DNA from: Nitrospira sp.
Lineage (GTDB): Bacteria; UBA9089; CG2-30-40-21; SBAY01
NCBI GenBank assembly: GCA_005239945.1
Contig: SBAY01000102.1
Coordinates: forward strand, 1-37,742
DNA: 37,742 nt
Reading direction: 5' to 3'
Part shown: in pieces, positions 1 to 37,742 of the stretch
How the letters are laid out: each line of letters starts with the position of its first letter
Numbering within the stretch: the stretch's first letter is position 1
The notes under the pieces: generated by a model
The model's database searches: none
What the model was told of the DNA's origin: nothing
What the model saw: the letters and a program-made list of their open reading frames with translations, nothing else
Program-made: the position numbers and the translations under genes

Positions 1-196
1 ATGAGAATCCATCTGAGCCATTTAGAACCTTGTTTGGTAATAGAGCCTGTTTTGGTTTTTCCACCAGATGAATGAACAGAAGGAACTAAACCACCATAGG
101 AACAAAGATGGCCGGCAGAAAGGAATCTGGTGACATCTCCTATTTCCATGAGGATAAGGAGTCCTGAGTAATAGCTGATTCCGAGATAGTATTGGG
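1..196 (-). pseudogene. IS110/IS1111-family transposase, C-terminal fragment (runs off left edge; N-terminal part missing)
   Basis: Reverse-strand translation reads ...GISYYSGLLILMEIGDVTRFLSAGHLCSYGGLVPSVHSSGGKTKTGSITKQGSKWLRWIL, the typical Transposase_20 C-terminal motif; homology stops near 190-196. Confidence 0.85.
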
Positions 197-265
197 GCCA
201 GACCTCGAAAGCAGAATTAACTACCAAAGAGAAGAAAAGAAAGAGACGGTGGAGAGCAACTTTTT

Positions 266-394
266 CTAACCCGTTGCTGAAGCTAACTGCGGGGAGTAAG
301 GCGTGATTGAGATAGTTTTGTGGTTTATTAAGCTTTTATCTTGCTCATAAAGTTTGGTGGTAATTTCCCCGCAGTAGCTTAGCTTTTTCGTTAG
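266..394. repeat. imperfect inverted repeat, attC-like stem (CTAAC...AGCTAACTGCGGGGA / TCCCCGCAGTAGCT...GTTAG)
   Basis: Outer CTAAC/GTTAG boxes, unpaired spacer, inner AGCTAACTGCGGGGA / TCCCCGCAGTAGCT arms with one extra base, about 70 nt loop. Confidence 0.5.
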
Positions 395-479
395 TGGATT
401 AATGAGGTATTCTTTCTTATCGGACAAACAATAACGGATTACATATAACCAATTTTAAGGAGATAATGGTGTCCCTCTT

Positions 480-2147
480 ATGAAAAAAAAGGAAAAGAAG
501 GTTAATATCATCCCCTTAGGTGGTCTTGGGGAAATAGGCAAAAATATGATGGCCATAGAGTGTGATGAGGATATTATCGTTGTTGATGCCGGCATGATGT
601 TTCCTGAGGATGAGATGTTGGGTGTGGATTTTGTTATCCCTGATTTCAGGTACTTAGAGAAAAAGGTCAAAAATATTCGGGGGATAATTATTACCCATGG
701 ACATGAGGACCATATTGGGGCATTGCCTTATGTTTTACGAAAAATACCTGTCCCTGTTTATGGAACCCGTCTAACCTTAGGGTTGATTAAAAATAAACTT
801 GCCGAGCTTGAACCGGCGATTCCAGCGGAATTGAACTGCATCAAACCACGGACAAGTATTCAACTAGGTGTGTTTAAGGTAGAATTCTTTCGGGTAAGTC
901 ATTCTATCCCTGATGGTGTCGGCCTGGGTATCTATACACCCCTGGGTTTAATCATTCATACTGGAGATTTTAAGATTGACCAGACACCTATTAACGGAGA
1001 GGCAACAGATTTTCATAAGATTGCTGAGATGTGTAAGGATGGTGCATTAGCCTTGCTGTCTGATAGCACCAATGTAGAAAAAGAGGGATATACCCTTTCG
1101 GAAAAAGAGATTGGAGAGATATTCAAACAAATATTTAGAACTGCTCCAGGCAGAATAATCGTAACGACCTTTGCTTCTAATGTCAATCGTATCCAGCAGA
1201 TTATCGATGCCAGCGTCATCTATAACCGAAAGGTTTGTCTTATGGGTATGTCTATGGAAAAGGTGGTTAATATGGCCCAGGAACTTGGCTATCTAAGCAT
1301 CCCTTCTAAAACCCTTATTTCTGTCGATGAATTAAAAGATGTCCCGCTGAAACGGACGGTTATCATTACTACCGGTAGTCAGGGTGAACCCATGTCTGCT
1401 CTGAGCAGAATGTCTATGCATACCCATAAGCATATCAAGATTTCCAAAGGTGATACGGTGATTATCTCGGCTCGGACTATCCCGGGGAATGAGGTCTCTA
1501 TCTCCAGGACAATAAATAACCTTTTTAAGTTAGGTGCAGAGGTGGCTTATGAGAATGTCTCTGAAGTTCATGTCTCAGGACATGCCAGTCAGGAAGAGCT
1601 TAAATGGATGTTCAATATGGTTCACCCCAAGTATTTTATACCGATACACGGTGAGTATCGGCACTTAGTTCATCATGGCAAACTTGCTCAGAAGCTTGGT
1701 CTGGCGGTAAAAAATATCTTCATCATGGAGAATGGGATGAAACTTGGGATAACAAAGGAAAAGGCAATGCTTGATGAAAAGGTTGAGGCAGGCCAAATCT
1801 TGATAGATGGGAAGGGAATTGGAGATATAGGTTCGGTTGTGCTGCGGGATAGACAGCACCTGGCACAAGATGGAATGGTGATTGTTGTGGTGACAATTGA
1901 CCAGCAGAGTGCAAAGCTCATAGCCAGCCCGGAGATTATCTCCCGCGGATTTGTCTATGTCCGTGAAGCAGATGAATTAATGAATGAAGCCAAAATAAAG
2001 GTAAAAAACTTCTTAGAGGAATTGGTTCAGGAAGGAACAACCAACTGGCCAGCAATAAAATCAGGGATTAAAAGTACATTGAGTAAATACCTATTTGATA
2101 TGACCGAACGCCGACCGATGATATTACCTGTTATTGTGGAGGTGTAG
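480..2147 (+). CDS. rnj: ribonuclease J (metallo-beta-lactamase/beta-CASP RNase)
   Basis: 555 aa; IIITHGHEDHIGALPYV metallo-beta-lactamase motif, HTGDFKID, SDSTNVE, HVSGHASQEELKWM, FIPIHGEYRHL, C-terminal RNase J region. Confidence 0.96.
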   Translation: MKKKEKKVNIIPLGGLGEIGKNMMAIECDEDIIVVDAGMMFPEDEMLGVDFVIPDFRYLEKKVKNIRGIIITHGHEDHIGALPYVLRKIPVPVYGTRLTLGLIKNKLAELEPAIPAELNCIKPRTSIQLGVFKVEFFRVSHSIPDGVGLGIYTPLGLIIHTGDFKIDQTPINGEATDFHKIAEMCKDGALALLSDSTNVEKEGYTLSEKEIGEIFKQIFRTAPGRIIVTTFASNVNRIQQIIDASVIYNRKVCLMGMSMEKVVNMAQELGYLSIPSKTLISVDELKDVPLKRTVIITTGSQGEPMSALSRMSMHTHKHIKISKGDTVIISARTIPGNEVSISRTINNLFKLGAEVAYENVSEVHVSGHASQEELKWMFNMVHPKYFIPIHGEYRHLVHHGKLAQKLGLAVKNIFIMENGMKLGITKEKAMLDEKVEAGQILIDGKGIGDIGSVVLRDRQHLAQDGMVIVVVTIDQQSAKLIASPEIISRGFVYVREADELMNEAKIKVKNFLEELVQEGTTNWPAIKSGIKSTLSKYLFDMTERRPMILPVIVEV

Positions 2148-2187
2148 GAACTATGGACATACCGAATACAATTATCAATTAATAATT

Positions 2188-5100
2188 CTACTCATACCTA
2201 TCCCATACCGTATGTTCGCCAACAGGAGCAGGGGTTTTACCTTCTTTTTTCTTTTTCTCCTTTTCTTTCCTTGCCTTTTCAAGGGCATCTTTACGAAGGA
2301 TGGGGTGAATTTTCAAGAAGGCATTGACTACCTTAGGGTCAAATTGCTTGCCGGATTGCTCCTTTAATTCCTCTATCGCCTCTTCATCAGATTTACTTTC
2401 CCGAAAGGCACGGCTTGAGGTCATGGCATCGAAGGTATCAGCCACCCTTAAAATCCTTGCCAGATAAGGTATTTTTTCCCCTTTTAAGCCATCTAAGTAG
2501 CCTTTGCCATCATACCATTCATGATGATGATAAATAATCGGCACAACCTCCTTAAGAAATTCTAATGGTCTTAACATTTGAGTTCCCAGGAAGGGATGAT
2601 TTCTTATCTCTCGATGCTCCTCTATGTTTAATTCCTTCTCTGTCTTAAGCAAAATACTTTCCTTTATACCTATTTTGCCAATATCATGTAAAAGTGCGGC
2701 TGTCTCCAGGGTCTTGAGGTCTTCTTTGGAAAGATTCAACTCCTTACCAATCTCTACCGCATATCTGGCTACGGTATCTGAATGCCCTTTAGTGAATGGG
2801 TCCCTTGTTTCGATGATCAAAGAAAGTGCCCGTAATGTCTCCAGACTATGTTTTTGGACATCCTGATATAGTTTTGCATATTCGATGATAATCGATGATT
2901 GCTCAGAAATAGTTGACAAAACCTCAATATCTTGTTCATTAAAAAGGGTCTCATTGAGTTTACTGCAGACATTTAATGCCCCAACCGTCTTTTTTCTCAG
3001 AGACAGAGGCACACTAAGATAGGATTTTTCGATATAGATATTTTTCTCTTCTTCTGTCAGGATTGTATCTTCCGGCAAGTTATTAATCATAAGTGGGCTA
3101 TTGGTTTGTATGACTCGTCCGGCAATTCCCTGTCCAAAATTTAGTTTTTCTTCTCGTTCCTGCTCCATATAAGTCAATCCATAAGATGCCTCTAATTTAA
3201 TATTACCCTCTGCATCCAATAAAGACAAAGAGGCCTTTTTAACCCTTAACACCTTAGCCGTCAATTCTACGATTTGCGGGAGAATATCCTCTACGTCAAA
3301 GACAGTACCAATCATTTTATTTACTGCCTGAACCGTTGACAATTGTAATGCCCTTCGTTTTATCCCATCAAATGCCTCTGTATTATTTAACATAATAACT
3401 ATTTGATTGGCTATAATAGATATCATCCGTTCATCTTCGCTGGTAAATACCCCTGAAGGTAATTTATTCATAAAGTGCATGACGCCAATAGTTTTCTTAT
3501 CTTTCATAATTGGCATAGCAATTAAATTTTGTATATAAAGGTCACCCATCGGTCTAAACCTTGGGTCCTTACGGACATCATCGATAATTACCCCCTGTCC
3601 TTTCTCGCCAACCCAACCAATAATCCCATCACCCATCTTAAATTTGAGTGTCTTGAATAATCCTTCACTTATCCTTCTCTTCCCATGACCAACCTTAACG
3701 ACATACTCATGACGGTCTTCATCCCAGAGAAATATCATTCCTATCTCTGCACTTATAACCTCATTGATTATATTTACGGCCAGGCCTAACATTTCTGTGG
3801 TATTCATAGACAAAGCCATTTTACCGGCTATTTGTTGTAAGCCTATTAATTCTTGTAATCTGCGTGAGGTCTGACTATATAATTTAGCATTGTCAATAGC
3901 CGCGGCCGCAGCCTGCGAAATGGCCATAATCAGTCTTAACTCTTCTTTGGATAATGGCTGTTTGAGTTGCGAGACAAGGCTTAAAATCCCAATTACCTTA
4001 TCCTTGGTTATCAATGGAATTAACAGAAGTAATTCTATTTTCCCTGTCCCAACTAATAGCCTTAGATCCGACATGCCTTCTATGGTAGAAAGACTCAAGT
4101 GTCTTTTCCCCACCAGGACAGGTTCAAGTTTCCCCTTCAACTCATCATTTAGTTCAATCTCTGTTTCTTGAGTCTTATCATCTCCAAAACCACGGTCAGC
4201 TATTCTGTTTAATTGATTCTTCTTATCCTCATAGAAGGATATACTCACCGCAAATTGTGGAAATAGTGTAGTGATCTTCTCCATGATGACCTTAAGGATT
4301 TCTGCGATACTAAGGGTAGAAGACAGGGCTGTAGAAATCACATAAAAACTGGACAACTCGGTTACTCGTTGAGTAATCATTTCATAGAGTCGGGCGGTTT
4401 CGATAGCAATACTGACCTCATTGGCTAAGATACAGAGTAAATTCAAGTCGGATTCTGTAAATATCCCACTGCCTACCCGATTACTAATATTAAATACACC
4501 AATCAATTTATCCTTCAGGATTAATGGGGCAGACATGGCATCTTTAATTTCCGTATCTACTTTAGTAGATTTGAATCGCTGGTCTTTCACCTCACCAATG
4601 AGCAGTAAAGGTTCTTTTTCTTTAGCCACCCAACCGGCGATACTTCCATCCCCGGGTTTTCTAACCGTATTTTTAATAATCTCATCTGTCAAGCCCTCAG
4701 CTACCTTAATCGTCAATTCACCGGTAGCTTCATCTAATAACATAACCGAACCGTGTTGAGCCTGGAATATTTCACTGCTTCTTTTCAGGATTAATTTTAA
4801 AATCTCTTGTAACTCCTTACCTTCGCTAATGGTTTTGCTTATTTCATATAACGCCGATAAGGCATTAGCCGCTGTTTTTAATTCCGTATATAATTTAGCT
4901 GTTTGTAAGGAAACCGCCGCCTGAGTGGCTATAACCATTAATATACTTTCGTCTATTTCGGTAAAACCTTCTTCACGCTTAGAATTAAATACATTAATAA
5001 CCCCAATTGTTTTCTCTTTATATTTTAATGGCGCGGCAAGTTGAGAGCGTAAGTCCTGTTTTAAAGGATTAACAAACCGGGGGTCTTTATCCAGATCCGG

Positions 5101-6168
5101 TATATTCTGGACTGCACCTTCTTTAGCCACCCAGCCGGTAATTCCTTCTCCTACCCGCACACTTGACTTGTCTAATTTTTCTTCATGAGGATAAGTGCCC
5201 CTACAAACAACCTCCCCTGAAATATCATCGAGCAGCCAGATGGATGCCTTTTCGGCTGAGGTTACCTTGATAGCACCATCCATCAGTAAAGATAATTGTT
5301 CTTTAAGGTCAAATTTTGAGGTAATAGCCTGTTCTATTCTAAGTAACGCCATAGAACTGGTAATTTCTCGCTGGAGTGCCTCCTTAGTTACACCATAAAG
5401 CCTGGCATTGTCAATAGCCGTAGCCGATTGTGCCGCAAAGATATTAAGTAAATCTATTTCCTCTGAAGTGAATAGGCGACTGGTCTTCGTATAAAGTTCT
5501 AAAACCCCAATTATCTCATCTCTTGCCTTCAATGGGAGTCCAAGATACGAAATAAATCCCTCATCTTTTACCCAGGTGGAGGTTCTTGGGTCAGTGGATA
5601 AATCCAGAATAGATTGAAATGACTTATTCTCTACAACCCAGTTACTTATTTTTTCCTTAGTGCCTATTTCCATTAAATCTGTTTGAATACCTTCTTTAGC
5701 CTTAGGGATTACTCCTTCCTTCATCTTCCCGGCCAACCCCACCAGACAACCATCGACCTGAACTAATTTAATGGCTGATTTTGGAATCATGTCCAGGACC
5801 TCATTCATGTGCAGTGTCGAGGTTAAACCAAAGGATATTTCCTGAAGGGTAGTAAGCTGGGCTGCCCGGGATTTACTTCGTTTCTCATCACCCCGAGCCT
5901 TGAGAAGAATAAAATTATGTATAACCAGGAGGGTAACCAAAAAAGACACTGACATCCATAAGACCGTTACATTCTGGAAAAAGAAAAAACTAACCACAAC
6001 AAATCCAATAACGATTACCCCTACAATCCAATTAAGTAATTTGTCGATATCACTTTTTTCAGAATAAAGTGATATATTTTTTTCTAAAATAGATGGAAAT
6101 TCTTTTATATTGTGAATAAGATACCATGGATTTTTAACTATATTCATGACCATATACCATTCCTTCAT
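2188..6168 (-). CDS. multi-GAF HD-GYP domain protein (about six GAF domains, then HD-GYP)
   Basis: 1326 aa; two N-terminal hydrophobic segments; repeated GAF-like blocks each ending ...AxLY; C-terminal LLHDIGKIGI...HHHEWYDGKGYLDGLKGEKIP...ADTFDAMTSSRAFR. Confidence 0.93.
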   Translation of the reverse strand: MKEWYMVMNIVKNPWYLIHNIKEFPSILEKNISLYSEKSDIDKLLNWIVGVIVIGFVVVSFFFFQNVTVLWMSVSFLVTLLVIHNFILLKARGDEKRSKSRAAQLTTLQEISFGLTSTLHMNEVLDMIPKSAIKLVQVDGCLVGLAGKMKEGVIPKAKEGIQTDLMEIGTKEKISNWVVENKSFQSILDLSTDPRTSTWVKDEGFISYLGLPLKARDEIIGVLELYTKTSRLFTSEEIDLLNIFAAQSATAIDNARLYGVTKEALQREITSSMALLRIEQAITSKFDLKEQLSLLMDGAIKVTSAEKASIWLLDDISGEVVCRGTYPHEEKLDKSSVRVGEGITGWVAKEGAVQNIPDLDKDPRFVNPLKQDLRSQLAAPLKYKEKTIGVINVFNSKREEGFTEIDESILMVIATQAAVSLQTAKLYTELKTAANALSALYEISKTISEGKELQEILKLILKRSSEIFQAQHGSVMLLDEATGELTIKVAEGLTDEIIKNTVRKPGDGSIAGWVAKEKEPLLLIGEVKDQRFKSTKVDTEIKDAMSAPLILKDKLIGVFNISNRVGSGIFTESDLNLLCILANEVSIAIETARLYEMITQRVTELSSFYVISTALSSTLSIAEILKVIMEKITTLFPQFAVSISFYEDKKNQLNRIADRGFGDDKTQETEIELNDELKGKLEPVLVGKRHLSLSTIEGMSDLRLLVGTGKIELLLLIPLITKDKVIGILSLVSQLKQPLSKEELRLIMAISQAAAAAIDNAKLYSQTSRRLQELIGLQQIAGKMALSMNTTEMLGLAVNIINEVISAEIGMIFLWDEDRHEYVVKVGHGKRRISEGLFKTLKFKMGDGIIGWVGEKGQGVIIDDVRKDPRFRPMGDLYIQNLIAMPIMKDKKTIGVMHFMNKLPSGVFTSEDERMISIIANQIVIMLNNTEAFDGIKRRALQLSTVQAVNKMIGTVFDVEDILPQIVELTAKVLRVKKASLSLLDAEGNIKLEASYGLTYMEQEREEKLNFGQGIAGRVIQTNSPLMINNLPEDTILTEEEKNIYIEKSYLSVPLSLRKKTVGALNVCSKLNETLFNEQDIEVLSTISEQSSIIIEYAKLYQDVQKHSLETLRALSLIIETRDPFTKGHSDTVARYAVEIGKELNLSKEDLKTLETAALLHDIGKIGIKESILLKTEKELNIEEHREIRNHPFLGTQMLRPLEFLKEVVPIIYHHHEWYDGKGYLDGLKGEKIPYLARILRVADTFDAMTSSRAFRESKSDEEAIEELKEQSGKQFDPKVVNAFLKIHPILRKDALEKARKEKEKKKKEGKTPAPVGEHTVWDRYE

Positions 6169-6515
6169 CTGAAAACACCTCTGATTTCTTGGAGTTAATT
6201 TTTTAGAATTTTATAATTCATAAAAGGATTAAAAGGCTAAAGCCTAAACTCCAATTCTCACATATTAGGATGTTCCTTTATTATATTAAAATAATAGCAA
6301 ATAAATTGAATTTAGTCAAGAAAAAAATCTTGTTAGAGGTAATTCCTCGGTTATCAATTGGTTCCATATCCTGAAAGAGATTACATCACTTCGGAAGGAG
6401 ACGGGCAACGAGCATATCACCTCCGTGACCATTCGCATCGCGCCAGACAGTTCTCCGTTGAGTCCCCATCTTGCCATCGACTCGGGACAACAAGGCATTC
6501 AAATTACCACCTCCC

Positions 6516-7715
6516 TTAAAGTGCTTTAAATACAGCCAGAACTTTATCAAGATGAACCGTTGTATGTGTGGCCATCAAGCTTAGTCTCAGCCGTGACTTA
6601 CCTTTGGGAACAGTCGGTGGTCTTATGGCTGGGACAAAGATACCATTTTCATAGAGGAATTTTGATGCCTGCATCGTTTTAGCCGTATCCCCAATAAATA
6701 CAGGTATGATTTGGGTCGGACTCTCCATCGTATCAAATCCTATGGATTGTAATCCTTCCTTTAAATACCGGACATTTTGCAAAAGTCGAAGTTGAAGTTG
6801 TGGTTCTGTTTGAATTACTTCTAAGGAAGCTAATGCCGTGGCTACTTGAACCGGGGCCAGGGCAGTAGAATAAATAAAACTCCTGGCCTTGTTTATGAGA
6901 TACTCAATCAGGACATTAGAACCAGCAATAAACCCGCCAAGACTCCCCAATGCCTTGCTTAAAGTTCCCATTTGAATATCAATATGCCCATCTAAATCAA
7001 AATATTCCACTGTTCCCCGGCCTTCTTTGCCCAATACCCCTGTTCCATGGGCATCGTCAACCATTACCAGGGCATTATATTTTTCAGCTAAATCCACTAT
7101 TTCCGGCAAAGGGGCAATATCGCCATCCATGCTGAATACCCCGTCGGTAATAATCAATCGAAGTCTTTTGTTTTGGGTTTGTTTGAGGATTTTTTCAAGG
7201 AAAACCATATTTTTGTGTGGATAAACCCTTAAATCCGCCTCACTTAACCTACAACCATCGATTATACTGGCATGATTTAGTTTGTCAACAATGATGACAT
7301 CACCTTTACCTGCTAGGCTTGAAATTACACCAAGATTAGCCGCATAGCCAGAGGCAAAGACTAAAGCCGCCTCTGTCTTTTTAAATTCAGCTAACCTTTT
7401 TTCTAATTCATCATGTAGTGAAAAAGTTCCAGAGATTAATCTTGAGGCACCACTGCCACAGCCAAATCTTTCAATGGCCTCTTTTGCCTTTTCTTTAACC
7501 TTTGGGTGCTGGGTTAATCCTAAATAATCATTGGAGCATAAAAGGATATATTCATCCTGAGCAATTTTAATCGTAGGACCATCACAGGAATCGATTATCC
7601 TTAATTTTCTGGACAAGTCCTGTTTTTCTAACCTATCTAATTCCTCTCTTAAAAAATCCATTTTAGGTGATAAAGGGATGTTTTTTTTAGCCATCTTTTT
7701 TATTCTATCACTCAC
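6516..7715 (-). CDS. PLP-dependent alpha-oxoamine synthase (8-amino-7-oxononanoate synthase / glycine C-acetyltransferase type)
   Basis: 399 aa; CSNDYLGL, GCGSGASRLISGT, VDDAHGTGVLG, GTLSKALGSLGGF motifs. Confidence 0.92.
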   Translation of the reverse strand: MSDRIKKMAKKNIPLSPKMDFLREELDRLEKQDLSRKLRIIDSCDGPTIKIAQDEYILLCSNDYLGLTQHPKVKEKAKEAIERFGCGSGASRLISGTFSLHDELEKRLAEFKKTEAALVFASGYAANLGVISSLAGKGDVIIVDKLNHASIIDGCRLSEADLRVYPHKNMVFLEKILKQTQNKRLRLIITDGVFSMDGDIAPLPEIVDLAEKYNALVMVDDAHGTGVLGKEGRGTVEYFDLDGHIDIQMGTLSKALGSLGGFIAGSNVLIEYLINKARSFIYSTALAPVQVATALASLEVIQTEPQLQLRLLQNVRYLKEGLQSIGFDTMESPTQIIPVFIGDTAKTMQASKFLYENGIFVPAIRPPTVPKGKSRLRLSLMATHTTVHLDKVLAVFKAL

Positions 7716-7780
7716 TTGCTAAAAAGTCAACCCGTTTTTTGTCAGAGGCATTCAGGAAATAGCGTTTTTGAAAAAGGTTA

Positions 7781-7856
7781 GCCACAAAAACACAAAGGCA
7801 CTAAATTTCACTAAAATTTCCTTTTGTGGAATTTTGTGTTTTGGTGATTTTGTGGC
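7781..7856. repeat. palindromic repeat, CACAAAGA (8-mer) family
   Basis: GCCACAAAAACACAAAGGCACTAAA ... TTTTGTGTTTTGGTGATTTTGTGGC. Confidence 0.8.
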
Positions 7857-7880
7857 ATATTACAATTAATCGAAATTTTC

Positions 7881-7910
7881 TTGACATTTTTGGTAAGGGT
7901 ATGATATAAT
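7881..7910 (+). promoter_or_regulatory. sigma70-type promoter for mcsA-mcsB-clpC
   Basis: TTGACA (7881-7886), 18 nt, TATAAT (7905-7910); strong SD AAAGGAGGT at 7971-7979. Confidence 0.8.
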
Positions 7911-7984
7911 AAAATTAGGAATTAGGGGAAAATGGTTTTCTCTAATCTATAAATCCTCAATGCTCACAATAAAGGAGGTCAGAG

Positions 7985-8518
7985 ATGTTTTGTGATATTT
8001 GTCAAAAAGAAGAGGCAACTATATTTTATAAAGAAATGGTTAATAATAAATATACCGAGATGCATCTCTGTAAAAAATGTGCCGGTGAGCAAGAAGTCAA
8101 AAATTTACAGATTCCACCGGCTATCACTAATCTTCTCTCTGCCCTGGCTGAATTAAGTGCTGAGGCTGTACCTAAGGAAATAGCCGAGGAAAAATGCCCT
8201 GGATGTGGCTTTACCTATTCGGATTTTCGCGAAAGAGGAAAATTGGGCTGTTCTCAATGTTATCAATCCTTTAGTGAGCCATTGTCTAATATCCTCCGCA
8301 AGATTCATGGTAATATCCAGCATAGTGGTAAATCGCCTGCTACCCTTCCTACCCCCGCTACCCCTTCTGCTGTGCCGCCTGTCAGGGAAACAGAACTATC
8401 AAAGGAAATTGTAGCCTTACGCCAGGCATTAGAGGCGGCGGTTAAAAAGGAAGAATATGAGGAGGCGGCTAAATTACGAGACCAAATCAAGGCATTAGAA
8501 AAGGAAATTATGAATTAA
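7985..8518 (+). CDS. mcsA: McsA-like zinc-binding protein-arginine kinase activator, UVR motif
   Basis: CDICQKEEA, CKKCAGEQ, CPGCGFTYSDFRERGKLGCSQCYQSF motifs; C-terminal UVR motif EYEEAAKLRDQIKALEKEI; adjacent mcsB and clpC. Confidence 0.93.
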   Translation: MFCDICQKEEATIFYKEMVNNKYTEMHLCKKCAGEQEVKNLQIPPAITNLLSALAELSAEAVPKEIAEEKCPGCGFTYSDFRERGKLGCSQCYQSFSEPLSNILRKIHGNIQHSGKSPATLPTPATPSAVPPVRETELSKEIVALRQALEAAVKKEEYEEAAKLRDQIKALEKEIMN

Positions 8519-8600
8519 AAATTATGAATTAAAAATTAAAAATTGAGAAGTAAGAATTGTTTTCCTCAATTTTTAATTTTTAATTCATAATTTTTAATTA
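8516..8600. repeat. palindromic heptad repeat, family A (ATTAAAA)
   Basis: ATTAAAA ATTATGA ATTAAAA ATTAAAA ATTGAGA ... CTCAATTTTTAATTTTTAATTCATAATTTTTAATT; overlaps the mcsA stop codon. Confidence 0.9.
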
Positions 8601-8620
8601 TACGAGGAGCCCACAGGATA

Positions 8621-9679
8621 ATGGATATAAAAAAGATTGTCGAGACCCCAGCAGAATGGTTAAATAATACCGGTACCCATGCGGATATTGTTATCAGCAC
8701 ACGAGTAAGGTTAGCTCGCAATCTCGACGGCATACCATTTACCAATTGTGCCAAAGAGCCTGAGATTAACAAGGTCATTTCCGAGGTAAAAAATGCCGTT
8801 AAAAATAATCCCTATCTGACTAATGCAAGTATGCTCGATTTAAGCCAGGTAAATAATTTAGTTAAACAATTTTTAGTTGAGCGACACCTGATTAGTCGTG
8901 AGTTAGCCGAAAATAAAAAAGGGATTGTTTTTGTAGGTGATAAAGAGCTGATAAATATTATGGTCAATGAAGAAGACCATCTGCGGATACAGACCTTTTC
9001 TTCTGGATTAGAGCCACAGCGAACATGGCAGATGATTAACCAGGTAGATGATGAATTATCTAAATCATTAAAATATGCCTATTCATCGAATTGGGGTTAT
9101 TTGACTGCCTGTCCAACCAATGTGGGCACTGGTATGCGCACATCGGTGATGATACATCTACCGGCACTCGATATTACTAAACAGATACGAAAAATACTTC
9201 ATGCTATCTCCCAAGTAGGATTGGCTATTCGTGGGCTTTATGGTGAGGGAACAGAGGCACTGGGTGATTTCTTTCAGATATCTAATCAAATAACGCTTGG
9301 TAGGAGTGAGGAGGAAATAACGGAAAATATAGAGAAAATCACTAACCAGATTATTGGTCATGAGCAAAAGGCACGAGAGGTGTTAATCAAGGAAAATCGA
9401 ATTCAATTAGAAGACCAGATTCTGCGTGCTTATGCTACCTTAGCCTATGCCCGGGTTATCTCCTCAAAAGAGGCTTTAGAACTCCTGTCATTAGTTCGCT
9501 TAGGCGCAGGCATCGGATTGATCAAAGAGGTCTCATTAAAAGTGATAAATGAGTTATTGGTTCTTTCTCAACCGGCCAATGTTCAATTATTAGCCGGTGA
9601 GGTTCTAAGTAATCCGGCTCGTGATGTCAGACGAGCGATTATAATTCAACAAAAATTATTCAGGGAGAAAATAAAGTAA
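8621..9679 (+). CDS. mcsB: protein-arginine kinase McsB (ATP:guanido phosphotransferase fold)
   Basis: 352 aa; STRVRLARNLDGIPF, NEEDHLRIQ, LTACPTNVGTGMRTSVMIHLP; C-terminal RDVRRA matching the McsB RDxxRA motif. Confidence 0.96.
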   Translation: MDIKKIVETPAEWLNNTGTHADIVISTRVRLARNLDGIPFTNCAKEPEINKVISEVKNAVKNNPYLTNASMLDLSQVNNLVKQFLVERHLISRELAENKKGIVFVGDKELINIMVNEEDHLRIQTFSSGLEPQRTWQMINQVDDELSKSLKYAYSSNWGYLTACPTNVGTGMRTSVMIHLPALDITKQIRKILHAISQVGLAIRGLYGEGTEALGDFFQISNQITLGRSEEEITENIEKITNQIIGHEQKAREVLIKENRIQLEDQILRAYATLAYARVISSKEALELLSLVRLGAGIGLIKEVSLKVINELLVLSQPANVQLLAGEVLSNPARDVRRAIIIQQKLFREKIK

Positions 9680-9791
9680 GGTATCAGGTATCAGGTGTCA
9701 GGTGTCAGGTAGGAAGAAAAGAGAAGTTAGGAGAAAAGAGTTTTTCACTGACTCCTAATTCCCCTCTCCTTCCTGCCTGATACCTGATACC
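9680..9791. repeat. palindromic heptad repeat, family B (GGTATCA)
   Basis: GGTATCA GGTATCA GGTGTCA GGTGTCA GGTAGGA ... TCCTGCCTGATACCTGATACC; starts at the base after the mcsB stop. Confidence 0.88.
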
Positions 9792-9819
9792 TAAATTATT
9801 AATTGATGAGGTGAAAAAA

Positions 9820-12282
9820 ATGTTTGAACGATTTACCGAAAGGGCAAGAAGGGTCTTACAATTAGCCCAGGAAGAGGCAAAACGGTTGGGCCACGACTAC
9901 CTGGGGACAGAACACATTCTTTTGGCATTAGTCAGGGAGGGGGAAGGGGTAGCCGCCGAGGTATTAAATAGTTTAGGTGTCAGCCTGGAGGCTATCCGAA
10001 TAGAAATAGAAAAGCAAGTTCCGCCGGGAGGAAATTTGCTCACTATCGGGGATGTCCCCTTTACCCCTCATTCTAAAAAGGTATTGGAATTAGCTGTCGA
10101 GGAGGCAAAGGCGTTACATCATAATTACATCGGTACCGAGCACCTGTTATTAGGTTTAATTCGGGAAGGAGAAAGTGTAGGGGCAAGGGTATTGACCGCC
10201 TTAGGTACAAATTTAAACCAGGTTAGGGATGGGGTTATCAAACTATTAAGTGGGGCTATACCTTCAGGTGCCGTTGGCGGGGCAACCGCGGGTCAAAAAA
10301 AGACGACTACGCCTGTCCTGGATGCCTTTTCCCGTGATTTAACGGCATTGGCCAGGGATAACAAATTAGACCCGGTGGTTGGTCGCCAGGACGAGATAGA
10401 ACGGGTAATTCAAATATTATCTCGCCGCAAAAAGAATAATCCTGTTTTGATAGGTGACCCGGGTGTAGGTAAAACAGCCATTGTCGAAGGGCTGGCACAA
10501 ATGGTCATCAGCGGAAAAATCCCTGAGGTATTGGCTAATAAACGGGTCTTATGTTTAGACTTAGCCGGTATTGTCGCCGGAACTAAATACCGGGGTGAAT
10601 TCGAAGAGCGTCTCAAGCGAATAATGAACGAAATCAAACAATCACCAGAGGTGATTATATTTATAGATGAGGTGCATACCTTAGTTGGTGCCGGTGGGGC
10701 AGAAGGGGCAATAGATGCCTCGGCTATTTTAAAACCTGCCCTGGCCCGGGGTGAATTACAGTGTATTGGCGCCACAACCCTGGATGAATATCGAAAATAT
10801 ATCGAGCGGGATGCCGCCCTGGAACGCAGATTCCAGACAATTATGGTTGATGAACCCTCAGTCGAGGATACTATCAAGATTTTAAAGGGATTGAGGGATA
10901 AATATGAGGCACATCATCGGGTAAAATATGAGGATACGGCCTTAGAGGCCGCGGCTAAACTCGCCAATCGATACATAGCCGATAGATTCTTGCCGGATAA
11001 AGCCATAGATTTGATGGATGAGGCCGGGGCAAAGGCACGAATCAAGGTGATGACTAAACCACCAGACCTGAAAGGATTAGAAAAGGAATTAGAGCAAATC
11101 ATCAAGGAAAAAAACGCTACTATTGCCGCACAAGAATATGAGAAGGCGGCTGATTTACGCGACAAGGAAAAAGATGTTCGCAAAAGGATAGAAGAAACCA
11201 ATAAGAAATGGGAAAGTGAACATCAGGAAGAAACGATCAATGTTATCAACAAGGAAGATATTGCCGATATTGTCTCCAAATGGACAGGTGTGCCGGTTTT
11301 CAAATTGATCGAAAAGGAATCCGAGAAATTATTACGCATGGAAGAGAATATTCATAAGCGGGTTATTGCCCAGGATGAGGCAATTTCAGCCCTGTCGCGG
11401 GCAATGCGTCGGGCAAGAACCGGGCTTAAAGACCCAAAAAGACCGATGGGTTCATTCATCTTCCTTGGTCCCACCGGTGTAGGCAAAACAGAACTGGCCA
11501 AGGCATTGGCTGAATTCCTGTTCGATGATGAGGAGGCGCTTATTCAGATTGATATGTCGGAGTTTATGGAGAAATTTGCTGTCTCCAGATTAGTTGGTGC
11601 CCCCCCAGGATATGTGGGTTATGAAGAAGGAGGCGAACTAACCGAAAAGGTAAGAAGAAAACCTTATTCAGTTATTCTCTTAGATGAGATTGAGAAGGCT
11701 CACCCTGATGTATTCAATATCCTTTTACAGGTATTCGAAGACGGTCATCTGACGGATAACCTCGGACATACGGTGGATTTCAGAAATACAGTCATAATTA
11801 TGACCTCTAATGTCGGGGCAAAGGATATTTTTGAGGCAAAAGATATAGGCTTCCGCAAGGCTACGGCTGAGAAAACCTATGGCGATATTAAGGATAAGGT
11901 TCTTTCAGAGATGAAGAAGCTGTTTAATCCTGAGTTCTTAAACCGAATCGATGACACCATTGTCTTCCACCCATTAAGTACGGAAGATGTCAAACAGATT
12001 GTCACCTTAATGATTGACAAACTGAATGAGCGATTAGAGGAGCAAAATATAGAGCTGGAATTAAGTGAGGATGGGGTAGCCTTTTTATCGGAAAAAGGCT
12101 ATGACCCGGCCTATGGTGCCAGACCGCTGAGAAGGACTATTCAAAAATATATCGAAGACCCATTAGCAGAAGAACTCCTTAAAGCCAAATTCCCTAACGG
12201 CGGAAAGATATTGGTTAAAAGGGAGGAGGATAAACTAATATTTGAAGAAAAGGGAAGGAAGAAGAAGGCTGAAGGTAAATAA
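9820..12282 (+). CDS. clpC: ClpC-type AAA+ unfoldase
   Basis: Two Clp N repeats, GDPGVGKTA and GPTGVGKTE Walker A motifs, UVR-like linker [19 protein letters not shown]. Listed ORF begins at GTG 9811, but ATG 9820 follows SD GAGGTG ([11 protein letters not shown]...). Confidence 0.96.
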
Positions 12283-12288
12283 GGTATT

Positions 12289-12846
12289 TACATCCCCCGT
12301 AATATTGAGAAAACCCTAAAAGGGTTTGTTGAACAATTCCCTGTGGTTATTCTGACTGGCCCCAGACAAGCAGGCAAATCTACATTACTTTCCAATCTCT
12401 TCGGGAATACATATAATGATTAATGTTGAGTTGCTAGGGGCCGGGATGTGCTCCCAATATTGGATACATTATTAATGCTTGAAATACCACAAACTGTGGG
12501 TTTCAGTAACCCGCAGTTAGCTCCAACGACTTGTTATTGCATAAGGTCTCGAGAGTTTTATCATTACTCCCTGCTTTTACCCTATATACTTAATTATGGT
12601 CATGAGATCCAGCTGGGTTAAAGTATCTACCCCATAATGTCTCATTCGGATATTTCTTCGGAATATGTATAATTTTGCTGCCTGTTATTATTTATTTGCG
12701 ATAACATTATCTCCTTCGATGACCCTCTCATCAGTGAAAGGGCTTTATCTGACCCCTATCTTTTCTTAGATACTGCTGGGGATAAGGTGATATTTGATGA
12801 AATCCACTATGTCCCAGAACTTTTACCTTATATAAAAATACTTATT
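12289..12846 (+). pseudogene. AAA ATPase (AAA_14/DUF4143 type), interrupted and truncated
   Basis: YIPRNIEKTLKGFVEQFPVVILTGPRQAGKSTLLSNLFGNTYND* (12289-12423), then about 280 nt of non-matching DNA, then IISFDDPLISERALSDPYLFLDTAGDKVIFDEIHYVPELLPYIKI (about 12706-12837). Confidence 0.82.
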
Positions 12847-12944
12847 TTTAACCACAAAGTTCACAAAGATAAACAATATAACCCTTTTTCATCTTTTATT
12901 CTTTGTGTAATTTGTGCCTCCTTTTGTGAACTTTGTGGTTAAAA
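12847..12944. repeat. palindromic repeat, CACAAAG family
   Basis: TTTTAACCACAAAGTTCACAAAG ... CTTTTGTGAACTTTGTGGTTAAAA. Confidence 0.85.
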
Positions 12945-12997
12945 TAGTATCGCACCAAAATTCACGAAACTCCAGATAATACCAATGAGAAAAAATT

Positions 12998-13606
12998 ATG
13001 ACGGGAATTATTTTGGCCGGTGGTAAAGGCAGTCGACTGAAGAATATCAATAAACCCCTTATTAAATTAGGCAGGTTGACTATTATTGAGCAGATTATTG
13101 TTAGGTTAAAAGAATCTTCATGTGAAGAGATTGTCATCTGTAGTGGTCAAAACCCAATCAAGGATACAATCCTTGATGGTCTAACCCAAATTGAGGACAT
13201 CATTCCTCACCAGGGACCATTAGCTGGGCTTTATAGTGGACTTATGGCTTCCAGGAGTTTTTATAATTTTGTTGTTGCCGGTGATATGCCTTTTTTGAGT
13301 ACCAACCTGATTAAGTATATGAAGGATAAAGCAGGTAACGCGGATATTCTCGTCCCTAAAACCCAAAGAGGGATAGAACCCCTTCATGCCATCTATTCTA
13401 AAAATTGTCTGGATGTAATCAAGCAAAAAATATTTAGTGAAAAGGAGAAACTTTCACTTGAATCTATTTTTACTGAGTTAAAGGTAGAATATATCTTAGA
13501 GGATGAGATACGGCAATTTTCCTTACCCGAGATGGTATTTTTTAATATTAATACACCCGAGGATATAAAAGAAGCAAAACGATTAATGAGAAGGTTGGAA
13601 AGGTAA
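12998..13606 (+). CDS. MobA-like molybdenum cofactor guanylyltransferase / NTP transferase
   Basis: MTGIILAGGKGSRLKNINKPLIKLG, VAGDMPFLS, EPLHAIYSKNCL, FFNINTPEDI. Confidence 0.88.
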   Translation: MTGIILAGGKGSRLKNINKPLIKLGRLTIIEQIIVRLKESSCEEIVICSGQNPIKDTILDGLTQIEDIIPHQGPLAGLYSGLMASRSFYNFVVAGDMPFLSTNLIKYMKDKAGNADILVPKTQRGIEPLHAIYSKNCLDVIKQKIFSEKEKLSLESIFTELKVEYILEDEIRQFSLPEMVFFNINTPEDIKEAKRLMRRLER

Positions 13607-13692
13607 TTGGTAATCAGGTAATCGGGTAATTGGTAACAACCAATTGAGACTTTTTCTTTACCGATAACCTGATTACCTGATTACCGGTTACT
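13602..13692. repeat. palindromic heptad/octad repeat, family C (GGTAATC)
   Basis: GGTAATTGGTAATCAGGTAATCGGGTAATTGGTAAC ... CCGATAACCTGATTACCTGATTACCGGTTACTGG; contains the stop codon of the upstream CDS. Confidence 0.88.
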
Positions 13693-13699
13693 GGCATTA

Positions 13700-14917
13700 C
13701 TATTTCTCCTCCTCTTTAATCACTATCCTTGCCTTGTCCTTTAGCTCTAAGGGAGGGTTCAGGACAACCTCCTCACCCTCATTTACACCGGATAAAACCT
13801 CAACCTCATTGGGATTTCTAAATCCTGAGGTAATCTCTCTTTTACTGACAATATTATCCTTGATGACAAAGACATAGTCCTTCCCTTCGATATTGACTAA
13901 TGCCTCCTGGGAAATCTTGGTAACATCCTTCTTTAAGCCTGAAACAATAACCACATCGCAAAGCATCTCACTCCTGATGTCAATATTTGTTGGCTCAAGC
14001 TGCATGGTCACCTCAAAGGTATTTATCTTTTCTATCAGCCTTGGAGATGGAGCTATCTTTTCTACCTTTGCGGAAATCACCCTACCTGAAAAGGCATCAG
14101 GAATCACAGAAACAGACATACCTAAGGATATTTTGCTAATATCCACCTCATCTAAGTTCACCCTGGCCACAAATTCTTTACCTGAGACAACTACTGAAAG
14201 TAATTGTCCCTGGTTGACCCAACTGCCCTCTTTTATCTCTTTTTGGGTAACAATGCCACAGATGGGTGAGGTGATTTTAGACCAGCAAATCTGCTGTTCT
14301 ATTGATATTAGATTTTTGTCTATGGCTTTAATAGAGGAGACGACGGATTCTGTCTCCTCACGGTGAGCATTAAGTCTTTCTTTGAGTTGTGTCCTGATAA
14401 TCTCAAGTTGTAACCTTGTTTTATCGTAATCTGCGGTTATTCTTTTTAGTTCGTCCAGGGAGATAACCTTGCCCTCAAACAAATTCTTCTTTGCCTCAAA
14501 TTGTCTTTCTGCCTCTCTAAAAAGGACTTCTGCCTCCTGCACCCGGTCTTCTAACTCCTTAATATCAAGCCCTCGCTCAAGCTTGATAAGATTATTTTTA
14601 TAATTGACTAATTTTGCCTCTTCCTGGTGTTTTCTTGCCAAAAGTTCTTTGTCGTCCAGACAAGCAACAATCTCACCCTTTTTCACAGGGGTTCCCTCTT
14701 CGAGGATAAACATTATTACCCCGGGAATCTTTGCCTTAAGTTCGAATCTATCCCTTGCCTCAATTTTCCCCCTGGCAGAGACCTTAAGACTAAGCTCTCC
14801 TCTGGTTACCTCACCCTTTACTACAGCAATCTTCTTTCCATCTTTTCCCCTGACCAGAAAGAAGACCACGCCTCCGATAACAGTCAAAATCACCAGGAGT
14901 ATTATCCATTTCTTTAT
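13700..14917 (-). CDS. MacA/HlyD-type periplasmic adaptor of an ABC efflux pump
   Basis: N-terminal TM, KGEVTRGELSLKVSARGKIEARDRFELKAKIPGVI, coiled coil, EGSWVNQGQLLSVVVSG. Listed ORF starts at GTG 14893, but the frame is open back to ATA 14915-14917, 6 nt after SD GGAG. Confidence 0.88.
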   Translation of the reverse strand: MKKWIILLVILTVIGGVVFFLVRGKDGKKIAVVKGEVTRGELSLKVSARGKIEARDRFELKAKIPGVIMFILEEGTPVKKGEIVACLDDKELLARKHQEEAKLVNYKNNLIKLERGLDIKELEDRVQEAEVLFREAERQFEAKKNLFEGKVISLDELKRITADYDKTRLQLEIIRTQLKERLNAHREETESVVSSIKAIDKNLISIEQQICWSKITSPICGIVTQKEIKEGSWVNQGQLLSVVVSGKEFVARVNLDEVDISKISLGMSVSVIPDAFSGRVISAKVEKIAPSPRLIEKINTFEVTMQLEPTNIDIRSEMLCDVVIVSGLKKDVTKISQEALVNIEGKDYVFVIKDNIVSKREITSGFRNPNEVEVLSGVNEGEEVVLNPPLELKDKARIVIKEEEK

Positions 14918-14937
14918 TTTAGTCTCCTTTTTTTAAA

Positions 14938-14972
14938 GAATAGGTCATATAGGACTTATAGGACTTATTCTT
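14938..14972. repeat. 9-mer repeat, family E (TATAGGACT)
   Basis: AATAGGTCATATAGGACTTATAGGACTTATTC; supplies the C-terminus and stop of the S23 ORF. Confidence 0.75.
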
Positions 14973-15523
14973 TCTCTTCCCTTTCTTCGCGATTGATAAA
15001 GCCTTTCCGTGAATCCACCTTCTTCTAAAAATTGTTTTTCTAATTGCCGCAATAACTGGTCAAGCAAATAATTTGCCTGATGAATCAGGCAGATAAGAAC
15101 ATTTGCAGCTACTTCAAGCGAGCTTTGTTCGATATAGGTCTTATAAGTCTTATATGACCTATTCTTCTCCCATGCAAGATTTCTGATTGCTTGAGCCTGT
15201 GGGTGAGATTTATCCCAGAGTATCAATCCTTGCTGTCGCAGAATGTCTTCGTAATCCGCCAGTAGTTCCTCAAGACTTGCACGAGCCACACCCATCAGTT
15301 TTAGCTCGGTTTTCTTTGATGTACCTGATGCCATGCTGCCTTCAGCAATATTTTGTTTGCCACTACGCGATGCCTGTACCATTTGATCATGAGTGCGAGA
15401 ACGCTTGTCAATAAAACGATTACAGAATACCACCGTAGCATCATAAATAATTTCTGTAGTCTGATAAGATTTCAGGTTGCGGTATCCACCATGTGGGGTA
15501 ATCAAGTTTGGTTTTTCATTCAT
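14945..15523 (-). CDS. S23/IVP-type four-helix-bundle protein
   Basis: KSYQTTEIIYDATVVFCNRFIDKRSRTHDQMVQASRSGKQNIAEGSMASGTSKKTELKLMGVARASLEELLADYEDIL resembles the 23S rRNA intervening-sequence protein family. Confidence 0.85.
   Translation of the reverse strand: MNEKPNLITPHGGYRNLKSYQTTEIIYDATVVFCNRFIDKRSRTHDQMVQASRSGKQNIAEGSMASGTSKKTELKLMGVARASLEELLADYEDILRQQGLILWDKSHPQAQAIRNLAWEKNRSYKTYKTYIEQSSLEVAANVLICLIHQANYLLDQLLRQLEKQFLEEGGFTERLYQSRRKGRERISPISPI
15134..15166. repeat. 9-mer repeat, family E inside the S23 coding region
   Basis: TATAGGTCTTATAAGTCTTATATGACCTATTC, encoded as NRSYKTYKTYI on the minus strand. Confidence 0.75.
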
Positions 15524-16860
15524 TGTTTTTTTCCTTTATATGTCCTATGGGTCTTATATGACCTATAGGACATATATGACCTATTCTTTTCCCCAAATTC
15601 ATTCTGCATAGTTCATAGTCAATCATAGCCTCAATCTGCATGGTAGAAGAACGAATAAATGTCTCCTCTGCCTCTTTTACCTCTGAGATGGTGGCTAACC
15701 CAAGTTCATATCTTTTCTTTGTTATCCGCAATATCTCATTTCCTAATCCCTTGTTTTTTTCAGAAACCTTTACCCGCTCTTCTGCCTCCCGTAATCCGGC
15801 AATAATCTCCTTTGTCTCCAATATAATTTTATCCTTAAGACTATGGCAATTTTCTTCTGCCGTTTTATAATTCAACTCTGTCTGTTTCACCTTAGATGCT
15901 GTGTAAAAGCCGTTGAAGAATGGAATCTCGATACCTAATCCCTATTCTCCACGACTCTTCCGACACATCATCAAGGCTCTTTTTGAATCCATCCTTATTC
16001 TCACCACTCCAGTTGTAACCTCCAATCAAATTAACCTTTGGAAAGTAATCTGCCCTGATTATCCTAATCTGCAATTCCTTACTCGTTGTCTCTGCCTCCC
16101 TGGCGGCAACCTCTGGATTATTTGTTATTGCCTCGCTGACTATTTTTTCTTCATCCACATCTATCGGCATAAAGGTCGGCTCATCCTTGATAGCTATTTC
16201 CCCCTCTATTTTCAACAGGCTTCCAAGATTATCCCTTGCCACCTTTTCCCGGCAGGATGCCCTGATTAACTCCTCTTTGGCACAAGCCAGATTTACCTCC
16301 TGCTTCATCATCTCTACCTCTGGAATAAAACCCTCTTTGTATTTAGCCAGGGTAATCTCCATAATCGAGTCGGCATACTCTACCCTTTTCTGGCAAGCCT
16401 TTTTTAATTCGATAGCTTTTTTAAGATTCCAGTAAGAGGCTATGATTTTGTAGGTAACCTCATTCTTTACCTGCTCTATTTTCAATAAAGCAATCTTTAT
16501 TTCCTCCCTGGCATACTTAATGGCATTGCTTACCTTCCCACCTGTCCATAGAATCTGATTCAGGGAAAGGGATAGATTATTATGGTATCCTTCAATAGAT
16601 TCAGGCGATTTTATCTCTTCCCAATTATTGTAAGAAGAACTGATATTACCGGTTATCTGCGGATATACCTGAGACAATGTTTCCTTTAAAGATGCCTTTG
16701 TAATCTCAAACTGCAGATTAGCTACCTTCAATTCCCGGCTATTAGCTAACCCTATCCTGATTGCTTCTTGCAGGGTAAGATTATGAACAGACTCAGCATA
16801 AGAGGCTTCATGGATAATAAGGAAAGAGATCAGGCATAAACTTAAAATTTTACTACTCAT
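15516..16860 (-). pseudogene. TolC-family outer membrane efflux protein, single frameshift
   Basis: ORF 16860-15892 ends WRIGIRYRDSILQRLLHSI*; removing one base near 15937 restores WRIGIGIEIPFFNGFYTASKVKQTELNYKTAEEN..., continuing into ORF 15890-15516. Confidence 0.88.
15535..15586. repeat. 9-mer repeat, family E at the 3' end of the TolC-like gene
   Basis: TATATGTCCTATGGGTCTTATATGACCTATAGGACATATATGACCTATTC; encodes the tail RIGHICPIGHIRPIGHI. Confidence 0.8.
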
Positions 16861-18037
16861 ACCTCAGTGCCTCCACTGGATTAAGTTTGGCGGCTATGTA
16901 GGCTGGATAAACCCCAAAGAAGATGCCAACAAGACAGGAGAACCCAAATCCAAGAATAATGGCCAGACTTGAAATAAAAAAGGCAGTTTTAAACATAATA
17001 GAGATTATCAATACCAGACCAACGCTGGCCAATATCCCCATTCCACCACCGATTGAGCATAGGATTAAAGATTCTATCAAAAATTGCAAAAGGATATTGC
17101 CCTTCGTGGCACCACAGGCCTTTCTTATCCCAATCTCGCGCGTCCTCTCACGAACCGAGACAAGCATAATATTCATTATACCAATTCCTCCTACTAAAAT
17201 GGAAATTCCAGCAATACTACCTAAAACCATAGAAATAATACCCATGACCTTATCCAGCATCGAAAGGAGCTCATCCACTGAATGGACATCAAAATCATCC
17301 CTGCCACCAAATATTTGTCTGAGATGTTCTTTTATTCTCTTTTTGAGCAAAGGGATAGAAACCCCTTCCTTTGCCAGAAATTGCACGGCATATATATCCC
17401 GGCTGCCAAGCAGCCTCATAGCACAGGATGAAGGAATCCCTATGGCGGTATTGACATTTATGGGGCCAAATTCCATCTTATGCCCCATTACCCCAATTAC
17501 CCTGAAATATGTCCCCTCTACCTTAATCTCCTGACCCAGTTTCTTTGTCTTACCAAACAAGTCATAAAAAAGCTCCTTGCCAACTACACAAACCTTCTCG
17601 TAACGGTTGACCTCTTCCTTTGTGAACATTCTGCCGGAAGACGCCTTTATTCCCCTGACACGGAAAAAATTTTCCGGCACCCCAAAAACCGTTATTTGTT
17701 TCATCTTGCCTTTTACCTTTAAAGGTATTTGCATGAAGTGTACTGGGGAAAGGTCATCTACCTGTGGGATTATTTCCTTCATGGTCATAACCTGGTCCTC
17801 AGTCAAATAGGCAAACTTATCCGTCCTCGTCTCCATCTGAGCATTAAAAGCCATGACTATATTTGTCCCTGCCGTCAAAAACTCACTCAGGATAAGCTCT
17901 TTACCACCCTTTGAGATGGACAGGACAGTGGTGATGGCAAATACACCAATGACCATGCCCAGCATAGTCAGGCATGACCTCAGCTTATGCTGAATCAAAC
18001 TACTAAATGAAGAAGTGATACAATCCAAAAGGTTCAT
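16853..18037 (-). CDS. MacB-like ABC transporter permease (FtsX domain)
   Basis: MacB periplasmic core plus FtsX region: LRSCLTMLGMVIGVFAITTVLSISKGGKE, GIMNIMLVSVRERTREIGIRKACGATKGNILLQFLIESL. Confidence 0.93.
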   Translation of the reverse strand: MNLLDCITSSFSSLIQHKLRSCLTMLGMVIGVFAITTVLSISKGGKELILSEFLTAGTNIVMAFNAQMETRTDKFAYLTEDQVMTMKEIIPQVDDLSPVHFMQIPLKVKGKMKQITVFGVPENFFRVRGIKASSGRMFTKEEVNRYEKVCVVGKELFYDLFGKTKKLGQEIKVEGTYFRVIGVMGHKMEFGPINVNTAIGIPSSCAMRLLGSRDIYAVQFLAKEGVSIPLLKKRIKEHLRQIFGGRDDFDVHSVDELLSMLDKVMGIISMVLGSIAGISILVGGIGIMNIMLVSVRERTREIGIRKACGATKGNILLQFLIESLILCSIGGGMGILASVGLVLIISIMFKTAFFISSLAIILGFGFSCLVGIFFGVYPAYIAAKLNPVEALRYE

Positions 18038-18050
18038 CTAATTCTCTTAA

Positions 18051-18089
18051 AAAGAATAAGTCTTATCTGACCTATAAGACCTATTCTTT
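18051..18089. repeat. 9-mer palindrome, family E
   Basis: AAAGAATAAGTCTTATCTGACCTATAAGACCTATTCTTT; includes the ABC ATPase stop codon (18081-18083). Confidence 0.8.
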
Positions 18090-18785
18090 AATAATTCCCC
18101 CATCCTTCATCCTGATAATCCGTTGGGTATAGCCAGCAATATCTGCTTCATAGGTAACCAGAATTATGGTTCTACCCTTCTTGTTCAAACCACGCAATAT
18201 CTCCATTATCTCATGACTTGTCTGGCTGTCAAGGTTTCCTGTGGGCTCATCGGCACAGATAATCTCAGGGTTATTAACTAATGCCCTGGCAATAGCCACC
18301 CTCTGCTGTTCTCCGCCAGACATCTCCGATGGTTTATTCCGTAGTTTAGTGGAAAGACCTACCCTCTCAAGTGCCTCAGTAGTTATTCTCTTCCTGTTTT
18401 TCCTTAAAGTAGTGCAGGAGTATAATAAGGGTAACAGCACATTATCCATGGCACTCTGTCTTCCCAAAAGATTAAATGACTGAAAGATGAAACCAATCCT
18501 TTTATTTCTTATTCTGGTTAACTCTTTATCGCTATTTTTACCTATATCCTCTCCATCCAATAGATAGGTGCCGGATGTAGGACTATCAAGACAGCCGATG
18601 ATATTCATCAAGGTAGATTTTCCACTGCCAGAGGGCCCCATGATGGCTATGAACTCACCCCTATCAATGGATAGAGAGATTCCCTTCAAGGCAGGAAAGC
18701 CTGTCTTGCCCATAGGATAAACCTTTGTTATCTCCGTAAGCTTAATAAAATCAGGATTCATTATTTCCTCGTCCAATAAAAGCAA
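18081..18785 (-). CDS. MacB/LolD-type ABC transporter ATP-binding protein
   Basis: GPSGSGKST, MSGGEQQRVAIARAL, ICADEPTGNLDSQT. Confidence 0.95.
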   Translation of the reverse strand: MLLLDEEIMNPDFIKLTEITKVYPMGKTGFPALKGISLSIDRGEFIAIMGPSGSGKSTLMNIIGCLDSPTSGTYLLDGEDIGKNSDKELTRIRNKRIGFIFQSFNLLGRQSAMDNVLLPLLYSCTTLRKNRKRITTEALERVGLSTKLRNKPSEMSGGEQQRVAIARALVNNPEIICADEPTGNLDSQTSHEIMEILRGLNKKGRTIILVTYEADIAGYTQRIIRMKDGGIIKE

Positions 18786-18801
18786 GTAGAGTTCAAATGA
18801 T

Positions 18802-19095
18802 CTTCAATTCAGACATTAGACAATAGACATCCGATATTAGACTTAAGAGAGAAAAATGTTTGATGTCGTAACCGTTCAGGTTGTTTAGGCTATAGGTTGT
18901 AGACTGTTAGCTGTTGAGTATTGATGACCCAAAATCTTCTCGTTTTCCATGTTTTTGAGTTGCAATCAAAACCGTGGTTATCAAATTCCCTGAGTTTCAT
19001 ATCATCTCACATACCTCCGCCCTACAGCCTAAATGCCTACAGTCTATCTACCTGAACGGTTACCTGATGTCTATGGTCTAATGTCTGAATTGAAG
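18802..19095. repeat. palindromic heptad repeat (GACATTA family), split by an inserted element
   Basis: CTTCAATTCAGACATTAGACAATAGACATC ... GATGTCTATGGTCTAATGTCTGAATTGAAG; interrupted at 18868-19063. Confidence 0.85.
18868..19063. mobile_element. non-autonomous MITE-like element, copy 1 (IS66-like ends)
   Basis: GTAACCGTTCAGGT ... ACCTGAACGGTTAC ends; flanks TTGATGTC / CTGATGTC (7/8 match); second copy at 26142-26336. Confidence 0.88.
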
Positions 19096-19108
19096 TTACT
19101 GGATACTA

Positions 19109-20428
19109 TCATAACAAGTATCTTCTTAACCGAATATTTAAGAGTATCCCTATGGAGACCATCGTAATAAAGAGCGAAGAACCTCCATAACTTACCAAAG
19201 GAAGTGTTAAGCCTGTTACCGGCATTATCCCTAAAGATATACCCACATTCAAAAAGACCTGAACCGCAAGCATCGTTACTATGCCTGCGGCCAATAAGCA
19301 ACCAAAGGTATCCCTTGAGGAAAAAGCAATAGATACACCTCGATAGATAATGACCAAAAAAAGGAATAATAGAATACTGGCACCTATAAATCCTAATTCC
19401 TCTCCTATGACCGAGAAAATAAAGTCTGATTGCCGTTCTGGCAAAAATCCCAGTTGACTTTGTGTCCCATGAAAAAGCCCCTTGCCAACTAACTTACCTG
19501 AGCCTATGGCAATCTTAGACTGATTGATATTATAACCGGCACTTAAAGGGTCAATCCCGGGGTCAATAAATACTACCAGCCGTTTCCTTTGATAATCCTT
19601 TAAAAATCCATCTGCCATTAAAGAAACAGTCAGGCTGACAGCAATAATGACAAAGATCAATCCAAAGACAGTAAATCGAATATTCTTTCTAAATAATTTT
19701 AAAATATAGTATGAACCTACCATAATTCCAAGCAAACAAATTAACAAGATAGCGGAATATTTAATGGAACTGATCCATGTATGTAAGAAATACAGAACAC
19801 TGGTGTTATGAATGGCATGAACATTCCCCCAACTTAAAAATAAAGTAAAGATTATAATTAAAATACTTATAGAAATCAAGGTGACCAAATAAACCTGTTT
19901 GGCACCTGTAATATAAAGCATGACGATAATTACTGGAAGAAAAACTAAGGTCGTGCCCAAATCAGGCTGCATGAGAATGAGTAAGACAGGTAGAGCAACT
20001 AATGTCGTTGGATAAATGAATTCGGAAATAGTCGTTAATCCTTCTCGTTTTGTGGATAGATATTCAGCTATGATAATAATGGTAGCTAATTTAGCAAATT
20101 CCGATGGCTGGAATGAAAAAGAACCTATAACTAACCAACTTCTGGCAGAACGAATCAAGGGCCCCCCAAACAAGACAAAGACTAATAAAAATATAGCTAA
20201 GATATAGATTATTCGGGAATATTTACCTAATAATTGATAATCGAATAGAACCGTACTCATTAACCCTAACAGCCCTATCCCAAACCAGAGGACTTGTTTA
20301 TACCACAGGACATTGCCTTCTAAGCTTTGAGTAGCACTATAAATTACAAGTATCCCTAAAAAAATAATTAGAAGCATCCCGATGAAGAGGACATAATCAA
20401 ATCCCCTTCTTAAGCTATAATTGAGCAT
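19109..20428 (-). CDS. rodA: RodA/FtsW-family peptidoglycan glycosyltransferase
   Basis: Multi-TM SEDS protein, GFLPERQSDFIFSVIGEELGFIGA, LPLVSYGGSS. Start reassigned to ATG 20428 (MLNYSLRRGF) after SD AGAGGTAAG; the longer listed N-terminus is translated repeat DNA. Confidence 0.93.
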   Translation of the reverse strand: MLNYSLRRGFDYVLFIGMLLIIFLGILVIYSATQSLEGNVLWYKQVLWFGIGLLGLMSTVLFDYQLLGKYSRIIYILAIFLLVFVLFGGPLIRSARSWLVIGSFSFQPSEFAKLATIIIIAEYLSTKREGLTTISEFIYPTTLVALPVLLILMQPDLGTTLVFLPVIIVMLYITGAKQVYLVTLISISILIIIFTLFLSWGNVHAIHNTSVLYFLHTWISSIKYSAILLICLLGIMVGSYYILKLFRKNIRFTVFGLIFVIIAVSLTVSLMADGFLKDYQRKRLVVFIDPGIDPLSAGYNINQSKIAIGSGKLVGKGLFHGTQSQLGFLPERQSDFIFSVIGEELGFIGASILLFLFLVIIYRGVSIAFSSRDTFGCLLAAGIVTMLAVQVFLNVGISLGIMPVTGLTLPLVSYGGSSLFITMVSIGILLNIRLRRYLL

Positions 20429-20445
20429 AATCTTACCTCTTATGG

Positions 20446-20513
20446 AATTTTCGATTTTCGATTTTCGATTTTCGATTGAGGATATAAGACCCCTCAATCC
20501 AAAATCCAAAATC
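20446..20513. repeat. palindromic heptad repeat, family D (ATTTTCG)
   Basis: ATTTTCG ATTTTCG ATTTTCG ATTTTCG ATTGAGG ... CCTCAATCCAAAATCCAAAATC. Confidence 0.88.
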
Positions 20514-20523
20514 ATTATCACCG

Positions 20524-22323
20524 TTATTCCTCTTTTTCTTGTTTTTCTTCTTTAAACATAGACCAATCTATTTGTTCTAAAATTCTTCTGGCTACCGGGA
20601 CAGCCTCTATGCCTCCTTTGCCTCCATGTTCGACAACAACCGAAATAACTACCTTAGGGGATTCCACTGGAGCAAAGCACAAGAATAAGGCATGGTCTTC
20701 TCCAGTAGGATTTTGCACCGTCCCTGTTTTGCCGGCTATTCTAAGATTTGGGAGATATGCATTTCGTCCGGTACCATTAATCACAACACGCTCTAACCCT
20801 TCAAATAACACCTTTTGGGTCTGCTGTGATAAGGATATAATTTTCTTTACCCAGGGATTAAATACCTTTATATTTCCAGAGGAATCTATCATTCGTTTGA
20901 CTAATCGCGGGGTATAGACATGTCCTCCATTGACAATGACACTTAAAACATGAGCTAACTGTAATGGGGTAGTTAAAACAAACCCCTGTCCAATACTCAG
21001 AATAAGTGTATCTCCACCATACCATGATTTTCCATATCTTTTCTTTTTCCAATCACGTGTAGGGATTAACCCTGCGGCTTCGGAGGGAAGATCAATCCCT
21101 GTCTTAGCGCCTAATCCTACCTCCATAGCAAACTTCGAGATTTTATCTGCACCTAACTTATAACCTACTTGATAGAAAAAGATATTACAAGAGTGAGCCA
21201 GGGCATCTAGAATATTCATATCACCGTGTTTTTCTCGATGATAGCAAATAAATCTTTGATTTCCCAGCCAGTATATACCACCACAGGAATGTGTAGAGTC
21301 CTCTTTTATAATTTCCTTCTCTAAGGCACAGGCCGCTACAACAACCTTAAAAACAGAACCCGGGGGATATAATGCCTGAATACCACGATTAAGTAATGGA
21401 TAGCGTCTATCGGCGAATATCCTATTAGCCTGTTGCGGGGTCATATGTCTTAAGAAGATATTTGGGTCAAAACTCGGTTTACTCACCATGGCTAATATTT
21501 CACCATTATTAGGATTCATAATGACAATTGCCCCTGATTTTTCACCCAGGGCATCACTGGCTATTTCCTGTAATTGACGGTCAAGGGTTAAAACTAAATT
21601 ATTACCCGGTATAGGTTCCATATCACCTAAAACCTGCAATTGTCTCCCTCTGGCATCAACCTCGATTTGCTTTCCGCCATCCTTTCCCCTTAAGAATATA
21701 TCATAATATTCCTCTATCCCTGATTTACCAATCGAATCACCATATTTATATCCTTCAGCGTGTTTTTTTACCAATTCTTCCCGGCTGATTTCACCCAGAT
21801 AGCCTAAGATATGGGCACTCATAGTTCCATAAGGATAATATCGTTTTGGATTAACCTGAATGATAATACCCGGTAACTCTGTGGTTCGCTCAGCTACCCT
21901 GGTTAAAGTCTGGCGGTCAACATCCGGAATAATTATCATTGGCTCAAACGGTCGGTTTTTTTTAGCTAAAATTTTCTCCTTGACCTCTTCTAAATCAATT
22001 TCTACTATCTTTTTTAACTTGAGCAGGGTTTGTAATATCTCCTGTTCCGAAAGTCCTAATTGAATTATCGAGATGTCAAATGAAGGGACATCCTGGGCTA
22101 ACACCTGACCATTTCTATCATAGATCATCCCCCTGGAGGAAGTAATGGGTATCAGTCGAATGCGATTATTTTCCGATACCTTCCGATAATAACCCCCTTT
22201 TATTATCTGCAAATAACTTATTCTAACAATCAATATCATAAAGGAGATGATGATAATTATAGTTAATCGAACAAGTCTTTGCCGAAGGTTTTCTAATTCA
22301 GTTTGAGTAGGTTCGATTTGCAT
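20524..22323 (-). CDS. mrdA: penicillin-binding protein 2
   Basis: PBP dimerisation region; transpeptidase motif YPPGSVFK; KTGTVQNP; next to rodA. Confidence 0.95.
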   Translation of the reverse strand: MQIEPTQTELENLRQRLVRLTIIIIISFMILIVRISYLQIIKGGYYRKVSENNRIRLIPITSSRGMIYDRNGQVLAQDVPSFDISIIQLGLSEQEILQTLLKLKKIVEIDLEEVKEKILAKKNRPFEPMIIIPDVDRQTLTRVAERTTELPGIIIQVNPKRYYPYGTMSAHILGYLGEISREELVKKHAEGYKYGDSIGKSGIEEYYDIFLRGKDGGKQIEVDARGRQLQVLGDMEPIPGNNLVLTLDRQLQEIASDALGEKSGAIVIMNPNNGEILAMVSKPSFDPNIFLRHMTPQQANRIFADRRYPLLNRGIQALYPPGSVFKVVVAACALEKEIIKEDSTHSCGGIYWLGNQRFICYHREKHGDMNILDALAHSCNIFFYQVGYKLGADKISKFAMEVGLGAKTGIDLPSEAAGLIPTRDWKKKRYGKSWYGGDTLILSIGQGFVLTTPLQLAHVLSVIVNGGHVYTPRLVKRMIDSSGNIKVFNPWVKKIISLSQQTQKVLFEGLERVVINGTGRNAYLPNLRIAGKTGTVQNPTGEDHALFLCFAPVESPKVVISVVVEHGGKGGIEAVPVARRILEQIDWSMFKEEKQEKEE

Positions 22324-22337
22324 AAGTATTCTCCTAT

Positions 22338-22385
22338 TAATTGTTTATAGGACTTATAACTCTTATAGAACATATAAGTCCTATA
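22338..22385. repeat. 9-mer palindrome, family E
   Basis: TTATAGGACTTATAACTCTTATAGAACATATAAGTCCTATAA. Confidence 0.75.
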
Positions 22386-22391
22386 ATTCGC

Positions 22392-22856
22392 TTACCCTGT
22401 TTTTACCTTCCGAATTATAGGAAAGATAAGTATCCCCAGTAAGGTATTATAAAGGGCGATAAAAAGGCATCTATTTATTGTGGAAATTCCTAACATGCTT
22501 ATGGTTGATTGGAATGTAAAGATTAATAGGGATTGAATAAGGGTAAATATAAAAATCGACAGGGATATTGAAATCAAATTTTCTGCATAAACCTTTTTAA
22601 TATTACTGGTTATCAAACCAGTAATTAACTTGGTAAAGGCATTAATTCCAAAATTAATACCTGAAGAACTATCCTGCAAGATTCCCGCAATAAAACCTAT
22701 TAATCCTGATTCGAATGTGGAGTGGTTAAAGGAAAAAATGATGATGATAACCAACAGTAAATCAGGTTTTATTTCATAAATAGTTAAAATATTACCACAA
22801 ACCGTTTGGATGACTAAAGTTAAGATAATTATACCTAACCAAATTATCCAGTACAC
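22392..22856 (-). CDS. mreD: rod shape-determining protein MreD
   Basis: Small multi-TM protein (KPDLLLVIIIIFSFNHSTFESGLIGFIAGILQDSSSG) between mreC and mrdA. Confidence 0.88.
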   Translation of the reverse strand: MYWIIWLGIIILTLVIQTVCGNILTIYEIKPDLLLVIIIIFSFNHSTFESGLIGFIAGILQDSSSGINFGINAFTKLITGLITSNIKKVYAENLISISLSIFIFTLIQSLLIFTFQSTISMLGISTINRCLFIALYNTLLGILIFPIIRKVKTG

Positions 22857-22915
22857 TCAATAATTCCCTCTACCATTTTTAAAATATGAGATATGGATTA
22901 CCTCATCACCATGAA

Positions 22916-23019
22916 TAAAATAGGTTATCACTTATCGGTGATCAGGTTATCGGTAAGGAAAACACAATAATCGGTTGCTTCTAATTACCGATTACTGACT
23001 ACCTGATTACCGACTACCG
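22916..23019. repeat. palindromic heptad/octad repeat, family C
   Basis: GGTTATCACTTATCGGTGATCAGGTTATCGGTAAGG ... ATTACCGATTACTGACTACCTGATTACCGACTACC; supplies the mreC stop codon. Confidence 0.85.
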
Positions 23020-23867
23020 CTCTCCTGCTCTGAGGCACAAGGGAGTTCTTTGTTTATAACTACGAGGACCTCTTCCAACTTAGAGAATTTAACGAATGGC
23101 AGGATATCCACTTCACGGAATAGCCCGCGGTCTTTTAATCCCACATGCACCACATAGCCAATAAATAATCCCTTTTGAAAAACTTCGCCATCTCCTGAGG
23201 TAACTACAATATCATTTTTAACTACATCTGCATCATAGGGTAGATATTTTAATTTACCGAATCTATAATTATCCCCTTCTATGACACCTTTTTCTTTAGA
23301 GCGTAGGATTTGAGCACCAATCATACTGTTCTGGTCATTAAGAAGTAAAACTGTGGCGGAATGGTTTTCTACTTCGATTACTCTCCCAACCAATCCTTCT
23401 TTTCCATCCTGATAGGTGACCACAGGAGCCAATTTATATATCCCCTCTTTTTTGCCCTTATCGATAATAATTGTATTAGCCCAGTTACTTGGGTCATAGC
23501 TAATAACCCTTGCGGCGATACTCTGATACGGAAGACGGTCTTTATATTCCAATAGTTTTTTAAGCCTTCTGTTTTCACTTATTGCCTCCTGCCATTCTTT
23601 GCGTTCAAGTGAAAATCTTCTTATTTCCTCTTTGAATTTTCGATTTTCAAGCCTGACTGATTGAATTTCATTAATGGCTGAGAAGAAGTCTTTTATCCCG
23701 TATTTTATTTGAAAAACTATGAGTTGAAAGGGAAGTAAGGCATTCATAATTCCCCGTTTTAAATATCCCGTGGACAAAGAGATATGAGTAGTCATCAAAA
23801 GAATAGAAACAGAAAGCAAAATAATCACAATATTAGTTCTGGCATGTCTCCAAAAGAAACTCGTCAT
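23007..23867 (-). CDS. mreC: rod shape-determining protein MreC
   Basis: N-terminal TM, coiled coil, then AARVISYDPSNWANTIIIDKGKKEGI...VVTYQDGKEGLVGRVIEV. Confidence 0.93.
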   Translation of the reverse strand: MTSFFWRHARTNIVIILLSVSILLMTTHISLSTGYLKRGIMNALLPFQLIVFQIKYGIKDFFSAINEIQSVRLENRKFKEEIRRFSLERKEWQEAISENRRLKKLLEYKDRLPYQSIAARVISYDPSNWANTIIIDKGKKEGIYKLAPVVTYQDGKEGLVGRVIEVENHSATVLLLNDQNSMIGAQILRSKEKGVIEGDNYRFGKLKYLPYDADVVKNDIVVTSGDGEVFQKGLFIGYVVHVGLKDRGLFREVDILPFVKFSKLEEVLVVINKELPCASEQESGSR

Positions 23868-23901
23868 CAGAATTCATTTCACTCCTTCGGGGGCAAGTAG
23901 A

Positions 23902-23946
23902 CAGGTAATCGGTTATCAGGTAAGTATTTACCGATAACCCATTACC
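23902..23946. repeat. short palindromic repeat, family C
   Basis: GGTAATCGGTTATCAGGTAAGTATTTACCGATAACCCATTACC. Confidence 0.85.
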
Positions 23947-23954
23947 TTCCCTAT

Positions 23955-25031
23955 TTAACTACCTTCTTCTCCTTTTCTAAGTGATTCAGTGGACCATCTT
24001 ATCCCCCCTTTTTTTCGTGCCCGTTGTAAATTTCTTAATTCATCCAGATATCTACCTGTTCCAATAACTACACATCGCAATGGGTCATCAGATAAGACAA
24101 CAGGTAATCTTGTTTCTTGAGAAAGTAGTCTGTCTAATTCTCGTAATAGAGCCCCACCCCCTGTTAGAACTATACCTCGGTCAACAATATCTGAGGCAAG
24201 TTCCGGAGGGGTCTCTTCTAAGGCAGTTTTAACTACCTCAACAATAAAACTAATCGGTTCTTTTAATGCCTCGCGAACCTCTTCTGATGTGATTCTAAGT
24301 GTTCTTGGTAATCCTGTCATCGTATCCCGGCCTTTTATTTCCATCGATTGCTCTTCTGGTAAGGGATAGGCAGATCCAATTTTAATCTTAAGATCCTCTG
24401 CAGTGCGTTCTCCAATTAAAAGTGAATGGGTTTTTTTAGTATACTGGATCAATGCCTCATCCATTTCATTGCCGGCAATACGAATAGATTTACTGACCAC
24501 CATTCCTCCCAGAGAGATAACCGCTACCTCTGTTGTTCCACCACCTATATCGACAATCATATTTCCAGCCGGTTCATAGACCTGAATATTAGAACCAATA
24601 GCCGCCGCCATAGGTTCTTCAATCAAAAATACCTCTCTTGCCCCAGCCTGTTCTGCGGCTTCCCTGACTGCTCGTCTTTCTACCTCAGTTATTCCAGATG
24701 GAACACCAATGACAATTCGAGGTCGAACTAATGCCTTGCGATTATGCACCTTAGTAATAAAATGTCTAATCATCCGCTCGGTAATCTCAAAATCTGCAAT
24801 TACCCCATCCCTCAATGGTCTAATAGCAATAATATCACCAGGTGTGCGACCTAACATCCGTTTAGCCTCTTCTCCGATAGCTAAAACGGTTCTTGATTCT
24901 CGATCAATAGCCACCACCGATGGTTCAGAAAGCACAATCCCTACATCTTTTACATGAACTAATGTATTGGCTGTCCCTAAGTCTATACCAATATCATTGG
25001 AAAACAAACCAAGTAAGTTATTAAATAGCAT
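23955..25031 (-). CDS. mreB: rod shape-determining protein MreB
   Basis: [61 protein letters not shown]. Confidence 0.97.
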
Positions 25032-25052
25032 TATTTACCACCCCTTCTTTAT

Positions 25053-25146
25053 AAAAATTAAAAATTATGAATTAAAAATTAAAAATTGAGGAATTACGAA
25101 TTAAAATTCCTCAATTTTTAATTTTTAATTCATAATTTTTAATTTT
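25053..25146. repeat. palindromic heptad repeat, family A (nearly perfect)
   Basis: AAAATTAAAAATTATGAATTAAAAATTAAAAATTGAGGAATT ... AATTCCTCAATTTTTAATTTTTAATTCATAATTTTTAATTTT. Confidence 0.92.
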
Positions 25147-25158
25147 GTGTCCTGATAT

Positions 25159-25187
25159 ACTATACCAAAAATAGCGTTAGTTGTCAA
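25159..25187 (-). promoter_or_regulatory. sigma70-type promoter of the mreB-mreC-mreD-mrdA-rodA cluster
   Basis: Minus strand TTGACA (25187-25182), 17 nt, TATAGT (25164-25159); -35 box abuts the TPR gene stop. Confidence 0.75.
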
Positions 25188-26129
25188 TTAAAATCTTTTC
25201 ATCTTTTTCTCTAAATCATCTAATTCTGCCCTGGCCTCTTTATTTTTAGGATTTAACTTTAGCGCACTCTTTAGTTCCCTGGCGGCTAATTCTAAATCCC
25301 CTTGTTTTTTATAAATCTTACCTAATTGATAATGGGCTATTTCTGAGGCACGATCTAATTTAAGAATGGTTTTATATTCATCTTTAGCATGTTCTATTAG
25401 ACCCTGTTGATAATAAATCTCCCCCAATACCGCCAAAATTTTAATGTTAAGGTCTTTATCTAAATTGGGTATCGTCACCGCATTACGGAAGGCCACAATA
25501 GCATTACTGGGCATTCCTTTTACCTTATATACCCAGCCTAAGTTATACCAGGCGGCAACATCATTTGGATTGATTGCCTTGGCTCGCATATATTCATCGA
25601 TGGCATCATCGAATAACCCTTTTTTAAAGTAGATATGCCCTAAATAAATATGTGTCTCCGCTGTCTCGAATTTCGCTTGTAATGATTTTTTTAATTCATC
25701 TTCAGCCTGGGCATAATAATCTTTATTATTTGAATATTTACTTAACTTAAAATAGGCTATCCCCAGGTGATACCGACTTTGAGGTGAAATCTTTCCACCT
25801 TCATCCAGTTTAATGGCATTTTGATAATATTTAATACTCTCCTTTAATAAACTATATGTTTCTTCCTCATCCTTTTTGAGTTCCGCCTCTAATGCCTTCT
25901 GATAACAATCCTCCCCTAAGGAAATATATGCCTCAATATTAGCCGGGTCCTTCTCTAATATCCTTTTATACTTTAAAATTGTATCTTCCTGGGGGGCAGG
26001 ACTTCTACTTATACCTAAAAAGATAAGGATAACGAAGATAAGCAGGAAGATTATTTTTATAATAAATTTATGTCCCTGGGGCTTACTTCGATAAATACTT
26101 TTCCTTCTACCTGGACTATATACTCTCAT
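25188..26129 (-). CDS. TPR-repeat protein with N-terminal TM segment
   Basis: 313 aa; repeated TPR signatures (AWYNLGWVYKVKGMPSNAIVAFRNAV, AHYQLGKIYKKQGDLELAARELKSALKLNP). Confidence 0.92.
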   Translation of the reverse strand: MRVYSPGRRKSIYRSKPQGHKFIIKIIFLLIFVILIFLGISRSPAPQEDTILKYKRILEKDPANIEAYISLGEDCYQKALEAELKKDEEETYSLLKESIKYYQNAIKLDEGGKISPQSRYHLGIAYFKLSKYSNNKDYYAQAEDELKKSLQAKFETAETHIYLGHIYFKKGLFDDAIDEYMRAKAINPNDVAAWYNLGWVYKVKGMPSNAIVAFRNAVTIPNLDKDLNIKILAVLGEIYYQQGLIEHAKDEYKTILKLDRASEIAHYQLGKIYKKQGDLELAARELKSALKLNPKNKEARAELDDLEKKMKRF

Positions 26130-26141
26130 CTTTACCTCTAC

Positions 26142-26336
26142 GTCACCGTTCAGGTTGTTTAGGCTATAGGCTGTAGACTGTTAGCTATTGAGTATTGTCC
26201 ACCCAAAATCTTCTCGTTTCCCATGTTTTTGAGTCGTAATCAAAACCGTGGTTATCAAATCCCTGAGTTTCATATCATCTCACATACTTCCGCCCTACAG
26301 CCTGAATGCCTACAGTCTATCTACCTGAACGGTTAC
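26142..26336. mobile_element. non-autonomous MITE-like element, copy 2
   Basis: About 94% identical by eye to 18868-19063; perfect 8-bp direct repeat ACCTCTAC at 26134-26141 and 26337-26344. Confidence 0.92.
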
Positions 26337-26374
26337 ACCTCTACCAGGCAAGCCTGATTGCAGAATAAAATAGG

Positions 26375-26545
26375 GTAACCGTTCACGCCACCAAGACACT
26401 AAGACACCAAGATTACAGAAATAACTGGGGTCTGCTCGTTTGGTAGTTTGTAAATCATATGCCAGTAGACTACCAGGCAACAGACCACCAGCCTACTAAT
26501 TTATTATTCCTTTGTGTCTTTGTGCCTTAGTGGCTGAACGCTTAC
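26375..26545. mobile_element. non-autonomous element with the same terminal 11-mer but a different, CACAAAGA-type body
   Basis: GTAACCGTTCA ... TGAACGCTTAC; perfect 8-bp direct repeat AAAATAGG at 26367-26374 and 26546-26553. Confidence 0.88.
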
Positions 26546-26640
26546 AAAATAGGTTCTCGGTAAGGAAAACGCAATAATCGGTTGTTACCGATTACCTTAT
26601 TCCCTCCTCCCTTACTTCTGACAATACCACATAATAACTA

Positions 26641-26669
26641 ACTATACCATAAGTTTAATGATATGTCAA
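26641..26669 (-). promoter_or_regulatory. sigma70-type promoter directed toward the TPR gene
   Basis: Minus strand TTGACA (26669-26664), 17 nt, TATAGT (26646-26641). Confidence 0.65.
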
Positions 26670-26682
26670 TTAAAATTAGTCA

Positions 26683-26710
26683 TTGACAATAGAAAAAAAT
26701 ATGGTATAAT
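26683..26710 (+). promoter_or_regulatory. sigma70-type promoter directed toward the GGDEF gene
   Basis: TTGACA (26683-26688), 16 nt, TATAAT (26705-26710). Confidence 0.68.
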
Positions 26711-26740
26711 GGTAAGAAGAAGGTGGAAAGGTAGGGAAAT

Positions 26741-26792
26741 GGGTTATGGGTAACATACTTACCTGATTACCGATTACCAGTTTCCGATTACC
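26741..26792. repeat. partial family C palindrome
   Basis: GGGTTATGGGTAACATACTTACCTGATTACCGATTACCAGTTTCCGATTACC. Confidence 0.65.
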
Positions 26793-26812
26793 AAAACAAA
26801 AGGAGGTTGGGT

Positions 26813-26908
26813 AATTAAAAATTATGAATTAAAAATTAAAAATTGAGGAAAGGGAAAATCATAAGTTCTTTTTCCTTTCCTCAATTTTTAATTCATAATT
26901 TTTAATTA
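26813..26908. repeat. palindromic heptad repeat, family A
   Basis: AATTAAAAATTATGAATTAAAAATTAAAAATTGAGGAAAGG ... CCTTTCCTCAATTTTTAATTCATAATTTTTAATT; right arm one heptad shorter. Confidence 0.9.
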
Positions 26909-26926
26909 TATGAGGAGGGTTGAAAA

Positions 26927-28546
26927 ATGTATTTGAATTTTCCACAACGAATGATAAAAATTGCCAATAAAACTCGCTGGTTGATAATTCTTTTGGTTTT
27001 ATTGGTCATTAAACTTTTTCCACAACCAGGAATAGATTATTCTCAAGTCTATTTTCTTATTGTTTTAGCCGCCATCTACAACATTTTAGTTAAATTTATC
27101 ACCTGGCAGGACAAATGGAAAAATGGTAAAGGCCACCAGATATGTCATGCCGAAAGCACCCTGGATATTGTCTTTATTACGGGCATTATCTACTTAACCG
27201 AGGGACTGCAAAGTGATTTCTTCCTGCTTTATTTTATAGTCATTATGTTTGCCTCAACCTATTACAAACCTATAAAATGTTTCCTGATAACTATCTGTAT
27301 AACCTTACTCTATGTTTTGATTGGGGTTTTAACCGAACCATCATACCGGGTAATTTTATCTACTCTTTTAAGTAAAATTCCACTTCTATTTGCTATCACA
27401 GGGGTGAGTATTTATTTTTCCCAGGAGATTAAAATTCAAAGTGAAGAATTAGAATTGGAAAGGGAAAAACTTGATAATCTTCTGCAGAGACTTAAAGGAA
27501 ATTTAAAAGAAATTGACAAAAAAAACAGGATGTTGAATGAAATCTATAATCTTTCTTTGAAGATAGGTAGAAGTTTAAGTTTAGAAGAGGAGTTGGATAT
27601 TATTATTGATGTGACCAGGAAATTTTTAAAGACAGATTTTACCGTAATTAACTTAGTTGATGAAAAAAGCAAGGAATTAAAATTTAAGGTAATTAAAGGG
27701 AATTTATCGGCAGAAATTTTTTATGCCGACAGGGGAAAGATAGAAGATAGTTTATTAGGGAAGGTAATTAAAACGAATGAGCCTTTAGTTATCGAGGATT
27801 TGAATAAACCCGAATTTCAGGATTACTCTTACCTGATAAACAAGAAAATATCTTCTTTGCTTTTGGTTCCTTTGAATATTCAGGAAAAAACGATAGGTGT
27901 TTTTATTTGTGGATATTCTCAACCAATGGAACTCAAAGAGGATGAACTCCAATTTTTAATCCTGATTAGTTCTCGAGCCAGCCTGTCAATAAATAACGCC
28001 CAGTTACATGAAGAAATAAGGAGATTATCTATCACTGATGGCCTGACAGGACTCTATAATTACCGCTATTTTCAGGAAACCTTAACCAAAGAAATACAAA
28101 AATGCAAAAGACTCAATCAGATTTTATCCTTACTGATGATAGATATTGATCATTTCAAGGATTTTAATGATACCTTTGGACATCAGGAAGGGGATGCTTT
28201 ATTACAGCGATTAGCTATGCTCTTGAATTTCCAGATTCGGCAAACAGATATAATTGCCCGTTATGGAGGAGAAGAATTTGTCATTATTGTTCCAGGAACC
28301 ACCAATGAAAATGCCCTTTTGTTAGGGGAACGAATAAGAAAAGAGGTAGAAGAAAATATATTTACCCCGGAGGATAAATATCGGCTGGAACCCACCTTAC
28401 CGGTAACTATAAGCGTAGGAATAGCCACATTTCCTAACGATGCGGTCAATCAAAAAGTTTTGATTGCGTGTGCAGACAATGCCCTTTATGAGGCTAAAAG
28501 AACAGGGAGAAATAAGGTAGTTGCTCATTATAAATCAGAAATTTAG
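26927..28546 (+). CDS. membrane GAF-GGDEF diguanylate cyclase
   Basis: N-terminal multi-TM region, GAF domain, DGLTGLYNYRYFQE, ARYGGEEFVIIVPG; RQTD (RxxD) five residues before GGEEF. Confidence 0.94.
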   Translation: MYLNFPQRMIKIANKTRWLIILLVLLVIKLFPQPGIDYSQVYFLIVLAAIYNILVKFITWQDKWKNGKGHQICHAESTLDIVFITGIIYLTEGLQSDFFLLYFIVIMFASTYYKPIKCFLITICITLLYVLIGVLTEPSYRVILSTLLSKIPLLFAITGVSIYFSQEIKIQSEELELEREKLDNLLQRLKGNLKEIDKKNRMLNEIYNLSLKIGRSLSLEEELDIIIDVTRKFLKTDFTVINLVDEKSKELKFKVIKGNLSAEIFYADRGKIEDSLLGKVIKTNEPLVIEDLNKPEFQDYSYLINKKISSLLLVPLNIQEKTIGVFICGYSQPMELKEDELQFLILISSRASLSINNAQLHEEIRRLSITDGLTGLYNYRYFQETLTKEIQKCKRLNQILSLLMIDIDHFKDFNDTFGHQEGDALLQRLAMLLNFQIRQTDIIARYGGEEFVIIVPGTTNENALLLGERIRKEVEENIFTPEDKYRLEPTLPVTISVGIATFPNDAVNQKVLIACADNALYEAKRTGRNKVVAHYKSEI

Positions 28547-28652
28547 GTAGAGGTAAAGTATCATTCATTAGAATTTTTGAGAGTTACGATAATCTTGTTT
28601 AAAGCGTTATCTAGTTTTAGGAGTCGGCCTTTACCTCTACCTTTACCTCTAC
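28544..28652. repeat. palindrome with 6-mer units, family G (GTAGAG/GTAAAG)
   Basis: TAGGTAGAGGTAAAG ... CCTTTACCTCTACCTTTACCTCTAC; TAG is the stop of the GGDEF gene. Confidence 0.75.
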
Positions 28653-28703
28653 TTTTAGGGAGGTGAAAACCAAAAATGCAAAAAAGGAGAAAGATGAAAT
28701 TCG

Positions 28704-28775
28704 ATATTAGAAATTAGAAATTGTGGAAAGAGATAAAACGAGAAGTCCTAATTTCTAATTTCCAATTTCTAATTT
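28704..28775. repeat. palindromic heptad repeat, family F (ATTAGAA)
   Basis: ATTAGAAATTAGAAATTGTGG ... CCTAATTTCTAATTTCCAATTTCTAATTTT. Confidence 0.85.
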
Positions 28776-28799
28776 TAGCAAGAAATCACAGGAAAAACG

Positions 28800-29663
28800 A
28801 TGAAAATAAACTGTCCCCCAAAAGTAAGCATTATTGTCCCCGCCTACAATGAGGAAAAAGGTATTGGTGCTTTAATTGACGAGATTAAAGAGAGGATGAA
28901 GGGCTATGAGTATGAGATGCTCGTTGTTGATGATGGCTCCGGCGATAATACGGCTAAAGTTGTCCGGGAAAAGGAAGTAGCCTTAATTCAACATCCTAAA
29001 AATAGAGGTTATGGAGCGGCGCTAAAATCAGGCATCAGAAAGGCTAAATATGAGACCATCGTCATTACCGATGCCGATGGTACCTATCCTGTTTCAGAAC
29101 TGCCCGTACTAATTAAATATATTGGCGAATACGATATGGTGGTCGGGGCACGAAGTAGTCAGAATATACCATGCTTAAGAAGACCAGCAAAATTCCTTTT
29201 GAATCGACTGGCAAATTATTTAACCGATGTGGAGATACCTGATTTGAATTCAGGTCTGCGGGTTTTTAAAAAGGATATAGCCGTAAGTTTTTTTAACCTC
29301 TTGCCGGATGGTTTTTCCTGGACTACCACCATTACCCTGGCGATGCTCACCAATGATTACCTGGTAAAATTTATCCCCATTAATTACCAAAAACGACAGG
29401 GCAAATCTAAGATAAGACCCATCCAGGATACCTATAATTTTATCCAGCTCATCATTCGCACGGTGATGTATTTTAATCCCTTGAAGATATTTATTCCCAT
29501 GGGGATTGCCTTGTTCTTAATGGCTATGCTCGTCTTTTGGTATAGTAAGTTTGTTTTAGGTAAGGTGATGGATATAACCGTAGTCGTCATTTTAATGTCT
29601 GCGGTCCAAATAGTCGCCATTGGACTATTGGCAGATTTGGTTGATAAGAGAAGCCAGAGATGA
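28800..29663 (+). CDS. GT2 glycosyltransferase (DPM/polyprenyl-phosphate type) with C-terminal TM segments
   Basis: VSIIVPAYNEEKGIGALIDEI, VVDDGSGDNTAKV, ITDADGTYP; two C-terminal hydrophobic helices. Confidence 0.92.
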   Translation: MKINCPPKVSIIVPAYNEEKGIGALIDEIKERMKGYEYEMLVVDDGSGDNTAKVVREKEVALIQHPKNRGYGAALKSGIRKAKYETIVITDADGTYPVSELPVLIKYIGEYDMVVGARSSQNIPCLRRPAKFLLNRLANYLTDVEIPDLNSGLRVFKKDIAVSFFNLLPDGFSWTTTITLAMLTNDYLVKFIPINYQKRQGKSKIRPIQDTYNFIQLIIRTVMYFNPLKIFIPMGIALFLMAMLVFWYSKFVLGKVMDITVVVILMSAVQIVAIGLLADLVDKRSQR

Positions 29664-31120
29664 AAATATTGTTAATCAATCCACCGGCAGAAAATACATT
29701 AAAAGGGAATAACCCTTCTATCATCGATGAAGAACGCGGGTATAATCCACCCTTAGGATTACTCTACCTAGCCGGTTATCTGGAGAAACATACCTCTCAT
29801 CAAGTAGAGGTGATAGATACACAGGTAGAGGAAATAGGTTATGAGGGGTTAGCGGCTAAAATCAGGCAGATAAAACCCGATGTTGTCGGCATTACTGCCA
29901 TGACATTTACCTTGCTTGATGTGCTTAAAATCGCTAATCTTGCCAAAGATATCTCTTCGGAAATCAAGGTTGTCTTAGGTGGTCCGCATGTGTACATTTA
30001 CCCCTCTGAAACAATTTCTCTGCCGCAGGTGGATTTTTTAGTCTTAGGCGAGGGAGAGGTTACTTTTGTAGAATTGGTGGATAACATCCATTTGGTGGAA
30101 AAATTAAAGGAGATACCCGGGTTAGTCTTTAAATCCGATGGACAGATAATCAATACCGGTCTGCGGAATTTCATTAGCAATTTAGATGAATTACCGTTTC
30201 CAGCAAGACACCTTGTCCCCTACACAAAATACTCCTCCTTGATTGCCAAACGAAAACCTATAACGACAATGATTACCAGTCGTGGTTGTCCTTACAAATG
30301 CACCTTCTGTTCCAGACCACATCTTGGGAAGCGATTCAGGGCTCATTCAGCTAAATATGTCGTTGGTGAGATGGAGGAGTGCACCAAACTTGGCATTAAT
30401 GAGTTTTTGGTCTATGACGATACCTTTTCTGTTGACCGCCAGCGGGTATTGGATATTTGCCATGAAATTTTAGCTAAAAAATTAGATATTGGTTGGGACA
30501 TTCGGACAAGGGTAGATACGATTGATGAAGAAATGCTCAAAAGGTTAAAACAGGCTCATTGTGAAAGAATCCATTATGGTGTCGAGGCTGGAACCGAAAA
30601 AATACTCAAGGTCTTAAGTAAGGGAATTACACTCGATCAGGTAAAGGCGGCCTTCCAAATGACTAAAAAGGCAGGTATCTCTACCTTAGCTTACTTTATG
30701 ATTGGCTCACCGACAGAGACCAAAGAGGATATTTTGCAAACCATCAAATTTGCCAAAGAGCTAAATCCCGATTTTGTCCACATAACCATCACCACCCCAT
30801 TTCCGGCAACGGCTATTTACAAAAGGGGGCTTGAGCAAGGAATTATAAAAAACGATTACTGGCAGCAATTTGCTCAAAATCCCACGCCGGACTTTCAACC
30901 TCATTATTGGCAGGAAAACCTGACCCAAACCGAATTACTTGAATTAATCGATTACACCTATAAAGGCTTTTATACTCGCCCAACTTATATCATAAAAGAG
31001 TTACTTAAGGTCAGGTCATTTGGGGAATTTAAAAGGAAGATGAAGGCAGGATTGAAGGTAGCCGGGAGTAGACCAATAACCACCTCTTCTTTGCATCATG
31101 CCTCAGTTACCGGTTGGTAA
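29660..31120 (+). CDS. B12-binding-domain radical SAM protein
   Basis: N-terminal cobalamin-binding-like region (GVTAMTF/LGGPHVYIYP); SRGCPYKCTFCSRP = CxxxCxxC; starts on the ATGA overlap with the preceding GT2. Confidence 0.93.
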   Translation: MKILLINPPAENTLKGNNPSIIDEERGYNPPLGLLYLAGYLEKHTSHQVEVIDTQVEEIGYEGLAAKIRQIKPDVVGITAMTFTLLDVLKIANLAKDISSEIKVVLGGPHVYIYPSETISLPQVDFLVLGEGEVTFVELVDNIHLVEKLKEIPGLVFKSDGQIINTGLRNFISNLDELPFPARHLVPYTKYSSLIAKRKPITTMITSRGCPYKCTFCSRPHLGKRFRAHSAKYVVGEMEECTKLGINEFLVYDDTFSVDRQRVLDICHEILAKKLDIGWDIRTRVDTIDEEMLKRLKQAHCERIHYGVEAGTEKILKVLSKGITLDQVKAAFQMTKKAGISTLAYFMIGSPTETKEDILQTIKFAKELNPDFVHITITTPFPATAIYKRGLEQGIIKNDYWQQFAQNPTPDFQPHYWQENLTQTELLELIDYTYKGFYTRPTYIIKELLKVRSFGEFKRKMKAGLKVAGSRPITTSSLHHASVTGW

Positions 31121-31257
31121 GCCATCAGTTATCAGATTACGATTACAATTTTGGATTTTGGATTTTCGATTTTGGATTAAAGATATTAAGATTCCTCAAT
31201 CCAAAATCGAAAATCCAAAATCCAAAATTTCATTTGGTATTAACTGATAACTAAGGC
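31121..31257. repeat. nested palindromes: family D heptads inside a GTTATCAG-type outer inverted repeat
   Basis: Outer GCCATCAGTTATCAG / AACTGATAACTAAGGC; inner ATTTTGG ATTTTGG ATTTTCG ATTTTGG ATTAAAG ... CCTCAATCCAAAATCGAAAATCCAAAATCCAAAAT. Confidence 0.8.
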
Positions 31258-31273
31258 ATTACTTCTTTGTCTC

Positions 31274-32296
31274 CTAAATCCTGATGGATACTAACTCGTT
31301 GTCTTTAATCGGTGAAACGGACAATGTCTTTTTACCCAGTGTGGTTAATCCCCAATATTCAACTGCAACTATAGCCTCTTCCTTTGCCTTTGAATATCTG
31401 GCGGTTATCCGAGCAGTTAAATCTAAATATTCCTGAGTTATCTCTCCCCGGAGAATAGTAATTGGTCCTGGAAAATTCACTACCTTGAAAAGGGTATCAT
31501 CCCCTTGGGCTAATTCGAGCAACTTTTTATTCTCTTCGTCATCCCGGCCCACAATTATTTTGGTCTTTGGCGATAATCGAAAGTGCCGACCGAATTTTAA
31601 GAGTTGAATATCGTTAAGAGAGGTATCGTCTTTGAGGCAGGTCAACAGGTCCTTAAGTTTCCTGGAAAAGATAGGGTCGGTTAATAAACAACCTCCGGCC
31701 GGGGTTTCATAAGTGGTAATTCCGAATTCTTTAGCTAAAGCCATCTGTGGTTTCCGGGAACGGCCTTGAATATTCAATAATTTCTCACGGTTCACCCACC
31801 CTTTTTCTTCGACCATGGTTGCCGGAAGAAGTTTTGCCGATAGTGGTCTTAAAAGAAGTCCTTTTAAGTCAGAGTCCCGCTCGATTATCCAGAAGGCATC
31901 TTTTTTCTGAGACTTTGGACGCTCACCTAACACCTCACCTGTGGCTATAAATTCTGCCCCTACCTCAACCATATAGTCCTTGGCTTTTTTAAGCATAAAT
32001 ATTTTACAATCGATGCAAGGATTCATATTTTTGCCATAGCCGTACTTAGGTGACCTGACTATTTCAAGGTATTCCTCACCCAGATGAACTATTTTTAAAG
32101 GGATATTAAGTTCTTTAGCCCCCTCAAGGGATGGATGAGTAAAAGGGGTAATAAAGGTTATGCCGACAACCTCTATGCCTTGCTCGACTAAAACCTTAAT
32201 CGCTAATGTAGAATCTAACCCACCGGAAAAGAGCACCAATGCCTTTTTATTCAAATTAGATAACCCTCCATTGTTCAATAATTTAGACTTCTGCAA
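31274..32296 (-). CDS. PP-loop ATPase, ThiI/MnmA-like tRNA sulfurtransferase-type protein
   Basis: KKALVLFSGGLDSTLAIKVL PP-loop; NPCIDCKIFMLKKA; TPAGGCLLTDP. Confidence 0.82.
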   Translation of the reverse strand: MQKSKLLNNGGLSNLNKKALVLFSGGLDSTLAIKVLVEQGIEVVGITFITPFTHPSLEGAKELNIPLKIVHLGEEYLEIVRSPKYGYGKNMNPCIDCKIFMLKKAKDYMVEVGAEFIATGEVLGERPKSQKKDAFWIIERDSDLKGLLLRPLSAKLLPATMVEEKGWVNREKLLNIQGRSRKPQMALAKEFGITTYETPAGGCLLTDPIFSRKLKDLLTCLKDDTSLNDIQLLKFGRHFRLSPKTKIIVGRDDEENKKLLELAQGDDTLFKVVNFPGPITILRGEITQEYLDLTARITARYSKAKEEAIVAVEYWGLTTLGKKTLSVSPIKDNELVSIRI

Positions 32297-32392
32297 AATT
32301 CATAAGCTGCTGATACTTCAGCAAATTATGTAATCATTTTTCTTGACTTTCCCCCATAATCTAACCCCCACTCCTTTACACACATTTTTTTA

Positions 32393-32512
32393 GCCACAAA
32401 AACACAAAGAGAGAGCTTTGAGCCTGGAGCATAGAGCCTGGAGAAAAAAGAATTTCCCTGCTCCGTGCTCTTTGCTCAATGCTAATTCTTTGTGTCTTAG
32501 TGACTTTGTGGC
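32393..32512. repeat. nested palindromes: GAGCNNN heptads inside a CACAAAGA octad palindrome
   Basis: Outer GCCACAAAAACACAAAGA / CTTTGTGTCTTAGTGACTTTGTGGC; inner GAGCCTGGAGCATAGAGCCTGGAG / CTGCTCCGTGCTCTTTGCTC. Confidence 0.85.
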
Positions 32513-32572
32513 ATATCTTCCCTTTTTTAACCTTTTATTGTACAGAATAATGGATAAATTGTCAATAAATAG

Positions 32573-32601
32573 TTGCATTTTATAAAAAAGTAGATTATAA
32601 T
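32573..32601 (+). promoter_or_regulatory. sigma70-like promoter with duplicated -10 region
   Basis: TTGCAT, 17 nt, TATAAT; ATTATAATACTAAC repeated exactly at 32594-32607 and 32608-32621. Confidence 0.65.
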
Positions 32602-32633
32602 ACTAACATTATAATACTAACTATGGAAAAGAT

Positions 32634-33347
32634 ATGAGAGAGAAATTACTAATTCTACCTGTTTTTAATGAAGAGGCTTATATCCTTGAGGTATTAGAAA
32701 GTCTTCCAGATATTGATATTCTTGTTGTTGATGATGGGTCAACAGATAATACCTTTAACATATTAAAGCATAAGAAGATAGATTTCTTGATTAGACACGA
32801 AACAAATCAAGGATATGGTAAATCACTCATCGATGGATTTGAATGTGCCATCAAAAATAATTACCCTTACTTAGTAACTATCGATTGTGATGCTCAGCAT
32901 GAACCTGAATATATCCCTGCATTTTTTGAAGAGCTAAAAAATTTTGATATAGTTTCTGGAAGTCGATATTTACCCACATCTCCACATTTTGGTGAGGCTC
33001 CAAAAGATAGGGTAGAGATAAATAGACACATTACTCAACTGATATGTAAATATACTAAATATAATATTACTGATTCATTTTGTGGATTTAAAGGTTATAA
33101 AGCAGAGGTACTTAAAAAACTTAATCTTACAGAACACGGTTATGGAATGCCACTTCAACTATGGATACAAGCCGCAAATGCAGGACTTACTGTCAAAGAA
33201 ATTCCTGTGCCTTTGATATATAAATCTAATAATAGAGATTTTAAAGGAAGTTTTGAATCAAAAGAGGCAAGGCTAAAATATTACTTAGATGTAATAAAAA
33301 AGGAGATTTCAAATGTCAAACATCTTAGCCGTAGGGGCACACCCTAA
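32634..33347 (+). CDS. GT2 family glycosyltransferase
   Basis: LLILPVFNEEAYILEVLESL, ILVVDDGSTDNT, VTIDCDAQHEPEYIP. Confidence 0.92.
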   Translation: MREKLLILPVFNEEAYILEVLESLPDIDILVVDDGSTDNTFNILKHKKIDFLIRHETNQGYGKSLIDGFECAIKNNYPYLVTIDCDAQHEPEYIPAFFEELKNFDIVSGSRYLPTSPHFGEAPKDRVEINRHITQLICKYTKYNITDSFCGFKGYKAEVLKKLNLTEHGYGMPLQLWIQAANAGLTVKEIPVPLIYKSNNRDFKGSFESKEARLKYYLDVIKKEISNVKHLSRRGTP

Positions 33348-33996
33348 TGATGTAGAACTGGGAATGGGAGCAACTATAGTTAAATTGGTAAGATCAGGGC
33401 ATCAGGTGAGTATTATTGATTTAACCGATGGAGAACCAACACCTTGCGGCTCAAAAGAAAAGAGAAAAGAAGAAAGCCTTGAAAGTGCAAAAATTCTGGG
33501 CATAACGCAAAGGATTACCCTTGATTTGCCTAATAGATACCTACAGGATACCATTGAGGCAAGGGAAGAATTAGCAGGTTATATTAGAAAGATAAAGCCA
33601 GAGATTATCTTTTGTCAATTTGGAATAGATAAACATCCTGACCATACAGCGGCTTCTAAATTAACCGAGTCAGCAGCCTTTTATAGTAAACTTACTCAGA
33701 CCCAAATTCCAGGACGGCCCTGGGAAGTAGCAAAAATATATTACTTTTATGCTATTCACTGGCGATTAAATATCAATCCATCTTTTATCATTGATGTTAG
33801 TGAGGATTTCCATAAAAAAATGGAGGCTCTTCATGCGTATAAATCCCAGTTTATAGATAACAAAAGGAATTCCTTTGTCTTTGATTATCTAAGAAAACAG
33901 GGTGAATATTTTGGCAGCCTGATAAAAAAAGATTATGGAGAGCCATTTGCAAGCAGAGAAAATATTGGACTTAATGATATTGTGGATTTAATATAA
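33313..33996 (+). CDS. PIG-L family (LmbE-type) deacetylase
   Basis: ILAVGAHPNDVELGMGATI, LTDGEPTPCGS, FGIDKHPDHTAAS; SD AAGGAG inside the upstream CDS. Confidence 0.92.
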   Translation: MSNILAVGAHPNDVELGMGATIVKLVRSGHQVSIIDLTDGEPTPCGSKEKRKEESLESAKILGITQRITLDLPNRYLQDTIEAREELAGYIRKIKPEIIFCQFGIDKHPDHTAASKLTESAAFYSKLTQTQIPGRPWEVAKIYYFYAIHWRLNINPSFIIDVSEDFHKKMEALHAYKSQFIDNKRNSFVFDYLRKQGEYFGSLIKKDYGEPFASRENIGLNDIVDLI

Positions 33997-34075
33997 GAGA
34001 ATTTAGATGTGCTGGAATTCATAGCCAGGTTTGTACGGTTTTTTGACTCTTTTGATGGTGGAGCAAAAATTCTTG

Positions 34076-34105
34076 TTGACATTCCTTAAACTTTTGTGGT
34101 AAAAT
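34076..34105 (+). promoter_or_regulatory. sigma70-type promoter for the FapA gene
   Basis: TTGACA (34076-34081), 18 nt, TAAAAT (34100-34105). Confidence 0.6.
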
Positions 34106-34114
34106 GTCCCCAGA

Positions 34115-35815
34115 ATGAGCAAAAGTGAAGGTAATAACCCAAAAGCAAATTCCTATCAGTTGAATGAAAATGTACATTTTGACTTAGATGGATTTTTTAA
34201 TGTTAATATCCTACCGCAAGGGATACTACTCACAGTACACCCTCCTAAAGGAAAAGGTAAGAAGGTAAATATTGACGATGTGATAGCTCAAATTAATGCA
34301 TTAGAGATTACTGATATTAATCTTAACTTAGTCAAAATAGAGGTTGAGGAAAGTTCTGGCAAGCCTGTTGTAATTGGTAAACGGGATGTGGAGAAAAAGG
34401 TACCTCCCAAATGTATAGTAAAAATACCAAAAGATGAAATGAATGCCTATCTAACTATTATCTCACCTACTTCAGGTGCTGAATCTGTAAAATTAATGGA
34501 TGTTAAAGAGGAGTTAGCTAAAAAAAGCGTTATATTTGGTATTAATGATAGAATAATTCGTGAGGCAATAGAGAAAAAAGACCTTGATAGAGCTATCTTA
34601 GTTGCCCAGGGGCGAATGCCTGTAAATGGAATTAATGCAAGAATTGAGGGTAAATTTAAGAAAAGGACACAAATTCAATTTAAAGAGGATGAATTTGGCA
34701 AAGTTGACTTCCATGAACTTGGCTTGATTCAGAATGTTACCCCAGGACAGGTATTAGCAGTTAAAACGCCTCCTACTGAAGGCACTCCAGGCAGGACAGT
34801 TACCGGTAAAGAGATAAAGGCTAAGAGAGGATTAGATGTACATATTCCTGCTGGAAAGAATACAGAACTGTCATCGGATGAGCTAATACTGACTTCTAAA
34901 GTTGCTGGACATGTAAATTGGATAGAAGGACGGATAGAGGTAGAACATCTTTACACTGTGACAAAAGATGTTGATTTCAAAACAGGAAATATTGACTATG
35001 TAGGTACAGTAATTATAAGTGGTAGTGTAAAAGGTGGATTTAAGGTCAAGGCAAGTGGTGATATTCAGGTTGGAGGCTCAGTAGAAAGTGCGTACATTGA
35101 GGCAGGTGGAAATGTGCTGATTAAAAATGGTGTAATAGGAAGGGGTGCAGCACGAGTTAAAGCCGGTAAGAATATTATTACTAAATTTGCTGAAAGTTGT
35201 ACATTAGAAGCCAATGAAGATATTATAGTTAGTGGATCAATTTTACATAGCAATATAAGAGCTGCTAAAAGGGTGATAGCTACTGATCGCGAAGGGACTA
35301 TTTTAGGTGGACGGGTATTGGCAGGAAGAGGGGTGTATGCTAAAAAGATTGGTTCCTGGTCAGAGGTTAAAACTTCTATTGAGGTGGGCGTAGCTCCAAA
35401 CATTAGAACTGAGGTTATGTCTTTAGCAGAACAGGTAGATCAAGACAAAGAGCGGCTTAAAAAATTGCAACTTGAAGTAGCTACTTTGCTTAAACAAAAA
35501 ACACGATTAGGACAAGACTTCTCTCCAGAGAGAATGCAACTACTTAGTAGCCATCTTAAAGAACAAGGTCAGTTAGTGACGAGATTACGTGGTGCACCAG
35601 AGAAATTATCAAGCATAAAAAAGCAATTTTTTCAAAAGACATTTGGTAAAATTTGTGCCTCCGAAGTAGTCTATCCTGGAGTAAAGATATGCATCAGTTC
35701 TGCAATACTATTTGTAAAAGAGCCATATAAATATGTTACCTTTATCGCAGAGGAAGGTGAGATAGTAATCAGGTCCTACGAAGATCCAACAAAATTTTCT
35801 AAAGAGGGGATATAA
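34115..35815 (+). CDS. FapA family (DUF342) polymer-forming-type protein
   Basis: 566 aa; GKFKKRTQIQFKEDEFGKVDFHELGLIQNVTPGQVLAVKTPPTEGTPGRTVTGKEI and beta-helical VIISGSVKGGFKVKASGDIQVGGSVESAYIEAGGNVLIKNGVIG. Confidence 0.92.
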   Translation: MSKSEGNNPKANSYQLNENVHFDLDGFFNVNILPQGILLTVHPPKGKGKKVNIDDVIAQINALEITDINLNLVKIEVEESSGKPVVIGKRDVEKKVPPKCIVKIPKDEMNAYLTIISPTSGAESVKLMDVKEELAKKSVIFGINDRIIREAIEKKDLDRAILVAQGRMPVNGINARIEGKFKKRTQIQFKEDEFGKVDFHELGLIQNVTPGQVLAVKTPPTEGTPGRTVTGKEIKAKRGLDVHIPAGKNTELSSDELILTSKVAGHVNWIEGRIEVEHLYTVTKDVDFKTGNIDYVGTVIISGSVKGGFKVKASGDIQVGGSVESAYIEAGGNVLIKNGVIGRGAARVKAGKNIITKFAESCTLEANEDIIVSGSILHSNIRAAKRVIATDREGTILGGRVLAGRGVYAKKIGSWSEVKTSIEVGVAPNIRTEVMSLAEQVDQDKERLKKLQLEVATLLKQKTRLGQDFSPERMQLLSSHLKEQGQLVTRLRGAPEKLSSIKKQFFQKTFGKICASEVVYPGVKICISSAILFVKEPYKYVTFIAEEGEIVIRSYEDPTKFSKEGI

Positions 35816-35817
35816 AG

Positions 35818-36576
35818 ATGCCTTTAATTGGTGAAGTATTAGTTAAGGAAGGGATAATAACCAATGAACAACTTCAACAAGTATTAAATGAACAAACTAA
35901 GACAAGTAAGATGTTAGGTGATACATTGGTAGATTTAGGCTTTACTACTGAAGAGATTGTGATGCATTTCATCACTTCACAGGTGTTATCTCTAATTGAC
36001 GATTATCAAGCGGAAAGTCCAGAGATATTTGCATTAAAGAAAGAAACTCCAGATATAAGTCAGATTGAAACACCGAAGGTAAGGGATGAACGGGTGGTTA
36101 TAGTAACTAAACCCAAAGAGCCAAAGAAAAAAGATTTTAAGCGATTATCTGTTAGTAGATTAAGACTGAGAAAAGCGAAAGAATTATTTGAAGTTGGCAA
36201 GTATTTTAAAGCGGCTTTAAATGCACGATATGCTATGTATCATGCTGCAAGAGCAGCTATTTGCGCTACAGAGGATACACCTTTTAGATCATGGGAAGAG
36301 GCTACAACCATTGGCTTGAGATTTACATATAGAGGATATATAGATGCAGGAGAGATTGAAGGTTGTCTGGTAGCATTACGGACTTTGAAAGAGGAAAAAG
36401 ATCGTGTGATACCTAAGAGTGAAACAAAAATAATAATTGATAAAGCTGAGAATTTTGTAATAAGGGTTGAAGAGACTATTAAAAAATTAGAAGAAGATAA
36501 AAAACCTCAGATTGCACAGATTAAAGGGGGAAAAGCCGATGTTTTAGGGAGAACTGGGAGAACTGAGGAGAACTGA
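35818..36576 (+). CDS. fusion of MshEN (GspE/PilB N-terminal)-like domain to a HEPN-like domain
   Basis: Two MshEN-like motifs IGEVLVKEGIITNEQLQQVLNEQ - TKTSK - MLGDTLVDLGFTTEEIVMHFITSQ; C-terminal LRKAKELFEVGKYFKAALNARYAMYHAARAAI typical of HEPN. Confidence 0.78.
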   Translation: MPLIGEVLVKEGIITNEQLQQVLNEQTKTSKMLGDTLVDLGFTTEEIVMHFITSQVLSLIDDYQAESPEIFALKKETPDISQIETPKVRDERVVIVTKPKEPKKKDFKRLSVSRLRLRKAKELFEVGKYFKAALNARYAMYHAARAAICATEDTPFRSWEEATTIGLRFTYRGYIDAGEIEGCLVALRTLKEEKDRVIPKSETKIIIDKAENFVIRVEETIKKLEEDKKPQIAQIKGGKADVLGRTGRTEEN

Positions 36577-36588
36577 GGGACACATCCG

Positions 36589-37045
36589 AATGGCACTAAC
36601 TTAAGGAAAAATTAAATAAAAGACCTCCAGATGTCGATTTTAATTTTAGAGTATGGCTAAGTGCAGATGTTTTAAGATCAAAGACAGAAAAAGGGATTTA
36701 CAAAGAGTTGCATGCGAGAATCATTGCCTTCAATTTGATACATTGGTTAATATTGAAGGCTGCCAAGAAGCATAAAAAGGATTCAGAGAGAATCAGCACC
36801 TCATCAACACTCAGATTAACAGCCACTTATAGTTTAAAAATGAGTACGGCACCTTTTTGAATATTACCATTACTTTATGAAGATTTGCTTGAGAAAGTAG
36901 CCTATTCAAAAGTTCCATATCGACCTGATCGACTTGAACCACGAATGAAGAGGCGTGACCAAAAACATTATCCGATATTGAAAATATCCCGCATAGAATG
37001 AGGGAGAGGACTATCAATGGAATTGCTGCTTAAGTTAGTGCCATT
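36589..37045 (+). mobile_element. IS4-type element, internally deleted (about 457 bp), intact 17-bp terminal inverted repeats
   Basis: AATGGCACTAACTTAAG (36589-36605) and exact inverse CTTAAGTTAGTGCCATT (37029-37045) flank transposase remnants. Confidence 0.82.
36621..37001 (+). pseudogene. IS4-family transposase C-terminal remnant, disrupted
   Basis: RPPDVDFNFRVWLSADVLRSKTEKGIYKELHARIIAFNLIHWLILKAAKKHKKDSERIS... then in another frame LYEDLLEKVAYSKVPYRPDRLEPRMKRRDQKHYPILKISRIE*. Confidence 0.8.
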
Positions 37046-37067
37046 CCCCTCTGACTCCAATTCTTCC

Positions 37068-37742
37068 TTAAACTACAATCCTTTCGTATAACTGAATTGT
37101 ACGATTCACATATTCGTCAAAATTTTCAATTCTTTCAGAAACCTTACGAGCTTCTTGTCCTATTCTCTCCGCCTTATCTGAGTGCTTTATTAGTGTTTCA
37201 AGAGTATCTTTAATCTGATCGATGTTTTTGGGATTTACTACAAGTACACTTTGTCCATCAATTAAATAAGTCTCTTTTCTGTGAAGCACCTCACTCAGAA
37301 TCAGGCACTTACCAGTAGCTATTACTTCTTTTACTAAATTTGAAGAATGGTATTCAATAATAGGAGAGTCTTCTCGTTCAAGTGCTACTATACAAGTGGA
37401 TCTTTTGATTATAGATGGAATTTTCCAGGGAGGAAGAAAGTTTAAAAAGAGTGTTTTATCTTCTAATCCTTTTTCTTTCACTGCTTCCTGGAACTTCTTT
37501 AGTTCTTTTCCATTGGCTACAAATAATAACAAAAAATCCTCTTTTATCTTCTGGCAAACCTCTAAAAGCTCGTATATTCCTTTTGTCTCTGAATGGTAGG
37601 GGAACTTTCCAATATAAGTAATTACTGGAAGGTTTTTTGTATCCTCATCTGTAATACAAACTTGCAAGATGTTGTTTTTTTAACAAAGTTTTTTTCATAT
37701 GTAGGCGATAACGAAAAATAGCCCATTTTGGATAATTTAAGG
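37068..37742 (-). pseudogene. glycosyltransferase (GT1/GT4-like), frameshifted at a homopolymer and running off right edge
   Basis: Minus-strand LKLSKMGYFSLSPTYEKNFVKK continues into NNILQVCITDEDTKNLPVITYIGKFPYHSETKGIYELLEVC only if one A is added to an A7 tract near 37674-37680. Confidence 0.72.

What the first reader, a model, noticed from the sequence alone, without database searches (positions are those of the whole stretch)
26363..26600. Third element shares only the 11-bp ends; perfect AAAATAGG duplication and an in-window paralogous empty site
26375-26545 starts GTAACCGTTCA and ends TGAACGCTTAC, but its body is a CACCAAGA/CACAAAGA octad palindrome unlike copies 1 and 2. Flanks are AAAATAGG on both sides. 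The family C repeat near 22913 reads GAATAAAATAGGTTATC...TCGGTAAGGAAAACACAATAATCGGTTG, matching the sequence expected at 26363-26374 joined to 26554 onward (TTCTCGGTAAGGAAAACGCAATAATCGGTTG), so it approximates an uninterrupted site. A palindrome body appears to have been captured between transposase-recognised ends.
Basis: seen in the sequence. Interest (0 to 1): 0.7.

Follow-up and report, generated by a model that had tools for sequence, protein, structure and literature searches.

The report
Hairpin miniature transposon with IS66-type ends
It is a 171-base, gene-free jumping element with the end sequences and 8-base target duplications of IS66-type transposons; it belongs to a large, ordinary-in-principle class of miniature elements that here keep the same 11-base ends across many bacterial phyla while carrying unrelated hairpin-shaped interiors.

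Summary
Window 26375-26545 begins GTAACCGTTCA, ends TGAACGCTTAC and is flanked by perfect AAAATAGG repeats. In the same genome, 25 of 63 paired-end candidates have perfect 8-bp duplications and 11 more have 7/8. Across genomes of about ten phyla, 51 of 121 have perfect ones (about 0.02 expected); the duplication is exactly 8 bp. A same-genus genome holds a clean empty site, with one TSD copy, for a sister element (not for element 3). The ends belong to single-ORF (ISBst12-group) IS66 transposons: complete IS66 elements carry the same or near-identical ends, some with 8-bp duplications. Element 3 is therefore a non-autonomous IS66 miniature element (MITE). It has a near-full copy at a second site with its own duplication, and relatives with similar octad arms but different centres. 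Bodies are hairpins even without their ends (median fold z -4.3 across phyla). 'Capture' of a pre-existing palindrome is plausible, since octad palindromes also occur without these ends, but not shown: no end-less copy with the same centre was found. No IS66 transposase was found in the assembled genome. New member of a known kind; the modular interiors across phyla are the interesting part.

The parts
26367..26374 (+). left target-site duplication AAAATAGG of element 3
26375..26545 (+). element 3: 171-bp IS66-ended miniature element (MITE), hairpin body, no ORF
   Evidence: second copy G000:C89:1106-1275, 92% identical, with its own TSD ACATTTTT
26375..26385 (+). left terminal inverted repeat GTAACCGTTCA
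26388..26411 (+). left octad arm CCACCAAG ACACTAAG ACACCAAG
26425..26491 (+). inner hairpin (CTGGGGTCTG...CAGACCACCAG); this centre differs from that of the 151-bp octad relatives
26510..26534 (+). right octad arm CTTTGTGTCTTTGTGCCTTAGTGGC
26535..26545 (-). right terminal inverted repeat (GTAAGCGTTCA read on the - strand)
26546..26553 (+). right target-site duplication AAAATAGG
26551..26596 (+). host 'family C' repeat into whose left edge element 3 is inserted; paralogue at 22944-22989
   Evidence: (family D11)
26142..26336 (+). element 2: 195-bp main-family MITE with the same ends, TSD ACCTCTAC (26134-26141 / 26337-26344)
18868..19063 (+). element 1: 196-bp main-family MITE, TSD 7/8 (18860-18867 / 19064-19071)
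7781..7856 (+). octad palindrome without IS66-type ends (comparison)
32402..32512 (+). octad palindrome without IS66-type ends (comparison; left arm weak)

Best explanation
Element 3 is a non-autonomous miniature transposon (MITE) of the IS66 family, ISBst12-type (single transposase ORF, DUF6444 + DDE_Tnp_IS66). An IS66 transposase supplied in trans recognises the 11-bp GTAACCGTTCA ends and inserts the unit with an 8-bp staggered cut, which gives the AAAATAGG repeats. Shown here: ends, exact 8-bp duplications genome-wide and across phyla, a second full-length copy of the same body at another site with its own duplication, an orthologous empty site for a sister element, and complete IS66 transposons with the same or near-identical ends. 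Inferred: that an IS66 transposase did this in trans in this lineage. The interior need only hold two ends apart. It is a hairpin of short-word arms around an exchangeable centre: arms shared with different centres are shown, the exchange mechanism (nested insertion, template switching between arms, or capture) is inferred.
For: Perfect 8-bp TSDs in 25 of 63 own-genome pairs (7/8 in 11 more) and 51 of 121 pairs from other genomes; with flanks re-paired at random a perfect match occurs in 0.4% and 0.014% of pairings. TSD length is exactly 8: the next base matches at only 4-24%. Element 3 body at two sites with different perfect TSDs, AAAATAGG and ACATTTTT. Octad-armed relatives in a related genus with perfect TSDs, lengths 113-240 bp. 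Clean empty site with a single GCGATTTC in same-genus genome G001 for the sister MITE at C225:405-599. IS66 link: exact GTAACCGTTCA in 8 of 30 IS66 (PF03050) loci, in several directly beside the end of the transposase ORF; DUF6444 + DDE_Tnp_IS66 domains; IS66 elements in named records with GTAACTGTTCA/GTAAGCGTTCA + TSD CCAAAATG (Kovacikia minuta), GTAACCGTTCA + CTAAAAAC (Nostoc sp. C057), and an ISKpn15-type element with GGCTGCAT. The main MITE's right end GTAACCGTTCAGGTAGATAGAC resembles the IS66 end in same-family genome G002, GTAACCGTTCAGGTAGGTAGGC. Published ISBst12-group element ISDge4: TIRs GTGACTACTCAGCA/GTAACTGCTCAGCA, 8-bp repeat CCTCGATG, observed transposition (PMC12898284).
Against: No IS66 transposase was found in the window's own assembly: one weak partial PF03050 match in a different protein and no match with an IS66 protein or an IS66 element's DNA. 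The genome is 96.5% complete in 386 contigs, so it may be unassembled. The three IS66 elements with exact GTAACCGTTCA at both ends (L222, L223, L224) lack a TSD; TSD-bearing complete elements have one to three mismatches in at least one end. No orthologous empty site was recovered for element 3 itself: the G001 locus holds a different palindrome there.
Confidence: 0.9

Rival explanations
1. The palindrome is primary: a free-standing octad hairpin was captured between two IS66-type ends, and such ends act as a general cassette that captures hairpins and other DNA.
For: Octad palindromes without the ends occur in the window and elsewhere in the genome. Octads directly abut the ends in several related genomes and in a Nitrospinae bin. 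One 589-bp unit carries a 23S rRNA IVP-like gene between the ends with perfect TSD ATTTTAGG. A MITE-in-MITE composite is present at three places with the same inner junction. More than 70 unrelated body families share the ends.
Against: No end-less palindrome with element 3's centre was found in the genome; end-less matches cover single arms only. Octad arms beside the ends are common in a related genus, so element 3 could simply descend from an octad-armed MITE.
Confidence: 0.3
2. The bodies descend from ordinary IS66 deletion derivatives and merely diverged fast, through slippage of short words and arm-to-arm templated copying, so that only the ends under transposase selection stayed recognisable; no capture is needed.
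For: Bodies are word-iterated hairpins; in some lineages the words resemble the end itself (e.g. CGGTTCAC, CCGTTCA). Element 3 and the 151-bp copies keep their arms but differ in the centre.
Against: Near-identical octad words recur in end-less palindromes and next to the ends in different phyla, which independent divergence alone explains poorly.
Confidence: 0.5
3. The matching flanks are chance and the ends are part of a larger repeat rather than transposon termini.
For: A single 8-bp match beside a repeat could be coincidental.
Against: 51 of 121 elements with perfect 8-bp repeats against about 0.02 expected; orthologous empty site of a sister element.
Confidence: 0.01

Closest known systems
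IS66 family, ISBst12 group (single-ORF; e.g. ISBst12, ISDge4, ISKpn15-like elements)
   Same: GTAA-type tips, GTAAC(C/T)(G/A)(T/C)TCA(G/C) terminal repeats and an 8-bp target duplication; transposase ORF ends beside the same terminal repeat in several IS66 loci
   Different: Element 3 carries no transposase; 171 bp instead of about 1.5-1.8 kb; interior is a hairpin of octads
Bacterial MITEs and mobile insertion cassettes
   Same: short, TIR-bounded, no transposase, multi-copy, TSD matches that of an autonomous family; one relative carries a passenger gene
   Different: unusually many unrelated hairpin interiors behind one conserved 11-bp end, in many phyla
23S rRNA intervening-sequence protein (PF05635) elements
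   Same: an IVP-like gene is the passenger in one IS66-ended unit of this genome (C268)
   Different: element 3 has no gene

Membership tests
IS66 family (ISBst12 group), as non-autonomous derivative | terminal inverted repeats with GTAA tips like those of ISBst12-type elements | tested here: met
   GTAACCGTTCA/GTAAGCGTTCA; the same or 1-3 mismatches in IS66 elements L222, L223, L224, L219, L303, L304; ISDge4 ends similar
IS66 family (ISBst12 group), as non-autonomous derivative | 8-bp target-site duplication | tested here: met
   AAAATAGG perfect; 25/63 own and 51/121 cross-genome perfect; exactly 8 bp; orthologous empty site of a sister element
IS66 family (ISBst12 group), as non-autonomous derivative | IS66 transposase (PF03050) between the same ends somewhere | tested here: met
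   L222, L223 (stop codons in the ORF), L224 with exact ends; L219, L303, L304 with near ends plus TSD
IS66 family (ISBst12 group), as non-autonomous derivative | IS66 transposase in the same genome to act in trans (a condition for present mobility, not for membership) | tested here: not met
   none found in the 386-contig assembly; may be an assembly gap or past loss
MITE | short, non-coding, TIR-bounded, multicopy | tested here: met
   171 bp; no ORF of at least 80 aa overlaps it; 2 near-full copies, octad-armed relatives and dozens of other-bodied units with the same ends
MITE | actual mobilisation by the transposase | not testable with these tools
   needs an experiment

The most novel reading that the evidence does not exclude
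IS66-type 11-bp ends act as a general cassette across bacterial phyla that repeatedly picks up and spreads unrelated hairpin repeats, and occasionally a gene, with exchangeable arms and centres.
Probability: 0.3. Interest if true: 0.65.

Novelty: new member of a known kind. Interest (0 to 1): 0.42.

Why it matters
It ties a large, apparently undescribed set of hairpin repeats to one transposase family, with a defined 11-bp end and an 8-bp duplication, so many 'mystery palindromes' in uncultivated bacteria can be annotated. It also makes testable whether the transposase needs only 11 bp at each end, and how hairpin interiors are swapped.

Tried and rejected
Insertion preference for hairpin loops: several insertions sit inside other palindromes, but joined target flanks are not generally hairpins (own median z -0.65, 11% below -3, against 4% in controls; cross-phylum no difference). 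Own-genome IS66 partner: only a different, partial transposase at C82. Orthologous empty site for element 3: in G001 the intergenic spot carries another palindrome, so no clean test. The first whole-genome paired pattern found nothing because its spacing was too short for elements 1 and 2 and element 3 has one end mismatch. Rfam: no match to element 3; weak matches lie on the neighbouring AT-rich palindrome and are below gathering scores. No paper in the held library discusses GTAACCGTTCA ends; hits were unrelated.

Full report
Observation. The sequence at 26363-26600 reads as described. Element 3 (26375-26545) begins GTAACCGTTCA, ends TGAACGCTTAC and lies between two perfect copies of AAAATAGG. 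Elements 1 and 2 have the same ends with 8-bp flanking repeats of 7/8 and 8/8. Element 3's interior is unlike theirs: two arms of octads around an inner hairpin, folding as one long hairpin (z -5.3).

Genome-wide test. The window is contig C159 of a 2.94-Mb, 386-contig genome. The 11-mer occurs 86 times exactly and 227 times with at most one mismatch, against 56 for the reversed control. All exact places were fetched. Among 63 paired-end candidates (overlapping pairings included), 25 have perfect 8-bp duplications and 11 have 7/8. Random re-pairing of the flanks gives 0.4%, probably inflated by copies that share flanks. The duplication is exactly 8 bp. At least eight kinds of body carry the ends with perfect duplications: the 196-bp main family, a 213-bp family, octad 171 bp, octad 151 bp, two purine-rich units, a GC-rich 341-bp unit, and a 589-bp unit with an IVP-like gene.

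Element 3 as a family. A 92% copy lies at C89:1106-1275 in inverse orientation with its own duplication ACATTTTT. Two 151-bp copies share both arms but have a different centre; one has a perfect duplication, GATTTTTT. In two genomes of a related genus, octad-armed units with these ends are common; six of those examined have perfect duplications, with lengths 113, 172, 172, 196, 236 and 240 bp.

Beyond the phylum. By record title they come from Planctomycetota, Desulfobacterota, Chloroflexota, Nitrospirota, Nitrospinota, Bacteroidota, Omnitrophota, Armatimonadota, Verrucomicrobia, a Lachnoclostridium and others. Of 121 analysable elements, 51 have perfect 8-bp duplications; random pairing predicts 0.014%. 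They fall into 71 body families, 38 with a perfect duplication. Bodies without the ends are strong hairpins: median z -4.3, 62% below -3, against 4% of random controls. One genome of the same order (G007) corresponds to Candidatus Desantisbacteria CG2_30_40_21, which places the window's genome in or near that phylum.

Empty sites. At C225:405-599 a 195-bp MITE is flanked by GCGATTTC; the same-genus genome G001 has this locus uninterrupted with one GCGATTTC. For element 3, G001 lacks elements 2 and 3 and the host repeat, but holds another palindrome in the same gap, and G002 yet another.

Which transposase. IS66 (PF03050) was searched in 27 genomes that carry such units. Of 30 loci, 8 contain the exact 11-mer, in several immediately beyond the transposase ORF's end. 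Three complete candidates have exact ends (L222 1518 bp, L223 1563 bp, L224 1825 bp), without a TSD. Complete IS66 elements with perfect 8-bp duplications have close ends: L219 GTAACTATCCA, Kovacikia minuta GTAACTGTTCA/GTAAGCGTTCA, Nostoc sp. C057 GTAACCGTTCA/GTAATCGACCA, and an ISKpn15-type element GTAAGTATTCA/GTATCTATTCA. The ORFs tested carry DUF6444 and DDE_Tnp_IS66 domains. Published ISDge4, ISBst12 group, has similar ends and an 8-bp repeat (PMC12898284), and IS66 elements of Paracoccus also give 8-bp repeats (PMC3281130). The window's own genome shows no IS66 transposase, so present mobility is unproven.

Mechanism. Shown: ends, exact duplication, multiple copies, one orthologous empty site for a sister element, IS66 partners elsewhere. 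Inferred: action in trans. The interior is modular: similar octad arms with different centres, and end-less octad palindromes in the same genome. Whether hairpins were captured, or inherited and diverged, is open; nested insertion is one visible way of acquiring content (MITE in MITE at C14, C94, C220).

Verdict. A real, well-supported IS66-type MITE; new member of a known kind. The surprising part is the scale and modularity of the interiors.

Noticed in passing
L063:265-853 (G000:C268); second, disrupted copy L081:1048 (G000:C385): A 589-bp unit with the same IS66-type ends and perfect TSD ATTTTAGG carries a 125-aa 23S_rRNA_IVP (PF05635) ORF flanked by its own inverted repeat GAATGTAGAATGTAGAA: a passenger-gene version of the element.
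   Followed up: partly
L006:1501-1922 (C14), L023:1116 onward (C94), L055:1107 onward (C220): A 196-bp MITE is inserted at the same GACTTATA site inside a 213-bp-family MITE at three different outer places, suggesting the composite moved or was copied as a unit (outer TSD 7/8 in one).
   Followed up: partly
window 26130-26640 against G001:C7:5790-5960 and G002:C14 from about 22650: The same intergenic gap holds unrelated word-array palindromes in three related genomes: fast turnover of hairpin repeats at one spot.
   Followed up: partly
window 8513-8599, 14936-15166, 18802-18836/19061-19095, 20442-20482, 25054-25146, 26812-26908, 31147-31229: Many long hairpins made of iterated short words (e.g. 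AATTAAAA, TATAGGACT, TTTCGAT, CAGACATTA) without IS66-type ends; element 1 sits inside one (18802-18836/19061-19095).
   Followed up: no
L064:866-1061 against L272 (G001:C421): At the G001 counterpart of a MITE insertion a lone GTAAGCGTTCAGCCATCAGG end-like sequence remains, possibly a decayed element.
   Followed up: no
L082:1279-2154 (G000:C82): An apparently truncated or frameshifted transposase with a zinc ribbon and a partial, weak IS66-DDE match; not an IS66 element by its ends.
   Followed up: partly
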